Below the pieces are notes generated by a model. The model made no database searches and was not told where the DNA came from. It was given only the letters and a program-made list of their open reading frames with translations. From Bdellovibrio bacteriovorus HD100 (GTDB lineage Bacteria; Bdellovibrionota; Bdellovibrionia; Bdellovibrionales; Bdellovibrionaceae): a DNA stretch of 64,000 nt. Numbering within the stretch: position 1 is the first letter of the stretch; each line of letters begins with the position of its first letter. This document shows, piece by piece, positions 1-64,000 of this stretch. The translations under genes and the position numbers were made by a program. The DNA is taken from assembly GCF_000196175.1 (NCBI RefSeq), contig NC_005363.1:2046001-2110000 (forward strand), read 5' to 3'.

Positions 1-1
1 T

Positions 2-184
2 GAATCCAAAGACCACCTGAAGGGTCGCGGCTACAACTGGGACAGCATCAATCGTTTCTGGTCCAAGATCATTTTCAAAGACGAAGTCGCGGACGAAACC
101 AAATGGCTGGAAGAGACCGTGTATTGTGGCCCCTTCGGCGGCATGACCCGCGACATTGCCCTGGTGGATGGGTTTAAAAGTTAG
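2..184 (+). CDS. 3'-5' exonuclease-like protein, C-terminal end (partial)
   Basis: Only the last 60 codons lie in the window, in the frame starting at base 2 and ending with TAG at 182-184. The fragment contains HLKGRGYNWD, then W and K residues, then TKWLEETVY. This resembles the C-terminal extension of DnaQ-type 3'-5' exonucleases, where an 'LKxRGYxW...W' segment is followed by 'E..WL...vy'. The catalytic DEDD residues would lie upstream and cannot be checked. The assignment rests on the tail motif only; a related nuclease accessory domain is equally possible. About 155 bases separate it from the next gene. Confidence 0.45.
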   Translation, partial: ESKDHLKGRGYNWDSINRFWSKIIFKDEVADETKWLEETVYCGPFGGMTRDIALVDGFKS

Positions 185-339
185 CTAGCGCCAAAGATCG
201 CGGGACGAACGTGTGAAACCTTAGCGCAAAGAGCGTACTGTCCGTAAATCCGGAAAAGATCATGACTTTTAACAAGCGTGCAGACCAAAACGATCTTTCC
301 CATACCAGAGTGATAAAATAGTGAAGCTGGGGGCCAGCT

Positions 340-1287
340 ATGGAAAACAACACACTTCAATCTTTGGAGGTCATCAAGGACATCTACAATGTCGATCAGT
401 TGCTTTCCGGTAAAGAGTACATCCGCGAGCTTGTGCACCGACTTGCTTCTGCCCTCGACGTGAAATACGTGATGGTGGGCCATGCCATTGAACCCGAGCG
501 CAAAGCCATCCAGACCGACTTTTTGTGGGCGAATCAGGGATTTGCTGACAATGTCGTCTATAGCCTGGAAGACACCCCTTGCACCCAGGTTCTTTGTGGA
601 ACCCGAGTTGCCTGCTTCACTACGAATGTCCAACAAATGTTCCCGAAAGATCAAATGCTGAGGGATATGAATGTACAGTCCTATCTGGGAGCCCCTTTTT
701 TACACACCGACGGGCGTCTGATTGGCTTGCTGGTCATTATGGACGACAAACCGTTTAAGAACTTGGAGTTACAAACGGCCATCGTCGAATTCTTCGCCGC
801 ACGCATCAGCACCGAATACCGCCGGTTGACCGCAGAGGATTCCTTAAAAAGAATCAACGAAAGTCTTGAGCGACTGGTCAACGAACGAACCAGTGAGCTG
901 CAAAAGGCCTTTGCCTCGTTACAAGCGACCCAAAAACAACTGATCTCCCAGGAAAAGCTTGCGACCATCGGACGAATCACCTTCGGTATAGCCCACGAAC
1001 TGAAAAACCCACTGAACATCATCATCAATGCCTCTGAACTTCTTCTGGATGACGACTTGGATAAAGAATCCCATACGCGCGCAGTTGAAATGATCCAGCA
1101 CCACAGTGTGCGCGCCAGCGAAATCATCACCAACATGCTAAGACAGGCGCGGCAGGACACCAGTCAAGAACCAGAATGGGTTAACTTTTCAGTTCTGGTG
1201 GAGCGGGCATTGGATATGTTCTTGCGCTCGATCACTGACATTGACCTGAAAACCGCACTGGTAAAAAAAAATAAAAATCGAACCTGA
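340..1287 (+). CDS. GAF-domain sensor histidine kinase, N-terminal part (GAF + HisKA)
   Basis: Cytoplasmic sensor kinase half of 315 codons with no membrane segment. Residues about 20-165 look like a GAF sensor domain, followed by a helical linker (about 165-205) and a HisKA dimerisation helix carrying the H-box AHELKNPLN, with phospho-acceptor His219. The frame ends at 1287 just after an A9 run (1263-1271). The missing ATPase domain continues in the +1 frame from base 1289 onward. Removing one A would give a single kinase of about 447 residues. The next two genes follow directly, the last being a receiver protein with a 4-base overlap, so this was or is a kinase-regulator pair. It may be a real frameshift, slippage-controlled, or a sequence error. 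Confidence 0.8.
   Translation: MENNTLQSLEVIKDIYNVDQLLSGKEYIRELVHRLASALDVKYVMVGHAIEPERKAIQTDFLWANQGFADNVVYSLEDTPCTQVLCGTRVACFTTNVQQMFPKDQMLRDMNVQSYLGAPFLHTDGRLIGLLVIMDDKPFKNLELQTAIVEFFAARISTEYRRLTAEDSLKRINESLERLVNERTSELQKAFASLQATQKQLISQEKLATIGRITFGIAHELKNPLNIIINASELLLDDDLDKESHTRAVEMIQHHSVRASEIITNMLRQARQDTSQEPEWVNFSVLVERALDMFLRSITDIDLKTALVKKNKNRT
1263..1271 (+). repeat. A9 homopolymer at the kinase frame break
   Basis: Nine consecutive A residues (GT-A9-T) sit exactly where the kinase reading frame changes from frame 1 to frame 2. With eight A residues the reading would continue as KIKIEPDIQARLVDAP into the ATPase domain without a stop. Such runs are known sites of polymerase slippage during replication or transcription. 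Confidence 0.75.
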
Positions 1288-1303
1288 TATACAGGCACGC
1301 CTT

Positions 1304-1681
1304 GTGGACGCCCCGGCCATGGAAAGGGTCTTTATCAACATTATCGACAACGCCCTATATGCCCTGAATGAAAAATTTCAGAAAAACCGCGCCACCTTTA
1401 TTCCAGAACTGCAAGTCGAGCTTCTGCCAGGCAAGACGTTGTGCCGCCTTTCGGTTCGCGACAATGGCACCGGCATCCCGCAAAACCACCTGCCCAACGT
1501 CTGTGATGAATTTTACACCACAAAACCTCCGGGTGAAGGCACCGGCCTGGGACTTTGGATAGCCAAACAAAATGTTGAAAAAAACCGCGGTTCATTCCGT
1601 ATTCTGAGCAAAGAAAACGAGTTCACCCAAATCACGATAGAGCTTCCCAGCGCCCCCCGCACTGTGGAGGTCAGTTTATGA
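1304..1681 (+). CDS. Sensor histidine kinase, C-terminal ATPase part
   Basis: HATPase_c half of the kinase, in frame +1 relative to the upstream HisKA part. It contains the N-box FINIIDNALYALNE, G1 box DNGTGIP and G2 box GEGTGLGLWIAKQN, so every ATP-binding motif is present. The frame is open from inside the A-rich run. GTG at 1304 is only the first possible start, has no convincing ribosome binding site, and would begin within the domain. It is therefore best read as the displaced second half of the gene starting at 340. The stop overlaps the ATG of the receiver gene (ATGA), indicating translational coupling. Confidence 0.8.
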   Translation: MDAPAMERVFINIIDNALYALNEKFQKNRATFIPELQVELLPGKTLCRLSVRDNGTGIPQNHLPNVCDEFYTTKPPGEGTGLGLWIAKQNVEKNRGSFRILSKENEFTQITIELPSAPRTVEVSL

Positions 1682-2085
1682 ATGCTCCAGCACCTCTGGA
1701 TGTCGTTGTGGTCGATGATGAAAGCAGCGTCGGCGCTTTGTGCGAAATGAAGTTCAGAAAACCGATTGAAAAAGGAAACATTCGCTTTCACTTTTTCGAA
1801 GACGCCCAATCCTGCCTGAACTATCTGGAAAACTCCCAAAGAAATCCGGGCTCCGAAGTTTTATTTACTGACATTAATATGCCGAATGTGTCCGGCTTTG
1901 AACTGCTTACCAAGGTCAAGCAACGGTTCCCGGATATTGATGTCTATATGATGAGCGCCTATGACGACGAACTCAGCATTAGAAAATCCCTCAACCTTGG
2001 AGCGCAGGGCTATATTACGAAGCCTGTAAACTATAAAGAACTCATATCCCGTATCGAAAAAGAATATGGAGTCACCCTGGCTTGA
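1678..2085 (+). CDS. Single-domain response regulator
   Basis: Stand-alone receiver of 135 residues with no output domain. The acidic pocket is Asp13/Asp14, the predicted phospho-acceptor is Asp65 (FTDINMP), and Ser93 and Lys115 (KPVN) complete the conserved site, so it should be phosphorylatable. The ATG overlaps the stop of the kinase gene, which makes that kinase the likely partner. Output is probably by protein-protein contact. The Lon gene begins 52 bases downstream on the same strand and may be co-transcribed. Confidence 0.88.
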   Translation: MNAPAPLDVVVVDDESSVGALCEMKFRKPIEKGNIRFHFFEDAQSCLNYLENSQRNPGSEVLFTDINMPNVSGFELLTKVKQRFPDIDVYMMSAYDDELSIRKSLNLGAQGYITKPVNYKELISRIEKEYGVTLA

Positions 2086-2137
2086 CGTTTTTCAGATCGT
2101 GCTCATCTTAAAGCTAGCCCCCAAATTATGGGGAGAA

Positions 2138-4531
2138 ATGAGGTCACACGTGTCATACGTCTCTGGTTACGTCCCAGTCATTCCTCTGAAGAATTCCGTA
2201 CTGTTTCCTGACATCAGTATGCCTTTAAGAATCGGACGTGAAAAAAGTATAGCCGCTTTACAAAAAGCCCTGCGCGACAATCACTGGGTGATATTGCTGA
2301 CGCAGAAGAACCCCAATGCGTCAGTGGATAAAATAGAAGACCTGTATCAGGTCGGAACTCTGGCGAAAGTCGAATCATTCCGCATGGAGGAAGACGGAAG
2401 TTACAATATTTTCGTAAAAGCCCACCAGCGCGTTCGCCTGATTCACAGCCGGGATTCTGAAGGCCACATCGAAGCTCAAACCGAAGCCCTGGAGGACTCC
2501 GGACGTCTGGATAAAAAGACTGAAGAAGCCCTACTTTCCTCTTTGCGCCAACTCAGCGATGACCTCTTGGACCTTCTGCCCGGGAACACAAGGCAGATCC
2601 GTGAGATGATTGCTGAAATTGAAGATCTGCAGACACTCGTAAACATGTGTGCCGCCTATGCAGACATCAATATATCGGACAAACAGGAAATTCTGGAAAT
2701 TCCACTGTTGAAGGACCGTGCCCTGAAGCTTTTGGACCGCCTGCAGGAATTGAAAGAGCGCCTGAAAATCCAGCGCGGCATCCGCGACAAACTGCAGGAA
2801 AGCTTCCAGCAGAACCAAAAAGAAAGCATTCTGCGGGAACAAATGCGCGTGATCCGTGAAGAACTGGGTGACCACGAAGGCGAGGACCTTTTCGCCAAAT
2901 TCAAAGACAAAATAGACAAAGCAGGAATGCCACCGGAGGCTTTGGAACTTGCCAAGAACCAGTTGCGCCGCCTGGAAACCTCCAACTCGGCGTCACCGGA
3001 ATATCAGATGATACGCACGCATCTGGAACTGATGACAAGCCTTCCCTGGAACCAGTCGTCAGCACAGCAGGACATCGATCTTGAAGCCGCTGAACGCGTG
3101 CTGAATGAGGACCACTATGGTCTGGAGAAAATCAAAAAAAGAATTCTGCAGCATCTGGCAGTCATGAAGCTGCGCAAGTCGCAGCAAGGATCCATTTTGA
3201 TGTTTATCGGACCTCCGGGCGTGGGTAAAACATCTTTAGGAAAAAGTATCGCCCGTGCCTTGGGTAAAAAATATGTTCGTGTGGCCCTGGGAGGCGTGCG
3301 CGATGACGCGGAAATTCGCGGGCATCGTCGCACCTATATCGGTGCCCTGCCAGGACGAATCATAGCCGGAATCAAAAAAGCCGGCGAAAATGATCCGGTC
3401 TTTATTCTGGATGAAATCGACAAACTGACCCGGGGCTTCGGCGGTGATCCGGCCAGTGCGATGCTGGAGGTTCTGGACCCAGAACAAAACAACACGTTCC
3501 AGGATCACTATCTGGACACACCGTTTGACTTGTCGAAGGTCTTCTTCATTGCGACAGCGAACTCGTTGGAGGGCATACCTCTGCCGCTGCTGGATCGCAT
3601 GGAAGTGATAGATCTGAGCGGTTACACCGTCGACGAAAAACGCCAGATCGCACGCAGCCATCTGTGGCCGAAGCAGTTGAAAGAACACGGCTTGGAAGAA
3701 AATCAGCTGCAGATCACCGACCAGGCACTGACCAAACTTCTGACCCACTACACCCGCGAAGCCGGTGTGCGTGATTTACAAAGAAAAATCGCCAGCATCT
3801 GCAAGCACATGAGTCTGAAAATCATCAAATCCGAAGGCCTGCCGCTGCTGGTTGAGGAACAGGATCTGGAGGACATCTTCGGAGCCGAAAGATTCTCGGC
3901 CGATATGATTGGCAGCCTGCTGCCACCTGGAGTGGTGACGGGACTTGCCTGGACACCTGTGGGTGGCGATATTCTGTTTATCGAGTCCGCTCAGATGCCC
4001 GGCAAAGGCAATCTGCTGCTGACTGGTCAACTGGGTGAGGTCATGCAGGAGTCCGCCAAGATTGCGCTGACCCTGCTGAAGTCGCGCCTGCCTCTGCTGG
4101 ATCCGTTACTGGACTTCGCCAAGAAAGACATTCACGTGCACGTCCCTGCCGGAGCTATACCGAAAGACGGGCCTTCCGCCGGAATCACCATGCTGACGTC
4201 AATGGCATCCATGCTGCTGAACAAGCCGGTGGATCCGAAGGTGGCCATGACCGGAGAGATCTCTTTACGAGGCAGTGTCATGCCCGTGGGCGGGATCAAG
4301 GAAAAGGTCATTGCCGCACACCGGGCCGGTGTGCAGGAAATTCTTCTTTGCAAAAGAAACGAAAAAGATCTGAGAGAGATCCCCGAGGACATTCGCAAAG
4401 ACCTGCGCTTCCACTTCGTTGAGGATGTGAATGAGGTTCTGAAGATCACGTTGGGTGTCAATGTGCCCAAATGGGATCAGGTGCAGCTGCCTCCGCCATC
4501 CCCGCTTAGTTCCACAGATGCAGGGACATAA
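2138..4531 (+). CDS. lon: ATP-dependent protease Lon (LonA type)
   Basis: AAA+ serine protease that unfolds and degrades misfolded and regulatory cytosolic proteins. From the chosen ATG the protein has 797 residues, the normal LonA size. It has an N-terminal substrate-binding domain ([14 protein letters not shown]), a coiled-coil region, Walker [10 protein letters not shown] (about 358-366), Walker [10 protein letters not shown], and a C-terminal protease domain with Ser680 in DGPSAG and Lys723 in GGIKEK as the dyad. The frame is open back to 2066, but that would overlap the receiver gene. ATG 2138 has GGGGAG just upstream; GTG 2150 is an alternative. The 3' end overlaps the convergent permease gene by 26 bases. 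Confidence 0.95.
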
Positions 4532-6302
4532 AACTGGTAACCACCGCAATCAGGGCCGTGAGCGGAAGACCGATTTTCAGAAAATCGACGAAGCGGTAGT
4601 TCCCCGGCCCCAAGATCAGTAAATTCCCATGGTGCCCGATCGGAGTCAGGAAAGACGCAACGGCTCCGACGGTCACACAAACCACCGCCGCTGTTGGAGA
4701 AACACCGGCGTTTTTTGCAAATACAATCGCAATGGGCGCAATCAGAACGGTGGTTGCAGCGTCGGACAAAATCTGGGTCAACAGGCCGGCTGCCACGAAG
4801 AAGGTCATCATAATAACCCAAGGGTCCCAATGCGCAATCAAACGCGCCAGACTTTCGGCAGACAAGGTGGCCAGACCTGTTTTTTCCATGGCGATCCCCA
4901 AGGGGATGACCCCTGCGATCATCACAAAAATCTTCACTTCGATGGATTCATAAGCCTGGCGCACGGAAAGACATTTACTGAGAACCATCGCCACAGCCCC
5001 CATCATGAACGCAATATGCGGAGGCAGAGTTTCAGTCGCGGCCACCAGGACCGACGTCACCATGATAAGAGCCGCGGTCTTGGCCTTGACCCGTTTTTTA
5101 GGCCGCACATTCATCGGGAACAACATCAGAATCTGACTGTACTTGGCATTGATTTCATCCAACTGATGTTCATGTCCCCAAAGAATGACCAGATCCCCTT
5201 CACGCAGACGCACCTGAGAAAGCTCGTGATACAACCACCCCCCACGACGCCAAAGACCGATTACAATCACCCCCATGGTGCGCACGAAATCGATTTCACC
5301 CACACTTTTCCCGACCAAAGAGGACTGCGGAAGAACCAAAGCCTGCACAATCATGGGTTCGGCCGTTTTGCTGCGCTCGTCTTCGCTGCCGACAATTTCT
5401 TCTCCGTACTTTTTCACCGTTCTTAATGCCAGGCCCATTTTTTCATCCATGGAAGCCAGCTCATCCGGCGAGGTTTTGACCAGGAGCACATCATGCTCCT
5501 GCAGTTGCACTTCCGCTTCCAAGGTTGAAATCCGGGCCCCGTTTCTTTTTAGGCCGACAACCTCAAAGAGCTTTTCTGTTTCTTTCTGAAACTGCGGCAG
5601 GGCCATACCTGCCCAACGTGAGCCCTGGGGGACCACCAGCTCCGTGAATAGCTCATCAATACGAAATTTTTCATCCTGCTGATCTCGCCCCGACGTCTTT
5701 GGCAAAACCCAAAGCAAAAGCAGAATCAACACAAAACCGACCCCAACCAGAACGGCTCCCAAAGGGGTCACGGAAAAGAGGCGCAGTGCGGGTTCGCCAG
5801 AATGTTTTAGCACGTTGTTAGCCAGCAAAAAGGCCGGCGCACCAATCAAGGTCAACGTCGTTCCCAGCGAGGCCGCCGTGGCCATGGGAATCAGCAGCCG
5901 GGACGAAGGCAGGTTTTGCTCACGGCACAGTCGCATCACTATGGGAAGCATCATGGCCGTGACCATTAAATGATGAGTAACCGCAGACAGCGCCGCCACC
6001 GTCGTCATGATTACGAGATTGGCCGTCCACTGATTCTTTCCCGCAACCCGGCTAACAGCATTGCCAATGGCATCGGTAAGGCCTGTAGCCGAAAGACCCG
6101 CTGAAAGGACGAACACGGCAACCACAATCAGGGCTGGCTCGCTGGAAAAGCCGGCAAAGGCGTCTTTGGGATCCAAAATGCGGGTCACCGCCAAAGACAG
6201 GATGATTAAGAGTGCCGTCATATCCACACCCAGCTTTTCACTGACAAATAAATACAGCGCCAAAGCCAGAATGATTAAAAACATGATTTGATGCAAATCC
6301 AT
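4506..6302 (-). CDS. SLC13/DASS-family permease with two TrkA-C (RCK_C) domains
   Basis: Inner-membrane transporter of about 598 residues. Hydrophobic segments at both ends (first half about 1-220, second half about 390-598) flank a soluble insert with two RCK_C-like domains, each recognisable by patterns such as LPQSSLVGKSVGEIDFVRTMGV and VRLREGDLVILWG-type strands. This architecture is known for bacterial SLC13-type anion (dicarboxylate/sulfate) carriers with putative ligand-gating domains. The substrate cannot be deduced. Start chosen at ATG 6302 because the first membrane helix begins at once (MDLHQIMFLIILALAL); the frame extends to 6386, adding a basic tail of 28 residues. Neither start has a strong ribosome binding site. 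Confidence 0.85.
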   Translation of the reverse strand: MDLHQIMFLIILALALYLFVSEKLGVDMTALLIILSLAVTRILDPKDAFAGFSSEPALIVVAVFVLSAGLSATGLTDAIGNAVSRVAGKNQWTANLVIMTTVAALSAVTHHLMVTAMMLPIVMRLCREQNLPSSRLLIPMATAASLGTTLTLIGAPAFLLANNVLKHSGEPALRLFSVTPLGAVLVGVGFVLILLLLWVLPKTSGRDQQDEKFRIDELFTELVVPQGSRWAGMALPQFQKETEKLFEVVGLKRNGARISTLEAEVQLQEHDVLLVKTSPDELASMDEKMGLALRTVKKYGEEIVGSEDERSKTAEPMIVQALVLPQSSLVGKSVGEIDFVRTMGVIVIGLWRRGGWLYHELSQVRLREGDLVILWGHEHQLDEINAKYSQILMLFPMNVRPKKRVKAKTAALIMVTSVLVAATETLPPHIAFMMGAVAMVLSKCLSVRQAYESIEVKIFVMIAGVIPLGIAMEKTGLATLSAESLARLIAHWDPWVIMMTFFVAAGLLTQILSDAATTVLIAPIAIVFAKNAGVSPTAAVVCVTVGAVASFLTPIGHHGNLLILGPGNYRFVDFLKIGLPLTALIAVVTSFMSLHLWN

Positions 6303-6523
6303 CCAGAGATTATGGTCCCGACCCTGGCCAAATCCAAATTTCAACTGGGCAAGGTCACTCTTCCGCCCTTTTCGCAGGTGTCTCATTCTGAGAAACAGAA
6401 ACTTAACACTGTCAGTAATTCATAGACACCTGTTCAGGCACTTCGTCTGAAACTCGATCTGCGCGGCTCTGGGCATTGGCTTCATGCTTGCTTCTGGGTA
6501 TCTGCACAAGGGGGCACTTTAGA

Positions 6524-7189
6524 ATGATGAACACACAAATCTATATCACCGGTACCAACCGCATTCCTGCACAACTGAAAAACGAAAAGAGTTTTGATTG
6601 CACACTGATCGACAACCCTTACTCTTTACGACCGGCACTGCAAAACAGCGACGCCGAAAAGATCATTGTCGTATTTTTGCCGTTTTTGGAGGTCCGGCAC
6701 TTTGACCTGTACAGCTATCTGCAAAAGACCACCCGCAATGTGAAGACCTTCTTTGTGGTGAACGAGCTTTCCAGTTCAATGAAAATCCGCCTGAAGTCCC
6801 GCAATGATTTTGTCGTGTTGTGGAAAACCGAAGAAGCCAATCTGCTGAAAGACATCCAGGCCCACCTCAGCGGTCGCCAGTTGGAACTTCGCCAGGACAA
6901 GCGCGAAATGCAGGAAAGCAGGGCCATGGTCAGCCCTTCCCTGCTGCCCCTGGGAATAGAAAACCGCGGTTTTCAACCCATCATGGGAGGTGCCTTTGAG
7001 AACATTTCGCTTAACGGCTCTTGCCTTAAAATTAAGGCTCCATTCTATACGAAAAAAGACTTTGTCAACCTCACCTACCAAAACAAAGAAGGTGAATATG
7101 TCAGCGTCGAGGGACAGGTCCGCTGGTCGCGGTGGAACGAGACTGAGCAAGCTCAGGAACTGGGCGTTCAATTTCTGACCCAAGCCTGA
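6524..7189 (+). CDS. PilZ-domain protein
   Basis: About 221 residues. The N-terminal half (about 1-130) is not recognised, has no signal peptide, and contains phrases such as EKIIVVFLPFLEVRHFDLY that could form a receiver-like alpha/beta fold. The C-terminal 75 residues look like a PilZ beta-barrel: NISLNG fits the [D/N]xSxxG c-di-GMP motif and is followed by VEGQVRWSRW and LGVQFL. The upstream RxxxR half of the ligand motif is not obvious, only a single Arg in ENRGFQP. Start ATG 6524 follows AGGGGG at about ten bases; longer in-frame starts look non-coding. PilZ proteins are abundant in motile predatory bacteria; the target is unknown. Confidence 0.7.
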   Translation: MMNTQIYITGTNRIPAQLKNEKSFDCTLIDNPYSLRPALQNSDAEKIIVVFLPFLEVRHFDLYSYLQKTTRNVKTFFVVNELSSSMKIRLKSRNDFVVLWKTEEANLLKDIQAHLSGRQLELRQDKREMQESRAMVSPSLLPLGIENRGFQPIMGGAFENISLNGSCLKIKAPFYTKKDFVNLTYQNKEGEYVSVEGQVRWSRWNETEQAQELGVQFLTQA

Positions 7190-7266
7190 CACTGACGCTG
7201 TGCCTTGAAAGCACTGCCTGTTGCCTCCCCCTCTAAACTGTGCGTTGATTGAGAGGTGGAGGCCTT

Positions 7267-7596
7267 ATGAAAACACTGATTCTTGCAGCAATTGCAATTC
7301 TTATGTCACAGTCAGTATTTGCCAAAACCATCCAGGTCACAGGCCGTGGATCGGAGTATTCTTATTGTAATGCCAACAGCGGCAGTTTCTGTTTCAACAG
7401 CATTAAGCAGCGCTCTGAAAATGAAGCCGAACGAGACGCCCGCTGGACTTGCGAGATGACCCATCGCGGACGTTCACTCACCTACACCACTTTCACCAAC
7501 ACTTTCTGCAACCCCAACTATCTGCCACCGCGCCACGATGGAACCTGGATCAGTTGTCGCAGTGATGCACGCATGCAGTGCGAGGTTCAAAACTAA
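7267..7596 (+). CDS. Small Cys-rich exported protein
   Basis: 109 residues starting at ATG 7267 behind GTGGAGG. A typical Sec signal peptide (MKTLILAAIAILMSQSVFA) is followed by a short mature domain with six cysteines, which suggests a disulfide-bonded periplasmic or extracellular protein. I do not recognise the family. It lies one base upstream of the nitroreductase gene, so the two may share a transcript. Confidence 0.7.
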   Translation: MKTLILAAIAILMSQSVFAKTIQVTGRGSEYSYCNANSGSFCFNSIKQRSENEAERDARWTCEMTHRGRSLTYTTFTNTFCNPNYLPPRHDGTWISCRSDARMQCEVQN

Positions 7597-7597
7597 A

Positions 7598-8365
7598 ATG
7601 TCCGACAACATTTTCAGCAAAGCTCCTGACATTTTGTATTCCGAACCCGCGGTGGAATGTGACTTTGGTGAATTCACCAAAGTCATCGAAAGCCGACGTT
7701 CTGTGCGCCACTATACCAATGAACCGATTCCCGACGCTGTCGTCGAAGAATGCCTGCGCCTGGGGTTGCTGGCGCCGAACTCATCCAACCTGCAACCGTG
7801 GGAGTTCTACTGGGTAAAAAGCCCGGACAAACTTCAGCGTTTGAAAGAGTATTGTCTGAACCAGCCCGCCGCCCGCACGGCTCCAACTTTGATTGTCTGC
7901 GTAGCCCGTCCGGATCTGTGGCAGCGCGGTCAGAAGATCAACCAGATTTATTTTTCCAACCGACAGGACACACCAAAGAGTGTTCATGCCTACTATAACA
8001 AACTGGTGCCTTTTGTTTACGGCAATGGTCCCCTGAACATACTGGCCCCGTTTAAAAGCCTGGCGGTTTTTTTCCTGGGGATGTTTCGTGTGATCCCGCG
8101 CGGCCCTTTCGGTCGCAGCGGAAATCTTTTGTGGGCGACAAAAACCACCGCTTTGGCCTGTGAAAACCTGATGCTGGCTTTCCGCGCGGCCGGATATGAC
8201 AGTTGTCCGATGGAGGGTTTTGACGAGGTCCGGGTAAAAAAACTGCTGAATCTGCCTTCGGGCGCCGCTGTCACAATGATCATCAGTGCCGGAAAAAGAT
8301 CAGAAAAAGGCATCTATGCCGAACGCATTCGCGGCAGCCAGGATTTATTTATCAAGAAAGTGTAG
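7598..8365 (+). CDS. Nitroreductase-family flavoprotein
   Basis: FMN-dependent NAD(P)H oxidoreductase of the nitroreductase superfamily, 255 residues. The N-terminal motif VIESRRSVRHYTNEPIP and LLAPNSSNLQPWEFYWV are the usual phosphate- and FMN-binding segments. The C-terminal part (ALACENLMLAFRAAGYDSCPMEGFD) matches the second flavin-contact region. A roughly 40-residue insertion around residues 120-170 is longer than in minimal family members. ATG 7598 follows the previous stop at once; the frame extends upstream inside that gene but without a signal. The physiological substrate is not predictable. Confidence 0.87.
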   Translation: MSDNIFSKAPDILYSEPAVECDFGEFTKVIESRRSVRHYTNEPIPDAVVEECLRLGLLAPNSSNLQPWEFYWVKSPDKLQRLKEYCLNQPAARTAPTLIVCVARPDLWQRGQKINQIYFSNRQDTPKSVHAYYNKLVPFVYGNGPLNILAPFKSLAVFFLGMFRVIPRGPFGRSGNLLWATKTTALACENLMLAFRAAGYDSCPMEGFDEVRVKKLLNLPSGAAVTMIISAGKRSEKGIYAERIRGSQDLFIKKV

Positions 8366-8371
8366 GACGTC

Positions 8372-9409
8372 ATGCTGAATTCCTTTAAAGACAAACCCCA
8401 AGCTGTGCACTGGTTCTTTCTGATTCTGCTGTTGGCAGCGTTTCTATTCATCAACATTCCATTTTTAATGCCACTGACCCTGGCGGGGGTTTTTGCGCTG
8501 GGCCTGAATGACTGGATTGAAAAACTAAGCGCCAAAGGACGCCTGGGAAGAAAATCTTGGTCGCTGATTTTCATGCTGCTGGGAATGTGCTTGTTCCTTA
8601 TCCCACTGTCTTTGGCCATTTACCGCATCGTGGTCTATGCCAGCCAGCCCAAGAACATCGAAACGGACCAGATCTTATCCCAGGCCCACAATCTGAAAAA
8701 TTATGCGATAAACATGCTGCAAAAGCTTTCAGACTTTACCGGCACCGATCTGGCCGGACCTGCCCGTGAAGTGATGGAAAATGTTCTGCACAAAATCGGA
8801 AGCGGAGCTATTGAGTATTCCACACAGTTTCTGGGACAGCTTCCAGTCATTTTACTCATGATTTTTGTGTTCCTCATTTCAATGACTGTGATGCTGATGA
8901 AAGCACCTGGCATCAAGGAATTCACCCTGCGCTATAGCCCACTGAAAGCAGACACCACGGAAAAGCTGATCGTGATCACCAAAAAAAGCTGCTGGCTGAC
9001 CCTGTTTTCAACTTTGGTGATTGGCCTGATTCAGGCAAGCCTTATTGGCGCCGGCAGTTTGATCTTTGGCGAGGGTGATTTCTGGCTGGTTCTGACAGTC
9101 ACATTCTTTGTGTCTTTCATCCCCGTGATTGGTGCCGCACCGGTGGGTTATCTGCTGTGTGTGCTGGCCTTTATTGGTGATCGCACTGGAGCGGCCATTG
9201 GTCTTTTCATCGTCGCAACCATTGCCGGCAGCATCGACAATATCCTGAAGCCATTTTTCATCGGTGGTGATCAGGACATTTCGCCGGTCATTGGTTTTAC
9301 CTGCGTGGTGGGCGCCATCATCATGATGGGTCTTCCGGGGTTGCTCATTGGCCCTGTAGTCATGAATCTTTTTGTCGGCATTTCACCGATCCTGCTGAAA
9401 GAAACTTAG
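8372..9409 (+). CDS. AI-2E family (PerM/YdiK-type) membrane permease
   Basis: Polytopic inner-membrane protein of 345 residues with helix pairs at about 10-45, 65-90, 145-170 and four to five helices after 205. The C-terminal segments SFIPVIGAAPVGYLLCVLAF and GSIDNILKPFFIGG are the conserved core of the AI-2E transporter (UPF0118) family. Members export autoinducer-2 in some species or act as Na+(Li+)/H+ antiporters in others, so the substrate is open. It starts six bases after the nitroreductase stop and is likely in the same operon. Confidence 0.87.
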   Translation: MLNSFKDKPQAVHWFFLILLLAAFLFINIPFLMPLTLAGVFALGLNDWIEKLSAKGRLGRKSWSLIFMLLGMCLFLIPLSLAIYRIVVYASQPKNIETDQILSQAHNLKNYAINMLQKLSDFTGTDLAGPAREVMENVLHKIGSGAIEYSTQFLGQLPVILLMIFVFLISMTVMLMKAPGIKEFTLRYSPLKADTTEKLIVITKKSCWLTLFSTLVIGLIQASLIGAGSLIFGEGDFWLVLTVTFFVSFIPVIGAAPVGYLLCVLAFIGDRTGAAIGLFIVATIAGSIDNILKPFFIGGDQDISPVIGFTCVVGAIIMMGLPGLLIGPVVMNLFVGISPILLKET

Positions 9410-9429
9410 ACCCCTAAGAGCAGAGCCTG

Positions 9430-9451
9430 GCGGGGACGACGAGCCCCCCGC
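9430..9451. terminator. GC-rich hairpin between convergent genes
   Basis: GCGGGG (9430-9435) pairs with CCCCGC (9446-9451) in the 60-base gap between the convergent permease and fumarase genes. There is no T-run on either side, so it is a weak candidate for a bidirectional terminator. Confidence 0.3.
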
Positions 9452-9470
9452 TGAGCTCCCAGTCTCGCTG

Positions 9471-11087
9471 TTAAAGTTTTCGGATAACGGACTTGAAGAA
9501 GTCATTTCCTTTGTCATCGACGATGATAAAGGCCGGGAAGTCTTTGACTTCGATCTTCCACACAGACTCCATACCCAGTTCCGGGAAATCCAGCACTTCA
9601 ACTTTTGTGATGCACTCTTTGCCCAAACGGGCCGCCGGGCCGCCAATAGAGCCCAGATAGAAGCCACCGTACTGTTTGCAGGCTTCTGTGACCTGCGGGC
9701 TGCGGTTCCCCTTACCCAACATGATCATGGAGCCTCCCAGCGCCTGGAACGTCCCCACATACGGGTCCATTCGTTCACTGGTCGTCGGCCCGAAGGAGCC
9801 GGAAGCGTAGCCTTTTGGCGTCTTAGCCGGGCCCGCGTAATAGACTGCATAATCCTTAAAGTACTGAGGCACACCTTCGCCGCGATCGACTTTTTCTTTC
9901 AGTTTCGCATGAGCGATGTCGCGAGCCACGATCATGGGACCGCTTAACATCACCCGGGTCGCCACTTTTTGCTGGGAAAGAACCTTCAGCGTTTCCGCCA
10001 TCGGTTTGTTCAGATCAATTTCAATTGCTTCGGCGCTGGCATCCTTCAGGTGATTTGGCAGGTACTGCTCTGGATGAAGCTCCAATTGTTCCAGGAAGAT
10101 ACCGTCGCGGGTGATCTTGCCTTTGATGTTACGATCCGCAGAACAGCTGACGCCCACACCAATCGGGCAACTTGCTCCGTGGCGAGGCAGTCGGATCACA
10201 CGCACGTCGTGCACGAAGTACTTGCCACCGAACTGAGCACCGATGCCCGTTTCACGAGCCCACTGCTCGACTTGTTTTTCCATTTCAAGATCACGATAGG
10301 CCCGTCCGCCTTCGCTGCCTGTCGTCGGCAGACCATCCAGATAACCTGCAGATGCGTATTTCACGATCTTCAGCGTTTCTTCCGCCGACGTTCCACCCAC
10401 GCAAAAAGCCAGGTGATAAGGAGGACAAGCCGCCGTGCCCAAAGAGTTCAGCGTTTCGCGCACAAACTTTTCAAAACCTTCCGGATTCAGAACCGCTTTG
10501 GTTTTTTGATACAGATAGGATTTATTCGCACTGCCGCCACCTTTAGCCAGGAACAGGAAGTTGTACTCTTCGCCCTGCTCGGAATAGATGTCGATCTGGG
10601 CTGGCAGATTGCTGCCGGTATTTTTTTCTTCAAAGAAAGAAATCGGCGCCATCTGAGAAAAGCGCAGATTGCGTTTTTGATAGGTGTTGTAAATCCCTTT
10701 GGACAGGAATTCCTTGTCATCAGCCCCGGTGAACACGCGCTCCCCTTTTTTGCCGACAACAATTGCAGTTCCCGTGTCCTGACAGGAAGGGAACTCCATC
10801 TGCGCCGCGATCACCGCATTGCGCAGCAGATCCACCGCCACAAAGCGGTCATTTGGTGAAGCTTCAGGGTCCTGAAGGATTCTTTCCAGTTTTTCCAGGT
10901 GCTTTGGGCGCAACAGGTGCGAAACATCGCTCAAGGCCTCTTGAGCGAGCAGTTCCAATGCTTCAGGTTCAACAATCAGAACCTCGCGCTCGCCGATTTT
11001 TTCCACGCGCACGTGATCGGAAGAGATCTTTTTATATTGAGTCGTATCTTTTTGCTTTTCATAGAGGGGGAAGTATTTAAATGACAT
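9471..11087 (-). CDS. fum: Class I (iron-sulfur) fumarate hydratase
   Basis: Reversible hydration of fumarate to malate in the TCA cycle, using an oxygen-sensitive 4Fe-4S cluster. The 538 residues from ATG 11087 equal the size of FumA/FumB-type enzymes. Diagnostic segments include [69 protein letters not shown] and [20 protein letters not shown], covering both the N-terminal and the C-terminal (beta) halves in one chain. The frame runs on to 11306, but the added residues are Arg/Thr/Gln-rich, unlike any fumarase, and coincide with a strong inverted repeat, so they are rejected. No fumC-type gene is in the window. Confidence 0.95.
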
Positions 11088-11125
11088 GCAACTGAAAGTA
11101 GCATTGCGTCGTGTTCGCGCGCAAC

Positions 11126-11241
11126 CCTCGGTAGGCTGTGTTAGGTGGGCTATTTGGGTGGGACTTTGTGAGCCGCGATTGCGGCGGTTTTCTTGGGACC
11201 GGGTCTCTCTTCGCTGGAGAGTGGTCAGGAACCTACCGAGG
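11126..11241. ncRNA. Candidate multibranched structured RNA
   Basis: A perfect 10-base inverted repeat, CCTCGGTAGG (11126-11135) and CCTACCGAGG (11232-11241), closes a region of about 96 bases. Inside are further self-complementary pieces: GCCGC-GATT-GCGGC, GACC...GGTC enclosing CTCTC...GAGAG, and GGCT...AGCC. Together these give a plausible multi-hairpin fold on either strand. It lies between the divergently transcribed fumarase and MFS genes, outside both, and could be an independent small RNA or a fumarase leader. I do not see hallmark sequences of tmRNA, RNase P, SRP RNA or c-di-GMP riboswitches; a 6S-like RNA is not excluded. Confidence 0.45.
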
Positions 11242-11328
11242 TTAGAAGGCTTCGTTTGTGACGTCTCCTTCTGAAACACAACATATCGCCCTGGACCTAT
11301 AAGCACAAAGTCATAATTTTTACCGATT

Positions 11329-11347
11329 CCATAAGTTTTGCTTATGG
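11329..11347. promoter_or_regulatory. Palindrome CCATAAG-N5-CTTATGG
   Basis: Perfect 7-base inverted repeat with a 5-base TTTTG spacer, in the non-coding gap between fumarase and the MFS transporter. Size and symmetry fit an operator for a dimeric regulator or a small hairpin. No regulator can be named. Confidence 0.3.
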
Positions 11348-11389
11348 ATAAATCAGGGGTCCGATTAAACAGATTTGAGGATATTGATC

Positions 11390-11440
11390 ATGAACTTTTT
11401 GCAGCGTATCACAGAGAGGGAGAAATAAAACCCCTCTCTG
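11390..11440 (+). promoter_or_regulatory. Possible leader: 12-codon ORF plus hairpin
   Basis: ATG at 11390 behind TGAGG opens a 12-codon frame (MNFLQRITEREK, stop 11426-11428). Its end overlaps a 9-base perfect hairpin, CAGAGAGGG (11412-11420) with CCCTCTCTG (11432-11440). It precedes the MFS gene by 120 bases and has the geometry of a translated leader or attenuator. There is no T-run after the hairpin, so this is tentative. Confidence 0.22.
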
Positions 11441-11559
11441 GAACCAGTTTCCGGGCTCCCTAACACAATCTTGAAATAACTTCGGGGCTCCCGGCGGCTC
11501 TTTAGATTGCAAAGTGGCTGATTTTCCTTTAGCTTCCTCGAAATTTTACCGGAGGTTCC

Positions 11560-13101
11560 ATGGCATTATTACTGGTCAGCGCCTGTCTGTTCGCGGTTAT
11601 CTTCTTGTACTTCAAGAACAACCCGCTGGGACATTCACGCAAGTTCATGATTCGTCGTTTCGTTAACTGGTTCCCTCTGGGTATGACATATGCATTCTTG
11701 TATATGGGCCGATACAATCTGAACGTTTCCAAAAACGCCCTGGGCGACATGATGACCAAGGAGCAGTTCGGTATCATCTTCGCGGCCGGCACGATCACTT
11801 ACGGTCTTTCTTTCCTTCTGAATGGACCGATCGTTGATAAAATCGGCGGAAAAAAAGGGATCATCATTGCGGCCCTGGGCTCATCCATCATGAATCTTTT
11901 GATGGCCGGTGCAACGTACCTGTACATGATGGGCACACTGAAAACCAACATCGTGGTGGCATATTCAGTATTGTTCGCTCTGAACATGTTCTTCCAATCC
12001 TACGGTGCCGTTTCCATTATTAAGGTTAAAGCATACTGGTTCCACGTTCGTGAACGCGGTGTTTTTGGCGCGATCTTCGGTACTTTGATTTCCTTCGGGG
12101 TTTACTTTGCCTTCGACTGGGGTCAGGCGATTGTTGAAGCTTCCAAGCTGCAGTTGGGCCATGAACCTACAGCCTTCCAAAGCTTCATCCGTCACATCTT
12201 CGCGATCGACACGGGCGTGACTAATGCGACCTGGCTGGTGTTTGCCATCCCGGCCTTCCTGCTTCTGTGCTGGGCTTTGATCGACTTTGTTCTTTTGAAA
12301 GACTCCCCGGCTGAAGCCAACTTCGGCGATTTCGATACAGCTGACGCATCTTCTGACTACGACGATTCCAATGTTAAAATCACTATCGGCTTCATGCTGA
12401 AAAAGATCTTCACCAACCCGGTGATGATCACCATCGCCCTGGTGGACTTCACTTCTGGTGTTCTGCGCAACGGTATCATGCAATGGTATCTGGTGTTCGC
12501 CCACGAGATGAAAGACAAGGACGCGGTGTTCTTTGAAGGCTCTCAGTTCTTTATCAAAAACTGGGGTCTGTTGCTGTGCATGACCGGCATCTTCGGCGGT
12601 TTCATGGCCGGCATCATCTCTGACCGTATGTTCCAGTCCCGCCGTGGTCCTCCTGCGGCAATCAACAATTTCATCATGATCCTTTTGTTGATCGTGATGG
12701 CATTCAATCTGATGAGCAACCCGACGGTTGTGGGTATTGCCGCGATCATGATTACTCTGACAGTTATCGGCGTTCACTCTTTGATGTCCGGTACTGCAGC
12801 TGCTGACTTCGGTGGTAAGAAAATGACGGCAACGGCTTCCGGCATCGTGGATGGTTGCGTGTACCTGGGCTCTGGTATCCAGTCCCTGGCGATCGGTTAC
12901 CTGTCTCACAAGAGCTGGTCTTACTGGCCGTTGTTCCTGATCCCCTTTGCGGTGATGGGTCTTCTTCTTTCCTTGCGCATGTGGAATGAACTTCCGAAAG
13001 CGACCAAGAAATACATCGAAGAGATCGAAAAAGCGGAAGAGAAAGCTCAGAAGCTGGGCACCACCACGGTGGGCAGCTCTGACCCGACTCCGACCACATA
13101 G
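11560..13101 (+). CDS. MFS transporter, organophosphate:phosphate antiporter (GlpT/UhpT) type
   Basis: Inner-membrane carrier of 513 residues with about twelve membrane segments. The motif LYMGRYNLNVSKNAL after helix 1 and the G-rich loop FLLNGPIVDKIGGKKGI after helix 2 match the OPA branch (GlpT, UhpT), which exchanges sugar-phosphates or glycerol-3-phosphate for phosphate. An extra N-terminal hydrophobic segment (about 1-18), a long middle loop rich in Asp/Ser (about 255-275) and a charged tail make it longer than GlpT (about 450). CCGGAGG precedes the ATG. A strong terminator follows. Uptake of host-derived phosphorylated metabolites is a reasonable guess only. Confidence 0.85.
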   Translation: MALLLVSACLFAVIFLYFKNNPLGHSRKFMIRRFVNWFPLGMTYAFLYMGRYNLNVSKNALGDMMTKEQFGIIFAAGTITYGLSFLLNGPIVDKIGGKKGIIIAALGSSIMNLLMAGATYLYMMGTLKTNIVVAYSVLFALNMFFQSYGAVSIIKVKAYWFHVRERGVFGAIFGTLISFGVYFAFDWGQAIVEASKLQLGHEPTAFQSFIRHIFAIDTGVTNATWLVFAIPAFLLLCWALIDFVLLKDSPAEANFGDFDTADASSDYDDSNVKITIGFMLKKIFTNPVMITIALVDFTSGVLRNGIMQWYLVFAHEMKDKDAVFFEGSQFFIKNWGLLLCMTGIFGGFMAGIISDRMFQSRRGPPAAINNFIMILLLIVMAFNLMSNPTVVGIAAIMITLTVIGVHSLMSGTAAADFGGKKMTATASGIVDGCVYLGSGIQSLAIGYLSHKSWSYWPLFLIPFAVMGLLLSLRMWNELPKATKKYIEEIEKAEEKAQKLGTTTVGSSDPTPTT

Positions 13102-13123
13102 GACCTTTCTGGTTCGAATTAAG

Positions 13124-13151
13124 AAGCCTGCCTCTCCCGGCAGGCTTTTTT
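13124..13151 (+). terminator. Intrinsic terminator after the MFS gene
   Basis: AAGCCTGCC (13124-13132) pairs perfectly with GGCAGGCTT (13139-13147) around a 6-base loop, followed by a T-run to 13151. It ends the MFS transcript 22 bases after its stop codon. Confidence 0.85.
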
Positions 13152-13253
13152 CGTTTAAAACCCTGTTATTCGCCACATTGATTCCCGACAAGCTCTAAGC
13201 CGAGTTCTTTATTGCATCTATTCTTCGCGGCACAATAAAGACCGGGAGGTTCT

Positions 13254-14225
13254 ATGAGAATCATCTGGGCTTTGGATGCTTTTGAAGACAACAAAGAACT
13301 CAACCAGCGCATGGCTGACTATCTGACCCATCTGCACCAGACGCTGCAGGCGGAAATTGAACCTTTGTACCTTTTGCGTGAAAACGAAATCGTGCTGCCC
13401 ACCTACGAAGTCCCTGCCTGGGTCACAGATCACTCCAAAACTGCCGAATCGCTCTTTAAAGAAGTCCTGAGCGACTACAACCTTCCCTTCCTGTTAGAGC
13501 CTAAGGTCATCCCTCACGCCTCACAGTCGCACGCTGGGGCCGCAGAAACCCTGTCCCACTATGCCCTGCGCACCGGGACTGACTTGATTGTCGTCGGCAG
13601 CCATGGCCGCGAAGGCTTCCAGCGTTTTATTCTGGGAAGTTTTGCTGAAAGCCTGCTATTGCAAAGCGAAGTGCCTGTCTGCGTGGTGGGGGCGCACACC
13701 ACAAAAACCCGCTCACCGAAAAACATCCTGTTCCCGACCGAGTTCGGTGAGCATTCCAAGGACAACTTCCGGCATGTTCTGGAACTGGCGAAAAATCTGA
13801 AATCCGGCGTGACTCTGCTGCATGCCATTGCACGCCCTATAGAAAGCCTTTTTGATCTGGACACGCGCCCGCGCATATACAACTTCAAAGGGCAGATGCT
13901 GACTCTGGATCAAATCATCGAACACACCATCGAAGAACAATCCCACCGCGCCCAGCACTGGGTCGACTGGGCCCACAAAGAAGGCGTGGAAGCGCAATTC
14001 ATTATTGATAATTCATTCCGTGGTGTGGATGAACTGGTGATGGAAGCCATCGACAGCACCGAAGCGGATCTGGTGGTGATGGAAGCCCAGAGCGGGCCGA
14101 TGAGCGCCGCCCTACTGGGAAGCTACACCCGCAACGTGGTCCGCAAAGCCCACTGTCCGGTGTACGTGCTGACCCGTCACTTCTATGACAAGAAAGAGGA
14201 CCGCTTTGTCGAGCCGTCCCCTTAG
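13254..14225 (+). CDS. Tandem universal stress protein (two UspA domains)
   Basis: Cytosolic stress protein of 323 residues made of two Usp alpha/beta domains (about 1-150 and 155-310). The first ends with VGSHGREGFQRFILGSFAESL followed by VPVCVVG, the G-2x-G-9x-G[S/T] ATP-binding signature. The second has the weaker VVMEAQSGPMSAALLGSYTRNVV followed by CPVYVL, so the nucleotide loop is degenerate there. GGGAGG lies just before the ATG. The stop codon overlaps the 3' end of the convergent regulator gene by four bases. Confidence 0.9.
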   Translation: MRIIWALDAFEDNKELNQRMADYLTHLHQTLQAEIEPLYLLRENEIVLPTYEVPAWVTDHSKTAESLFKEVLSDYNLPFLLEPKVIPHASQSHAGAAETLSHYALRTGTDLIVVGSHGREGFQRFILGSFAESLLLQSEVPVCVVGAHTTKTRSPKNILFPTEFGEHSKDNFRHVLELAKNLKSGVTLLHAIARPIESLFDLDTRPRIYNFKGQMLTLDQIIEHTIEEQSHRAQHWVDWAHKEGVEAQFIIDNSFRGVDELVMEAIDSTEADLVVMEAQSGPMSAALLGSYTRNVVRKAHCPVYVLTRHFYDKKEDRFVEPSP

Positions 14226-14737
14226 TTGCGCACCTGGGACGGGCGCATGGATTCTGGAAGTTTCTTATAAATATTATTCAAATGAGTTTTCAAAGTCGCC
14301 TTTGAGATGAAAAGCTTCTCGGCGATGTTTGCGTTGGTCATACCCTGAAGCACCATCTGCATGATACGGATTTCACTTTTGGTCAGACCTTTTTCGCGGA
14401 AATAAACTTCCTGCTTCTGGAACTTTTCTTCACTCTCATCCAGAGGATAAAGCATGGTGGTGATCTTATCCCCGTCATTCACGATCAGGGCATCCACCTT
14501 GTGACCTTCAATTTCAGTGGCTTTGAAAAGTTTCATACCTTCGGAGATGGCGGAACACTCCTCAATCTTTTTATAAAGAGTCATGCACGTCTTGGTGCAC
14601 TGCTCACCCAGCATATTGCCACAGGTGTTGATGCTGTTTTCATTCTGATAGAGAACTCGCTTGTCCTGATCTTTCACGCACAAACCCAGCTTTGTCCCCA
14701 GATTTGCAAAGTGCCTTAAATCATTCTGGCCGTCCAC
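14222..14737 (-). CDS. LuxR-type HTH regulator with Cys-rich sensor domain
   Basis: 171 residues from GTG 14737, chosen because GGAGG lies seven bases upstream; the frame extends to 14782 without such a signal. The C-terminal 60 residues (LTKSEIRIMQMVLQGMTNANIAEKLFISKATLKTHLNNIYKK) are a GerE/LuxR DNA-binding HTH. The N-terminal 100 residues resemble a small PAS-like fold (LGTKLGLCVKDQDKRVLYQN) and carry Cys20, 39, 47, 51 and 61. CGNMLGEQCTKTC could bind a metal or Fe-S cluster or act as a thiol switch. It lies tail to tail with the stress-protein gene. Target genes are unknown. Confidence 0.75.
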   Translation of the reverse strand: MDGQNDLRHFANLGTKLGLCVKDQDKRVLYQNENSINTCGNMLGEQCTKTCMTLYKKIEECSAISEGMKLFKATEIEGHKVDALIVNDGDKITTMLYPLDESEEKFQKQEVYFREKGLTKSEIRIMQMVLQGMTNANIAEKLFISKATLKTHLNNIYKKLPESMRPSQVRN

Positions 14738-15342
14738 ACGCCACCTCCGTCCATGCCATACTCGCCGAAAGCCGCCCTTCAAAACATGATGCCCATCATA
14801 GGATCCAAAATAATTAAAGACCCTCTCCGATTTACGAGTCCTACAAAGCTTACTAACACTCGTGACTTCACATACTTAGCACCCTTACCAATCGCCCGTA
14901 TAAATGTGAGGTGAAGGCCCCACAGGGGCATTGCGCGCAGCGATGCACGCACCATCAGCTTGCAAAATATTGGATCCCCAAATGCCCTTTTGGGAATCAT
15001 ATTCTGCGAAATTCCATAGGAAGTCTTAAAAATTTCATTCACAAAGTCAGAATAAAAACTTAGAAACAGATCGCATAAAACACGTTTTTCAACATAAACA
15101 TAACTAAAAGCTCTTATTTATACCGCTTTTTGATTACGATAGAGCAATACTTCTAATGTCTAGGGGTGTAGGATCAGAATAAGACGATAGTTTGAATTTT
15201 ATGTTAAAGAGCGGTCAAGATGTACCTCTGGGGAGGACGTCGGTACCGCCAAATGATACTTGCTGAACTAGTATTGAATTACGAACCCTCTTGGCCGAAT
15301 ATGAACCTGAGCCAAGTTTATAACCTCAAAAAGGAGGAATTT
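14738..15342. other. 600-base gap without a recognisable gene
   Basis: Between the divergent LuxR-type and TetR-type genes. It becomes clearly AT-rich from about 15000 to 15220, fitting promoter DNA for both. Small hairpins are visible (GCCCC-ACA-GGGGC near 14917-14929, CCC-TTTT-GGG near 14985). Minus-strand frame 14779-15042 (87 codons) has no ribosome binding site and an unprotein-like composition, so it is not called. Confidence 0.5.
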
Positions 15343-15969
15343 ATGGGTGCAGCTCCACAAACTCACACGAGTCCTGAAAAGAAGTACATGCTGAAAATCC
15401 CCGTCCAGAAACGCTCCAAAGAGACGGTGGCCAGCATTGTAGAATCCTGCGCACGCCTTCTGGTTCAAGAGCCCTACCACGCTATCACTACTGACAAGAT
15501 CGCCGAGATGGCGGGCGTCAGCATCGGGTCCTTGTATCAGTTCTTTGCCAACAAAGAAGCCATTGTGGCTGCGGTGATCGACGATCTTCTGCAGAAAGAT
15601 CTGGCATATATTGAAGAGAAGCTGGCTCATCTTCAAACGCCGGACCTGGACGCCAAGATCCACGCCTTCATCGACATTGGATTCACGCGCTTCCACGACA
15701 ACCGCCCGCTCAGAACCGCCCTGCAAGGCGTTCAAGGAATGCTGGATTACTGGGAAACACGCCGTGTGTTCTTTGAACACTATCAAAAAGCGGTTTTGGC
15801 ACATATGCCGGTTTACCAGGGACGCGATCGCGATATGATGGCCCTATTCGTCGTCAGCTGCTTTAACAACATCCTGCAATTGGGATTGTTGGGACCGCAA
15901 ACTGTCGAACGCGAAGAAGCGATCAAAAAAGAAGTCTTCACTCTGTTCAGCAGATACCTGAAGCCTTAA
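15343..15969 (+). CDS. TetR/AcrR-family transcriptional regulator
   Basis: Ligand-responsive repressor of 208 residues. The N-terminal domain (about 18-70) has the TetR helix-turn-helix: TITDKIAEMAGVSIGSLYQFFANKEAI-like spacing ending in SLYQFFANKE. The remainder is the variable ligand-binding and dimerisation domain. AAGGAGG seven bases before ATG 15343 fixes the start; the frame is open to 15220 but that part is non-coding in character. A terminator hairpin follows whose 3' arm holds the ribosome binding site of the next gene, the nitronate monooxygenase-like gene, which may be its target or operon partner. Confidence 0.88.
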   Translation: MGAAPQTHTSPEKKYMLKIPVQKRSKETVASIVESCARLLVQEPYHAITTDKIAEMAGVSIGSLYQFFANKEAIVAAVIDDLLQKDLAYIEEKLAHLQTPDLDAKIHAFIDIGFTRFHDNRPLRTALQGVQGMLDYWETRRVFFEHYQKAVLAHMPVYQGRDRDMMALFVVSCFNNILQLGLLGPQTVEREEAIKKEVFTLFSRYLKP

Positions 15970-15989
15970 GAAATTACTTGCGTCCTCCG

Positions 15990-16030
15990 AGCCTCCCCGT
16001 ATTCTTTATGAAAGCAGGGAGGCTTTTTTT
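15990..16030 (+). terminator. Terminator overlapping the RBS of the next gene
   Basis: AGCCTCCC (15990-15997) pairs with GGGAGGCT (16017-16024), followed by T7 (16024-16030) and immediately by ATG 16031. The 3' arm GGGAGG is also the Shine-Dalgarno sequence of the downstream gene, so the same hairpin can end transcription or hide that ribosome binding site. Confidence 0.7.
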
Positions 16031-17029
16031 ATGCTCAAAAAGATCAAAACCAGTTTCACCGACACCATGGGCATCAACTATCCCATCATCGCCGCCCCGA
16101 TGTTTCTGGTCAGCAACACCGATATCGTCGTCGAAGCCAGCGAGGCCGGCGGAATCGGCACCTTCCCTGCCCTGAACTACCGCCCGATCGAACAATACGC
16201 TGAAGCTCTGAAAAACATCAAAAGCCGCACCAAGAAACCCATTGGCGTAAATGTCATTGTGAACAAAAGCAACACCCGCCAAGGCGAAGACATCAAAGTG
16301 GCTTTGGATCACGGCGTGGAAATGTTCATCACCTCCCTGGGAAGCCCCAAATCTGTGATCCAGGACGCCCACAAAAATGGCGCCAAGGTTTTTTGCGATG
16401 TCACGAATCTTGAGCACGCCCTGAAAGTTCAGGACATGGGCGCGGACGGCGTGATTGCTGTGGGCGCGGGCGCTGGCGGACACGCCGGACCGATTTCTCC
16501 GTTGGTTTTGATTCCGTGGTTGAAAACCCGACTGCAGATTCCCATCATCGCTGCCGGGGGGATCGCCCACGGCTCAATGATCTCAGCCTGCCTTGCACTG
16601 GGTGCTTCCGGCGTCAGCGTGGGAACACGATTCATCGCCAGTCGCGAAGCCCAGGTGGACCAGTCATATAAAGACGCCATCGTGAACTCGACACCAGAGG
16701 ATATCGTGATGACCACACGAGTGTCCGGTACACCGGCTGCGGTGATCAACACCCCTTACGTGCAGAAAATGGGAACTGACCTGCCGTGGGCGATGAAAGT
16801 CCTGAAGGACTACAAACTGACAAAGAAATACATGGTGCCTTTGATTCATTTGATGGGAATGAAATCCCTTGAGGCAGCGGCCACCAAACCCACTTGGAAA
16901 ACCGTGTGGACTGCCGGGCAGTCTGTGGGCCTGGTGGAGGAGATTCTGACGGTGAAAGAGATCTACGCCAAACTCATCAATGAGTATGACGAGAGCGTAA
17001 AAAGCCTTTCCCAGCTAGGTCTTGAGTGA
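16031..17029 (+). CDS. Nitronate monooxygenase-family FMN enzyme
   Basis: TIM-barrel flavoenzyme of 332 residues in the nitronate monooxygenase / 2-nitropropane dioxygenase family, which oxidises alkyl nitronates; relatives include FabK-type enoyl reductases. Family segments: YPIIAAPMFLVSNTDIVVEASEAGGIG at the start, GVNVIVN, GAGAGGHAGP (FMN phosphate site and His), IPIIAAGGIAHG, and LGASGVSVGTRF. GGGAGG within the upstream terminator hairpin serves as ribosome binding site. The 3' end overlaps the convergent DUF4442 gene by 15 bases. Confidence 0.87.
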   Translation: MLKKIKTSFTDTMGINYPIIAAPMFLVSNTDIVVEASEAGGIGTFPALNYRPIEQYAEALKNIKSRTKKPIGVNVIVNKSNTRQGEDIKVALDHGVEMFITSLGSPKSVIQDAHKNGAKVFCDVTNLEHALKVQDMGADGVIAVGAGAGGHAGPISPLVLIPWLKTRLQIPIIAAGGIAHGSMISACLALGASGVSVGTRFIASREAQVDQSYKDAIVNSTPEDIVMTTRVSGTPAAVINTPYVQKMGTDLPWAMKVLKDYKLTKKYMVPLIHLMGMKSLEAAATKPTWKTVWTAGQSVGLVEEILTVKEIYAKLINEYDESVKSLSQLGLE

Positions 17030-17500
17030 TCTGTTTCTGACTGAAAGCGTGAGCTCATAAGTCATGATGGGCTCTGTCTCGCTGACAGAAGGGACAATTG
17101 CATACCCTTTCATTTTTCTTTCGATGCGGTTCGGATTGGTTTTGGACTCTTCAATCAAAGAGTTCACCAGTTCGACTTCATCACAAATAAAGTGCACATC
17201 CCCATCGCCGCGCTTCAGATACTCGCCTTTAAAATCCTTGAAAACAAAGTCGATCTTCTGTTTGCTTTCCGAAATCGCAAACACGGCCGCTGCCGCAATG
17301 GAAAGCTCGGCGCCAATTCCCAACGCTCCAAAATACATCGAATTCAGATGATTCTTCGTGCGGTATCCCAGCGGGATTTTAATCACGAAGCGCTTTTTAC
17401 CCGCTTCCACCACGCGTGGACTGACAAACAGAACCAAAGGAATTTTAAAAAGACCGTAAAGATGAACGAACAGTGTGTATTTGAGATTTTTCATATTCAT
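17015..17500 (-). CDS. DUF4442 hotdog-fold protein (thioesterase-like)
   Basis: About 161 residues from ATG 17500. The pattern KIPLGYRTKNHLNSMYFGALGIGAELSIAAAA matches DUF4442 proteins of the hotdog superfamily, where an Asn-His or similar loop precedes a long helix, as in acyl-CoA thioesterases such as the PaaI/YiiD types. The substrate is unknown. The frame is open to TTG 17569 and a second ATG lies at 17494; no start has a strong ribosome binding site. It overlaps the nitronate monooxygenase-like gene tail to tail. Confidence 0.72.
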   Translation of the reverse strand: MNMKNLKYTLFVHLYGLFKIPLVLFVSPRVVEAGKKRFVIKIPLGYRTKNHLNSMYFGALGIGAELSIAAAAVFAISESKQKIDFVFKDFKGEYLKRGDGDVHFICDEVELVNSLIEESKTNPNRIERKMKGYAIVPSVSETEPIMTYELTLSVRNRSLKT

Positions 17501-17671
17501 GTCTTGATAGTAGGACTCACGCCCAGAGATGGACCAGCGTTTTTCACTGAAGCCTCGACCTTTTGACAAAACGCACCATCAGGAGTGTAATGAAATCAGA
17601 CAGGAGCTCCGTGAATTTTCCCCTTCATGTTCTCATTCCCTCCTTCTCACGGACTCCTGCCCCGTTTATTG

Positions 17672-17720
17672 ACCCCTTGACTATTCGCCTTTAAAGGAGA
17701 GGATAGAAACAGCAAGGGGT
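17672..17720 (+). promoter_or_regulatory. Inverted repeat enclosing the RBS of a small gene
   Basis: ACCCCTTG (17672-17679) is complementary to CAAGGGGT (17713-17720). The right arm contains AAGGGG, the only Shine-Dalgarno candidate for ATG 17732. It could fold into a stem that hides the ribosome binding site. Confidence 0.3.
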
Positions 17721-17731
17721 TCTTTATTAGT

Positions 17732-17944
17732 ATGGAACAAACTCCACCCAAAACCAAATTTCTGGATCGCTGGACGCCGCGGGTTCTTCGTGAGGCAAAA
17801 CAGATTTTTCGTGAAAGTGGGATAAAAGGAGTGATCCGTCGCTACGGCTGGAGATTCTTTGCAGTGTTTTTTGCTTATTACCTGATCCGGGATGTCACCC
17901 TGTACATTCTTCTGCCGTGGTACCTGGCGAAGAACCTGCTGTAA
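17732..17944 (+). CDS. Small single-pass membrane protein
   Basis: 70 residues. A basic amphipathic N-terminal half (RVLREAKQIFRESGIKGVIRRYGW) is followed by one hydrophobic segment (FFAVFFAYYLIRDVTLYILLPWYLA). Composition and ending are protein-like, but I do not recognise the family. It faces the DUF1634 gene tail to tail with four bases between. Confidence 0.6.
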   Translation: MEQTPPKTKFLDRWTPRVLREAKQIFRESGIKGVIRRYGWRFFAVFFAYYLIRDVTLYILLPWYLAKNLL

Positions 17945-17948
17945 AATA

Positions 17949-18344
17949 CTACAGCTCAATTCCCAGAAGAAAACTTCCCACCAAGGCAACAAAGACCGCC
18001 AGCGCCATGATCGCAAGACCCTTGTCTTTTTGTTTCAGGAACAAAATGGCGGTCATCAACACCCGCACCAATGGCAGACACACCAACACCACCAGCCCAA
18101 ACTGGGCAATCAACAGCGCACGATCATTCATTACCAAAGCCCACTGAATGTTTTCAATTAAGGGACGAGGCTCATAGACTGTAAAAGACTGCAGATTGTC
18201 ACCATCGCGCCACCACATCCACAGCCAGCCCGCCAGCAGAAAGATCCCGGCGAACAAAACCCCGCCCCGAAGAATCTGACTGATGGTCAGCTCCAGATCA
18301 TGTAAAGAATCTTTTTCAGGTGTTGCCTGCGGCGCTGGCGTCAT
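17949..18344 (-). CDS. DUF1634 membrane protein
   Basis: 131 residues with three membrane segments (about 25-45, 75-98 and 108-130). The first helix, preceded by LHDLELTISQILRGGVLFAG, matches DUF1634. Such genes are typically found next to TauE/SafE permeases, as here, where the start overlaps the permease stop by four bases (ATGA). It is presumably an accessory subunit of that exporter; its precise role is not known. Confidence 0.8.
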   Translation of the reverse strand: MTPAPQATPEKDSLHDLELTISQILRGGVLFAGIFLLAGWLWMWWRDGDNLQSFTVYEPRPLIENIQWALVMNDRALLIAQFGLVVLVCLPLVRVLMTAILFLKQKDKGLAIMALAVFVALVGSFLLGIEL

Positions 18345-19156
18345 TTCAACCCCTTGATGATCATCTGAATGGAAACAATACTTAATACCACCACAAAGAT
18401 CTGGCGAATGCGCACGGCCGGGATTTTCACCATCGCTTTGGCGCCCACAAAAGACCCCACAATGATCCCCACCGCCACGGGTGCAGCAATTTCAGGGCGA
18501 ACATCTCCACGCAGAAGATACGCCCCCGCACTGGCAGAGGCCGTCACACCAATCATAAAATTGGAAGTCGCGCTGGAAACCTTGATCGGAAGTTTCATCG
18601 CCCCGTCCATGGCCAGAACCTTAAAGATGCCACTGCCTATTCCCAGCAGGGCTGACATCACACCGGCACCAAACATCGCAAATAAACCCAGTGGAACGTT
18701 CTGCACTTTGTATTCAACCAGACGGTTGCCGCCTTCAGGATACACACCATCCAGCTTCAATTTTTCCGCCCAAGGGTGATTGACCGTGGCAATATGTTCA
18801 CCGCGCTTTCGCAACATCATCAATGCGGAAAATAACAGGAAGGTTCCAAACAAAAGGAAAAGGAATTGAGCTTTGATAAATGAAGAAATCAAAAAGCCGA
18901 CGATCGCGCCACTGACGGTCCCGACTTCCAGAAACACAGCCAGGCGCAGATTGGTCAAAGAATCTTTCAGGTAACTTGCCGCCGCACCGGATGAGGTCGC
19001 CACAATCGAAATCAAACTTGCGGCAATCGCATAACGAATATCGACGTGGTACACAAGCGTCAGAACCGGCACCACAATAATCCCGCCACCAAGCCCCAAA
19101 AGAGCCCCGAGGAATCCGGCAGCCATGGAAGTGAACAGCAGCAGTAACTCAAACAT
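18341..19156 (-). CDS. TauE/SafE-family anion (sulfite/organosulfonate) permease
   Basis: Polytopic inner-membrane protein of 271 residues, seven to eight helices. The internal duplication typical of the family is clear: GFLGALLGLGGGIIVVPVL near residue 15 and GVMSALLGIGSGIFKVLAM near residue 160. Family members export sulfite, sulfoacetate or similar C-S anions; the substrate here is unknown. It forms an overlapping pair with the DUF1634 gene. The ATG lies nine bases downstream of the stop of a small membrane protein gene on the same strand. Confidence 0.88.
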   Translation of the reverse strand: MFELLLLFTSMAAGFLGALLGLGGGIIVVPVLTLVYHVDIRYAIAASLISIVATSSGAAASYLKDSLTNLRLAVFLEVGTVSGAIVGFLISSFIKAQFLFLLFGTFLLFSALMMLRKRGEHIATVNHPWAEKLKLDGVYPEGGNRLVEYKVQNVPLGLFAMFGAGVMSALLGIGSGIFKVLAMDGAMKLPIKVSSATSNFMIGVTASASAGAYLLRGDVRPEIAAPVAVGIIVGSFVGAKAMVKIPAVRIRQIFVVVLSIVSIQMIIKGLK

Positions 19157-19165
19157 TGTGTCTGC

Positions 19166-19561
19166 TTACTTAGCACACTCGTGCAGTTTTACCAGACGAG
19201 CACCGAAATAAGTGTCTTTCTTTGTGAACTGCCAAGGTGGATAAGGCAGGAAGACCGCTTCCGCACACTGACCCGGCTGAGCCACTGCCCACTGACGGTC
19301 TTCGGAAGACGCCGTGAAGATTTCGTTTGTTTTAGTGTCCTTAATACCGATCGCAAAAGAGAACACCTGAGACGTGATATTTCCTTCAGCGCGTGTGACA
19401 AGCGCCACAGGGATTTCAACACGCTCAACACTGGTGATTTCACCAATTACAGTTTTAGAGAAGATCACACTGTAGTTAGCCAGCACCGCCCACAGGATCA
19501 AAACAAGAACCACCAAACCAATAACAAACTTCGTAAACTTCCAAATAGTTGCCATATCCAT
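19166..19561 (-). CDS. Membrane-anchored protein of unknown function
   Basis: 131 residues. One N-terminal membrane anchor (about 8-32, FTKFVIGLVVLVLILWAVLA) leads into a predicted extracytoplasmic beta-rich domain with two cysteines, near residue 98 (QPGQCAEAVFLPYPP) and near the C-terminus (LHECAK). The family is not recognised. It lies directly upstream of tauE on the same strand and probably belongs to the same transcription unit. ATG 19555 is an alternative start two codons in. Confidence 0.65.
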   Translation of the reverse strand: MDMATIWKFTKFVIGLVVLVLILWAVLANYSVIFSKTVIGEITSVERVEIPVALVTRAEGNITSQVFSFAIGIKDTKTNEIFTASSEDRQWAVAQPGQCAEAVFLPYPPWQFTKKDTYFGARLVKLHECAK

Positions 19562-19605
19562 GGCTTATCGGTAAGTTTTAAACACGTCAACAAAAAGGAC
19601 CCCCC

Positions 19606-20844
19606 GTGTTTTCCAAACAAGAAAAGTTCCTTCTCGCGATCCTGGCTTCCATACAGTTCAGTTCCATCGTGGACTTCATGATCATGATGCCGCTGGGGCC
19701 GCAGTTGATGCGCATGTTTGCAATCAATCCGCACCAGTTCGGACTCCTCGTGTCATCGTACACCTTCTTTGCGGGCCTCAGCGGCTTTGCCGCCTCTTTC
19801 TTTCTGGACAAATTTGATCGCAAGGCCTGCTTGCTGTTTTTCTTCGTTGGTTTCTCTGTCGGCACCGTGGCCTGCGGTCTGGCGCCAAACTATGAGATGC
19901 TGCTTTTGGCCCGCGGCCTGACGGGTGTCTTTGGCGGTGTCCTGGGATCGCTGGTTCTATCCATCGTCAGCGATGCGATTTCTTACGAGCGTCGCGGCAG
20001 CGCCATGGGGGTCATCATGACTTCGTTTTCCATGGCGTCCATTCTGGGAGTTCCCTTCAGTTTGTTCCTGGCGAATCAGTTCAACTGGCACGCTCCGTTT
20101 ATCTTCCTGGGCTGCACTTCACTGCTGCTTTGTGTGGTGATCTGGTTCAAAGTACCGTCCATGAGCAAACACCTTGAAGGCGGTGTTAACAAAGAGCCGA
20201 TGTGGAACACAATATCCCGCATCGCCAACAACAAAAACCAACGCCGTGGCTTGTATTTCATGTCATCTGTGATGTTCGGCCACTTTGCCATCATCCCGTT
20301 CCTGTCCCCGTCACTGGTGGCCAACGCAGGATTGAGTGAATCTCAACTGCCCTTGATGTACATGATTGGCGGAGCCTTTACGATCTTCAGCTCGCCATTT
20401 ATCGGCCGCATGGCCGATCGCTATGGCAAACACAAGGTCTTCTTGTGGGGCGCTTTGGTGACGTTGATCCCGTATTGGGTGATCACCAATCTGGGGCCCA
20501 GCCCTCTGTGGGTGGTGCTGGCGATTTGTGCTTTCTTCTTTGTGGTTTCCGGCGGACGCATGATTCCGGCGACAGCCCTGGTGTCCGGCACAGCAAAACC
20601 GCAAAACCGCGGAAGCTTCATGAGTATCGTCAGCTGCGTGCAGCAACTGTCGTCAGCGGTTTCAAGTTACATCGGCGGATTGATAGTCACAACCGGTGCC
20701 AACGGAAGGTTGGAACACTATCCGGTGGTGGGTTACATTGCGATTGCTTTCACCTTTGTGGCAATCTTCCTGTCCCGCCGTATTGAGGCGGTCGAAGGCG
20801 GTGGCCCAGCTTCCGTCGAGCCTGTGGCAGAACCTGTGATCTAG
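19606..20844 (+). CDS. MFS transporter, DHA1-like
   Basis: Inner-membrane carrier of 412 residues with twelve predicted helices. The loop after helix 2 reads FFLDKFDRKACLLFFF, a motif A variant of drug/metabolite:H+ antiporters, and GLTGVFGGVLGSLVLSIVSDAI resembles the helix 4-5 region of DHA1 carriers (araJ/pbuE-like). GTG 19606 is the start, with AAGGA upstream. It may be a drug or nucleoside/sugar efflux pump; the substrate is unknown. It is divergent from the small membrane protein gene by 44 bases. Confidence 0.85.
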   Translation: MFSKQEKFLLAILASIQFSSIVDFMIMMPLGPQLMRMFAINPHQFGLLVSSYTFFAGLSGFAASFFLDKFDRKACLLFFFVGFSVGTVACGLAPNYEMLLLARGLTGVFGGVLGSLVLSIVSDAISYERRGSAMGVIMTSFSMASILGVPFSLFLANQFNWHAPFIFLGCTSLLLCVVIWFKVPSMSKHLEGGVNKEPMWNTISRIANNKNQRRGLYFMSSVMFGHFAIIPFLSPSLVANAGLSESQLPLMYMIGGAFTIFSSPFIGRMADRYGKHKVFLWGALVTLIPYWVITNLGPSPLWVVLAICAFFFVVSGGRMIPATALVSGTAKPQNRGSFMSIVSCVQQLSSAVSSYIGGLIVTTGANGRLEHYPVVGYIAIAFTFVAIFLSRRIEAVEGGGPASVEPVAEPVI

Positions 20845-20847
20845 CTT

Positions 20848-21249
20848 TTATTTTACTTTTTGCCGCAGAGTTTTGGTTTCAGAATGTTTGCGTTTGGTAT
20901 CCAGACGCTTGCGCACAGAACTGCGGGAGGGCTTGGTGGCCACCCGTTTTTTCGGAACAAACAGTGCTTTTCTTAAAAGCGCATGAAGACGCGCAATGCA
21001 TTCAGAACGATTCTGATCCTGATCACGATGCACATCACTGCGAATCAGAATATCCCCGTCCTCGGTCAACTGCGCGGCCAGTTTGGCCTGCAGGCGCAGT
21101 TTTAGTTCATCACTGATCACCTGGGAACTCATCAGATTCCAGCGCAGAATCGCCGCCGAATTGGTGCGATTGACATTCTGACCTCCCGGTCCGCGGGACC
21201 GGGCATAGGTGAAGTCAAGTTCGGCAAATGGAATCTGAATGTCGATCAT
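20848..21249 (-). CDS. arfB: Alternative ribosome-rescue factor ArfB (YaeJ-like peptidyl-tRNA hydrolase)
   Basis: 133 residues, matching ArfB size. It releases nascent chains from ribosomes stalled on mRNAs without a stop codon. The catalytic loop SRGPGGQNVNRTNS holds GGQ at residues 22-24. The basic tail (PSRSSVRKRLDTKRKHSETKTLRQKVK-type, here from about residue 107) is the part that enters the empty mRNA channel. It starts inside the stop of the OsmC gene (ATGA), so the two are translationally coupled. Confidence 0.93.
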   Translation of the reverse strand: MIDIQIPFAELDFTYARSRGPGGQNVNRTNSAAILRWNLMSSQVISDELKLRLQAKLAAQLTEDGDILIRSDVHRDQDQNRSECIARLHALLRKALFVPKKRVATKPSRSSVRKRLDTKRKHSETKTLRQKVK

Positions 21250-21704
21250 GCCTTGGCGCTTTCAAAATCAGCCTGTCCCTCACCGATCTTCACATCGTTC
21301 AGGTACACTTCGTAATCAATCGGAGAGGCTTTCACAACCATCGCGCTGACGCCGCAGTACTTGGTCATGGACAAAACCACCGCTTTCATCAACTGCTCGT
21401 TTTTCATTTCGCCTTTTACGAGAAATTTCAGCTTTACGCGGTCGAAAATGGACGGATAGCCCGCCGTGGTGTCGGTGTCTGCATCCACACTGCAGGACTG
21501 AAGCCCGACTCTCATTTTCTGCAGGATGGAGATCACGTCCATTCCGGTGCAGCCGCAAATACTGGCCAAAAGCAGTTCTTTCGGGGATGGCCCTTGGTCC
21601 TTACCACCATCACTGCGTGAGTCCATTGCAACCTTGTGGTCGCGAATCTGCGACTCGAAGCCAATACCCCCGACCCACTTTGTTTGACACGCCATATGAC
21701 CCAT
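21246..21704 (-). CDS. OsmC-family protein (peroxide/thiol stress)
   Basis: 152 residues. OsmC/Ohr-fold proteins reduce organic hydroperoxides with a two-cysteine site. Visible here are Cys50 and Cys52 in ASICGCTGMDVISILQKMR and Cys117 in MTKYCGVSAMV, placed as in the YhfA/OsmC branch where the second Cys starts a TGC- or YCxVS-type helix. AGGAGG precedes ATG 21704. It is upstream of and overlaps arfB. Confidence 0.87.
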   Translation of the reverse strand: MGHMACQTKWVGGIGFESQIRDHKVAMDSRSDGGKDQGPSPKELLLASICGCTGMDVISILQKMRVGLQSCSVDADTDTTAGYPSIFDRVKLKFLVKGEMKNEQLMKAVVLSMTKYCGVSAMVVKASPIDYEVYLNDVKIGEGQADFESAKA

Positions 21705-21836
21705 TAAAACCTCCTGCAGTGCGCTTGGAAAGTAGCCTACCGTCCATAACGCCAGAAGTAAAGGCCCCCATTACCGCGCAAAGGTTTGCAATGACCTTCC
21801 TTTGGGGAGTACAATAACAGGGTTAGGAGTACCCTT

Positions 21837-23420
21837 ATGATTGCAATGATTGCTACAGCCATAATTGGAATTGTCGCCGGTGGTGGTTTGGGCTGGGCCT
21901 TGCACAAATTCTTCAGAGCGCGCACGCTGCGCCTGGCCCGTGAAGAAGCCCAGGATATTTTGGATGAAGCCAATGAAGTCGTTGAACTTCGCAACCTGGA
22001 AGAGCGAGAACGCATCCAGGAAATCGAAATGGAACTGTGGACCAAGGTGGAACCCGAGATGCTGAAGTCCGAAGGACGCATCGAGGATCTGCAGGAAGTC
22101 GCGAACGAAAGAAAAGCCAAAGCCGACGCCATCGTTCAGGAAGAAAAAAAGAAGCTTCAGGATCGTGAAGCGGACGTCAAGGTTCAGGAACAGGCCCTGC
22201 GTGGTCAGGAAGCTGAACTTGGAAAACTCAAGGAAGCGCAAAAAGCCCTGAACCAGGAACTGGTTCAGAAGCTGACAGAGCGCCTGGGAACTTCCGCAGA
22301 AGAATTCAAGACCCAGTTGAAAAACCAGATGGAAGAGGAATCCCGCCGTCGTGCCGCGCGCATGATCCAGGAAACCGAAGCTGACACCAAAGAACACGCT
22401 GAATCCGAAGCCAAGCGCATTTTGAGCCTGGTGATTGACCGTTTTGCCCGTCCTTACTGCGCCGAGCGCGGTATTGGTGCCGTGAACTTCCCGGATGCCC
22501 ACATCCGCAAGCTGTTCTGTGATCCGGCGGGCAACAACATCAAGGCCGTGCAGGATGCCTGCGGTTGCGACATCATCGTGGAAGAAGGCATGGAAATGGT
22601 CGGCGTTGCCGGCTTTGACCCTGTTCGCCGCGAACTGACCCGCCGTACTTTGGAGCGCATCTTCAAAGAAAAGAAAAATATCAATCCTGACTTCATCAGA
22701 AAAATTGCTGAAAACCAGAAAAAGGAACTTTTCAAAAACATCAAACACGATGGCGATTCTTTGGCCAAAGAGTTGAAACTAGAAGGTTTGAACGCCGAGA
22801 TCCGTCAGATGATGGGTTCTTTGCGCTATCGTTATTCCTTCACTCAGAATCAGTATTTCCACTGCGGTGAAGTGGGCTGGTTGGCGGGCCTGATGGCGGC
22901 CGAGCTGGGTATTGACATCAAGAAAGCGCGCCGCGTGGGTATGCTTCACGACATCGGTAAATCCATGGACCACACTGTCGAGGGCGGTCACGCCGTGATC
23001 GGCGCTGACTTTATCGCGGCACGCGGTGAAGCACCTGACGTTGTTCATGCCGTGAAAGCCCACCACTTTGACGAACAACCCAGCACCGATCATGCGTTCC
23101 TGGTGATCGCGGCCGATGCGGTTTCCGGGGCTCGCCCAGGTGCGCGCCGTTCGACAATCGAATCTTACAATCAGAAAGTTTCTGAACTGCAGGATATCGC
23201 CCGCAGTTTCCCAGGTGTGACAGACTGCTTCGTATTGAGCGGTGGTCGCGAATGCCGAGTGATGGTGAATGGCAAAAAAGTCGATGACACTCAGGCGATG
23301 GATTTGTCGCGCAAAATTGCGGCACGCATCGAAGAAGAGTGCAATTACCCAGGATCAATTAAAGTGGTCGTGGTGCGGGAAACTGTTGTCACTGAACAAA
23401 CAAGGAAAGAACTCGCATAA
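21837..23420 (+). CDS. rny: Ribonuclease Y
   Basis: Membrane-anchored endoribonuclease that starts mRNA turnover. 527 residues, the normal size. Domains in order: N-terminal membrane helix (about 1-22), long charged coiled coil (about 25-205), KH RNA-binding domain (about 215-285), HD hydrolase domain with His371-Asp372 in MLHDIGKSMDH, and the C-terminal RNase Y domain ending in IKVVVVRETVVTEQTRKE. AGGAG precedes the ATG. RNase Y replaces RNase E as the main decay enzyme in many non-enteric bacteria. Confidence 0.95.
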   Translation: MIAMIATAIIGIVAGGGLGWALHKFFRARTLRLAREEAQDILDEANEVVELRNLEERERIQEIEMELWTKVEPEMLKSEGRIEDLQEVANERKAKADAIVQEEKKKLQDREADVKVQEQALRGQEAELGKLKEAQKALNQELVQKLTERLGTSAEEFKTQLKNQMEEESRRRAARMIQETEADTKEHAESEAKRILSLVIDRFARPYCAERGIGAVNFPDAHIRKLFCDPAGNNIKAVQDACGCDIIVEEGMEMVGVAGFDPVRRELTRRTLERIFKEKKNINPDFIRKIAENQKKELFKNIKHDGDSLAKELKLEGLNAEIRQMMGSLRYRYSFTQNQYFHCGEVGWLAGLMAAELGIDIKKARRVGMLHDIGKSMDHTVEGGHAVIGADFIAARGEAPDVVHAVKAHHFDEQPSTDHAFLVIAADAVSGARPGARRSTIESYNQKVSELQDIARSFPGVTDCFVLSGGRECRVMVNGKKVDDTQAMDLSRKIAARIEEECNYPGSIKVVVVRETVVTEQTRKELA

Positions 23421-23500
23421 GCAATGTGAGTTCTTTCTGTCTTTAAACAGACCTTCTATTAAAATCCCTTCATGCTAGCTCTTTTAGAAGATTCTCCGAT

Positions 23501-23527
23501 CTACTTCGGTTTCAATTACTGAAGTAG
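23501..23527. promoter_or_regulatory. Inverted repeat CTACTTC-N13-GAAGTAG
   Basis: Perfect 7-base arms, 23501-23507 and 23521-23527, 22 bases before the ATG of the receiver gene. Candidate operator or 5'-UTR hairpin; no T-run follows. Confidence 0.28.
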
Positions 23528-23548
23528 CGACACACAGGGAGAATATTC

Positions 23549-23974
23549 ATGGTCTTAGAAACTAATCTCGAAAAACAACGCACACCTCGCGTTCTGGTGA
23601 TCGACGATAGCTTGGATTCTGTCAAACTCATGTCCCACATCCTTGATCACTACAAATGCGATGTCACGATGGCTTTCGACGGTCAAGATTCCATCCCACT
23701 TCTTGCGAACAGACATTTTGATTTGGTGATTTTGGACTGGCAAATGCCACAAATGGGCGGTCGTGACACTTTACTTTTGATGGATCGTCTTTTGACAGAA
23801 AGAAAGGTGCATAAGATCCGCCGGCCTATTCCGGTGGTGATTTACACCGGTCACAGCGAAGAAGAACTGGATCTGCCACTGGTGCGAAACTTCACCTATA
23901 TGGGCTTTATCAACAAACGCCAGGCCTTCAGTTCCATGATGAGATCATTTAATTTTATTTTGCGTTCTATCTAA
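23549..23974 (+). CDS. Single-domain response regulator (variant receiver)
   Basis: 141 residues, one receiver domain and no output domain. The acidic pair Asp19/Asp20, phospho-acceptor Asp63 (ILDWQMPQMGG) and the Thr of VVIYTGHS are present. The usual Lys-Pro switch is Lys-Arg (FINKRQAF), so the conserved cis-Pro is missing. GGGAG precedes the ATG. No kinase gene is adjacent, so the partner is unknown. Confidence 0.82.
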   Translation: MVLETNLEKQRTPRVLVIDDSLDSVKLMSHILDHYKCDVTMAFDGQDSIPLLANRHFDLVILDWQMPQMGGRDTLLLMDRLLTERKVHKIRRPIPVVIYTGHSEEELDLPLVRNFTYMGFINKRQAFSSMMRSFNFILRSI

Positions 23975-23997
23975 GGCAACTTAGGAACGCACGCAAC

Positions 23998-24026
23998 GGG
24001 GCCTCGGGCGCAATCTCCGGGGCCCC
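23998..24026. terminator. GC-rich hairpin between convergent genes
   Basis: GGGGCC (23998-24003) pairs with GGCCCC (24021-24026) between the receiver gene and the convergent exported-nuclease-like gene. No T-run, so only a weak candidate. Confidence 0.3.
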
Positions 24027-24041
24027 AGAACTAACCGCCGA

Positions 24042-24614
24042 CTAAGGCTTCGCGCACTGCCCTTGACTCTGGCAGCGGATCATTTCATAGCGGTGCTGAT
24101 GCATCTCTTTCAGGGTGTATTCAAGCTCCACCTCAAACCCCTGAGCGGCAGAACCTTTCTGAGCGATAGAGAAAAACTCTTTCACAAAGGCAAACTGTTC
24201 TTTTTCAAAAGTCTGATTGGACGACGTGGAACGGAAGAACAGCGGTTTTCCAGAGCGGTTGTATTTAAGGAAACGAGCTCTTTGCTCCTGGGCTTTTTGC
24301 AAACCGCCACGAACATCTTTCCAGCATTTTACTTCGGCGATTTTCAGAACCTTGTTCAGATTGCTATCAAAGATCACAACATCCAGTTCACCAATCGTGC
24401 GGGAACCATCACCGTAGGCGATGCCCACTTCCACCTTGTACTGTGGAGCCGGATACAAACGCTGCATCTCCAGGCGGGCCACTTCTTCACAAATCGCACC
24501 AGAGTCTTCATAGCTGCGTGGAATGTCTTTGAGTTCAGCGAAGTCCTGAGTCCAGTCGGCAGACGCCGTTGAAACAGACAGCAAAAGACCAAAAATAATT
24601 GATAAAACCTTCAT
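24042..24614 (-). CDS. Exported PD-(D/E)XK-like nuclease candidate
   Basis: 190 residues. A clear signal peptide (MKVLSIIFGLLLSVSTASA) is followed by a domain showing the restriction-endonuclease-fold layout: a helix with GAICEEVARLEMQRL (Glu44-45 region), strand-turn GELDVVIFD with Glu76 and Asp78, strand AEVKCW with Glu94-x-Lys96, then a helix with Gln107/Gln111. This spacing is the PD-(D/E)XK catalytic arrangement. Export would place it in the periplasm or outside the cell, fitting host DNA or RNA digestion by a predator, but activity is inferred only. ATG 24614 has GGGGGG upstream; an in-frame extension to 24707 lacks sense. Confidence 0.6.
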   Translation of the reverse strand: MKVLSIIFGLLLSVSTASADWTQDFAELKDIPRSYEDSGAICEEVARLEMQRLYPAPQYKVEVGIAYGDGSRTIGELDVVIFDSNLNKVLKIAEVKCWKDVRGGLQKAQEQRARFLKYNRSGKPLFFRSTSSNQTFEKEQFAFVKEFFSIAQKGSAAQGFEVELEYTLKEMHQHRYEMIRCQSQGQCAKP

Positions 24615-24821
24615 AAGCCCCCCTCGAGGCCCCCGTTTTGCCGAGTTGCGCCAACAAAAGCAACTACATTGTCCACGAAGCATATGACGCGATGCTTTTA
24701 TAACCACCTGTCCTTAAAACGCAGCGCCCCTTTCCGGCAAGGTGACTGGCAGTGTATGGTCTGAAACCTATGGATCCTGACCCTTACCCGAAATACTCGT
24801 CCCTTTCCCGCAGGAGCGCAC

Positions 24822-25853
24822 ATGACTGAGTTCATCGTTGTCGCCGCCTGTCTTTTCATTAATATGCTTCTTTCTGGTTCCGAGATGGCTTTTGTCACCG
24901 TCAACCGACAACAGCTCAAACGCCTGGCACCGACACATAAAAATGCGCGTCGTCTGTTGAAATTGAAGGAAAACCCGGAACGGACCCTGTCGGTCATCCA
25001 GATTGGGATCACCCTGGTGGGTGCAATCGCGGCAGCCGTGGGTGGTGCCGGAGCTGAAGAGGCTTTAAGCCCGTGGCTGATGAGTGCCTTCACTCTGTCT
25101 GAACAAACCGCAGAGGCGGTGGCCATTGCCATGGTGGTACTGCCCATTTCCTACTTGAGCGTCGTCATTGGTGAACTTGTCCCAAAAACCCTGGCCCTGC
25201 GCAACCCGCTGGCCATTGCGCTTTTCACGGCACAAGGCTTGTACTTTGGCGAAAAGCTTCTTTCCCCGGCTGTGACCATTCTTGAATGGTCCACAAATGT
25301 CGTGCTGAAGCTGTTCACCTTTGGAAACTTCCACAAAGCGCCAAAAGAAACCCATATTGAATTTGAGGATCTGCCACAACAAACCAAACAATATGTGGTG
25401 AATCTGGTCAGTGCCGACAAGAAAATGGCCCGGGAAATCATGCTGCCCTGGAAAGATGTCATCTTCGTGCGCAAGACCGACTCCATCGAAGATGTTGAGA
25501 CCATCATTATGAACTCCCGCCACACCCGGTTGCCGGTTCTTGATGGTGAAGAGGTTATTGGCCTTATCAACACCAAAGAATTCCTGACCGCGCGCCGCTA
25601 CGGTGAATCTGAGTGGCAAAGCGTGATCCGTCCGATTCTGCGGTTTAAGGCTTTTGAACCTCTGTTCCGAATTTTGCTGAAAATGCAGGAACAAAAATCG
25701 CACATGGCGATCATCTATGAACAACAACACCCGATGGGTCTTGTGACCATGGAAGACATCTTCGAAGAAATCATCGGTGATGTCTTTGACGAAGATGATG
25801 ATGGTCTGATGAAAAAGATTCTGGCATCCAAGTCCCGCCGTCGTCCGATTTAA
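24822..25853 (+). CDS. CNNM/CorC-type transporter (DUF21 + CBS pair)
   Basis: 343 residues. An N-terminal DUF21 (CNNM) membrane domain of three to four helices (about 1-170), with SGSEMAFVTVNRQQLKRLA and YLSVVIGELVPKTLALRNP, is followed by a CBS domain pair (about 195-320): MLPWKDVIFVRKTDSIEDV and GLVTMEDIFEEIIGDVFDE. Family members (CorC, MpfA, YhdP) are linked to Mg2+ efflux. The usual C-terminal CorC_HlyC domain is missing; the protein ends after an acidic patch. CAGGAG precedes the ATG and a strong terminator follows the gene. Confidence 0.9.
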   Translation: MTEFIVVAACLFINMLLSGSEMAFVTVNRQQLKRLAPTHKNARRLLKLKENPERTLSVIQIGITLVGAIAAAVGGAGAEEALSPWLMSAFTLSEQTAEAVAIAMVVLPISYLSVVIGELVPKTLALRNPLAIALFTAQGLYFGEKLLSPAVTILEWSTNVVLKLFTFGNFHKAPKETHIEFEDLPQQTKQYVVNLVSADKKMAREIMLPWKDVIFVRKTDSIEDVETIIMNSRHTRLPVLDGEEVIGLINTKEFLTARRYGESEWQSVIRPILRFKAFEPLFRILLKMQEQKSHMAIIYEQQHPMGLVTMEDIFEEIIGDVFDEDDDGLMKKILASKSRRRPI

Positions 25854-25870
25854 AACAGTTTCATTTCAAC

Positions 25871-25902
25871 AAAAGCCCAGGACCTTCCCGGGCTTTTTTT
25901 TT
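25871..25902 (+). terminator. Intrinsic terminator after the CNNM gene
   Basis: AAAAGCCC (25871-25878) pairs with GGGCTTTT (25890-25897), loop of 11 bases with possible inner GG-CC pairs, then T-run to 25902. Located 18 bases after the stop codon. Confidence 0.87.
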
Positions 25903-25994
25903 ACACTGGACCTGGCAAGAGTGTAATATGCCACTTTCCATACAACTGAAAATTTTTCCCCTAAAATAAAAGAGACAGAAGAAAGGAGCATGCG

Positions 25995-26471
25995 ATGACT
26001 CTTTTTCCGCTGGCACTCATACTGTTCTTTTCAACCTCCCCCAGCATTGCCAGTGAGGTTTCGGCCCCTCTTGCAGACTATGGCTCCATCACTTTAAGCG
26101 ACGACAAAAAGGGACTTCAACTGCGACTTTCACTGAATGCCCCGCCGTTCACAATGTATTCATTCCGCCTGGTGAACAACTGCCAACAACAAAAACCCGA
26201 ACATTTCCGTACACGACAGCCATTAGCCGGATCCATTATTACCAACCGTGAAGGATACGCCCAGTCCACACGGACCTTTCATCGAGAGACAATCCAGCGA
26301 CTGCGACAAAGCGGTCTGAATGCCGTCGTGTTTTTTGTGCATGACCACAAAACACTGCGATTTCTTACCTGCAGCGAATTCAGAACCACCTTTATGGATC
26401 CTGAATACAACTGGTGGAACGAACAATTTTCCCCACTTCTTATACCTAACGAAGAAAGTCCTCGGCAATGA
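25995..26471 (+). CDS. Exported protein of unknown function
   Basis: 158 residues behind AAGGAG. A signal peptide (LFPLALILFFSTSPSIASE) leads to a predicted beta-rich domain with two cysteines (VNNCQQQ and LTCSEF) that could form a disulfide. Alternating strands such as LQLRLSLNAPPFTMYSFRLV faintly recall a Cu/Zn-SOD-like sandwich, but no metal-binding His set is present, so no function is assigned. The stop overlaps the antiporter start (ATGA). Confidence 0.65.
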   Translation: MTLFPLALILFFSTSPSIASEVSAPLADYGSITLSDDKKGLQLRLSLNAPPFTMYSFRLVNNCQQQKPEHFRTRQPLAGSIITNREGYAQSTRTFHRETIQRLRQSGLNAVVFFVHDHKTLRFLTCSEFRTTFMDPEYNWWNEQFSPLLIPNEESPRQ

Positions 26472-27634
26472 AGCGTGCGGCGCTGCTGACCGCCATTCTT
26501 GTGTTGGGACTTGTCCTGTCACAACTTCTGCCTGTTTATCTTGGCGAGATGCCACCGCATTATCCTGAAGCCCTTCAGTTGATGACCATGACACTGTTGG
26601 CATTCATCATGATACAGGTCGGACGAGAGTTTGCCATCGACCTGAAGAACAGACATCAGTATTTGGTGGACTATGGGGTGGCGGCCACCGCCGCCGCATT
26701 CCCCTGGATCTTTTGCACCCTCTACTTTCTGGCTTTTCTTATGCCGGAACAAACTCACTCATCCACACCCCCGTGGATCGAAGCACTGCTGGCGGCGCGC
26801 TTCGCCGCCCCCACCTCTGCCGGAGTGCTGTTTTCAATGCTCGCCGCCGCTGGTTTATCCGCGACGTGGACTTTTCGCAAAACCCGCATTCTGGCTATTT
26901 TTGACGACTTGGACACGGTGCTGTTTATGATTCCGCTTAAAATCCTGCTGGTAGGCTGGGCATGGCAGATGGGTGCAGCCATCTGCACGATGGCCGTCCT
27001 GCTTTTGTTAGGCTGGAAATTCTATCGCAGGCTGCGCTGGCCGTGCTCGTGGCCCTGGATAATTTTATATTCTCTGACTGTCACAGCCCTGAGTGAAATA
27101 ACTTATGTCCTTACACGGGATGAACAAACCCGAGTGGGCATGCACATCGAGATACTTCTGCCTGCATTTCTTCTGGGCTGCGCACTTTCCACAAAGCATC
27201 CCAAAGATGTCATCGTGCCGGGCGAAAATCCGCCCGGCCTAAAAACGGAAGAAAAAGTGGGCTTAACAATTTCAGCGGCTTTCATGCTGCTGGTTGGACT
27301 TTCTATGCCGGCAGCCACAGGGGCAAATCCAGCCATTGTGCTGAACATGGAAATCCCCACAATCCTCTTGCATGTGCTGGCTGTCACGGTTGTCGCCAAC
27401 CTGGGCAAAATGTTTACACTGTTCTGTTATAAGAAAGAAGCCAGTTTCAAAGAGCGCCTGGCTGTGTCCATAGCGCTATTTCCCCGCGGTGAGGTCGGCG
27501 CAGGAGTATTGGCACTGTCCCTGTCCTATGGAATTCAAGGACCGTTTCTGGCAATCGCCTTTTTATCTCTGGCCCTGAATCTGATTCTGACCGGAGGTTT
27601 CATTTACATTGTAAAACGTCTGATCTCTGCCTAA
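26468..27634 (+). CDS. Cation:proton antiporter-like membrane protein
   Basis: 388 residues with about eleven to twelve hydrophobic segments. LLAFIMIQVGREFAID, AARFAAPTSAGVLFSML and the acidic intramembrane segment AIFDDLDTVLFMIPLKILLVG are arranged as in CPA2/NhaA-like Na+(K+)/H+ exchangers, where the Asp pair takes part in ion binding. FPRGEVGAGVLALSLSYGIQG near the C-terminus is also typical. Shorter than most CPA2 carriers and without RCK or TrkA domains. It is coupled to the exported protein upstream by a 4-base overlap and faces a ClC gene. Confidence 0.8.
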   Translation: MKRAALLTAILVLGLVLSQLLPVYLGEMPPHYPEALQLMTMTLLAFIMIQVGREFAIDLKNRHQYLVDYGVAATAAAFPWIFCTLYFLAFLMPEQTHSSTPPWIEALLAARFAAPTSAGVLFSMLAAAGLSATWTFRKTRILAIFDDLDTVLFMIPLKILLVGWAWQMGAAICTMAVLLLLGWKFYRRLRWPCSWPWIILYSLTVTALSEITYVLTRDEQTRVGMHIEILLPAFLLGCALSTKHPKDVIVPGENPPGLKTEEKVGLTISAAFMLLVGLSMPAATGANPAIVLNMEIPTILLHVLAVTVVANLGKMFTLFCYKKEASFKERLAVSIALFPRGEVGAGVLALSLSYGIQGPFLAIAFLSLALNLILTGGFIYIVKRLISA

Positions 27635-27652
27635 GTCCCGGATCTTCTGCTT

Positions 27653-28873
27653 TTAATTTTTCCGGCAAAACATCCATAGAAGCTGATCCCGCTTGCTACG
27701 CACGATCTTTTGATTCTTGTAGATTCCCAGATGTCCCGAAACAAAGTAAGCCACCACACAAGCCAATAAAGCGTAAGGGGCTATGCTCCAGCCAAAGATT
27801 TCACATGCCATCACTGCACACGCCAGCGGCGTGTTGGCGGCAGCTCCAAACACAGCGGCAAACCCCAGGGCCGCAAGCAAAGAAATCGACAGTGGCAACA
27901 CCACAGAAAGTGCGCTTCCCAGGCCGGAGCCAACAAAAACCAGAGGAATAAACTCCCCACCCTTAAACCCCGAACCCACTGTCAGACCGGTGAAAAGAGT
28001 TTTATAGACAGGATCCACGAAGGACGCCGCTTGCGTGAAATAGTCCTGAATGACCGGAATCCCCAGACCCACGAAACGAAAACTTCCTTCCAGATGAAAG
28101 AGCAGCACCAACAAAACCCCGGCCACCAAGGGTTTCAGCACCGGATGCTTTACAAATCTTTTCTGCAGTCGCTCAACCAGATGTGTGAATCGCATGAAGA
28201 CATTGGCGGCAAGACCAAACGTAAGCCCTGCCCCGAAGACCGCCACAAAACCCAGCGCGCTGTATGAAATCTCACCCACCGGACCAAACACCGAGTGCGG
28301 AGCCCCCAACAGACGGCAGATATAAAAAGCGACAAACGAAGCCACCAGACATTCCGCCACTGCAAACAGTCGAAGTCTTCCCACCTGAATCACTTCAAGG
28401 CCGAACAAAGCTCCTGCCAAAGGGGCACCGATCGCAGCACTAAATCCCGCCCCAGCGCCGGCAATCAAAAGCACCTTGCGATCTTCTGGCGACATTTTTA
28501 TGAAGTGATTGAACTGATCCGCAAGACTGGCCCCCATCTGCACAGCGGTGCCCTCACGCCCCGCAGAGCCCCCGAAAAGATGAGTCAGAACTGTGCCCAA
28601 AAGCACCATCGGCGCCATTCGAAACGGAATGATATTGGAAGGGTCATGGATTTGTTCCAGAATCAGCCCGGTGCCCTTGTCGGTGTTCTGCCCATACTTG
28701 GAGTAGGCATAACCAATCAATGCCCCTGCCAGCGGCAAAAGCCAAATCAGCCAGGGGTGAGATTCGCGCCACAAGGTCGCCGCGTTCAGAGTGATTAAAA
28801 ACACCGCGGCGGCCATTCCGGCCATCACTCCCACACCTGCACTCAAAAAAAGTCTTTTGATCTGAAACTTCAT
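27653..28873 (-). CDS. ClC-family chloride channel/transporter
   Basis: 406 residues, multi-helix. GGSAGREGTAVQMG contains the GREG motif whose Glu is the gating glutamate of ClC proteins, GAGFSAAIGAPLAGALFGLEV is the next conserved helix, and GGEFIPLVFVGSGLG replaces the GxFxP selectivity motif. No CBS domains. It may conduct Cl- or F- or exchange Cl-/H+; the exact mode cannot be read from sequence. The gene ends 18 bases from the convergent antiporter gene, so both ion transporters lie tail to tail. Confidence 0.88.
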   Translation of the reverse strand: MKFQIKRLFLSAGVGVMAGMAAAVFLITLNAATLWRESHPWLIWLLPLAGALIGYAYSKYGQNTDKGTGLILEQIHDPSNIIPFRMAPMVLLGTVLTHLFGGSAGREGTAVQMGASLADQFNHFIKMSPEDRKVLLIAGAGAGFSAAIGAPLAGALFGLEVIQVGRLRLFAVAECLVASFVAFYICRLLGAPHSVFGPVGEISYSALGFVAVFGAGLTFGLAANVFMRFTHLVERLQKRFVKHPVLKPLVAGVLLVLLFHLEGSFRFVGLGIPVIQDYFTQAASFVDPVYKTLFTGLTVGSGFKGGEFIPLVFVGSGLGSALSVVLPLSISLLAALGFAAVFGAAANTPLACAVMACEIFGWSIAPYALLACVVAYFVSGHLGIYKNQKIVRSKRDQLLWMFCRKN

Positions 28874-28920
28874 CTCTAAGGACTGACGCTAGTCCTGACG
28901 ATAAAAACGGTCAAGGCTTT

Positions 28921-28956
28921 GAAAAAGAAAAACCCCCGTGGTTTGCACGGGGGTTT
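28921..28956 (-). terminator. Intrinsic terminator of fadE
   Basis: AAACCCCCGTG (28930-28940) pairs with CACGGGGGTTT (28946-28956). On the minus strand the hairpin is followed by a U-rich tail (bases 28929-28921). Located 24 bases beyond the fadE stop. Confidence 0.85.
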
Positions 28957-28979
28957 CAAGTTTTTGAATCAGCTCCGCC

Positions 28980-31430
28980 TTAAGAGTGACGGGACATGTA
29001 TTCTTCCTGAGAGAAGTCATCCACCAGGATTGCGTCGTAGCGAACCGCATCGGATTCCTGGATCAACTTCAGTTCATCCTGAGTGATCACATTCTTCTGA
29101 AGGGCTTCATCCAGCAACAAGTGAACTTTCTTCTTAGGCAGAACACCTTCGCGGATGGCTTTTTTCACTTTTTTCTCTGCCGCTTCAGCTTTGTTCGTCA
29201 CAGAGAACGCGTGTTCCAGACGACCGATAGCTTCGTTGCGGTCTGTTGGCAGATAGATACCATCAGACAGACGCTCACGAATACCACCCTCTTTCAACAT
29301 CGCAGCAGCGATGCCGTGAGACCAGCCATCAGAAGCTTGAGACCCTACAGAGTTGATACGAGACCAAGCACCGATCCAGCCTTTGAAGAACCAACGCAGA
29401 CCCGGGATTTTCAGGTTGTCGAAGATGCCATCAAAACCAGTCTGGATGTTCGCCATACAACGCTTCAGGTTGTAGTGAGCAAACGCCAGGTCTTCTTCAC
29501 GACGACCTTCGTACTCGAAACGACGAAGAATTGCTGTCGCCATGTACATGTTCGCCAGGATATCCGCGAAACGACCGGTGATTTTTTGCTTTGCTTTCAA
29601 CTGACCACCCAAAACACCCATCGCCACGTCAGACAACAACGCGAACGTTGCAGATGTCCAAGTCAAACGACGAACGTAAACTTTCATTTGCGGGTGAACA
29701 TCCGGAGTGGATGCCAGGAAACCGCGAGAGCAAGACAACAGAACCGCACGGCATGTGTTACGAATAACGTGACCGATGTGACCCCAGAACGCTCTGTCAA
29801 AGCCTTTCAAATCACCCGCTTCCGCAGTTTTAACTTCCGCGTAAGCAAATGGATGGGCACGAAGAGCCCCCTGACCGAAGATCATCAAAGTACGAGTCAG
29901 AATGTTTGCACCTTCCACCGTGATACCGATTGGAGTCGCAATATAGATTTCTGCCAACACGTTGCGAGGACCCATAGAGATACCCGCTCCACCCATGATG
30001 TCCATGGAATCGTTGATCACTTGGCGGCCCATTTCAGTCGCATAGTATTTTTGCATCGCCGTGATAACACCCGGCTTGATACCTTTATCGATCGCGCCCA
30101 GGCAATAACGTCTCATGGCTTCAAGCTGGTAAGCGGCAGCCCCGATACGCGCCAAAGGTTCTTCAACACCCTCGAAGCGACCGATGGACATACCGAACTG
30201 ACGACGAACCAAAGAGTGCGCAGACACAACACGAGCAGCCAATTTCGCGCCACCCGTTGCCTGAGCTGGCAAGGAGATACCACGACCTGCAGCCAGACAC
30301 TCCATCAACATCAACCAGCCCTTACCGGCTCCGGCAACACCACCGATGATGGCATCTTCGGCGTTAACGATAACGTCTTTACCTTGAGTCGGACAGTTAT
30401 AGAACGGAATACCCAGTGGATCATGACGACGACCCAAAACAACACCTGGAGTGCTGGAAGGGATCAACGCACACGTGATACCCACGTCTTCGCCTTTGCC
30501 CAGCAGATTTTCAGGGTCGCGCAGACGGAAGGCAAGACCGATCGTTGTAGAGATTGCCGCCAGTGTGATCCAGCGTTTATTCCAGTTCAATTTGATTTGC
30601 AGTTTTCCATCCGGACCTTTGAAAAGTACACCGGTGGAAGTGATGGAACCCGCATCCGAACCCGCCGTTGGCTCAGTCAAACCAAAGCAAGGGATTTCGT
30701 CACCCGTTGCCAGACGTGGAAGATAGCGGTTTTTCTGAGCGTCAGTTCCGTAGTGCGCCAGAAGCTCTGCAGGACCCAAAGAGTTTGGAACCATCACCGT
30801 GATTGCTGTGGACAAAGAACGGGAAGAGATTTTCATGATCACTTCCGAGTGCGCCAGCGCGGAGAATCCAAGACCGCCGTACTCTTTCGGGATGATCATA
30901 CCCAGGAATTTTTCTTTCTTGATGATATCCCAGGCTTCTTTAGGGATGTCTTTGTCTTTGTGGATTTTCCAGTGATCCAAAACCTTGCACAGGTTGTTCA
31001 CCGGGCCGTCCATGAAGGCTTGTTCTTCCGCCGTCAGTTGCGGATAGTCTTCTTTCAGAAGATTGCCGAAATTCGGGTTGCCAGAGAAAAGATCTTTCTC
31101 AACCCACACAGCACCAGCATCCAGTGCCGCTTTTTCTGTGTCAGAGATTTTCGGAAGGAACTGCATCTTCTTCATGAATGCCAGCAAACCGGATGTCACC
31201 AGGGCTGCACGCAGCGGCGTGATCAGGAAGATGATGGCGATGACAGCGTAAACCGCCAGCAGCCAGGTTGGCGCACCAAAGCCGACAAGAATTGCGGCCA
31301 GGGCTATCGCCCACACAATCAGAGGGCTTGAGAAAAAGCCCACAAACAACAGAAGTACCACAGAGCCCAATACCCACAGGCCCGTGTAGTTCTCCAAAAA
31401 CATTCCATAGAATGAGCTGATAGAATCCAC
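28980..31430 (-). CDS. fadE: Acyl-CoA dehydrogenase FadE
   Basis: First step of fatty-acid beta-oxidation: FAD-dependent formation of trans-2-enoyl-CoA. 816 residues, matching E. coli FadE. Layout: two to three N-terminal membrane segments (about 15-100), acyl-CoA dehydrogenase N, middle and C domains (about 130-520; CFGLTEPTAGSDAGSI is the middle-domain substrate and FAD motif), and the C-terminal DUF1974 domain. Start is GTG 31430 with AAGGAG seven bases upstream. A minus-strand -10-like box lies at 31510-31515 and a terminator at 28921-28956, so it appears monocistronic. It would let the cell burn host lipids. Confidence 0.95.
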   Translation of the reverse strand: MDSISSFYGMFLENYTGLWVLGSVVLLLFVGFFSSPLIVWAIALAAILVGFGAPTWLLAVYAVIAIIFLITPLRAALVTSGLLAFMKKMQFLPKISDTEKAALDAGAVWVEKDLFSGNPNFGNLLKEDYPQLTAEEQAFMDGPVNNLCKVLDHWKIHKDKDIPKEAWDIIKKEKFLGMIIPKEYGGLGFSALAHSEVIMKISSRSLSTAITVMVPNSLGPAELLAHYGTDAQKNRYLPRLATGDEIPCFGLTEPTAGSDAGSITSTGVLFKGPDGKLQIKLNWNKRWITLAAISTTIGLAFRLRDPENLLGKGEDVGITCALIPSSTPGVVLGRRHDPLGIPFYNCPTQGKDVIVNAEDAIIGGVAGAGKGWLMLMECLAAGRGISLPAQATGGAKLAARVVSAHSLVRRQFGMSIGRFEGVEEPLARIGAAAYQLEAMRRYCLGAIDKGIKPGVITAMQKYYATEMGRQVINDSMDIMGGAGISMGPRNVLAEIYIATPIGITVEGANILTRTLMIFGQGALRAHPFAYAEVKTAEAGDLKGFDRAFWGHIGHVIRNTCRAVLLSCSRGFLASTPDVHPQMKVYVRRLTWTSATFALLSDVAMGVLGGQLKAKQKITGRFADILANMYMATAILRRFEYEGRREEDLAFAHYNLKRCMANIQTGFDGIFDNLKIPGLRWFFKGWIGAWSRINSVGSQASDGWSHGIAAAMLKEGGIRERLSDGIYLPTDRNEAIGRLEHAFSVTNKAEAAEKKVKKAIREGVLPKKKVHLLLDEALQKNVITQDELKLIQESDAVRYDAILVDDFSQEEYMSRHS

Positions 31431-31509
31431 GATGAATCTCCTTTATTGAAATACACCAATAATTAGACTCAATAATGTGAGCATGTGCAAGCGCATCTGG
31501 CCCGATATC

Positions 31510-31515
31510 ATTATA
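31510..31515 (-). promoter_or_regulatory. -10 box (TATAAT) upstream of fadE
   Basis: A perfect TATAAT on the minus strand about 80 bases before the GTG start. No good -35 hexamer is seen at the usual distance, so it may depend on an activator or be fortuitous. Confidence 0.35.
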
Positions 31516-31590
31516 TACACGGAATATGAGGAGAAATTGATTTAATCTTTGGGAGCAGAACTAAGCAACTTGGGTGATCCGGGGGGATGG

Positions 31591-31622
31591 AGAAAAAGCA
31601 AAAGCCCTCTTGCGAGGGCTTT
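31591..31622 (-). terminator. Intrinsic terminator of the small exported-protein gene
   Basis: AAAGCCCTC (31601-31609) pairs with GAGGGCTTT (31614-31622) around a 4-base loop; on the minus strand it is followed by TTTGCTTTTTCT. It lies 35 bases beyond the stop at 31657. Confidence 0.83.
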
Positions 31623-31656
31623 CGTCGTAAACTTAAGTACTAAGCCTAAAGGCTAA

Positions 31657-31872
31657 TTACTTAGTTTCGCCAGCAGGAGCTGCTTCAGTTGGAGCTGCAG
31701 CAGGTGCAGTCTCTGTAGCTGCTGGAGTACCTTCAGCAGGAGCTGCTTCAGTAGCAGTTGCTTCTGCAGCAGGAGCAGTTTCAGCAGGAGCTGTCTCTGG
31801 TTGGTTTTTAGAGCAAGTGAAGCCAGTTGTGAAAGATAGTGCAAGCAAAGCTGCTACTACGATTGCTTTCAT
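31657..31872 (-). CDS. Small low-complexity exported protein (Ala/Thr/Glu/Pro-rich)
   Basis: 71 residues. A signal sequence (MKAIVVAALLALSFTTGFT) ends at a single Cys (GFTC), close to but not a canonical lipobox, so a lipoprotein is possible. The mature part is almost only Ala, Pro, Glu and Thr in imperfect repeats (PAETAPAAEATATEAAPAEG). GAAGGGA precedes the ATG and a strong terminator follows, so it is a stand-alone transcript. Probably a disordered envelope peptide; no function can be given. Confidence 0.7.
   Translation of the reverse strand: MKAIVVAALLALSFTTGFTCSKNQPETAPAETAPAAEATATEAAPAEGTPAATETAPAAAPTEAAPAGETK
31671..31752. repeat. 19-base direct repeat with 63-base period
   Basis: CAGCAGGAGCTGCTTCAGT occurs at 31671-31689 and again, identical, at 31734-31752, exactly 63 bases (21 codons) apart inside the small Ala-rich gene. 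Recombination between them would change length by 21 codons without breaking the frame. Confidence 0.75.
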
Positions 31873-32009
31873 TGATGATCCCTTCGTTATTTATTTAAGC
31901 TGACCTTGTTGACTTTATTGCCAACAGTGGGTCCGCGTTTGTTTTAAAACTCGACTAAGGCCTAAGTTACACAAAAATTGGCCCGCTTAGCAAACGAAAT
32001 TTTGCAAAA

Positions 32010-32822
32010 TTATTTTTGGCAACGCGAACACCAGAAGGTGTTTCGCCCGCCCAGAACTTTCGATTTCACCTGTTGCCCGCAAGTCACACAAGGCTCTTTG
32101 TCCCGACCGTAAACCCGAAAGCTTGTCTGAAAATAACCGCTTTCGCCAGAGGCCTGGGCAAAGTCGCTGATCGAAGATCCACCCGCCTTGATGGACTGAG
32201 ATAAAATTTTTTTAATCTCGCCCACCAAAAGCGAAGCTCTTTCCAAGGACAGCTTTCGCGCCGGCAGCGTGGGCTTGATTCCGGCGGCGAACAACGCTTC
32301 GCTGGCATAGATATTCCCGACACCAACGACAACCTTCTGGTCCATTAAAGCCACTTTCAGAGCGACATCCTTGCCGCGCAGCTTTTCCCACAGCAGCGGT
32401 CCATTGAATTCCGCCTCTAACGGCTCCGGCCCCAAATCCGCCAATTTAGGATGTTTTAACGGGTCTTGAACAAAGTCAAAACAACCAAAACGCCGCGGAT
32501 CGCGGTAAGCCAGGCGCAAGTCTCCGGAAAAATGCAGATATATATGGTCATGCAGCCGTTCATCTCCCGGCACCGCCACCCGCCAGGTTCCGGTCATTCC
32601 CAGGTGCGACAGCATGGCGCCTTTGGGCGTCCAGAGCAGCAAGTATTTGGCGCGACGCTCGATGGAGGTCAGCGGCTGACCAACCAGAGTGCTTATTTTT
32701 TTAGCAGGAATAGGCTCGCGCAGGTCTTTGCGCATCAGTTCGACTTTTTCCAAAATTGGCTGGTCTTTTAATATGGTCTCCAGGCCCCGGCGGACGACTT
32801 CGACCTCTGGAAGTTCAGGCAT
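32010..32822 (-). CDS. mutM: Formamidopyrimidine-DNA glycosylase (Fpg/MutM)
   Basis: Base-excision repair enzyme removing 8-oxoguanine and ring-opened purines. 270 residues. The N-terminus is MPELPEVEVVRRG: after Met removal Pro1 is the Schiff-base nucleophile and Glu2 the acid. The H2TH region (VGVGNIYASEALFAAGIKP) and the C-terminal zinc finger (CVTCG...CSRC) are intact. ATG 32822 is used because the chain must begin with Met-Pro; the preceding GTG 32825 would add one residue and destroy the catalytic N-terminus. GAGGTG lies upstream. Confidence 0.96.
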   Translation of the reverse strand: MPELPEVEVVRRGLETILKDQPILEKVELMRKDLREPIPAKKISTLVGQPLTSIERRAKYLLLWTPKGAMLSHLGMTGTWRVAVPGDERLHDHIYLHFSGDLRLAYRDPRRFGCFDFVQDPLKHPKLADLGPEPLEAEFNGPLLWEKLRGKDVALKVALMDQKVVVGVGNIYASEALFAAGIKPTLPARKLSLERASLLVGEIKKILSQSIKAGGSSISDFAQASGESGYFQTSFRVYGRDKEPCVTCGQQVKSKVLGGRNTFWCSRCQK

Positions 32823-32948
32823 CACTCACCTCTTTGACGACCTCAGCCTATCATATTCTATGCTTTTGGACTCTTTCTAAGAAAAGAGAATGCACCATCC
32901 GACTTTCGGACACTTACGCAAGATCGTAACTATTTGTTTTTACTTGCA

Positions 32949-32954
32949 TATAAT
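32949..32954 (+). promoter_or_regulatory. -10 box (TATAAT) upstream of the toxin-like operon
   Basis: A perfect TATAAT preceded by TTGCA, 90 bases before the first gene of the exported-protein block. No clear -35 hexamer at 17 bases. It is the only good promoter element seen before 33044. Confidence 0.38.
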
Positions 32955-33043
32955 CATCCAAAGAACCCTCACCAACCCCGGCACCAACCTTGCGATAGGG
33001 ATTTACCAACAAGCACACCCAACCCAAGGAAAGGTCCTTAAAT

Positions 33044-33931
33044 ATGAAAAACGCCCTTATCGCCAGCCTCTCTGTTCTTCTCGCAGCCCAAACCGCCCTT
33101 GCCTGGAGCATCAGCATCGGTGGAACCACCATCAAAGGCGACGACCCGCAAATTGTCAAAGACGCCGAAAAAGCCGTAAAACACGGCGCCAATCAAGTCG
33201 CCAACGGCGTTCGAGATGTCTTTGCTGTCGTTGGCAACGCCACAGGCCTCACTGACGTGATTGATTCCAACACAGAAACTTTTGCCAATATCGGTCGTGG
33301 CTACGCATGCATGGCCACACTTTGCTACAGCGAGGTGCTTAGAAAAAAACAACTGGATGAAGCCGAAGCCGAGGCAAAAAGAGGATACGACCGCTATGTT
33401 GCGGAAAGAGTACAAGAGTACGAAACCTCCACCACCCAAGAAAATCGCGAAAAAGCTCTGAGTGCCTGGAAAATGGCCGAAAGCCGCTACAACATTCTCC
33501 TTGAAAGACACAAACTGACCATCGCAGAAATTGAAATCACACGCACTTTCCTCACGGGAGTTAATACAGAGATTAATTTCCGTAAAAAGCTGGCGGAACT
33601 CAAAGTGACCGGACGCCCTTTGAAAAATCGCGAGATGATTCCAGCATCTGAACAGTTCGCAAAAAGCTATAACCAAGACTACAATGCCGCCTTAAACAAG
33701 CTCAATGACGACATTGCGATGCTCAGTCAGGCAACGAAACGCACGCATGCTCAACTGATGGCGGAATTCCTGCGCATTATAGAACTCGATGTTCTTGCGG
33801 GCATGGCAAAAAACTCGATAGCACAATTTGAAAGACTCCAGCAGGAGATTCACAGCCTGAACATGTCTGTAGTGGATGCCGCAGCGGACTCACAAGCGTC
33901 ACGCCATGCTTACGAACAGGAGCAATACTAA
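33044..33931 (+). CDS. Exported coiled-coil protein, first gene of toxin-like operon
   Basis: 295 residues with a Sec signal peptide (MKNALIASLSVLLAAQTALA). The mature protein begins WSISIGGTTIKGDDPQIVKDAEKAV, has a Cys pair (YACMATLC), and from about residue 100 is mostly charged alpha-helix likely to form coiled coils. I do not recognise the family. The stop overlaps the next start (TAATG), so it is coupled to another exported helical protein and then to the toxin-like gene. A structural, delivery or carrier role for that gene is only inferred from position. Confidence 0.7.
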   Translation: MKNALIASLSVLLAAQTALAWSISIGGTTIKGDDPQIVKDAEKAVKHGANQVANGVRDVFAVVGNATGLTDVIDSNTETFANIGRGYACMATLCYSEVLRKKQLDEAEAEAKRGYDRYVAERVQEYETSTTQENREKALSAWKMAESRYNILLERHKLTIAEIEITRTFLTGVNTEINFRKKLAELKVTGRPLKNREMIPASEQFAKSYNQDYNAALNKLNDDIAMLSQATKRTHAQLMAEFLRIIELDVLAGMAKNSIAQFERLQQEIHSLNMSVVDAAADSQASRHAYEQEQY

Positions 33932-34554
33932 TGAAAACCGTGAGCGCTTTTCTGCTGGTGATCCTTTTTACAAACATCACCCACGCCATGGGTGACCTGG
34001 AGCGAGGCATCCTTTTCTTCTCCAACATGTATTCGTTCGGGACTTTGCTGCCGGAAATCGAGGGCCGCATCGCTATAAAAAAACTCGAATACGAAAAGAA
34101 AAAAGTCGAGTTCAGGCAGCAGCTCGAATTGAATCGCCAGGAGTTGCGCAAGCAGTTCTTGCAAAGCGAAAGAACCCGGCAACAGGAGCACCGAGCCTTT
34201 CTTGTTGAGCAAAGACAACTTGTCCAGGACAAAAATTCCTCTTTTGCCAATACCGTCAACCTGGCCCAGGAGCTTTTCCTGGGAATCGTTTCCAGGCAGT
34301 CTTTGGCCGAAGAGATCCAAGCTCGGGCTTCGCAAGATCCAGACTTAACTGAGCAATGGGCGGCCTTGCTCATGGATGCACAAATAAACACTCCGCTCGC
34401 GCAGCTGAACATTGAAGAAGTCGAACGCCTGATGTTCACCGCACTGGATCTTCAATCATCCTTGGAAAGCGTGATGGAAAATATCCAGCTGCAAATTGAG
34501 TCCGTGGACTTTGATCTGCAGCTGATCGAACAAAAGCTAGGAACTTTACAATGA
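33931..34554 (+). CDS. Exported coiled-coil protein, second gene of toxin-like operon
   Basis: 207 residues. A signal peptide (MKTVSAFLLVILFTNITHA) is followed by a long Lys/Glu/Gln/Arg helix (about 45-100, KKLEYEKKKVEFRQQLELN) and a second helical part rich in Leu and Gln. Predicted periplasmic or outer-envelope coiled coil; family unknown. It overlaps the gene before it (TAATG) and the toxin-like gene after it (ATGA), so the three products are probably made in fixed ratio. Confidence 0.7.
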   Translation: MKTVSAFLLVILFTNITHAMGDLERGILFFSNMYSFGTLLPEIEGRIAIKKLEYEKKKVEFRQQLELNRQELRKQFLQSERTRQQEHRAFLVEQRQLVQDKNSSFANTVNLAQELFLGIVSRQSLAEEIQARASQDPDLTEQWAALLMDAQINTPLAQLNIEEVERLMFTALDLQSSLESVMENIQLQIESVDFDLQLIEQKLGTLQ

Positions 34555-35969
34555 AACGATGGATCAGCCTCTTTCTGGCACTGACACTTCCATTTCAAGG
34601 CTTCGCAGCACATGTGCCCGCGTACACCGTGATTGATATTCAAATCAATCACGAAACCCCACTGACAATGGATTTCAAAATTCTTGGGAACCCGACTGAC
34701 ACCTATGAAATGCAGAAGCCCTACTACTTCCATGCCGCCGGTCGCTACTACACGGCTATCTACCAGGGAAGAGACCCAAAAGGCACAACACGCTGGAGCC
34801 ACATTGATCCGAGCGCCCCCCCGGAGATGATCACTCAGGAGGAGACAGCGTCACCACCTCAAACACCACCGCCTACGCTGGACCAAAATACACATATTTC
34901 TGAGTCTGGAGGCGACAGCAGCACACACGACAACGCTATGGGTTCTGCGATTCAGACGGGCCTTGCTCAGGCGATCTACAAGGGTCTAATTTTCACTCCT
35001 GAATTCGAGGCAGAAATAGCCAAACTGAATCGGGAAATCTCCGCCAATCAAGAACAAACCTATCAAAACTATGAAGCACTTCGCAACTCTATGGCGGAAT
35101 CCCACGTAAAGTTTGAGCTGGCGTTGACTGATTTTCAAAAAGCCTTGACTGAAAATGCAGCTCCAAAAACAGACTTTCAGTATACGTCTCCGGACCCCGC
35201 CCTGGTAAGTGAACTGCAAAACATTGAAAGCATACTGCGTTCGGTCCGCACCAGTAATCCTGCTCGCCGCGAATCCCGGGACTGGGGTCTTCGAATGGTG
35301 CGCCAGTCCGATCAGGCCTCCACGACGGGTGATACAGAATCCGCTGAGGCCTTCAAAAAGTACTCAGAAGTCTTCGCCGATCTTTCTGTAGGACTTGATC
35401 CCATTACGGGACCTCTGCGTGATGTGTACGAAGCCTTCACTGGGAAAAATCTGATTACCGGCGATACGCTGGACAGTTTTGACCGCACCTTCGCTGTCGT
35501 TGGAGCCTTGAGTTTCGGCTTTGGATCCAAGATCGGGAAAGGTCTTAAGATCTTTAACAAAATTAAAAATCTGGATTTCATAAAAGCGGCGGCGAAAACC
35601 GAAGCAGTGGTTCATCATATCGAGCGCAATGCTCCACAAAGTCGTGCCGCCTATGATCGGTACATTCGGGATCTAAGAAAAACCATGGACCGACCGACAA
35701 TTAAAGATCCCGAACTGCGCTTATTTGTGAATGAACGTTATTGGAAGAACACTTCCACAGTCGGCAATGGCAGTACGGCTGCTGCCATTCGCATCGAGCG
35801 TATTGAGAACCTGCCGGTCAAAGGACGATACCACACCCAAAAAGGACAAAACAGCCTTGTCCATTTTGAAAAATGGCTGAAGAATAATCCCGAGGGTGAC
35901 GCCAGTGATCGTGCGGCGGTTGAAAATATGATTATGGAACTTCGCGATGCTCTGGAGGGCAATCTATGA
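34551..35969 (+). CDS. Exported polymorphic-toxin-like protein (pre-toxin TG-like segment + C-terminal toxin domain)
   Basis: 472 residues. Signal peptide (residues 1-20), a beta-type N-terminal domain (20-90), a Pro/Thr-rich linker (90-125), a helical part (140-235), then LDPITGPLRDVYEAFTGKN followed by LITGDTLDSFDR (282-312), which matches the 'pre-toxin TG' pattern found just before toxin domains. A Gly-rich hydrophobic stretch follows (315-335). The last 85 residues form a compact module with VGNGSTAAAIRIER (404-417), KGRYHTQKGQN (424-434) and WLKNNP; conserved-looking His, Arg and Lys suggest a nuclease, which is inference. The stop overlaps the start of a small acidic protein (ATGA), the usual immunity position. 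No T5/T6 delivery domain is visible; export appears to be Sec. Confidence 0.7.
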   Translation: MKRWISLFLALTLPFQGFAAHVPAYTVIDIQINHETPLTMDFKILGNPTDTYEMQKPYYFHAAGRYYTAIYQGRDPKGTTRWSHIDPSAPPEMITQEETASPPQTPPPTLDQNTHISESGGDSSTHDNAMGSAIQTGLAQAIYKGLIFTPEFEAEIAKLNREISANQEQTYQNYEALRNSMAESHVKFELALTDFQKALTENAAPKTDFQYTSPDPALVSELQNIESILRSVRTSNPARRESRDWGLRMVRQSDQASTTGDTESAEAFKKYSEVFADLSVGLDPITGPLRDVYEAFTGKNLITGDTLDSFDRTFAVVGALSFGFGSKIGKGLKIFNKIKNLDFIKAAAKTEAVVHHIERNAPQSRAAYDRYIRDLRKTMDRPTIKDPELRLFVNERYWKNTSTVGNGSTAAAIRIERIENLPVKGRYHTQKGQNSLVHFEKWLKNNPEGDASDRAAVENMIMELRDALEGNL

Positions 35970-36355
35970 AAACTGATAAAGACTGGGTTGAGCTGGTACT
36001 GTCCCGCATGAAAAGGGGCCAAGAACATTTACAGCCTCAGATGGAAAAAGCTGTGCAAGAACAGATCGACATGCCCGAGCGACTGTGGGTGTACTATGCC
36101 CTTAGTATCCTGATGAGACATCCCGAACAAACCCGCTGGGATCTGCTTATGGCAGAACTGGAATCCCTTATCCAAGACGAAACCCAAGGGGACTTGTGCG
36201 AAATCATTTATCAGGAAGTTCTGGAAACTTTCGCCAATGCCATTTCCAACCAAAGCTTTGAACATCACTGGATCACTCCCCACATCGGCCCTTTATCCCG
36301 CGACTATATTCAGGCCTATGACAAATTCATGGGGGGCAAAACTCCGGGATTCTAA
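35966..36355 (+). CDS. Putative immunity protein for the upstream toxin-like protein
   Basis: 129 residues, no signal peptide, acidic and helical with several Trp residues (KDWVELVLSRMKRG, MPERLWVYYALSILMRHPEQTRWDLL). Size, charge, cytosolic location and the ATGA overlap with the toxin-like gene are those of a cognate immunity protein. The sequence family is not recognised, so the role rests on position. It ends the tightly coupled four-gene block; the next gene starts 150 bases later. Confidence 0.55.
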   Translation: MKTDKDWVELVLSRMKRGQEHLQPQMEKAVQEQIDMPERLWVYYALSILMRHPEQTRWDLLMAELESLIQDETQGDLCEIIYQEVLETFANAISNQSFEHHWITPHIGPLSRDYIQAYDKFMGGKTPGF

Positions 36356-36506
36356 GATCCTGTCCCAATTCCAAGACTGAGGACAGCCACCCCCACGCAT
36401 TCTTCTCTGTAAGCCCTTGTTCTTACGATGTTTTATAAATTTCACCTGTCAAGCTCCTTTGTGTCCGACCTTTGCAATAAGAACGGTCATCACCAAGGAG
36501 CCTTCC

Positions 36507-37151
36507 ATGAGCAAATATCTTATTTCCCTTATCTGCCTGACTCTGACCGCTTGTGCGCCGCCATCTGAAGACCTCAACGACATCAAAAAAACGCACTCCA
36601 AACCTCAGATGGGCTTCTCCGGCCTGGTGATCATTCAACACTCTGAATTAGATACGGCTTCACCTCAACTTCCCCCGCAAATATCCGTGGACTTTGAAAA
36701 ACAAACTTCTACGGGCAGACACTTGATGCTGTATAAATCCCCGGTCCGCCTTCAATTAATAAGCACATCAAGTGACTTTGTCTCCCTCGGTTGCAACGAA
36801 AGCACCGATATCGAACAAATGCCGGACTTTATAAATGTGGATACACTTAAAATTTGCGACCGTCATCAGATCACCCACAACAACCTGAATATCGTTGCCA
36901 ACAGGGTCATCCTGGACAACGCAAAATTGGAATTCATCCCGACCCAATCCAAACAGGGTCACAATCGAATCGAAATTGTTGCCAGAACCTTTTGGCTTGA
37001 AGGACAAAATAAAATCACTCTTATAGGGAGCAAACTCCATGACGGTCGTTCTTTACCGCCTACTTTGTCTTTAGATGCAGGAACGCTCACCGGAGCGGGC
37101 CACCTGAAGGTGCTTTCCAAAGCCAATATCTTTTCTGTGAGTATAAAGTGA
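36507..37151 (+). CDS. Lipoprotein of unknown function
   Basis: 214 residues from ATG 36507 behind AAGGAG. The signal sequence MSKYLISLICLTLTAC ends in a good lipobox (LTAC, Cys16). The mature chain is beta-rich; its second half (NIVANRVILDNAKLEFIPTQ, NRIEIVARTFWLEGQNKITLIGSKL) has regular short strands like a beta-helix or polysaccharide-type repeat. Family not recognised. The stop overlaps the GTG start of the next exported protein. Confidence 0.75.
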   Translation: MSKYLISLICLTLTACAPPSEDLNDIKKTHSKPQMGFSGLVIIQHSELDTASPQLPPQISVDFEKQTSTGRHLMLYKSPVRLQLISTSSDFVSLGCNESTDIEQMPDFINVDTLKICDRHQITHNNLNIVANRVILDNAKLEFIPTQSKQGHNRIEIVARTFWLEGQNKITLIGSKLHDGRSLPPTLSLDAGTLTGAGHLKVLSKANIFSVSIK

Positions 37152-38266
37152 AGAAAATCATTTTAGCCCTGATGGCCTTTCTGATCTCAACTCAGGCCTG
37201 CGCCAAAGAAAACTCGGCTCTCCAATCAGTCCTGGAAGCCATGACCCGACAGTATCTGGACAGCTACGTGCGCTCGACCGTCATCAAAGAACTGGAAGAG
37301 TACGCTGGCAAAGCATTAGCCCAAGATCTCTCCGGAAAGGTTTCTACAGTTCTGGCCGTGGTCAATCTGGTTGATAACGTAAAACTATACAACGAGGCCG
37401 AATCCGAAAGTCAGCGCTACCAGACACTTTCTCAGGCGGTTGCCAACGCCGTAACACTGATTCCCGCGGTGGGTCCCGCATTGGGTGCACTGGTACAACT
37501 TACAGTGGTGGCTCAAGGCATGAGCGCCGCTTTGATTTCCAAAACTTACGCCCTGAAAACAGCGCAGCTCATTGCTGAAATCACTGCCATTGAAAAAAGC
37601 ACCTCTGCAATAATTCTGGAGGAGTTCAGGAAGGAGGAGGCCGCCTTTACAACACTGATCGCACGGTCCGCAGCCCTGACTGCTTTAATCAATCAAAACT
37701 CCGCTCTGCTCAAATCGCAGTGCTATGGCTCCGACGACATTCACATTCCCAATCCAAAAGAATGCCTGAAAAGCTCGCTGTTACATAAAAACCTGCTTTA
37801 CACGCAAATTCAGACCATGAGCCGTATAGTGAATTTCCAAGGCCGCTTTATCATCACGGCCACCGGAGTTTCACCGGAAATGCGTGAAAGCATGAAGCAA
37901 ATTCTGACGACGGCGGAAGAAAGCTTTAAAACAATTCACAGCGTGATTCAGCAAAACATTCAGTCCATCAATGAAGACCAGGTCGTGGCCTTACGCCTCA
38001 AAGCGTCCCGCCGGGCCCGCTTTTATCGCTGCGAACGACTGATTTCGAGGGAATTGGCAGAAATCCACGACTCTCGCTTAAAAATTCAAACCAACGAAGA
38101 AGCCAGATTTTTCTCGGAGATCTCAATACAACACAGCCAACAGAACCTGATCGAACTGACGGACTATTCCTGCCGGGACTCCCTTCCCGAGCTTGATCCA
38201 GAGCTGTACAAACTTCTGCTTCAGGAAGGTCTCGGATCACTATCCTTATCACCAGCCCCAAACTGA
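37148..38266 (+). CDS. Exported helical protein with Gly/Ala-rich hydrophobic segment
   Basis: 372 residues from GTG 37148, which overlaps the lipoprotein stop (GTGA). A signal peptide (KKIILALMAFLISTQACA) is followed by mostly alpha-helical sequence. Around residues 95-135 lies a long hydrophobic run, NAVTLIPAVGPALGALVQL then TVVAQGMSAALI, with Gly and Ala spaced as in membrane-inserting helical hairpins. Four later Cys may form disulfides. A membrane-active or pore-forming role is possible but unproven. It ends six bases from the convergent kinase gene. Confidence 0.7.
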   Translation: MKKIILALMAFLISTQACAKENSALQSVLEAMTRQYLDSYVRSTVIKELEEYAGKALAQDLSGKVSTVLAVVNLVDNVKLYNEAESESQRYQTLSQAVANAVTLIPAVGPALGALVQLTVVAQGMSAALISKTYALKTAQLIAEITAIEKSTSAIILEEFRKEEAAFTTLIARSAALTALINQNSALLKSQCYGSDDIHIPNPKECLKSSLLHKNLLYTQIQTMSRIVNFQGRFIITATGVSPEMRESMKQILTTAEESFKTIHSVIQQNIQSINEDQVVALRLKASRRARFYRCERLISRELAEIHDSRLKIQTNEEARFFSEISIQHSQQNLIELTDYSCRDSLPELDPELYKLLLQEGLGSLSLSPAPN

Positions 38267-38272
38267 AACATA

Positions 38273-39979
38273 CTAAACTGGAAAACCGATAGGAAAACGA
38301 ACCGAAACCCGGGTGCCCTGCGTGACATTCGGGTCAAAGATCAAAACACCGCCCATCTGATTCACAAAGTCCCGGGTGAATTTTAGCCCCACCCCGAAGC
38401 CTTCATCCTGCGACGACCTCGCCGAATCTGAATCTGACAACGAAGCCACGACTTCCGCAGATACCCCCGGCCCCTGATCCTGAATAGTCAATTCAACCTG
38501 ATTTCCAAGGATCAAGCCGGTCACCTGGATAGTGCCACCCTCAGGACTGAACTTCACGGCATTCGACAGCAAATTTCTTAAAATCGTTTCGACCACGCGG
38601 ACAGAACCCCACAACTGAACTTCGCCGGCCGGCAGGTCCACGTTCACCTCGACATTTTTTTGCAGAATCTGAGGAGCCAGATGCCCCACCGCTGCATAGA
38701 CACGCGTCTTCAGATCAACGCCGCCACGACTTTCGCCTTCATGACTCCAGACCAGAATATTTCTCAACAACTCCAAAGAGGCCTTGTGCGCCTCCTGCAC
38801 GCGAGCCAGCGCATCCGGAGTCAAAACACCGTCTTCACGGGATGCTCCCCCCAGCAGCAACTGCGTACCTGCCAGCGCTCCCGTCAAATCATGCGCCAGC
38901 ACCGTCTGCACCCGCTTGTTGAATCTGTGCATTTTTAAGATTTCCCCATTCAGATCTTTCAGGGCTTTGTTGCTTTCCTCAAGCTCGGTCACATCATTCA
39001 ACAGATACACCTGAGCCTGATTTTCCTGACCGTCACCTTCTAAATTGTGACGGCGGATCTGATAACTGATCCCATGAATCTGAAAACGCTCGGCCCCGGA
39101 AATGATGTCCCGAAGAACCGGGATTTCTTCCGCAGGACGTCCCTGCCAGCTTTCTTTAAGACCCAGCATTTCCAGTGCCGCCGCATTGCCACCCCAGTAT
39201 TCAGAGCGCGCATTTAAAATCACTACAGGCCCCGGAAGCTGCTCGAAAACTTTTTGCTGCGCCAAGGAAGTGATTTCCAGAACGTCGCCCTTGTTCGCCG
39301 CATAATGAAGACCCCATATAAAGGGCCACAGGGCCGCGATTTTCAACTGGCGCAAATGCAGATCTGCGGGGCTCAGCAAAACCAGGCCTTCAAGAGCAAA
39401 GGGCCATAAGGCTGCTGCCAAAAACACCAGGGCATATTTCCAACGGCGCCCTTTTAGGGTGCATACAGCATAGACCAGGAACGCAAACCCCACTGCGATC
39501 GCCACGGCCCCGAAAGCAAAAGTCGCCAGCACCCCCGGCCCCCGGGTGAAATCCACAAGCCCACTCATTCCCGGGATCAAATGAAAGTCGTAATACATCC
39601 ATTGAGAAGCCGCAGAAAGTCCGGCCATCGCCATTAAATTGCCGACAATCATCAGCGCCGGAAAGGCAAAGATCACATACCAGTACTGACGAAGCTTCGC
39701 CGACACCCTTGGTAAAAACAGGCCCGCCCCCAGCAGCGCCCAGGACGGAAACAACAAGGGCAACCCCAGCATCCGCACATGGGTCATAAAAATCTTAAAT
39801 GCCATGTTATCAATGGCAAAAACACTGATGATGGAAAAAGCCCACAGGGCATAGCCAACTTCAATAATAAACACCAGTCTATGAATGTAAGACCTGCGAT
39901 ACGCCCAGGAACGGACGGCAAAAACAGAACTGATTAGAAAGCTGAGCGCCGTGGATAAGAAGACCAATATGATTACCAT
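38273..39979 (-). CDS. Membrane sensor histidine kinase (7TM N-terminal, PAS-like, HisKA, HATPase)
   Basis: About 568 residues from ATG 39979, where the first helix begins (MVIILVFLSTALSFLISSVFA). Seven to eight membrane helices (1-220) resemble the 7TM sensor module of bacterial kinases. A PAS-like segment follows (about 235-335, LPGPVVILNARSEYWGGNAA). The dimerisation helix has HDLTGALAGTQLLL as H-box, an atypical His-Asp-Leu instead of His-Glu-Leu. The ATPase domain has N-box LRNLLSNAVKFSPEGG and DQGPGVS, GFGVGLKFT. The frame extends to 40168 but overlaps the divergent gene. No regulator gene is adjacent. Confidence 0.87.
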   Translation of the reverse strand: MVIILVFLSTALSFLISSVFAVRSWAYRRSYIHRLVFIIEVGYALWAFSIISVFAIDNMAFKIFMTHVRMLGLPLLFPSWALLGAGLFLPRVSAKLRQYWYVIFAFPALMIVGNLMAMAGLSAASQWMYYDFHLIPGMSGLVDFTRGPGVLATFAFGAVAIAVGFAFLVYAVCTLKGRRWKYALVFLAAALWPFALEGLVLLSPADLHLRQLKIAALWPFIWGLHYAANKGDVLEITSLAQQKVFEQLPGPVVILNARSEYWGGNAAALEMLGLKESWQGRPAEEIPVLRDIISGAERFQIHGISYQIRRHNLEGDGQENQAQVYLLNDVTELEESNKALKDLNGEILKMHRFNKRVQTVLAHDLTGALAGTQLLLGGASREDGVLTPDALARVQEAHKASLELLRNILVWSHEGESRGGVDLKTRVYAAVGHLAPQILQKNVEVNVDLPAGEVQLWGSVRVVETILRNLLSNAVKFSPEGGTIQVTGLILGNQVELTIQDQGPGVSAEVVASLSDSDSARSSQDEGFGVGLKFTRDFVNQMGGVLIFDPNVTQGTRVSVRFPIGFPV

Positions 39980-40073
39980 CGGCAAATTGTACCCGGCCGG
40001 GCTTTGAGCGCAACGATTCTTTATGCACAGCGCCGACTTGCCTTTTTCAGCGAAGCCGACAAGGATGCTATGC

Positions 40074-40787
40074 ATGTCAAAACAGGAAGCACCACCAAAA
40101 GAAAACGGCCTTTTAAATATCGTCTTTAATATCGTACTTCCGGTGTTGATCCTGAATAAACTGTCCAAGTTTATCGGACCTTTCTGGGCACTGGTTTTGG
40201 CGTTGGCCTTCCCGTTGGGCTACGGCGCCTATGACTTGATCAAACGCAAAAAGTTCAACGCGTTTTCAGCCCTGGGGCTTTTGAACGTGCTGCTGACCGG
40301 CGGTTTGGCGCTATTGGGCCTGCACGGATTCTGGTTCGCAGTCAAAGAGGCCGCGTTCCCGGCCTTGGTTGGCTTGTTCGTTTTGGGATCGGCCTTCACC
40401 AAAAAGCCTTTCATCGAAACCCTGTTCCTGAATCCCGCACTGATGAAGGTGGATCTATTAGAAGAACGCCTGAAAGAAAAAGGGAAACAAAAAGAATTCC
40501 ACGACCACATGAAGAGCGCCACCGTCTGGCTGTCGCTGTCATTCGCCTTCAGCGCCATCTGCAACTTCGTCCTGGCCCGCAAGATTTTCATCAATATTGA
40601 TTCAACACTGTCTGCTGACGCTCAGTCCACAGTGCTCAACGAACAGATCGCCCAAATGACCACATGGTCCATGGCCATCATCATGGTCCCATCCATGATC
40701 TTCCTGCTAGGCATCTTCTGGTACCTCATGAGAGGCATCAAACAACACTCCGGCCTCTCCACCGAAGAACTCCTAAAAGAAAACTAA
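40074..40787 (+). CDS. VC0807-like membrane protein
   Basis: 237 residues with five to six membrane segments: NIVFNIVLPVLILNKLSK, FWALVLALAFPLGYGAYDL, ALGLLNVLLTGGLALLG, AAFPALVGLFVLGSAF, ATVWLSLSFAFSAICNFVLA and MVPSMIFLLGIFWYLM. The overall pattern fits the VC0807 family (MFS-related small membrane proteins of unknown function, distant from septation protein A). ATG 40074 has AAGGA 12 bases upstream; longer starts exist at 40065 and 40023. It is divergent from the kinase gene. Confidence 0.7.
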   Translation: MSKQEAPPKENGLLNIVFNIVLPVLILNKLSKFIGPFWALVLALAFPLGYGAYDLIKRKKFNAFSALGLLNVLLTGGLALLGLHGFWFAVKEAAFPALVGLFVLGSAFTKKPFIETLFLNPALMKVDLLEERLKEKGKQKEFHDHMKSATVWLSLSFAFSAICNFVLARKIFINIDSTLSADAQSTVLNEQIAQMTTWSMAIIMVPSMIFLLGIFWYLMRGIKQHSGLSTEELLKEN

Positions 40788-40822
40788 AGCACAAAGGCCT
40801 TCGACACTTTGACTTCCAGGCT

Positions 40823-40843
40823 CAAAACGGCAAAGCCGTTTTG
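40823..40843. repeat. Perfect hairpin 1 of an inverted-repeat array
   Basis: CAAAACGGC (40823-40831), loop AAA, GCCGTTTTG (40835-40843). Perfect 9-base stem 36 bases after the VC0807-like stop. It may end that transcript, though the T content is inside the stem. Confidence 0.6.
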
Positions 40844-40853
40844 GCCCCCGTCC

Positions 40854-40881
40854 CCTTTGGCACAAATGCCAAAGGCATTTG
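40854..40881. repeat. Two overlapping, mutually exclusive hairpins
   Basis: CCTTTGGCA-CAAA-TGCCAAAGG (40854-40875, 9-base stem) overlaps CAAATGCC-AAA-GGCATTTG (40863-40881, 8-base stem). Both are perfect; only one can form at a time. The AAA loop and flanking layout copy hairpin 1. Confidence 0.6.
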
Positions 40882-40886
40882 GCCCG

Positions 40887-40903
40887 CCCCCCCCCAAAAA
40901 AAA
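40887..40903. repeat. C9A8 homopolymer tract
   Basis: Nine C (40887-40895) directly followed by eight A (40896-40903) in the gap between convergent genes. Prone to slippage; a risk for sequence accuracy and a potential variable site. Confidence 0.7.
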
Positions 40904-40914
40904 CCGGGAACCAA

Positions 40915-41014
40915 GAAAGCTGCAACTTGCCCAAAATCAAGGCGCAAGGAGAAAGGCGTGCTAACAGCACGCCGCCGACGCAGCAACGCAGAGTTTGGGC
41001 AAGTTCCAGCTTTC
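40915..41014. repeat. 100-base long inverted repeat with internal hairpin
   Basis: Arms 40915-40935 and 40994-41014 are complementary at 20 of 21 positions (mismatch at 40923/41006). In the centre is a perfect hairpin, GGCGTGCT-AAC-AGCACGCC (40955-40973). The right arm stops three bases before the end of the convergent gene at 41017. It resembles REP/BIME-type extragenic elements or a very strong bidirectional terminator, though without a T-run. Confidence 0.7.
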
Positions 41015-41016
41015 GC

Positions 41017-41766
41017 TTAGAAGTCGCCGCCGCCTTCGAATGGTGGTGGTGGCGGTGGTGGTGGGAAGTCTGAATCGCCCCCGAAACCTCCTCCGAAGTC
41101 ATCGCCAAATGGCGGTGGAGGTGGTGGTGGCGGTGGTGGTGGAATATCACCGTAATCTTCTGGCATATTTGGCGCCGGCACATAGCCGCCGTCGCCTCCA
41201 AAATCATCAAATGTTGGAGGTGGTGGGAAAGAAGGACTGCTGGAACCCCCACCGAAACTGGATCCACCGGATGACCCCGAACTGCTGGCACTGGAACCGA
41301 ACTTGGGTTTACCGCCGAACATGGCGCGTTTGCGATAGTCGTAACGTGGGCGATCTTCAAGCAAGCCCAATTCCTGAGATTCAGACGGCAGGTTCTTCGC
41401 CCCGCGATCCAAAGATTCGCGGCGCGCACTTTCGGCCGCATACACTCGACGCTCCTTTTCATAGGATTCGTCCCAGCGTTTCTTAGCAGCCGCATCAGCC
41501 TGAGCTTCCGGTCCGTCTTCGGTCATCACAATCGACTTTTTGTTTTTCTTGTACTCTTCAAGCTGGCGGTCTTTCTGACGTTCCCACTGCTCTTCTTCTT
41601 CGAGGTAGGCGCGCTCCCCTTGCTGTCGGGCCTGCTCAAAACGATCTCGCGCCTTATGATGCTGAGCAAAACCCTTCAGACGAGCCTCTTCCGGGCTTTC
41701 CCCCCATGTGGTGGAAGCAACAAAACTAAGCAGAAGAAGTGAGGTCAGACGCCCTGAAGGTTTCAT
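41017..41766 (-). CDS. Exported polyproline/glycine-rich protein
   Basis: 249 residues from ATG 41766, with GGAAG upstream. A signal peptide (MKPSGRLTSLLLLSFVASTTWG) is followed by a charged coiled-coil region (about 25-140, QQGERAYLEEEEQWERQKDR), then a Ser/Gly segment, then a tail with runs of 11 and 8 prolines separated by FGDDFGGGFGGDSDF and ending FEGGGDF. The DNA shows GGTGGTGGTGGCGG-type microsatellite tracts over 41040-41150. The tail is probably disordered and extended; a surface or wall-spanning role is possible. Family not recognised. Confidence 0.75.
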   Translation of the reverse strand: MKPSGRLTSLLLLSFVASTTWGESPEEARLKGFAQHHKARDRFEQARQQGERAYLEEEEQWERQKDRQLEEYKKNKKSIVMTEDGPEAQADAAAKKRWDESYEKERRVYAAESARRESLDRGAKNLPSESQELGLLEDRPRYDYRKRAMFGGKPKFGSSASSSGSSGGSSFGGGSSSPSFPPPPTFDDFGGDGGYVPAPNMPEDYGDIPPPPPPPPPPPFGDDFGGGFGGDSDFPPPPPPPPFEGGGDF

Positions 41767-41876
41767 TCGTACTTCCGAGTCTATCAGGGCTCCCGCTTTT
41801 TTTTGAGCAAACAAAAAAGATGCTCGACCTTTGTCTGTTTTCTCAATAACGTACCAACTTGCCCCTAAGGAGTACT

Positions 41877-42896
41877 ATGGACGCATTGCAGAGCATCGGA
41901 GTTTTCGCAGCACAGACATTTATGATCCTTTTCGCCGTCCTTGCGGTGATTCTGGTCATCGCCCTGCTGGCTGCCAAAGCCAGCCACAAACCCGAGATCC
42001 AAATCGAGCTTCTGCACAAGCGTTACAAGAACTTCCGCCATCTTTTGAAAGCTCACACGGTCACCAAGTCCGAACGCAAAGAGCTCAAGAAAAAGTTGAA
42101 GGAAGAACGTAAAGCCCTTGATTCCAAATCCAGCAATGGCGACAAAAAAATCTTTGTTATCGACTTTGACGGCGACGTGAAAGCCTCTGCCGTTGAAAAC
42201 CTGCGCGAAGAGGTCACCGCCATCTTGACCCTGGCCACCCCGTCTGACGAAGTGGTCGTTCGCGTGGAAAGCCCCGGCGGCGTGGTTCACGGTTACGGCC
42301 TGGCAGCAAGCCAGCTTTTACGCATCCGTGAAAAAGGCATTCCACTGACTGTTTGTGTGGATAAAGTGGCGGCCAGCGGCGGCTATCTGATGTCCGTGAC
42401 TGCGAACAAAATCCTGTGTGCGCCATTTGCCATTGTTGGTTCCATCGGTGTGGTGGCCCAGCTTCCAAACCTGCACCGTCTTTTGAAAAAGCACGATGTG
42501 GACTACAAAGAATACACGGCCGGAGAGTTCAAGCGAACTGTGAGCCTTTTGGGTGAAATCACTGACAAGGGCGAAGAAAAGTTCAAACAGCAGCTTGAAG
42601 ACACGCACACCCTGTTTAAGAGCTTTGTCAGCCGCTTCCGTCCTCAATTGAATCTGGCTGAAGTGGCCACCGGCGAATACTGGTACGGCGAACAGGCTTT
42701 GACAAAACTTCTGGTCGATGAAATTCGCACCAGCGATGACTACCTTCTGACCCTTTCTGAAAAGCATCAGGTAGTTAAAGTAAAATTTGAACACCACGAA
42801 AGCTTGAGCGACAAGCTGACCGGCGTTTTGGGTAAAGCTCTGAAAAAAGGCGCCCTTTCTGCTGTGGAAGAACTTGAAACAAGACGCTTTCTTTAA
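41877..42896 (+). CDS. sohB: Membrane-anchored S49 peptidase SohB
   Basis: 339 residues from ATG 41877 behind AAGGAG. One N-terminal membrane helix (about 10-35) and a charged linker lead to the S49 (SppA/SohB) protease domain facing the periplasm. FVIDFDGDVKASAVENLREEV and VESPGGVVHGYGLAASQL mark the ClpP-like core, Ser in VAASGGYLMS is the nucleophile, and Lys in AGEFKRTVSLLGEITD is the general base as in E. coli SohB. It probably degrades signal peptides or membrane-associated peptides. It is 13 bases upstream of the opp operon on the same strand, suggesting joint transcription. Confidence 0.92.
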   Translation: MDALQSIGVFAAQTFMILFAVLAVILVIALLAAKASHKPEIQIELLHKRYKNFRHLLKAHTVTKSERKELKKKLKEERKALDSKSSNGDKKIFVIDFDGDVKASAVENLREEVTAILTLATPSDEVVVRVESPGGVVHGYGLAASQLLRIREKGIPLTVCVDKVAASGGYLMSVTANKILCAPFAIVGSIGVVAQLPNLHRLLKKHDVDYKEYTAGEFKRTVSLLGEITDKGEEKFKQQLEDTHTLFKSFVSRFRPQLNLAEVATGEYWYGEQALTKLLVDEIRTSDDYLLTLSEKHQVVKVKFEHHESLSDKLTGVLGKALKKGALSAVEELETRRFL

Positions 42897-42909
42897 GAGG
42901 ACTTAAATA

Positions 42910-43878
42910 GTGGCTATTCAACCAATACTTGAAGTTAAGAATCTGGAAACCACCTTCCATACGAAGATGGGTCCGGTCCGTGCCGTCAACAACGTCAGCT
43001 ATGACATTTATAAAGGTCAGACTCTGGGGATCGTGGGCGAATCTGGCTGCGGCAAATCTGTCACTTCCTATTCTTTAATGCGTCTGATTGAAAAGCCCGG
43101 CAAAGTCACCGGCGGGCAAGTCCTGCTGAATGGCCGTGATATTTTGAAACTTTCTGAACCCGCCATGGCCGAAGTCCGCGGTGGCGAAATGGCGATGATC
43201 TTTCAGGAACCGATGACGGCCCTGAATCCGGTCCTGACCATTGGCTTCCAGATGGATGAACAAATCATGAAGCACAAAAAGTGCGGACCGAAAGAGTCCC
43301 GCGAACGTGCCATTGAAATGCTGCGTTTGGTGGGTATTCCGTCCCCGGAAGAGCGTTATGAGGCTTATCCTCACCAACTGTCCGGCGGCATGAGACAAAG
43401 AGCCATGATCGCCATGGCCCTGTCCTGCGATCCGACCTTCCTGATTGCCGATGAACCAACGACCGCGTTGGACGTGACGATTCAGGCCCAGATCCTGGAG
43501 CTGATCCAAGGACTGCAGGAAAAACTGAACATGACCGTTCAGTTCATCACCCACGACCTGGGTGTGATTTCCGAAATTTCCGACCGCGTGATGGTGATGT
43601 ACGGTGGCCAGACCTGCGAACAGGCCGACACTTCCGAGCTATTCCTGAATCCAAGCCATCCTTATACAGCGGCCCTTATTTCTTCTCGCCCAAAATTTGG
43701 TGAACGCGTCAACCGCCTGGCGACGATTGAAGGCAGCGTGCCGGCTCCTTACGAGCTGCCAAAGGGCTGTCCGTTTGTGAACCGTTGCTCCCGCGTGAAA
43801 AGTGAATGTGCCGGCACCAAGCCGCCATTGGTAGAAATCAGACCGGGTCATAAAGTGGCCTGCTTCAACCCTCTTTAA
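42910..43878 (+). CDS. oppD: Oligo/dipeptide ABC transporter ATP-binding subunit OppD
   Basis: 322 residues from GTG 42910. Walker A GESGCGKS, signature LSGGMRQR and Walker [13 protein letters not shown] are intact. The C-terminal oligopeptide-transporter extension contains [14 protein letters not shown], the Cys cluster seen in OppD/DppD proteins that bind a 4Fe-4S cluster. It pairs with OppF to energise peptide import. First of five consecutive genes in the order D-F-A-B-C. Confidence 0.94.
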
Positions 43879-43890
43879 AGGTTCGAGAAT

Positions 43891-44880
43891 ATGCAGATGA
43901 ACGAAATCATTCTTGAAGCCAAGAACATTAAGAAACACTTCCCGATCAAAAAGGGACTGTTGTTGCGTGAAGTGGCCAGCGTGAAGGCTGTGGATGACGT
44001 TTCCCTTTTCGTGCGTAAAGGTGAAACTCTGGGTCTGGTGGGCGAATCCGGCTGTGGCAAGTCCACACTGGGCCGCACTCTGATCCGTCTTTATGAACCC
44101 ACCGCCGGCAACATCAATTTTGATGGCCAGGATTTCCTGAAACTTAAAGGCGAAGCTTTGCGCAAAAAACGCAAAAACATGCAGATGATCTTCCAGGATC
44201 CGTATGCATCTTTGGATCCACGCATGACTGTGGGCCAGATCATCCGTCAACCGATGGACATCCATAATGTCGGCACCCAGGAAGAACGCACTCAGCGTGT
44301 ACTGGAGCTGATTGAAGTGGTGGGTCTGCGCAAAGGTCACGTGAATCGTTACCCGCATGAATTTTCCGGCGGTCAGCGCCAGCGTATTTCCATCGCCCGC
44401 GCGATTGCTTTGAATCCGGAACTGATCATCTGTGATGAACCGGTCAGTGCTTTGGACGTTTCAATTCAGGCGCAGATTCTGAATCTTCTGAAAGATCTGC
44501 AGGAAAAGCTGAAACTGACTTATGTGTTTATCTCCCACGATCTTTCCGTGATCGAGCACACCTGTGACCGTATCGCCGTGATGTACCTGGGCAAGATTGT
44601 CGAAATCGCCCCGCGGGATGAGCTTTTCAAAAATCCTCAGCACCCGTACACGCAGGCTTTGATCGGTGCGATTCCGCGCGTGGGTCATGGCAAAAAGAAA
44701 ATGAAAAAATCCCTGGGCGGCGAAGTGCCAAGCCCCATCAACCCGCCTTCCGGCTGTTCTTTCCACACAAGATGTCCTTATAAAATGGACATCTGTTCAC
44801 AAAAGACCCCGGTTTTGGAAGGTCAGGCAAATCATCAGAAAGCGTGCTGGCTGGAAGCCGCGCCGAAGATGTCGGTTTAA
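43891..44880 (+). CDS. oppF: Oligo/dipeptide ABC transporter ATP-binding subunit OppF
   Basis: 329 residues. Walker [13 protein letters not shown], signature [14 protein letters not shown] and Walker [13 protein letters not shown] are present, and the C-terminal Cys cluster is [14 protein letters not shown]. It forms the heterodimeric ATPase with OppD. Twelve bases separate the two genes. The second ATG two codons later is an alternative start. Confidence 0.94.
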
Positions 44881-44914
44881 TTTGTTAACAAAGTTAATCA
44901 ACAAGGAGAAAGTG

Positions 44915-46606
44915 ATGTTGAAAAAGTTTGCGAAAGGTCTCTGCGTGGTTGCAGGTTTGGGCATGAGTGTCCAGGCTGTGGCAGCTCCGTCCAACACCGA
45001 ACTTAAAATCGGTATCTCTCAGGAATTCGAGACAATGAATCCGCTGATCATGTCCATGTCTGCTTCGGCTTACATGTACCGCATGGTGGGCCGCTCTTTG
45101 GTGGTTCTGACTCCTGAAGGCAAATGGGTCACTCAGCTTGCCAAAGAAATCCCTTCTTTGGACAAAGGCACTGCGAAGATTATCGAAGAAGGCGGCAAAA
45201 AAAAGATTGTAGCCAACTGGGAAATCATCGAAAGCGCCAAATGGGGTGACGGCAAACCAGTTATCTGCCAGGACTTCATCACTTCCCACACTATCGCGAC
45301 CAGCCCGACTGTGAGCGTGGGCGAAAAAGAACAGTGGACTCAAGTGGAAAAGATCGACATCGATCCGAAAAATCCAAAGAAGTGCACATTCAAATACGAA
45401 AAAGCCAAATGGGACTTCTTCACTCTGGCTCAGTTCTTCCCGGTGCCAACCCACCTGGAAAAACCTGTCTTTGACAAATACTCCAAGCAAAAAGAAGGCT
45501 ACGAGAAAAATTCCAATTATGTTCGCAACCCGACCAATCCGGGCCTTTACAACGGTCCTTATGTGATCAGCGAAGTCAAATTGGGTTCTCACGTTGCTTT
45601 TGCAGCCAACCCGAATTTCTATGGCAAACAGCCGAACATCAAAAAAGTGATCGTGAAGCTGATCCCGAACACCGGGACCATGGAAGCCAATCTTCGTTCT
45701 GGCACCATCGACATGATTTCCACTTTGGGTCTGGACCTGGATCAGGCGCTTGCTTTCGAAAAGAAAAACAAGTCTGAAAACCTGCCTTACGTGGTTCACT
45801 TTGTTCCGTCTGTGACTTACGAGCACATTGATCTTCGTTTGGACAATCCCATCCTGAAAGATGTGAACGTTCGTAAAGCGTTGTTGTACTCAATCAACCG
45901 CGAAGACCTGGTGAAAGCCCTGTTTGAAAACAAGCAACAAGTGGCTTTGCACAATGTCTCTCCGAAAGACCCTTGGTTCACAGCTGACCCGAAAATCATC
46001 ACTGTGTACCGCTATTCCAAGCGTGAAGCCGGAAAACTTCTGGATGCTGCTGGCTGGACAATGGGCAAAGACGGCTACCGTTATAAAGACGGCAAGAAGC
46101 TTTCCATCATCTTCCAGACAACTGCGGGCAACAAAACCCGTGAGCTGGTTCAGGTTTACCTGCAAAACCAATGGAAACAGGCTGGTATCGAAGTTCTTGT
46201 GAAGAACGAACCGGCACGTGTGTTCTTCGGTGAAACCATGTCCAAACGCAAATTCGAAGGCATGGCTTTGTTTGCCTGGGTTTCTTCTCCGGAAAACAGC
46301 CCACGCTCCACGGTCTATTCCAAAGCCATCCCGAACAACAGCAACGGCTGGTCCGGTCAGAACTATCACGGATGGACCAACGCCACCGTTGATAAAAACC
46401 TGGATGCTCTGGATCTTGAATTCAACGCGAAAAAACGCGCGGACCTGGTTCATGAAATCCTGAAGCTTTACACCGCGGAAGTTCCGGTTCTGCCGCTTTA
46501 CTACCGCTCTGACATTTCTGTAACTCCGAAAAACTTGAAGGGTTACAAAATGGCTGGTCACCAGTTCTACGAGACAAACAACATCGAAGACTGGAACTTG
46601 AACTAG
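44915..46606 (+). CDS. oppA: Peptide ABC transporter solute-binding protein OppA (SBP family 5)
   Basis: 563 residues from ATG 44915 behind AAGGAG. A signal peptide (KKFAKGLCVVAGLGMSVQAVAA) is followed by the family 5 fold: LKIGISQEFETMNPLIMSM at the N-terminus, NPGLYNGPYVISEVKLGSHVAFAANPNFYGK, and the hinge segment with DVNVRKALLYSINREDLVKALF. It captures peptides in the periplasm and delivers them to OppBC. No lipobox, so it is soluble. In a predator it would import peptides from digested prey protein. Confidence 0.93.
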   Translation: MLKKFAKGLCVVAGLGMSVQAVAAPSNTELKIGISQEFETMNPLIMSMSASAYMYRMVGRSLVVLTPEGKWVTQLAKEIPSLDKGTAKIIEEGGKKKIVANWEIIESAKWGDGKPVICQDFITSHTIATSPTVSVGEKEQWTQVEKIDIDPKNPKKCTFKYEKAKWDFFTLAQFFPVPTHLEKPVFDKYSKQKEGYEKNSNYVRNPTNPGLYNGPYVISEVKLGSHVAFAANPNFYGKQPNIKKVIVKLIPNTGTMEANLRSGTIDMISTLGLDLDQALAFEKKNKSENLPYVVHFVPSVTYEHIDLRLDNPILKDVNVRKALLYSINREDLVKALFENKQQVALHNVSPKDPWFTADPKIITVYRYSKREAGKLLDAAGWTMGKDGYRYKDGKKLSIIFQTTAGNKTRELVQVYLQNQWKQAGIEVLVKNEPARVFFGETMSKRKFEGMALFAWVSSPENSPRSTVYSKAIPNNSNGWSGQNYHGWTNATVDKNLDALDLEFNAKKRADLVHEILKLYTAEVPVLPLYYRSDISVTPKNLKGYKMAGHQFYETNNIEDWNLN

Positions 46607-46632
46607 ATCCCTGACTCTGGAGGACCCCTGTT

Positions 46633-47604
46633 ATGACTACATTCATCACCCGCCGCATTTTGCAGACACTCGCTGTGATAGTGATCCTGTCCTACGTGTG
46701 TTTCTATCTGATGAGCTTGATGCCCGGTGACCCGGTGGACATGATGGTGGCCTCCAATCCCAAAATCACCGCTGAGGACGTCGCCCGTCTGAAGTCGTTG
46801 TACGGTTTGGACCAGCCGGTCTATAAACGTTACGCCAGCTGGATGGGCTCCATCCTTCAGGGTGATCTTGGCTACAGCCGCACCTATCGTGTTCCGGTTC
46901 AGGAGCTGATGGGTCCGCGCCTGTGGAACACCTTCCTACTTTCTGCAATCTCTCTGATTCTATCCATTGGCATCGCCATTCCGCTGGGCGTGATCTCGGC
47001 ATTAAAACCGGGAAGTCGAACAGACTATATAGTGAATCTGTTCTCGTTCGGGGGCATCTCCATCCCTTCATTCTGGCTGGCCATTGTATTGATTATTCTT
47101 TTTGCCGTGAAATTCCCCGTCCTACCGGCCGGGGGCACACAAACCATCGGAGCCTCTGATCTGGGCCTATGGGCTGACATCAAAGACCGCTCCATTTATC
47201 TGATTCTTCCAGTTTTAAGCCTGTCCATTCAACAGATCGGACGTTTCTCGCGCTTCACACGTTCAGCAATGCTCGAAGCCATGCGCAATGACTTTATCCG
47301 CACCGCGCGCGCCAAAGGCCTGTCCCGCAAGACGGTGATCTGGCAGCACGGCTTCCGCAATGCCCTGATCCCGCTGATCACGATCCTGGCGTTGAGCTTC
47401 TCGGGATTGTTCTCCGGTGCCATCCTTACTGAGACTGTTTTTGCTTATCAGGGCGTGGGTAAACTTGTTTACGACTCCATTATCGGTAATGACTACAACG
47501 TGGCCATGATCTCTTTCGTGATTTCTGTCAGCATGGTTTTGCTGATGAATCTGGTGGCGGACATCATGTACGGCTTTGCGGATCCTCGCATCTCTTACCA
47601 ATAG
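46633..47604 (+). CDS. oppB: Peptide ABC transporter permease OppB
   Basis: 323 residues, six membrane helices. The N-terminal helix is followed by the OppB periplasmic pattern MPGDPVDMM...LKSLYGLDQPVYKRYASWM. The EAA coupling loop is EAMRNDFIRTARAKGLSRKTVIWQHGFRNALIPL. TGGAGG precedes the ATG. It forms the membrane channel with OppC. Confidence 0.94.
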   Translation: MTTFITRRILQTLAVIVILSYVCFYLMSLMPGDPVDMMVASNPKITAEDVARLKSLYGLDQPVYKRYASWMGSILQGDLGYSRTYRVPVQELMGPRLWNTFLLSAISLILSIGIAIPLGVISALKPGSRTDYIVNLFSFGGISIPSFWLAIVLIILFAVKFPVLPAGGTQTIGASDLGLWADIKDRSIYLILPVLSLSIQQIGRFSRFTRSAMLEAMRNDFIRTARAKGLSRKTVIWQHGFRNALIPLITILALSFSGLFSGAILTETVFAYQGVGKLVYDSIIGNDYNVAMISFVISVSMVLLMNLVADIMYGFADPRISYQ

Positions 47605-47615
47605 GATCATAGTAT

Positions 47616-48830
47616 ATGAGCGAAATGACCATGAACGAAATTGAAATCGACTCCAACCAACTGTCAGCCAAGGACCGCGCGGAACTGGAAAAAGCCCAGC
47701 CGATGTGGAAGATGGTTCTAACCCAGTTCCTGGATCACAAACTGGCGGTGGCCGGGGCTGTGATCATCAGCATCTTCCTGATGGTGGCCATTTTTGCCGG
47801 AACCATCCAGTCGGTGACAGGACTTGATCCGGATGTCCAGAATGTGGGGAACCGCTATCTGGCACCGATGACGACGGCGTCTGTGGGCCTGGATGTGCGT
47901 GAAACTGAAATCGAACGTTTCATCACCGAACATCCGGAAGCGGCCGATGCCGTACAAAAAGCCCTTGTGGAAAAAGGCATCGTGGCTGTTGCCGAAGTTG
48001 ACGCCATCTACGAACTGGGTGCGCAGGAAGTTTCGAAAGCGCTGTCAGACCTGAAGAGCTTAAATATCGCTGAAACGGCGGGTTTGATTTCTTTGTTCAA
48101 TAACTTTGAAACCTTCCATCTGTTCGGCACCGACGAACTGGGCCGCGATGTTTTCATCCGCCTGGTTTACGGCACCCGTGTTTCCATGGGTGTGGGTGTT
48201 TTGGTGGCTTTGGCATCCGCACTGATCGGTCTTTTAATCGGCAGTATCGCGGGCTTTTATGGTGGCATGATTGACACCTTCCTGATGCGTGTGACAGATG
48301 CACTTTTGTCCCTGCCGCATATTCCGGTGCTTATCGTAATCGCGGCAATTGATTTATCGAAAATCCCGTGGCTGAAAGCCATCATCAGCACCTCGAATGA
48401 AAGCATCTTTAAGATGATTATCATTCTGTGCCTGTTCTCGTGGATGGCCGTGGCCCGTCTGGTGCGCGGAAGTATTTTGTCCATCCGTGAACGTGAATTC
48501 GTACTGGCTGCGCGCACACTGGGTGCCAAAGACAGCACAATCATCATCCGCCACATGTTCCCGAACGTGATTGCGCCGATGCTGGTGGCAATCACTCTGG
48601 GTGTGGGCGAATCCATTTTATTTGAAGCCGCCTTAAGCTTCCTGGGTCTGGGGATCATGCCTCCAACCCCAAGCTGGGGGAACATGCTGAACAATGCTCA
48701 AGAGCTGATTTATCAGGCCCCATTCCTGGCGGTTCTTCCCGGTCTGTTGATTTTCCTGACCACTGTCAGCTTCAACTATCTGGGTGACGGCCTGCAAGAC
48801 GCCATCGATCCAAAAGCGATCCGTCGCTAG
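47616..48830 (+). CDS. oppC: Peptide ABC transporter permease OppC with extra periplasmic domain
   Basis: 404 residues, about 100 more than usual. Helix 1 (about 42-63) and GLDPDVQNVGNRYLAP are as in OppC. Normally LFGTDELGRDVF follows almost at once, but here about 80 residues (about 85-168) are inserted, predicted helical (ETEIERFITEHPEAADAVQKALV, GAQEVSKALSDLKSLNIA). The rest is standard, with EAA loop VLAARTLGAKDSTIIIRHMFPNVIAPM. The insert would lie on the periplasmic side next to the binding-protein docking surface. The operon ends here with a hairpin terminator. Confidence 0.93.
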   Translation: MSEMTMNEIEIDSNQLSAKDRAELEKAQPMWKMVLTQFLDHKLAVAGAVIISIFLMVAIFAGTIQSVTGLDPDVQNVGNRYLAPMTTASVGLDVRETEIERFITEHPEAADAVQKALVEKGIVAVAEVDAIYELGAQEVSKALSDLKSLNIAETAGLISLFNNFETFHLFGTDELGRDVFIRLVYGTRVSMGVGVLVALASALIGLLIGSIAGFYGGMIDTFLMRVTDALLSLPHIPVLIVIAAIDLSKIPWLKAIISTSNESIFKMIIILCLFSWMAVARLVRGSILSIREREFVLAARTLGAKDSTIIIRHMFPNVIAPMLVAITLGVGESILFEAALSFLGLGIMPPTPSWGNMLNNAQELIYQAPFLAVLPGLLIFLTTVSFNYLGDGLQDAIDPKAIRR

Positions 48831-48833
48831 CTC

Positions 48834-49730
48834 TTACTGAGGGACCGTCATCCACGGTCCCTGCGCTCTTTTTTGATAAAACTCATCTAAAAGTTTACGA
48901 TTTTTCTTTTGCAGGTCAGGCTCCAGCCATGACTCCACTGCCCGTTGATATTCATTGGTCAGCGCCAATTTCTGCAACAGCTGATCCACCTTGCGAACAA
49001 CATCCCGCCCCCAGGGATTTTTTGTGCAAGCCAGATGAAAAATGGCGGAAGGACGCGACTCTTTCACAGCTCTTGTTAAAAGCGGTTTTGCCGGGAAAAT
49101 CTTTTCGTTATAGGCCCGCACCACGGCCTCGTACTCAATCATGTAATCAAAACGTTTTTTCTCCACCATTTTCATCAATGAGGTGTATCCGTCAGTCACA
49201 CTCTTTTTCAGGGTCAGGTGCCCGTCCCGGGCAGAGACATCCTTCAGCAGACGATCAATCTCCGGACCATACGAGCGGTCTTTCACAAACACCCCGCGCC
49301 ACATTTTATTCTTTATGAGTTCTTTCAAAGACACCTCTGGCGGAGATCCTTCCAGCACTTTTGCTCTTGCAGTCACCAGAACATATTCAAGAGGAACCTG
49401 AAAAGACAGCGCCGTGAAATAGGCCAGCTGTTCCCGCTCCGGAGTCATCAATGCCGAACCCGAACAGATATTTTTATCAAGCTTCCAGAGCTCTATCGTC
49501 TTGGGCATATCCGCCTGAACGTCGGTCAGCTGATAGTCTTTCAGATTCTCCTCCAGAATCCGGCGCAAACGATCCACCCGCCCCATGTTCGCATTGGACC
49601 CCTCCTGAATGTAATAAGGTTCCCAATCAGTCACGGCCCAGGGGATTGTGATTTTTTCTGTCTTCATCAACGGGGGCTGTGCTTGCCCCACACCCAGCAA
49701 AAATGCAAAAAATATAGAGGTCAGTAACAT
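48834..49730 (-). CDS. Exported solute-binding-like protein (SBP family 3, TIGR02285-like)
   Basis: 298 residues from ATG 49730, with AGGAGG nearby. A signal peptide (MLLTSIFFAFLLGVGQA) precedes a periplasmic binding-protein fold: ITIPWAVTDWEPYYIQEG, then RVDRLRRILEENLKDYQ, NICSGSALMTPEREQLAYF and FDYMIEYEAVV. The 'PPY.I..G...G.D.....L...L..Y' layout and the early Cys match the TIGR02285 group of family 3 binding proteins, whose ligand is unknown. No transporter genes are attached. Convergent with oppC, four bases apart. Confidence 0.78.
   Translation of the reverse strand: MLLTSIFFAFLLGVGQAQPPLMKTEKITIPWAVTDWEPYYIQEGSNANMGRVDRLRRILEENLKDYQLTDVQADMPKTIELWKLDKNICSGSALMTPEREQLAYFTALSFQVPLEYVLVTARAKVLEGSPPEVSLKELIKNKMWRGVFVKDRSYGPEIDRLLKDVSARDGHLTLKKSVTDGYTSLMKMVEKKRFDYMIEYEAVVRAYNEKIFPAKPLLTRAVKESRPSAIFHLACTKNPWGRDVVRKVDQLLQKLALTNEYQRAVESWLEPDLQKKNRKLLDEFYQKRAQGPWMTVPQ
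48840..48874 (+). terminator. Terminator of the opp operon
   Basis: AGGGACCGT (48840-48848) pairs perfectly with ACGGTCCCT (48854-48862) around CATCC; T6 lies at 48869-48874, six bases past the stem. The hairpin sits inside the 3' end of the convergent binding-protein gene. Confidence 0.6.
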
Positions 49731-49845
49731 GGCGTCCTCCTCTGGATTCAATTTACTCCCCTGACAGGAAGTCACCATATGTAATTTGACCCTTCTTCGC
49801 GTTCAGGATGTGCCGACAAAAGACTGATCAAGGATGTAAAAATGT

Positions 49846-49913
49846 AAGATCCCCCGTCCTCAAAGCCCCCTTGGCTTGGCGCAAGCCCGGCACGGATCTT
49901 GTTATAGGGGGCT
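49846..49913 (+). promoter_or_regulatory. Possible structured leader before an exported-protein gene
   Basis: Three complementary pairs lie within 70 bases: AAGATCC (49846-49852) with GGATCTT (49894-49900), AGCCCCC (49864-49870) with GGGGGCT (49907-49913), and the inner hairpin GCTTG-GCG-CAAGC (49874-49886). The first two pairs interlock and cannot both form without a pseudoknot. The region ends 20 bases before ATG 49933. Confidence 0.35.
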
Positions 49914-49932
49914 ATAGATAAATGGGGTTGAT

Positions 49933-50406
49933 ATGAAAACCGTATTCTCTTTCTTTGCCACTATTATGTTCTCGCTTTCAGCCATGCCACAAACTGCTGC
50001 AGAGCTGACCTGCCGCGCCCAGGCCAAAGAGATAGCTCTCCAGACCTACTCTTCCTGCATTACAGAGGCACGCAACACTCAGGTTGAGGAAATCCGAAAA
50101 AACTATCAAAAAGAGCTCGCTGATCTGAAGTCCAAATACGACAAAGAGCTTAAAAAGATGGGCAATGGCAGTGCAAAAAAGACCTCCAAGGCCCCTCCAG
50201 CCGCTCGCGAAGTCCAGGCACCTGTGCCAACCAAGGGCATTGCAAAACAGCTCCCAGGCAAGCCTCAGAGCTCTGAAGCCATCCCGGTACAAACTGTGAC
50301 TGAAGGTACAAAAGTCGTTGCTGTGGGCAGCGAGGAAGCCGACGGCCTTGAGCAAGAGGCGGCCGACGCAGACCAGGTCGAAATTATCGATATGCCAGTG
50401 GAATAA
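49933..50406 (+). CDS. Exported coiled-coil/low-complexity protein
   Basis: 157 residues. A signal peptide (MKTVFSFFATIMFSLSAMPQTAA) is followed by a short helical part with two Cys (LTCRAQ, SSCITEARN), a Lys/Glu coiled coil (VEEIRKNYQKELADLKSKYDKELKK), and a Pro/Ala/Glu-rich, probably disordered tail that ends acidic. No family recognised. It precedes tatA, but the latter has its own promoter. Confidence 0.65.
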   Translation: MKTVFSFFATIMFSLSAMPQTAAELTCRAQAKEIALQTYSSCITEARNTQVEEIRKNYQKELADLKSKYDKELKKMGNGSAKKTSKAPPAAREVQAPVPTKGIAKQLPGKPQSSEAIPVQTVTEGTKVVAVGSEEADGLEQEAADADQVEIIDMPVE

Positions 50407-50418
50407 CCCAGACAAGCA

Positions 50419-50458
50419 TTGATTTTCCTCCCAGACAGGTCTAAAAAGTGTACACTTT
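50419..50458 (+). promoter_or_regulatory. tatA promoter with 14-base palindrome
   Basis: TTGATT (50419-50424), 17-base spacer, TAAAAA (50442-50447): a sigma-70-like promoter. Overlapping the -10 end is the perfect palindrome AAAGTGTACACTTT (50445-50458), placed where a repressor would block initiation. TCCTCCCA (50426-50433) is also complementary to the tatA ribosome binding site region TGGGAGGA (50467-50474), so longer read-through transcripts could hide it. Confidence 0.5.
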
Positions 50459-50479
50459 AAGAAATTTGGGAGGAACCCC

Positions 50480-50719
50480 ATGGGTGAGTTTAGCCTTACG
50501 CACATTCTGCTTCTTGCAGTTATCTTTTTGATCTTCTTCGGTCCAAGCCGTCTGCCACAATTGGGTCAGTCCATGGGTAAAGCCATCCGTGGTTTCAAAC
50601 AAGGCCTGAATGAAATCGACGTTGATGCCAAAGACATTCACGACAACCAGCAAGTTTCCCATCAGAATAAACAGTCTATGGGTCAAACTCAGAAACAAGG
50701 CGAAAACCAAAACTCCTAA
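50480..50719 (+). CDS. tatA: Sec-independent protein translocase subunit TatA
   Basis: 79 residues. The twin-arginine translocase pore component: a short N-terminal membrane helix (HILLLAVIFLIFFGPSRLPQ), the FGP hinge, and the amphipathic helix LGQSMGKAIRGFKQGLNE, then a polar tail. GGGAGG precedes the ATG. tatB and tatC are not adjacent. A terminator follows at 50743-50791. Confidence 0.93.
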   Translation: MGEFSLTHILLLAVIFLIFFGPSRLPQLGQSMGKAIRGFKQGLNEIDVDAKDIHDNQQVSHQNKQSMGQTQKQGENQNS

Positions 50720-50742
50720 GTTTTAGTTTTTTTGTTTCTCTT

Positions 50743-50791
50743 AAAAGCCTTCCTGGAGCTAAACTTTACTTAGAACCATGAAGGCTTTTTT
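50743..50791 (+). terminator. tatA terminator overlapping the start of the AlkB-type gene
   Basis: AAAAGCCTTC (50743-50752) pairs perfectly with GAAGGCTTTT (50780-50789), followed by T to 50791. The 3' arm begins in the ATG (50778-50780) of the next gene, so that gene's first codons form half of the terminator. Confidence 0.7.
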
Positions 50792-51800
50792 ATTTTATTC
50801 CCGCTACAGTCTTGCTTATCTCTTTGCCCTGCTGGCATTGCTTGGGGCTGCCTTGGGTGGCGCGTGGACTTTCCTGGGAGTCATCGGTCTTTTTGTTATC
50901 CACCCGATCTGGGATCATATCTTACGCACAAAACACATCCCCGAAGTTCGCCCCAAAAGCCGCCTGCCTGAGGCCTTGTTGATTTTTGCACTTCCGTTCA
51001 TGTCTGTGTTTCTGTTTACCGGAGTAATTCATTCTCTGGATGCCACAGCCTTGGAACTGACCGGGCTGATTCTTTCTTTCGGTGCCATCACCGGAGTGCT
51101 TGCCATCAACACCGCCCACGAACTTGCCCACCGTCGTGAAAAAACCATGCGCGGCCTTGGTGTGGGACTGCTGCTGCTGGCGAATTTCGCTCACTACGCC
51201 ATCGAGCATGTGTATGGCCATCACAAGAATGTCGCAACTCCGGAAGATCCCGCCACCGCCCGCAAAAATGAATGGATTTACACCTATCACTTCCGCTCTT
51301 TCTTTGGGGGTCTTTGGGACGCCTTCAAGCTTGAAAACAAACGTCTGAACAACAAGCCCCTGTGGCACCGGGTTCGCCACCGTATTGTGTGGTATCTGCT
51401 TTTACAGGTATTGATGTGTCTTGCAGTATTTGGCCTTTACGGAAATGCGGCCCTTGTCTTCTGGCTGGGACAGGGGGTTGTGGGAGTGCTTCTGCTTCAG
51501 ACTGCGGACTATATCGAGCACTATGGTTTGGTGCGCACCAAAAAAGAAGACGGCTTTTATGAAGGCACCAAAGCCCCGCATTCATGGGACAGCTATCAGG
51601 CCGTCACAAACTACACTCTGATCAATCTGGGGTACCATTCGCATCATCATCTGAAAGCAACCCTGCCGTTCACCGAACTGCAAGAGCAACCGGGAGCACT
51701 GAAACTTCCCCATGGTTATTCAGCCATGGCACTGCTGGCTTTTGCGTCGCCTTTGTATTTTAAGAAAATGAATCCGCTGATTTCTCTACATCAGAAATAA
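50778..51800 (+). CDS. AlkB-type membrane di-iron monooxygenase/desaturase-like protein
   Basis: 340 residues with several membrane segments. The three His clusters of integral-membrane di-iron enzymes are present in AlkB order: HELAHR, then EHVYGHHKN, then LGYHSHHH. This supports an alkane-1-monooxygenase-like hydroxylase of fatty or hydrocarbon chains; the exact substrate is uncertain. No rubredoxin gene is nearby. ATG 50778 lacks a ribosome binding site at normal distance (TGGAG is 20 bases upstream) because the tatA terminator occupies that position. It overlaps the convergent phosphodiesterase gene by 41 bases. Confidence 0.85.
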   Translation: MKAFLFYSRYSLAYLFALLALLGAALGGAWTFLGVIGLFVIHPIWDHILRTKHIPEVRPKSRLPEALLIFALPFMSVFLFTGVIHSLDATALELTGLILSFGAITGVLAINTAHELAHRREKTMRGLGVGLLLLANFAHYAIEHVYGHHKNVATPEDPATARKNEWIYTYHFRSFFGGLWDAFKLENKRLNNKPLWHRVRHRIVWYLLLQVLMCLAVFGLYGNAALVFWLGQGVVGVLLLQTADYIEHYGLVRTKKEDGFYEGTKAPHSWDSYQAVTNYTLINLGYHSHHHLKATLPFTELQEQPGALKLPHGYSAMALLAFASPLYFKKMNPLISLHQK

Positions 51801-52557
51801 TGCTGATGGCACCAGCCTGCAGATAAGCTTTGCCGCGATCCGGATCATTCACCGTCCATAATGCCACCGGAATGCCGCGCTCTTTATAGGCGCGCACTTC
51901 TTTCGGCGTGATGAAGCGATAATCCAAATTCAAAGCGTTCACCCCGATATACGGAGCCAGCCAAAGCTTTTTAAGGTAGATTTTATTTTCCGGATCACTT
52001 TCCCCCGTCGCCAGCAGCGCCCGTGGCACTTGCGGCAAAAGGTGACTTAAGCGCCAAATTGAGATGGGATTGAAACTTGAAAACATCACACTCTTTTCGC
52101 GCTGATACTTTTGCACCAGTCCTGCCACGTGCTTTTCCAGACGCGAATCAAATACAGTGTTGCTCTTGATTTCAATATTGATGGAATCCGGAATTTCTTT
52201 GGACGCCAGCACTTCTTCCAAAGTGCAGGCCCCCGCCCATTTTTTCAGATCCGCCGCCGTCACCTCGGACACGCGCAGATCCTTTCCGGCAATACGCTTC
52301 AGATCCCCATCATGAAACACCACCGGCACTTCATCCTGGGACAAACGCACATCCAGTTCAAACATCTGAAAACCCATTTCCCGGGCCTTCACAAAAGAAG
52401 AATAGGAATTTTCCTGAGCCCCGGCTTTCCAGAATCCACGATGAGCCTGCCAAGCCGGAGGTCTTACCCCTTCCATCGGCCAGGCTTGCGCCTTCCAGGT
52501 TCTATGGCGATACAGCAAAGAAACTGCGACGGCCAGCCCCACCAGCAAAACGATCAT
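51760..52557 (-). CDS. Glycerophosphodiester phosphodiesterase (GDPD)
   Basis: 265 residues. It cleaves glycerophosphodiesters from deacylated phospholipids into glycerol-3-phosphate and an alcohol. An N-terminal hydrophobic anchor (IVLLVGLAVAVSLLY) is followed by a TIM barrel with QAHRGF, ENSYSSFVKA, FELDVRLSQDEVPVVFHD and INIEIKS, the usual His and acidic metal and catalytic residues. WTVNDPDRGKAYLQAGA near the end is also typical. Its start overlaps the stop of the large AsmA-like gene (TAATG). Confidence 0.9.
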   Translation of the reverse strand: MIVLLVGLAVAVSLLYRHRTWKAQAWPMEGVRPPAWQAHRGFWKAGAQENSYSSFVKAREMGFQMFELDVRLSQDEVPVVFHDGDLKRIAGKDLRVSEVTAADLKKWAGACTLEEVLASKEIPDSINIEIKSNTVFDSRLEKHVAGLVQKYQREKSVMFSSFNPISIWRLSHLLPQVPRALLATGESDPENKIYLKKLWLAPYIGVNALNLDYRFITPKEVRAYKERGIPVALWTVNDPDRGKAYLQAGAISIISDVEKSADSFS

Positions 52558-54512
52558 TAACGCCGCGCCTTTTCTTCCACAAACTGCGGAAGTTCACGCG
52601 TGCCTTGAATCTGCCAGCGCCGCTGGATTCTGCCATCTTTCACCTGCACATGCCCTTTCAGGCGGGCCCCTTCATCCCAGGAACCTTCCGTACTCAGTTT
52701 GCCCGTGCGTGAAGCCTGGGCCTGGAATCCCTTCCAGGAAAATTCTTTAGAGCTTTTCGCCCCAAGCTGCCCGGTCAGACCTGTCAGATTCAGAACTCCT
52801 TCATGCCACCACGAATTCAAAGTCACCGGGCGCAACACTTCGGCCGTCGGTGAATTTGGAGACACCTTCATTGACTGCACCTGGGCGTTCAGCAGAACCT
52901 CCCCCTTGCTCCAGTCAAAGGAAGCCCGAGTTTTCCCCAAGGCCACACCTTCCACATCCATGGAATTCAAACGCAGCAACCCTTTCAAGGACTGCACCTT
53001 GCCTTCACCAAAGCGCAGATCACCATCCAGACTCATCAACCCGATCTCACCACCGTTGGTCATCAATTTTTGCACCGGCAGTGCCAGCTGCAATTCATCG
53101 ATATGGGTTTTCACCGCCACAGTCTTAAAATCACGATCTGCGCGCAGACTCAAATCCCCGACAAAGACGCCGCCACGGGGCTCTACACGTTTAATCTGAA
53201 AGCTCCACTGATCCTGATCCAGGGCAATGTCTCCGACCATGCTTTCAATCACCTGCAGCTCACGCTGGCCTTTGTTGGAAAAAACAAACTCAAGACCCGC
53301 GTGTTCACCACTCATGCGCATTTTCTGGTCCGAGACCACTTCCGCACGTCCCGTGAAGCTGCCCAGATGGCCCAATATGCTGGTTTGTTTGGAGCGATTC
53401 AAAAGCACCAGCAATTTTTCGATATCCAGTTTTTTCACATCGATTTGAATAGGCTCATACTTCAGGGGCTCGATGGAGCTGATGTTGATTTTTTCAACAT
53501 GCATCTCTCCCAGATCACCTTCCATGCGCAGGTCGCGGATCTCCAGGGGCAGAGTGCGGATTTCATCCACCGGACCCACCATGCGCGCCTTGGAGGACAT
53601 CCACACCTGACGACCATTAAGATCCCGCGACGCCAGCTGATACTTTTGCAGAATCGCCAGAATCTGACTGAGCGGAATGTGCTTCAAATCAGTTTCAACC
53701 GCCAGCAACTGATCGCCCAGGGTGTAGTTGGCAATCACACTGTAGTGCCCTTCACGCCAGTTCCCAAAGAAATGCGCCTGCACGGCGGCTTCCGGGGACT
53801 CCTTGTATTGCAAATAAAGATTTGCATGCGACAGATAGTCCCCGACCTGACTGTCTTTCATCAAGTGGGTTTTGGCAGTGACTTCAATGACTTTCGGCTC
53901 AAAGGATTTCACCTTCACCGCAAAGTTCATCAGCTCGGTGGAATACTGTGGATGTTTGGCGGAAGTGATCTTCAGCGTGCCCACAGAAACGCCACGGACA
54001 TCGTTGCGGTATTTTTGACTTTGTTCTGATGGCGACAGCATCACCGCCGGTCTTGGACGACTGGCCGGGATCTGCTCGGGGTCCGTAGGGTCACAGTTTT
54101 TGAAGTCCTCGCGCAAGATCAGATTCACACTGTTGGCTTCCACCACACGCACCGGGGCCTTGCCCTGAATCAGATTCAGGAAAGACAATGGCAGACGAAG
54201 TTCATCAATTTCCATCACCGGCGATGCCCAGCAGGTCTGCGCAGATTCCATGCGCACATTGGTGATGATCACTGCAAAGCGCGGCAGAATGCCGTTGCTC
54301 AGACTGACATAGGCAGAACCAAAGCTGACTTTGACGTCCTTATGAATGTGACTTGCGGCTTTTTCAATTCGTGCTGCCAGCCTTGATGGCGACAGCAGGG
54401 ATTTCGTGGTGTAACCAAGAAGAAACGCCAGAATCAGACCCGTCAGAAGAATGGTCATTCCAGGTTGTTCAGCTATGAGATGTCGGTCTGAGAGGCGTCT
54501 GCGCGAGTCCAT
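52557..54512 (-). CDS. Large AsmA-like envelope protein
   Basis: 651 residues with one N-terminal membrane segment (MTILLTGLILAFLLGYTTKSLL) and otherwise repetitive beta-strand sequence, e.g. EVDELRLPLSFLNLIQGKAPVRVVEANSVNLILRED-type units of 'strand-turn-VNLIL'. This is the texture of AsmA/TamB-like bridge proteins that span the periplasm and help move lipids; family membership is tentative. ATG 54458 is an alternative start. It is coupled to the GDPD gene, a link that would fit phospholipid handling. Confidence 0.6.
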   Translation of the reverse strand: MDSRRRLSDRHLIAEQPGMTILLTGLILAFLLGYTTKSLLSPSRLAARIEKAASHIHKDVKVSFGSAYVSLSNGILPRFAVIITNVRMESAQTCWASPVMEIDELRLPLSFLNLIQGKAPVRVVEANSVNLILREDFKNCDPTDPEQIPASRPRPAVMLSPSEQSQKYRNDVRGVSVGTLKITSAKHPQYSTELMNFAVKVKSFEPKVIEVTAKTHLMKDSQVGDYLSHANLYLQYKESPEAAVQAHFFGNWREGHYSVIANYTLGDQLLAVETDLKHIPLSQILAILQKYQLASRDLNGRQVWMSSKARMVGPVDEIRTLPLEIRDLRMEGDLGEMHVEKINISSIEPLKYEPIQIDVKKLDIEKLLVLLNRSKQTSILGHLGSFTGRAEVVSDQKMRMSGEHAGLEFVFSNKGQRELQVIESMVGDIALDQDQWSFQIKRVEPRGGVFVGDLSLRADRDFKTVAVKTHIDELQLALPVQKLMTNGGEIGLMSLDGDLRFGEGKVQSLKGLLRLNSMDVEGVALGKTRASFDWSKGEVLLNAQVQSMKVSPNSPTAEVLRPVTLNSWWHEGVLNLTGLTGQLGAKSSKEFSWKGFQAQASRTGKLSTEGSWDEGARLKGHVQVKDGRIQRRWQIQGTRELPQFVEEKARR

Positions 54513-54552
54513 GACCTATTCTCACAGAGAAGGTCATGGACCGACAAGAAAA

Positions 54553-55041
54553 TTACTTATACTCGAAGGAGATGATTTCAAACTCTTTATCGCCTTTAGG
54601 ACTTTGCACCGTTACGGTGTCAGAGTCTTTTTTACCGATCAGCGCGCGCGCCAAAGGAGACAGGATGGAAATCATGCCCTTTTTCACGTCCGCTTCATCC
54701 ACACCCACGATCTGGTATTGGAAGGTTTCTTCGGACTCAGTGTCTACGATCTTCACAAACGCACCGAAAACAATACGATCCGCTTTGATTTGCGCTGTAT
54801 CGATAACATCAGCACCAGCCAATTTGCCCTGAATTTCAGCAATACGACCTTCGATCATAGCCTGGCGCTCTTTAGCGGCCTCATATTCGGCATTCTCAGA
54901 GATATCGCCTTGTGCGCGAGCTTCTTCGATCGCCAGAATCACGGACGGTCTTTCTTCCAACAGAAGCTTTTTCAACTCTGCATCCAGCAGCGCTTTTCCG
55001 CGGATGGTCATAGGAAGTTTATCAGGTGTAGCAATAGCCAT
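54553..55041 (-). CDS. greA: Transcription elongation factor GreA
   Basis: 162 residues. GreA enters the RNA polymerase secondary channel and triggers cleavage of backtracked RNA. The N-terminal coiled coil ends in the catalytic tip RAQGDISENAEYEAAKERQ with the acidic pair Asp/Glu, and the C-terminal FKBP-like domain contains GVDEADVKKGMISILSPLARALIGKKDSD. GGAG precedes the ATG. Located 40 bases from the AsmA-like gene on the same strand. Confidence 0.96.
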   Translation of the reverse strand: MAIATPDKLPMTIRGKALLDAELKKLLLEERPSVILAIEEARAQGDISENAEYEAAKERQAMIEGRIAEIQGKLAGADVIDTAQIKADRIVFGAFVKIVDTESEETFQYQIVGVDEADVKKGMISILSPLARALIGKKDSDTVTVQSPKGDKEFEIISFEYK

Positions 55042-55170
55042 TTCAGCTCCAGTGTTAGAAGGACATTTGTTTTACAGGATTCTGGCGGGCTTTTCAATGC
55101 ACTTATGACGCTTAGCAATACTAAGGGTTCTGAAGTATCCTTTTCGGATGCGGGGCATTACAATTAGGCC

Positions 55171-55434
55171 ATGGGCGCCAAGAAAAAGACTGAAATCATC
55201 TGCCGTTGCAATAACGTGAGTCGTGAGACCATCGAGCAGGCCATTAAAAACGGCGCCACCACCCTGAACGACATCTTTGACACAACCTCAGCCGGGGTTG
55301 GCCCCTGCGGGGGCTCTTGCCGCCGCAAACTGGGACCTCTTTTGGACTATTACCTGAAAAACGGGACCTTCCCCGACAAGATCACTGAAGACCTCAGCGG
55401 AAAAGCTCCGGCGCCCCAAAAAAAGGACACTTAG
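55171..55434 (+). CDS. BFD-type [2Fe-2S] protein (small)
   Basis: 87 residues. A BFD-like domain occupies most of the chain: IICRCNNVSRETIEQAIKNGATTL with Cys11 and Cys13, and VGPCGGSC with Cys46 and Cys50. The second pair is C-x3-C, one residue wider than the usual C-x2-C. Such domains bind a 2Fe-2S cluster and act as electron or iron partners (bacterioferritin-associated ferredoxin) or as modules of larger enzymes. The gene ends by overlapping four bases with a convergent BFD-domain gene. Confidence 0.8.
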   Translation: MGAKKKTEIICRCNNVSRETIEQAIKNGATTLNDIFDTTSAGVGPCGGSCRRKLGPLLDYYLKNGTFPDKITEDLSGKAPAPQKKDT

Positions 55435-55868
55435 GCGGTCTTTTTACCCAATCTGAAATCGATGATTTTTTGAACCTCGGGACGACAGGTCCCGCAGTTG
55501 GTGCTGGCATTGGTCTGACGACTGACCACGTCCGTGGAATGTGCGCCCGCTATGATGGCCTGATCCACGGTGTGCACAGAAACAGAACGGCAGTGACAAA
55601 GCTCTTCCTCGCAATACGGGAAAGCCCACTCGCCACGCAGACGCAAAATCATTTCACGCAACAACAAACTGGAATGATCCTGCCCTTCCGGCACCGGCCA
55701 CTTCTTCAGGTCCGCCCCAAAGTTTTTGCGCATAGTCTGCATCATATCCATAAATTGGGAACAACCCATGATCGAAACCTTTTCAACCGCTCCGGGTGCC
55801 TGGGCATTATCCCCCTGGCATTGCACTTCAATAAAATCACGGCCCTCGAGCTCTACTTTGATCTTCAT
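55431..55868 (-). CDS. BFD-type [2Fe-2S] protein with extra N-terminal domain
   Basis: 145 residues. The C-terminal 60 residues are a BFD-like domain, CHCRSVSVHTVDQAIIAGA then TNCGTC, with Cys91, Cys93, Cys125 and Cys128 in the classic C-x-C...C-x2-C spacing. The N-terminal 75 residues (KVELEGRDFIEVQCQGD, SIMGCSQFMDMMQTMR) form a separate unrecognised small domain with Cys17 and Cys36. It is tail to tail with another BFD protein. Confidence 0.78.
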   Translation of the reverse strand: MKIKVELEGRDFIEVQCQGDNAQAPGAVEKVSIMGCSQFMDMMQTMRKNFGADLKKWPVPEGQDHSSLLLREMILRLRGEWAFPYCEEELCHCRSVSVHTVDQAIIAGAHSTDVVSRQTNASTNCGTCRPEVQKIIDFRLGKKTA

Positions 55869-55977
55869 AATAACCTCTGATTTTAGTGTAAAAATCCAGA
55901 TTCCCCAAGGCCAGTTGTGCTGCTAATCAAACCCACCTTGGTCTTGTCGAAGCCCGCCCCAACTGCAAGAATAAGAC

Positions 55978-56733
55978 ATGGCAAAAAAAGAACATGTCGA
56001 GCTGGTTCCCATCTTTGATGACAACTACGTCTTTATCCTGACTGATGATGCCACCCAAAAAGCTGTGGCAGTGGATCCGGGTGATGCGGGCCCGGTCATT
56101 GACTTCTTGCGCGCAAATAAGCTCGACCTTGCCGCAATTTTACTGACTCACCATCACTCCGATCACATTGGCGGAGTGGGTGAGCTGAAGGCCGCCTTCG
56201 ATTGCCCCGTGTATGCCCCCCAAAAAAACCAGAAACAGATCCCCGTGGCGGATCAATGGCTGAAAGAGGGTGATTCAGTCACTTGCGGCCCGTGGGACTT
56301 CACCGTTATGGAACTTCCCGGTCACACACTGGGACACATTGCTTACTGGAATCAAAAACACAAATGGCTTTTTTCAGGTGATGTGATCTTTGGACTGGGC
56401 TGCGGAAGACTGTTTGAAGGGACCTTTGAGCAGGGTTATGAAAGCCTTCAGCGCATCAAAAAGCTGCCACCACAGACGCTGATCTATTGCACTCATGAAT
56501 ACACTAAAAGCAATCTGGAGTTCTGCCGTATTCTGACGAATCAGGACAACACGCCCATCACCGGAGATTCAGAGGCATTGGAGCTTTATGCCAACGAACT
56601 TTCCAATCGCCGGGAACTGAACCTGCCCAGCGTTCCGTTGAAGCTTTCCATCGAGGAAAGCGTCAATCCGTTTTTGCTGGCCCGGGACGTGGAGCAGTTC
56701 CGCTATCTGCGTGAACTGCGCAACCGTCAGTGA
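55978..56733 (+). CDS. gloB: Hydroxyacylglutathione hydrolase (glyoxalase II)
   Basis: 251 residues. Metallo-beta-lactamase fold enzyme that hydrolyses S-D-lactoylglutathione in methylglyoxal detoxification. LTHHHSDHIGGVGELK is the HxHxDH metal motif, LPGHTLGHIAYW supplies the next His, FSGDVIFGLGCGRLFEG the bridging Asp, and YCTHEYTKSNLEFC the last His. The C-terminal HAGH domain is short but present (RELNLPSVPLKLSIEESVNPFL). The stop abuts the end of the convergent epimerase gene. Confidence 0.92.
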   Translation: MAKKEHVELVPIFDDNYVFILTDDATQKAVAVDPGDAGPVIDFLRANKLDLAAILLTHHHSDHIGGVGELKAAFDCPVYAPQKNQKQIPVADQWLKEGDSVTCGPWDFTVMELPGHTLGHIAYWNQKHKWLFSGDVIFGLGCGRLFEGTFEQGYESLQRIKKLPPQTLIYCTHEYTKSNLEFCRILTNQDNTPITGDSEALELYANELSNRRELNLPSVPLKLSIEESVNPFLLARDVEQFRYLRELRNRQ

Positions 56734-58104
56734 TCAGTCGGTCTTCGTGGGCAGCGTTCCCATATTGGCGATATAGCGGCGGCGGAACGCAAAGATGTTT
56801 TCAACATCCTTTCTGACAAAACGGTTTGAAACCAGCCATCCCAAAAAGCCCATCGGCATGCGGTAACGAACCCGGTCCACCAGCAAGGTCCCGCCACAGA
56901 ACGGACGGAATTCATGTGTGTGATGCCACAGCCGGTACGGACCTTTCAACTGATTGTCGACGAACTTAAAAGGCGGCTGCCATTCGTCGATCTCGGTTTT
57001 CCATTTGGCCGGAACGCCATGAATTTTCAGACGATAGTCAATCAGCGTGCCCTGACCGATTTCCGGCGTCGACATTTTCTCGATCAGAAAATTCAGGGTT
57101 GGTGGTGTGATGCGCTCCAGATTGTGGGCGTCTTTGAAAAACGGAAAAAGTTTTTCCGGCGGAGCCGGCACAAACTGCTCGGCAACGAAGATCTCTTCCC
57201 CCATTTTAAATGGCAGACAAATTTCACTCAGAGCTTCCAAAAGATTTTCATAGTGGAACTTGTACCCCAGACTGAGCGCCTTTTCCGGCTGCATACGCAC
57301 CGAAGCCACCAAGGATTTAGCCAGCTCTCCGAACAAAATATTCAAGGCAAACAGCGGCACGGCCGGCCCCAAACGAGTCCCCAGGGACTGCACCAGTGTT
57401 TCTGAAAACTCGCGATTGGTCACCGGATGCGGGGCCCCGCCATTCAAGGCGCCTTCAACTTCATGATGTTCCAACGCAAAAACATACAGTCCGACAATGT
57501 CTTTCAGATGAATCCAGCTCATCCATTGTTTGCCGTCCCCCAGGATTCCACCAACACCGCTGCGGAACGGGAACAGCATCTGATCCAGAGCCCCGCCTTG
57601 TCTTGCCAGCACAATCCCCGTACGCACAAAAACCGAGCGCCCCGGAGCTTTGGCGGCTTCGGACTCCCACTCTTTGCAAAGATTTGCCAGGAAATCATCT
57701 CCATGCGAAGCATACTCGGTCAGACTTGTGTCTTTCTGATCCCCGTAGATCCCCATGGCAGAGGAGGTAACAAAACACTTTAAATCTTCTGGAAGACTTT
57801 GCACCAAATGGCGCGTTCCGATCACACGGGACTGGTAAATGCGTTTTTTCTTATCCTCTGTCCAGCGTTCACCGGCGATGGATTCACCCATCAGGTTGAT
57901 GACAGCCTCAACTTTGGCCAGACGGGAGTCATGCAGAGGACCGGCATTCAGGTCCCCCTCTATGATCTCACAGGGAAATGGCAGCAGTTCGCGGGCCTTG
58001 GCTTGATCGCGACTGACAACATATAGATCATGACCTTTTTCAGCCAAAACCTTTCCCAACTCCCGCCCAATCAATCCGGTCGCACCCGTAATCAGAATTC
58101 GCAT
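56734..58104 (-). CDS. TIGR01777 epimerase fused to an SRPBCC ligand-binding domain
   Basis: 456 residues in two parts. Residues 1-295 are a TIGR01777-type short-chain reductase: ITGATGLIGRELGKVLAEKGHD for NAD(P), INLMGESIAGERWTEDKKK, SSAMGIYGD, and the C-terminal GALNGGAPHPVTNREFSE. Residues about 300-450 are an SRPBCC (START-like) domain beginning FVAEQFVPAPPEKLFPFFKDAHN. In other bacteria these are usually separate neighbouring genes. It is nine bases downstream of the photolyase gene, a recurrent neighbourhood. Substrate unknown. Confidence 0.85.
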   Translation of the reverse strand: MRILITGATGLIGRELGKVLAEKGHDLYVVSRDQAKARELLPFPCEIIEGDLNAGPLHDSRLAKVEAVINLMGESIAGERWTEDKKKRIYQSRVIGTRHLVQSLPEDLKCFVTSSAMGIYGDQKDTSLTEYASHGDDFLANLCKEWESEAAKAPGRSVFVRTGIVLARQGGALDQMLFPFRSGVGGILGDGKQWMSWIHLKDIVGLYVFALEHHEVEGALNGGAPHPVTNREFSETLVQSLGTRLGPAVPLFALNILFGELAKSLVASVRMQPEKALSLGYKFHYENLLEALSEICLPFKMGEEIFVAEQFVPAPPEKLFPFFKDAHNLERITPPTLNFLIEKMSTPEIGQGTLIDYRLKIHGVPAKWKTEIDEWQPPFKFVDNQLKGPYRLWHHTHEFRPFCGGTLLVDRVRYRMPMGFLGWLVSNRFVRKDVENIFAFRRRYIANMGTLPTKTD

Positions 58105-58113
58105 GACTGTCTC

Positions 58114-59421
58114 CTACTTTTTCAGAACTTTGGTGAAGGCCTGCAAACAGCGCCCTCGGGCTTCGTTGTGATCCACCATCGGCTGCGGATATTCATCCGT
58201 TCCATATTCTGGAACCCATTTTTGCACATACTTGCCATCAGGATCAAACTTCTCAAACTGGGTTTGCGGGTTGAAGATTCTAAAGTACGGAGCCGCATCA
58301 CAGCCCGACCCCGCCGCCCACTGCCAGTTGCCATTGTTGGCTGAAAGATCATAGTCCAAAAGTTTTTTGGCAAAGTACCGCTCCCCTTCATACCAGTGAA
58401 TCAACAAATGCTTGCACAGGAAGCTTGCCACCACCATACGCACCCGGTTGTGCATATAACCAGTGGCATTCAGCTCACGCATTCCCGCATCCACCAGGGG
58501 ATAGCCGGTGCGCCCTTCGCACCACTTTTGAAAGTCGGCCTTGGACTTGCGCCAGGCGATCTTGTCGTACTCAGGCCGGAAACTTTGATTTTCCACCTGC
58601 GGAAAATGCCAAAGTATCTGCATAAAGAAATCACGCCAAATCAGCTCACTCAACCATACAGGGGAATACTTTTTCGCCTCACGCGCAAGCTCCCGCACGC
58701 TCAACGTTCCAAAACGCAAGTGCAGCCCCAGGTGCGAGGTGCCCTTTTCGTCGGCCGGAAAATCCCGCGTGGCGTGATAGGTCTTCAGCATCTTGGTGGA
58801 AAGATCCATGGGCGGGAACTCGATATTACTGCGCTCAAAGCCAAGGCTTTTCAGTGTCAGCAGCGGTTCTGCTTTTTTGACCTTGGCATAACTGCTTTCA
58901 TACAGATCATTGGGATAGGACTTCAGATAAAACTCTGACAGGTTGGCCAGCACTTTGTTTCTGTAGGGTGTGTACACCGTGTAAGGCTTGCGGGCATCCG
59001 TCAGAATCTCATCTTTTTCAAACAAACACTGATCCTTGAAAGTCAGAAACTCAATGCCGGCTTTAGCCGCCCAAGCGGCGACCTTTTCATCACGTTTGCG
59101 GGCAGCAGGCTCATAGTCATGATTGGCGTAAATGGCCTCGACTGCCATTTCATCCGACAGGGTCTTAAGAACCTCCAACGGCTTTCCATGGCGCACAATC
59201 AAATCTGATTTTTTGGCGTTCAATTGCTGTTTCATGTCCTGAATCTGCTCATAAATGAATGTCACCCGCGCATCCGCCGGGTCGTCGAGATTCTCCAGGA
59301 TCTCAGAATCAAAGATAAACAGCGGTAACACCGCAGAGCGTTCTTTCAGAGCATGATACAGCCCCGCGTTGTCATCTAGACGGAGATCGCGGCGGAACCA
59401 AAAAAGTGTGACTTTTGACAT
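58114..59421 (-). CDS. phrB: Deoxyribodipyrimidine photolyase (class I CPD)
   Basis: 435 residues. Light-driven repair of cyclobutane pyrimidine dimers with FAD and an antenna chromophore. N-terminal alpha/beta domain TLFWFRRDLRLDDNAGLYHAL. The C-terminal FAD domain contains LRFGTLSVRELAR, WRDFFMQILWHFP, GYPLVDAGMRELNATGYMHNRVRMVVASFL and NNGNWQWAAGSGCDAAPYFRIFNP, all class I hallmarks including the Trp chain region. It is slightly shorter than E. coli PhrB (472). Likely co-transcribed with the epimerase fusion. Confidence 0.94.
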   Translation of the reverse strand: MSKVTLFWFRRDLRLDDNAGLYHALKERSAVLPLFIFDSEILENLDDPADARVTFIYEQIQDMKQQLNAKKSDLIVRHGKPLEVLKTLSDEMAVEAIYANHDYEPAARKRDEKVAAWAAKAGIEFLTFKDQCLFEKDEILTDARKPYTVYTPYRNKVLANLSEFYLKSYPNDLYESSYAKVKKAEPLLTLKSLGFERSNIEFPPMDLSTKMLKTYHATRDFPADEKGTSHLGLHLRFGTLSVRELAREAKKYSPVWLSELIWRDFFMQILWHFPQVENQSFRPEYDKIAWRKSKADFQKWCEGRTGYPLVDAGMRELNATGYMHNRVRMVVASFLCKHLLIHWYEGERYFAKKLLDYDLSANNGNWQWAAGSGCDAAPYFRIFNPQTQFEKFDPDGKYVQKWVPEYGTDEYPQPMVDHNEARGRCLQAFTKVLKK

Positions 59422-59469
59422 AGGAATAAAAGTTTAACATTTCGCCTACTTAAGGTAAATTGGGATTCT

Positions 59470-60870
59470 ATGGATGAAAAAAAGTCTGCCAAAAAACATA
59501 CAAAAAAGATTGAGAAGATCAAATCCTCGGTCTTTTCACGCAGCCTTTCTTTGGCCAAACTGACCATCCAGGCCGGAGCCTCCATCGCCCAGCACGGGGT
59601 CACCACCGCCTTAAAATCCAAAGAATCCAAAGAAGAAACCTGGAAGCAGCTTTTGCAAAGCCAGGCTCAAAACATCAGTGCCGAGCTGGGCGAACTCAAG
59701 GGCAGCCTGATGAAGGCCGGGCAGATGCTTTCCATGTATGGCGAACACTTTCTGCCGCCGGAAGCCAATGAACTGCTGAAATCCCTGCAGCATGACTCCC
59801 CACCCCTTTCATGGGAGGCCATCGAGCCGACCTTAAAAAAACAATTGCCCCCGGAAAAGCTGGCCCTTCTGGAGATAGAGAAAGAAGCCCTGGCTTCGGC
59901 TTCCATGGGCCAGGTTCACCGTGCACGCATCAAAGCCACCGGCGAAAGCATTGTGCTTAAAATCCAGTACCCGAATGTGGATCGTGCTATCGACAGCGAT
60001 CTTCGGGCGATCAAGACACTTCTGGGGACCTTGAAGCTTCTGCCAAAGGACTTTAACATGGATCCGGTTTTTGCCGAGGTCCGTGAAATGCTGGTTCAGG
60101 AAACCGACTACGAACTGGAAGCCCGCCTGACTGAAGACTTTCACAACCGCCTTGCTGGCGACAACCGCTTTGTCGTTCCGAAAGTCATTCGTGAGTTTTC
60201 AGGCCCCCGCATTCTGGCCACCACCTTTGAACGGGGCCTGCGCGCCGATGATTCCCTGATCCAAAGCCTGCCACAGGAAAGACGCAATCGCCTGGCTCTG
60301 AATTTTCTGGATCTTTATTTCAAAGAGATCTTTGAATGGGGTGTGGTTCAGACCGATCCTCATGCCGGCAATTACCGCATCCGCATTGATCCCCAGGGAC
60401 GGGACCAGTTGGTACTTTTTGATTTCGGCGCAACCCGTTCCTATGATCTGGATTTCCTGGCTCCGTACCGGCGCATGGTCAAAGGTTCTCTTTTGAATGA
60501 CCGGGATCTTTTCATGAAGGCCGCCATGGACTTAAAATTTGTCCATGACAATGATGACCCCGTACTGAAGCAGGTCTTTGAAGAATTCTGCTTTGAAACG
60601 GTCGAACCCTTCATCGAGTACACCGACCCCCGTAACAACCAGGGCCAGATCGCCGCTGACGGAACTTACGACTGGAAAAACACAACATTGCCCCAGCGAC
60701 TTTCCCGAAAAGTGTTTCAGATCATCCGGGGCTTCCACTTTCGCACACCACCACGCGAAATCATCTTCCTGGATCGTAAGACCGGCGGGGTGTTTATCTT
60801 CCTGGCGGTTCTGCGCGCCAAAGTGCGTGGGCGTGATTTGCTTCTTAAGTACATTGAAAGGATCTCTTAG
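59470..60870 (+). CDS. ABC1/UbiB-family atypical kinase
   Basis: 466 residues. The family motif KxGQ is in GSLMKAGQMLSMYGEHF; ASASMGQVHRARIKATGESIVLKIQYPN is the A-rich loop plus ATP-binding Lys, QTDPHAGNYRI is the catalytic loop and LFDFGATR the metal-binding DFG equivalent. Members (UbiB, Abc1/Coq8) support ubiquinone or lipid metabolism and have ATPase activity. The start is one turn of helix before a basic segment, and no membrane helices are found at the C-terminus, unlike E. coli UbiB. It abuts the TlpA-like gene. Confidence 0.9.
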   Translation: MDEKKSAKKHTKKIEKIKSSVFSRSLSLAKLTIQAGASIAQHGVTTALKSKESKEETWKQLLQSQAQNISAELGELKGSLMKAGQMLSMYGEHFLPPEANELLKSLQHDSPPLSWEAIEPTLKKQLPPEKLALLEIEKEALASASMGQVHRARIKATGESIVLKIQYPNVDRAIDSDLRAIKTLLGTLKLLPKDFNMDPVFAEVREMLVQETDYELEARLTEDFHNRLAGDNRFVVPKVIREFSGPRILATTFERGLRADDSLIQSLPQERRNRLALNFLDLYFKEIFEWGVVQTDPHAGNYRIRIDPQGRDQLVLFDFGATRSYDLDFLAPYRRMVKGSLLNDRDLFMKAAMDLKFVHDNDDPVLKQVFEEFCFETVEPFIEYTDPRNNQGQIAADGTYDWKNTTLPQRLSRKVFQIIRGFHFRTPPREIIFLDRKTGGVFIFLAVLRAKVRGRDLLLKYIERIS

Positions 60871-61362
60871 ATGAGATTTCTGGCGGCGTTTTTTGTTTTC
60901 ATTATGGCCAGTTCTGGCTTGGCCAAAGAAATGCCCTCGACGGCTGTTTTCAAACGCCTGCCGACGGTGACTTTGGGAAAAAGCGATATCAAAACGCTGA
61001 AGGATCTTCAGGGCAAAGTCGTTCTGGTGGATTTCTGGGCTTCCTGGTGTGAGCCCTGCAAGGCGGCCCTGCCCCACTATAACAGTCTGTACAAGAAATA
61101 CCGCAGCCAGGGACTGGTCGTCATCGGCGTGAACGAGGACGAGGACCTTGCCGAGCGTGACGCCTTTCTTAAAACCGTGAAACTGGATTTTCCGCTGTTT
61201 CACGATCAGGGGCGACTGGTGCTGGAGGACTTCAAAGTCCTGGCTCTTCCGACGCTTTATGTATTTGATAAAAAGCTAAAGCCTGTGGTTTTTTATCGTG
61301 GTTACGATGAAAAAAACTCACAGGCTTTGGAAAAGAAAATTCAGGAACTTTTAAAACAGTGA
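60871..61362 (+). CDS. Periplasmic TlpA/ResA-like thioredoxin
   Basis: 163 residues starting directly after the kinase stop. A signal peptide (MRFLAAFFVFIMASSGLA) leads to a thioredoxin fold with active site WASWCEPCKAALP, then VVIGVNEDED and the cis-Pro loop LALPTLYVFD. It is of the TlpA/ResA type that reduces periplasmic disulfides, for example in cytochrome c maturation. The partner is not visible. Confidence 0.9.
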   Translation: MRFLAAFFVFIMASSGLAKEMPSTAVFKRLPTVTLGKSDIKTLKDLQGKVVLVDFWASWCEPCKAALPHYNSLYKKYRSQGLVVIGVNEDEDLAERDAFLKTVKLDFPLFHDQGRLVLEDFKVLALPTLYVFDKKLKPVVFYRGYDEKNSQALEKKIQELLKQ

Positions 61363-61363
61363 C

Positions 61364-62608
61364 TTATCTTTGGCTGAGCTTGGTTTCTGCAGGCGCAAGC
61401 CAAATGTCCACAATCTTTCCTTTTTTGATTTTCTTGCCGTCTTTATACCAGAAGTCCGCGCGCTCGCGGGCCTCGGCATAGGCGCCAATCGGAGTCACCA
61501 CGCCCTTTTCATAATTCAAAGAGATCTTGGTGACTTTGCTGTGCAGCGGGATCATCTCCTCTTTCTGGGAAATGCCATCGCCGTTTTTATCCTGCCACAT
61601 CACCAGTTTTTTGAATCCCTTGTCACGGTGATCAACCACGCCGTCTTTGTTGGTATCAAAGGCTCTTAGCACTTCAAATCCATTCACATCTGAAGCGTTG
61701 TCACCGAAAAGCTCGTCTTTTTGGTCAATCTTGCCGGACTTGTCACGATCCAGGGCCACGAACCAGCCTGGAGCATTGGCTTCAGGCCAGTGGGTTTTGC
61801 CAATCGGATTCAGCGGGAAGTCACTCATGTTGTTAAAGCTCGGTCTTTGATCATCAAAGAACACCATCAGAGGTGACCAGTACCCACCACAGAAGCCTGT
61901 TTCACCCGGGAAGGCCACGTTGATGTCCACCACCGATTTATCCGCTGACACTGAGATCCCACCAAAGGACGCTGTGATGGCACCGTCTTTACCCATGTAA
62001 TCACCGCATTTGCGGGTGGGTGTATAGGACGAATAACCATACTGTCCGTACACGGCGGCAGAGCCGTCACAGTTCACCTTTTGCACGAAGCTTGATGACT
62101 TCAGGGACACATCCCCTTTTTCAGGGATCATCACCTGACCCGAATCATCCACGCTGACCGAAGTTGGAATTTTGGTTTTCATCACCACGGCATTACCAAA
62201 CAACGCCGCCGAGCCCGACGCCCCGGTCACAACAAATTTATCCTGCGCCATGGGCGCTGGTGTGGACGTTGTCATCCCGGTTTTCAAAACCAGATCACTT
62301 GGGTAGTGCACGGTAAAGGCATAATCCCTGCCTCCCAGCACCAATGTGAATTGCGCAGTGATAATGGCTGATGCCGCCAGTGGATTTGTCACCCCCCGCA
62401 GATTCGTGGGGAAGCAGGAGTTGTTCAGGCGGACCGTCACAACATCTTTGGCCGAACGGCTGACCATTCCAGACGCCGGCGCCGCCGTCACTGTTTCCCC
62501 GGAACTGGCGCTGTTCACGGACATCGGGAAGTCTTTGTCTTCAGCCTGAGCCGCGCCAGAGATTAACATCCCTGCGATCAAGATCACTTTGAAATTGTTG
62601 TTCCCCAT
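61364..62608 (-). CDS. Exported protein with EF-hand calcium sites
   Basis: 414 residues from ATG 62608 behind GGGGGA. A signal peptide (MGNNNFKVILIAGMLISGAAQA) is followed by a Ser/Thr/Gly-rich beta domain (about 30-275). Toward the C-terminus are three DxDxDG-type loops: DRDKSGKID (about 288), DTNKDGVVD (about 317) and DKNGDGISQ (about 340). These fit EF-hand or dockerin-like calcium sites. The genes upstream on the same strand encode prepilins, so it may be a pilus-associated or pseudopilus-exported protein. Family not recognised. Confidence 0.75.
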   Translation of the reverse strand: MGNNNFKVILIAGMLISGAAQAEDKDFPMSVNSASSGETVTAAPASGMVSRSAKDVVTVRLNNSCFPTNLRGVTNPLAASAIITAQFTLVLGGRDYAFTVHYPSDLVLKTGMTTSTPAPMAQDKFVVTGASGSAALFGNAVVMKTKIPTSVSVDDSGQVMIPEKGDVSLKSSSFVQKVNCDGSAAVYGQYGYSSYTPTRKCGDYMGKDGAITASFGGISVSADKSVVDINVAFPGETGFCGGYWSPLMVFFDDQRPSFNNMSDFPLNPIGKTHWPEANAPGWFVALDRDKSGKIDQKDELFGDNASDVNGFEVLRAFDTNKDGVVDHRDKGFKKLVMWQDKNGDGISQKEEMIPLHSKVTKISLNYEKGVVTPIGAYAEARERADFWYKDGKKIKKGKIVDIWLAPAETKLSQR

Positions 62609-62627
62609 AATTTCCCCCAAACACCAA

Positions 62628-63614
62628 CTACAGACTTGCCGTCGTCGTTGTATTAACTTTCTTAACTTTAAAATAAATCATTCTTTTCAGAATCGAGTCG
62701 CGGCGAAGGCTTAACTCCTCCACCCGGTCCGCCAGCAGAACCGGAGTTCCCCAACCCCCGCCCGCATAGGCCACCTTGTACAGTCGCGCCATGCGCTTGC
62801 TGCTGCCGGTGTCCTTCATTTCTTCCAGATAGTACTTGATCAGATGAACCGCCCGCAGACGGATCAGGCTCTGGCCACCACCGATGGAAGGTGCCCGGCG
62901 CAGGAAAAGATCCGCTGAAGCCATATATTCGTCAGTCTCTGGATGTTTCATGTTCACAAGTGAACTGATACTGGAGTCTGAGACCGTCGTTATGCCATAG
63001 ACCGTTCCCACATAAATAGGACTGCGAGGAGGCACCTGCATGTTTGGCACCCCGCCGACCAGCGGGCGCAGGCGGGCTGGGGTATCCAGCATCACCGTGC
63101 GACCGTTGCTCCACATGGCGGGTCTTTGTGAAGCGACCTTGTCTTTGTAATTCAGGCCTTTAAACTCAAGACTTGCCGCCACGTTGAAGTCGTCCGGAGC
63201 CGGCCCCACTTCATAAGCCAGCACAGGGTCATAAACCAAGACACCGCCTGCCGCTACATCCTGGGTCATGATCACAAACTCTTTTCGTCCGGTGAGCTTC
63301 AGTGTGACTTCCCGTTCAAGACCATTTTTTATGGCATTGGCAGGAACATCCGGGTAGTAGTCAAAGAACTTCTTGCCGGAGTCATCCAGCACCGTGAGGT
63401 TGTTGTAGGATGGGTCGACGTTATTGAAGTCACCAAACAGAATACGCTCTGCCAGCTTGGTGTCGATGGAATCTTCAAGATCCTTCGTCATCTTGACCTG
63501 GTCCCGGGTGACAGACAGTTGCGTCGTCACCACAACACTGGTCAGAATGGCCACCAGGCCCACGCCGATCACTAGTTCGACTGCGGTTAAACCGCGATTG
63601 TTTAAGTTCTTCAT
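62628..63614 (-). CDS. Type IV prepilin-like protein (minor pilin/pseudopilin)
   Basis: 328 residues. The N-terminus MKNLNNRGLTAVELVIGVGLVAILTS-type is a class III signal: cleavage after Gly8, Leu1 of the mature chain, Glu5, then the hydrophobic alpha-1 helix. The remaining 290 residues are a large globular domain, longer than major pilins and similar in size to PulJ/GspK-like or PilW-like minor pilins. Its start overlaps the stop of the next prepilin gene by four bases. Confidence 0.85.
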   Translation of the reverse strand: MKNLNNRGLTAVELVIGVGLVAILTSVVVTTQLSVTRDQVKMTKDLEDSIDTKLAERILFGDFNNVDPSYNNLTVLDDSGKKFFDYYPDVPANAIKNGLEREVTLKLTGRKEFVIMTQDVAAGGVLVYDPVLAYEVGPAPDDFNVAASLEFKGLNYKDKVASQRPAMWSNGRTVMLDTPARLRPLVGGVPNMQVPPRSPIYVGTVYGITTVSDSSISSLVNMKHPETDEYMASADLFLRRAPSIGGGQSLIRLRAVHLIKYYLEEMKDTGSSKRMARLYKVAYAGGGWGTPVLLADRVEELSLRRDSILKRMIYFKVKKVNTTTTASL

Positions 63615-64000
63615 TTTGCACTCACCACGAAATGATAGTCTTTAAAGGCTTCACCCTTTTCGATCCAGGACTTGTGAGTCACACGCAATGTGACTTTATA
63701 AAGACCCCGAAACTCAGGATACGGCTGGATCACATAGCCATAGGTGCCCGCACAGGTGCCACAGTCCTTGCGCAAAGCGACCTTCCCGTTATCCCAGGCC
63801 ATCGGCAGTGTTTCCGGATTTAAAAGTTCAGAAACACTGCGGTTGGAGTCATAGTTGATTTGATAGTTTTCAACGCCCGACTTGATGTTTTCGGCGATGT
63901 CATTGACCTGCTTGTCCGTAGAGGACAGCAGCAGGGTGTTTTTGGTGGTGTTTCTCAGGGAAACCATGCCGCCAACAAAGGTCAGCCCCACCATCGTGAT
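63611..64000 (-). CDS. Prepilin-like protein (partial, start outside the window)
   Basis: The frame is open to the window edge; 129 codons are visible. The sequence begins in what looks like the alpha-1 helix (ITMVGLTFVGGMVSLRNTT) and continues with a helical spine and a small globular part with a Cys pair (DCGTCAGTYGYV). Position before another prepilin with an ATGA overlap supports a minor pilin/pseudopilin operon reading leftward. The signal peptide lies beyond base 64000. Confidence 0.7.
   Translation of the reverse strand: MTMVGLTFVGGMVSLRNTTKNTLLLSSTDKQVNDIAENIKSGVENYQINYDSNRSVSELLNPETLPMAWDNGKVALRKDCGTCAGTYGYVIQPYPEFRGLYKVTLRVTHKSWIEKGEAFKDYHFVVSAK

Follow-up and report, generated by a model that had tools for sequence, protein, structure and literature searches.

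What occupies the DNA between the fumarase gene and the MFS transporter gene of Bdellovibrio bacteriovorus HD100? The window analysed here is a stretch of 64,000 nucleotides, bases 2,046,001-2,110,000 of one 3,782,950-base contig (genome G000), and positions below are those of the window. A sequence-only reading had described 11126-11241 as a multibranched small RNA of no known class and with poor coding potential. The comparative data agree with this description and support it: the feature is a structured RNA, a point on which hardly any doubt is left. It lies on the minus strand, between the minus-strand fumarase gene and the divergent plus-strand MFS gene.

Parts of the RNA and its surroundings

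Hairpin P0 stands at the 5' end of the RNA. The 10-base repeat forms stem P1, which closes a domain containing the inner hairpins P2 and P3 and a C-rich strand that stays unpaired. Together with the flanking genes and candidate promoter elements, the parts are as follows.

9471-11087, minus strand: fumarase (fumarate hydratase) gene, PF05681 and PF05683
11095-11100, minus strand: TACTTT, candidate fumarase -10 element, 13 nt before the ATG
11119-11124, minus strand: TTGCGC, candidate -35 element of the fumarase promoter, seen by eye
11126-11135, minus strand: closing stem P1, 3' arm; fold, perfect repeat and covariation
11143-11163, minus strand: unpaired tandem C-rich motif, UCCCACC...GCCCACCU; hardly any variation by column in 23 loci
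11172-11185, minus strand: hairpin P3 (GCCGC-AAUC-GCGGC); 99.2% of cells paired
11197-11226, minus strand: hairpin P2 (GACC/GGTC and CTCTC/GAGAG); fold and covariation
11232-11241, minus strand: closing stem P1, 5' arm; fold, perfect repeat and covariation
11244-11272, minus strand: hairpin P0 (AGAAGG...CCUUCU), predicted in 24 of 24 loci, a count made without a shuffle control; stem sequences differ
11282-11287, minus strand: GATATG, predicted -10 element of the RNA promoter, at a constant distance from the palindrome
11330-11346, minus strand: palindrome CATAAG-N5-CTTATG, a probable transcription-factor site of the RNA promoter; ATAAG-N5-CTTAT in 24 of 24 loci
11560-13101, plus strand: divergent MFS transporter gene, PF07690

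The perfect 10-base inverted repeat of the earlier reading is present (CCTCGGTAGG at 11126-11135 and CCTACCGAGG at 11232-11241, with 96 nt between the arms), as are its two inner hairpins, GCCGCGATTGCGGC at 11172-11185 and GACC/GGTC with CTCTC/GAGAG inside 11197-11226. That description stands for the repeat and the inner hairpins; it named no strand, however, and it missed both P0 (~11244-11272) and the palindrome (11330-11346). Upstream of the MFS gene, at 11412-11440, there is a further perfect inverted repeat, of 9 bases with an 11-nt loop (CAGAGAGGG/CCCTCTCTG).

Fold, strand and covariation

Which strand carries the structure? The minus strand folds with a minimum free energy of -37.7 kcal/mol (z = -4.75), and none of 200 shuffles is equally low. 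The plus strand gives z = -1.24, with 25 of 200 shuffles equally low. A plus-strand RNA was set aside for this weaker fold; covariation prefers the minus strand only modestly. Read on the minus strand, G-U and A-C cells number 17 and 18 over all pairs, and 11 and 2 without helix P2b, which makes a modest strand test. Some single sequences fold no better than their own shuffles (L059, z = 0.19; L012, z = -0.58).

Do the arms change together in relatives? Compensatory changes, which the sequence-only reading had named as the evidence to look for, occur in P1, P2 and P3 alike. Plain MAFFT alignments gave poor consensus folds because of register shifts, and they were therefore replaced by two alignments fitted to a covariance model (A4 and A5), which hence lean towards the structure. 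A4 includes a partial second copy from genome G021 (locus L031) and A5 leaves it out. Across the 25 fitted sequences, 24 of them distinct, 93.4% of cells are paired, compared with a shuffled mean of 83.3% and with 35-48% for slid partners; double changes, where both sides are altered, are found in 19 of 24 pairs. A tree of the MFS genes covers 22 of the 24 genus loci (L006 and L019 have no usable MFS sequence). It carries 16 double-change branch events; slid partners give 0-4, and 200 sets of random partners average 0.88, with a maximum of 5. Four of the 16, all in P1 and all in the clade L013-L015/L020, represent one register shift. Examples of compensated stems are GACC/GGTC to GATC/GATC in L021 and CCTCTC/GAGAGG to CCCCT/AGGGG in L012, both in P2, and GCCG/CGGC to GCUG/CAGC in P3 of L020. 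The closing pair of P3 is U-A, C-G or U-G.

The most conserved letters of the RNA are unpaired. They form the pair of CCCACC repeats that lies between P3 and the 3' arm of P1, near-invariant and predicted to be single-stranded, as a conserved accessible seed would be.

Distribution in genomes

A DNA search of 59 genomes finds the block in 23 of the 24 Bdellovibrio-genus genomes at E ~1e-14 or better; the 35 genomes outside the genus give no match better than E 0.001. Covariance model R1, built from 23 loci and searched over 66 genomes of the family, matches all 24 genus genomes, where the weakest main copy, in G004, scores 86.7 bits. Among the 42 genomes of other genera it matches G035 alone, with an independent score of 27.6 bits (E 0.04 per genome). 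Model R2, searched over 140 genomes of the order, returns the identical 25 genomes. R2 was trained on G035, and its score there of 58.8 bits is accordingly not independent; matches outside the genus other than G035 reach at most 19.8 bits. Thirteen non-genus stretches with other palindrome sites, searched by R1 with filters off, yielded no convincing RNA (best 10.2 bits). The partial second copy in G021 (L031 1405-1543; G021:C1:2314704-2314842; 61 bits) keeps P3, the tandem motif and the 3' arm. Its 5' half is replaced, and short tandem repeats adjoin it.

The G035 sequence comes from another genus of the family. Folding by energy only gives P1, P2, P3 and a 3' hairpin in the same order, and minimum-energy and centroid structures are identical. 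P1 is GUUCUCC/GGAGAAC there, its letters unrelated to the CCUCGGU/ACCGAGG of the genus, yet paired. No P0 is seen at the corresponding place. The tandem motif is retained (UCCCACC-AUAAAA-UCCCACCU), as it is in L059 of G004, and the palindrome CATAAG-N5-CTTATG lies ~60 nt upstream of P1, at a distance to GATA one base longer than in the genus. With two palindromes and one tandem motif in this 4.2 Mb genome, the chance of their lying so close is estimated at about 1e-4. Fumarase is not among the neighbours, which are a GreA/Rnk-like gene and one without a Pfam match.

A predicted promoter for the RNA

In its 17-bp form the palindrome occurs only once in the HD100 genome. It resembles a LysR-type box. 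The distance from palindrome to GATA (GATAWG/T) is equal in all 23 loci measured; L059 has no GATA there. The -10-like element places the predicted start of the RNA near 11275. A simple sigma-70 scan found no promoter.

How might the RNA act?

The gene would span roughly 11275 to 11110-11126 on the minus strand, from a promoter that a dedicated palindrome-binding regulator would control. The transcript would fold into P0 and a three-way P1/P2/P3 domain holding an unpaired strand with UCCCACC and GCCCACCU. These repeats might then pair with G-rich (GGUGGG-like) stretches near the ribosome-binding sites of target mRNAs, the RNA acting in trans with no need of Hfq. A stand-alone minus-strand RNA gene of this kind, with its own promoter and trans action through the C-rich repeats without Hfq, has about an even chance of being right; the antisense mechanism taken by itself is tentative, at slightly under even.

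Unpaired repeats rich in C typically serve as seeds in small RNAs that work without Hfq. Hfq does not rise above the Pfam cut-off in HD100 (best 12.2 bits vs 27), and the same search passes the cut-off in five of 14 control genomes. Are there targets? The pattern AGGTGGG-N3-9-ATG, compared with its reversed control, occurs 39 v 14 times in HD100, 24 v 24 in G001, 24 v 21 in G014 and 20 v 22 in G017; for this one simple pattern there is thus an excess in HD100 only and none in the three relatives. The search gave 107 matches in the four genomes. The sequence around most of them was read in 30 loci and 71 stretches; a few that fall in the 6S locus or in the locus of the RNA itself were left out. 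Comparison of 57 peptides of at least 25 aa gives two gene pairs common to HD100 and G001, a protein read as Wzz-like and a small lipoprotein, while a third pair is two overlapping stretches of one gene. The two shared pairs are not evidence for targets. The Wzz-like gene, so called by reading (L178, L211), has AGGTGGGG before its ATG in both genomes and is a weak candidate target.

The main rival to antisense pairing is that the C-rich, G-poor strand binds a protein instead of mRNA, either as a rut-like Rho-loading site that ends the transcript or as a scaffold or sponge for a single-strand-binding protein. Of the 36 nt from P3 to the 3' arm of P1, 15 are C and 3 are G; the minus strand shows nothing terminator-like at 10900-11700; and the target tests just described gave nothing convincing. 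All three favour such a role. Rut sites, however, are not usually conserved letter for letter, and here the two CCCACC repeats are near-invariant and survive even in G035, where the letters of the stem do not. Protein binding is an unlikely explanation, though one of some weight.

A gene of its own, or a leader of fumarase?

Could the RNA instead act in cis on fumarase, as a leader or a riboswitch? Its location invites the idea: 22 of the 24 genomes of the genus have fumarase, and in these the RNA stands just upstream on the same strand. A leader should always be found upstream of its gene and be lost with it, but G014 and G015, of the genus, and G035 keep the RNA and have no match to this fumarase. 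Conversely, five genomes of other genera have the fumarase, and the four of these that were checked (all except G060) show no convincing R1 match upstream of the gene. In G015 (L114), small phage-like open reading frames begin a few hundred bases past the 3' flank of the RNA and fumarase is missing, as if DNA there had been inserted or exchanged.

A candidate promoter of the gene also lies no more than 13 nt from its ATG. TANNNT is found 12-15 nt before the ATG in 21 of 22 fumarase-bearing loci, for a loose motif expected by chance in an estimated ~6%, and by eye it usually stands behind TTGC at 16-18 nt. The TTGCGC of HD100 is TAACGC in L022, from a genome without fumarase, and TTGC is TAAC in the fumarase-less G014. 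These motifs suggest that fumarase is probably transcribed on its own, with almost no leader, from a start downstream of the RNA. Because the RNA persists without fumarase and the gene has this candidate promoter, the RNA is probably INDEPENDENCE from fumarase, a separate unit upstream of the gene. A riboswitch was set aside on the same grounds, and a leader function is improbable; that the RNA is a gene of its own, and not only a leader of fumarase, is held with good confidence.

A third possibility is a DNA-level element, an operator or recombination site in the shared fumarase-MFS promoter region, with no functional RNA. The 17-bp palindrome nearby would suit it, as would the foreign-looking DNA after the 3' flank in G015. 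Separate stems covary, however, and P1 of G035 has been rebuilt from other letters; the surplus of G-U over A-C outside P2b points the same way, modestly, as it vanishes with P2b included. An element of this sort is very improbable. Last, the stretch might encode a small protein or extend fumarase at its N-terminus, which is extremely improbable: the fumarase frame is indeed open through the feature in HD100, as the earlier reading had it (minus-strand frame 9471-11306), but the opening is not kept across loci, the length from P1 to P1, taken modulo 3, is 2, 1 and 0 in 11, 11 and 2 of 24 loci, no frame is free of stops in all 24, and fumarase homologues of other genera start at a similar position.

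Known RNA classes and earlier reports

Is the RNA already known under another name? The scan against Rfam, 6S included, that had been proposed for this locus found no family: Rfam 15 at the gathering score gives 0 matches in the window and six relatives, and between 10900 and 11560 none appears up to E = 5. 6S RNA (RF00013), a candidate considered in its own right, has no match in the window; the true 6S RNA is a separate gene (G000:182914-183093, minus strand; L062), and it is over the cut-off in 22 of 24 genus genomes. No earlier report was found in open-access papers, supplementary files and preprints aside.

Table 2 of Karunker 2013 has eight attack-phase small RNAs, growth-phase RNAs having been excluded for want of start-site data, and it lists none at 2,057,114-2,057,275 (PMC3627812). 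The coordinate frame was checked with a c-di-GMP-I match at 1,073,868-1,073,951, minus strand, which falls inside the merRNA interval published for HD100, 1,073,741-1,074,185 (PMC3627812); the contig thus has the HD100 coordinates. A growth-phase or constitutive RNA fits with absence from this attack-phase table. Kept throughout its genus, even by species that have lost the neighbouring gene, the RNA is a good candidate for a regulatory RNA not described before.

Significance

The RNA is found in every genus genome searched, with a conserved promoter signature. Throughout the genus it might regulate, without Hfq, the switch of the predator to growth: one dedicated transcription factor would control an RNA with two C-rich seeds in a closed three-way junction, acting on several mRNAs of the prey-growth phase. 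This larger proposal is doubtful. If true, a bacterial predator would have a conserved RNA that regulates its growth phase, and no such regulator was found described in the open-access literature. Very little is known of RNA regulation in predatory bacteria; the table of the transcriptome study offers eight attack-phase RNAs and no growth-phase ones (PMC3627812). Deleting the RNA would leave the coding sequence of fumarase intact, and the role of the RNA in the predatory cycle is therefore directly testable.

Comparison with known systems

6S RNA and the RNA described here are both small and structured and of about equal length, but 6S forms a long bulged hairpin, unlike the multibranched fold seen here. 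Bdellovibrio 6S contains, in the genomes looked at, CCCACCU, the heptamer of the tandem motif; this sharing is probably a coincidence. The merRNA and the attack-phase small RNAs of Bdellovibrio are likewise intergenic structured RNAs of the same genome, but they are sited elsewhere in it (PMC3627812). Metabolite riboswitch leaders similarly place a multibranched domain upstream of a metabolic gene; unlike them, the present RNA is kept where the gene is absent, and the gene has its own candidate promoter.

RsaE/RoxS of Staphylococcus and LhrC of Listeria are Hfq-independent small RNAs with C-rich seeds. The present RNA differs from these in that its repeats lie within a closed multibranch loop, it has no Rfam match and its targets are only conjectural. 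It resembles them in its conserved unpaired UCCC-type repeats, in a genome where no Hfq was found above the Pfam cut-off.
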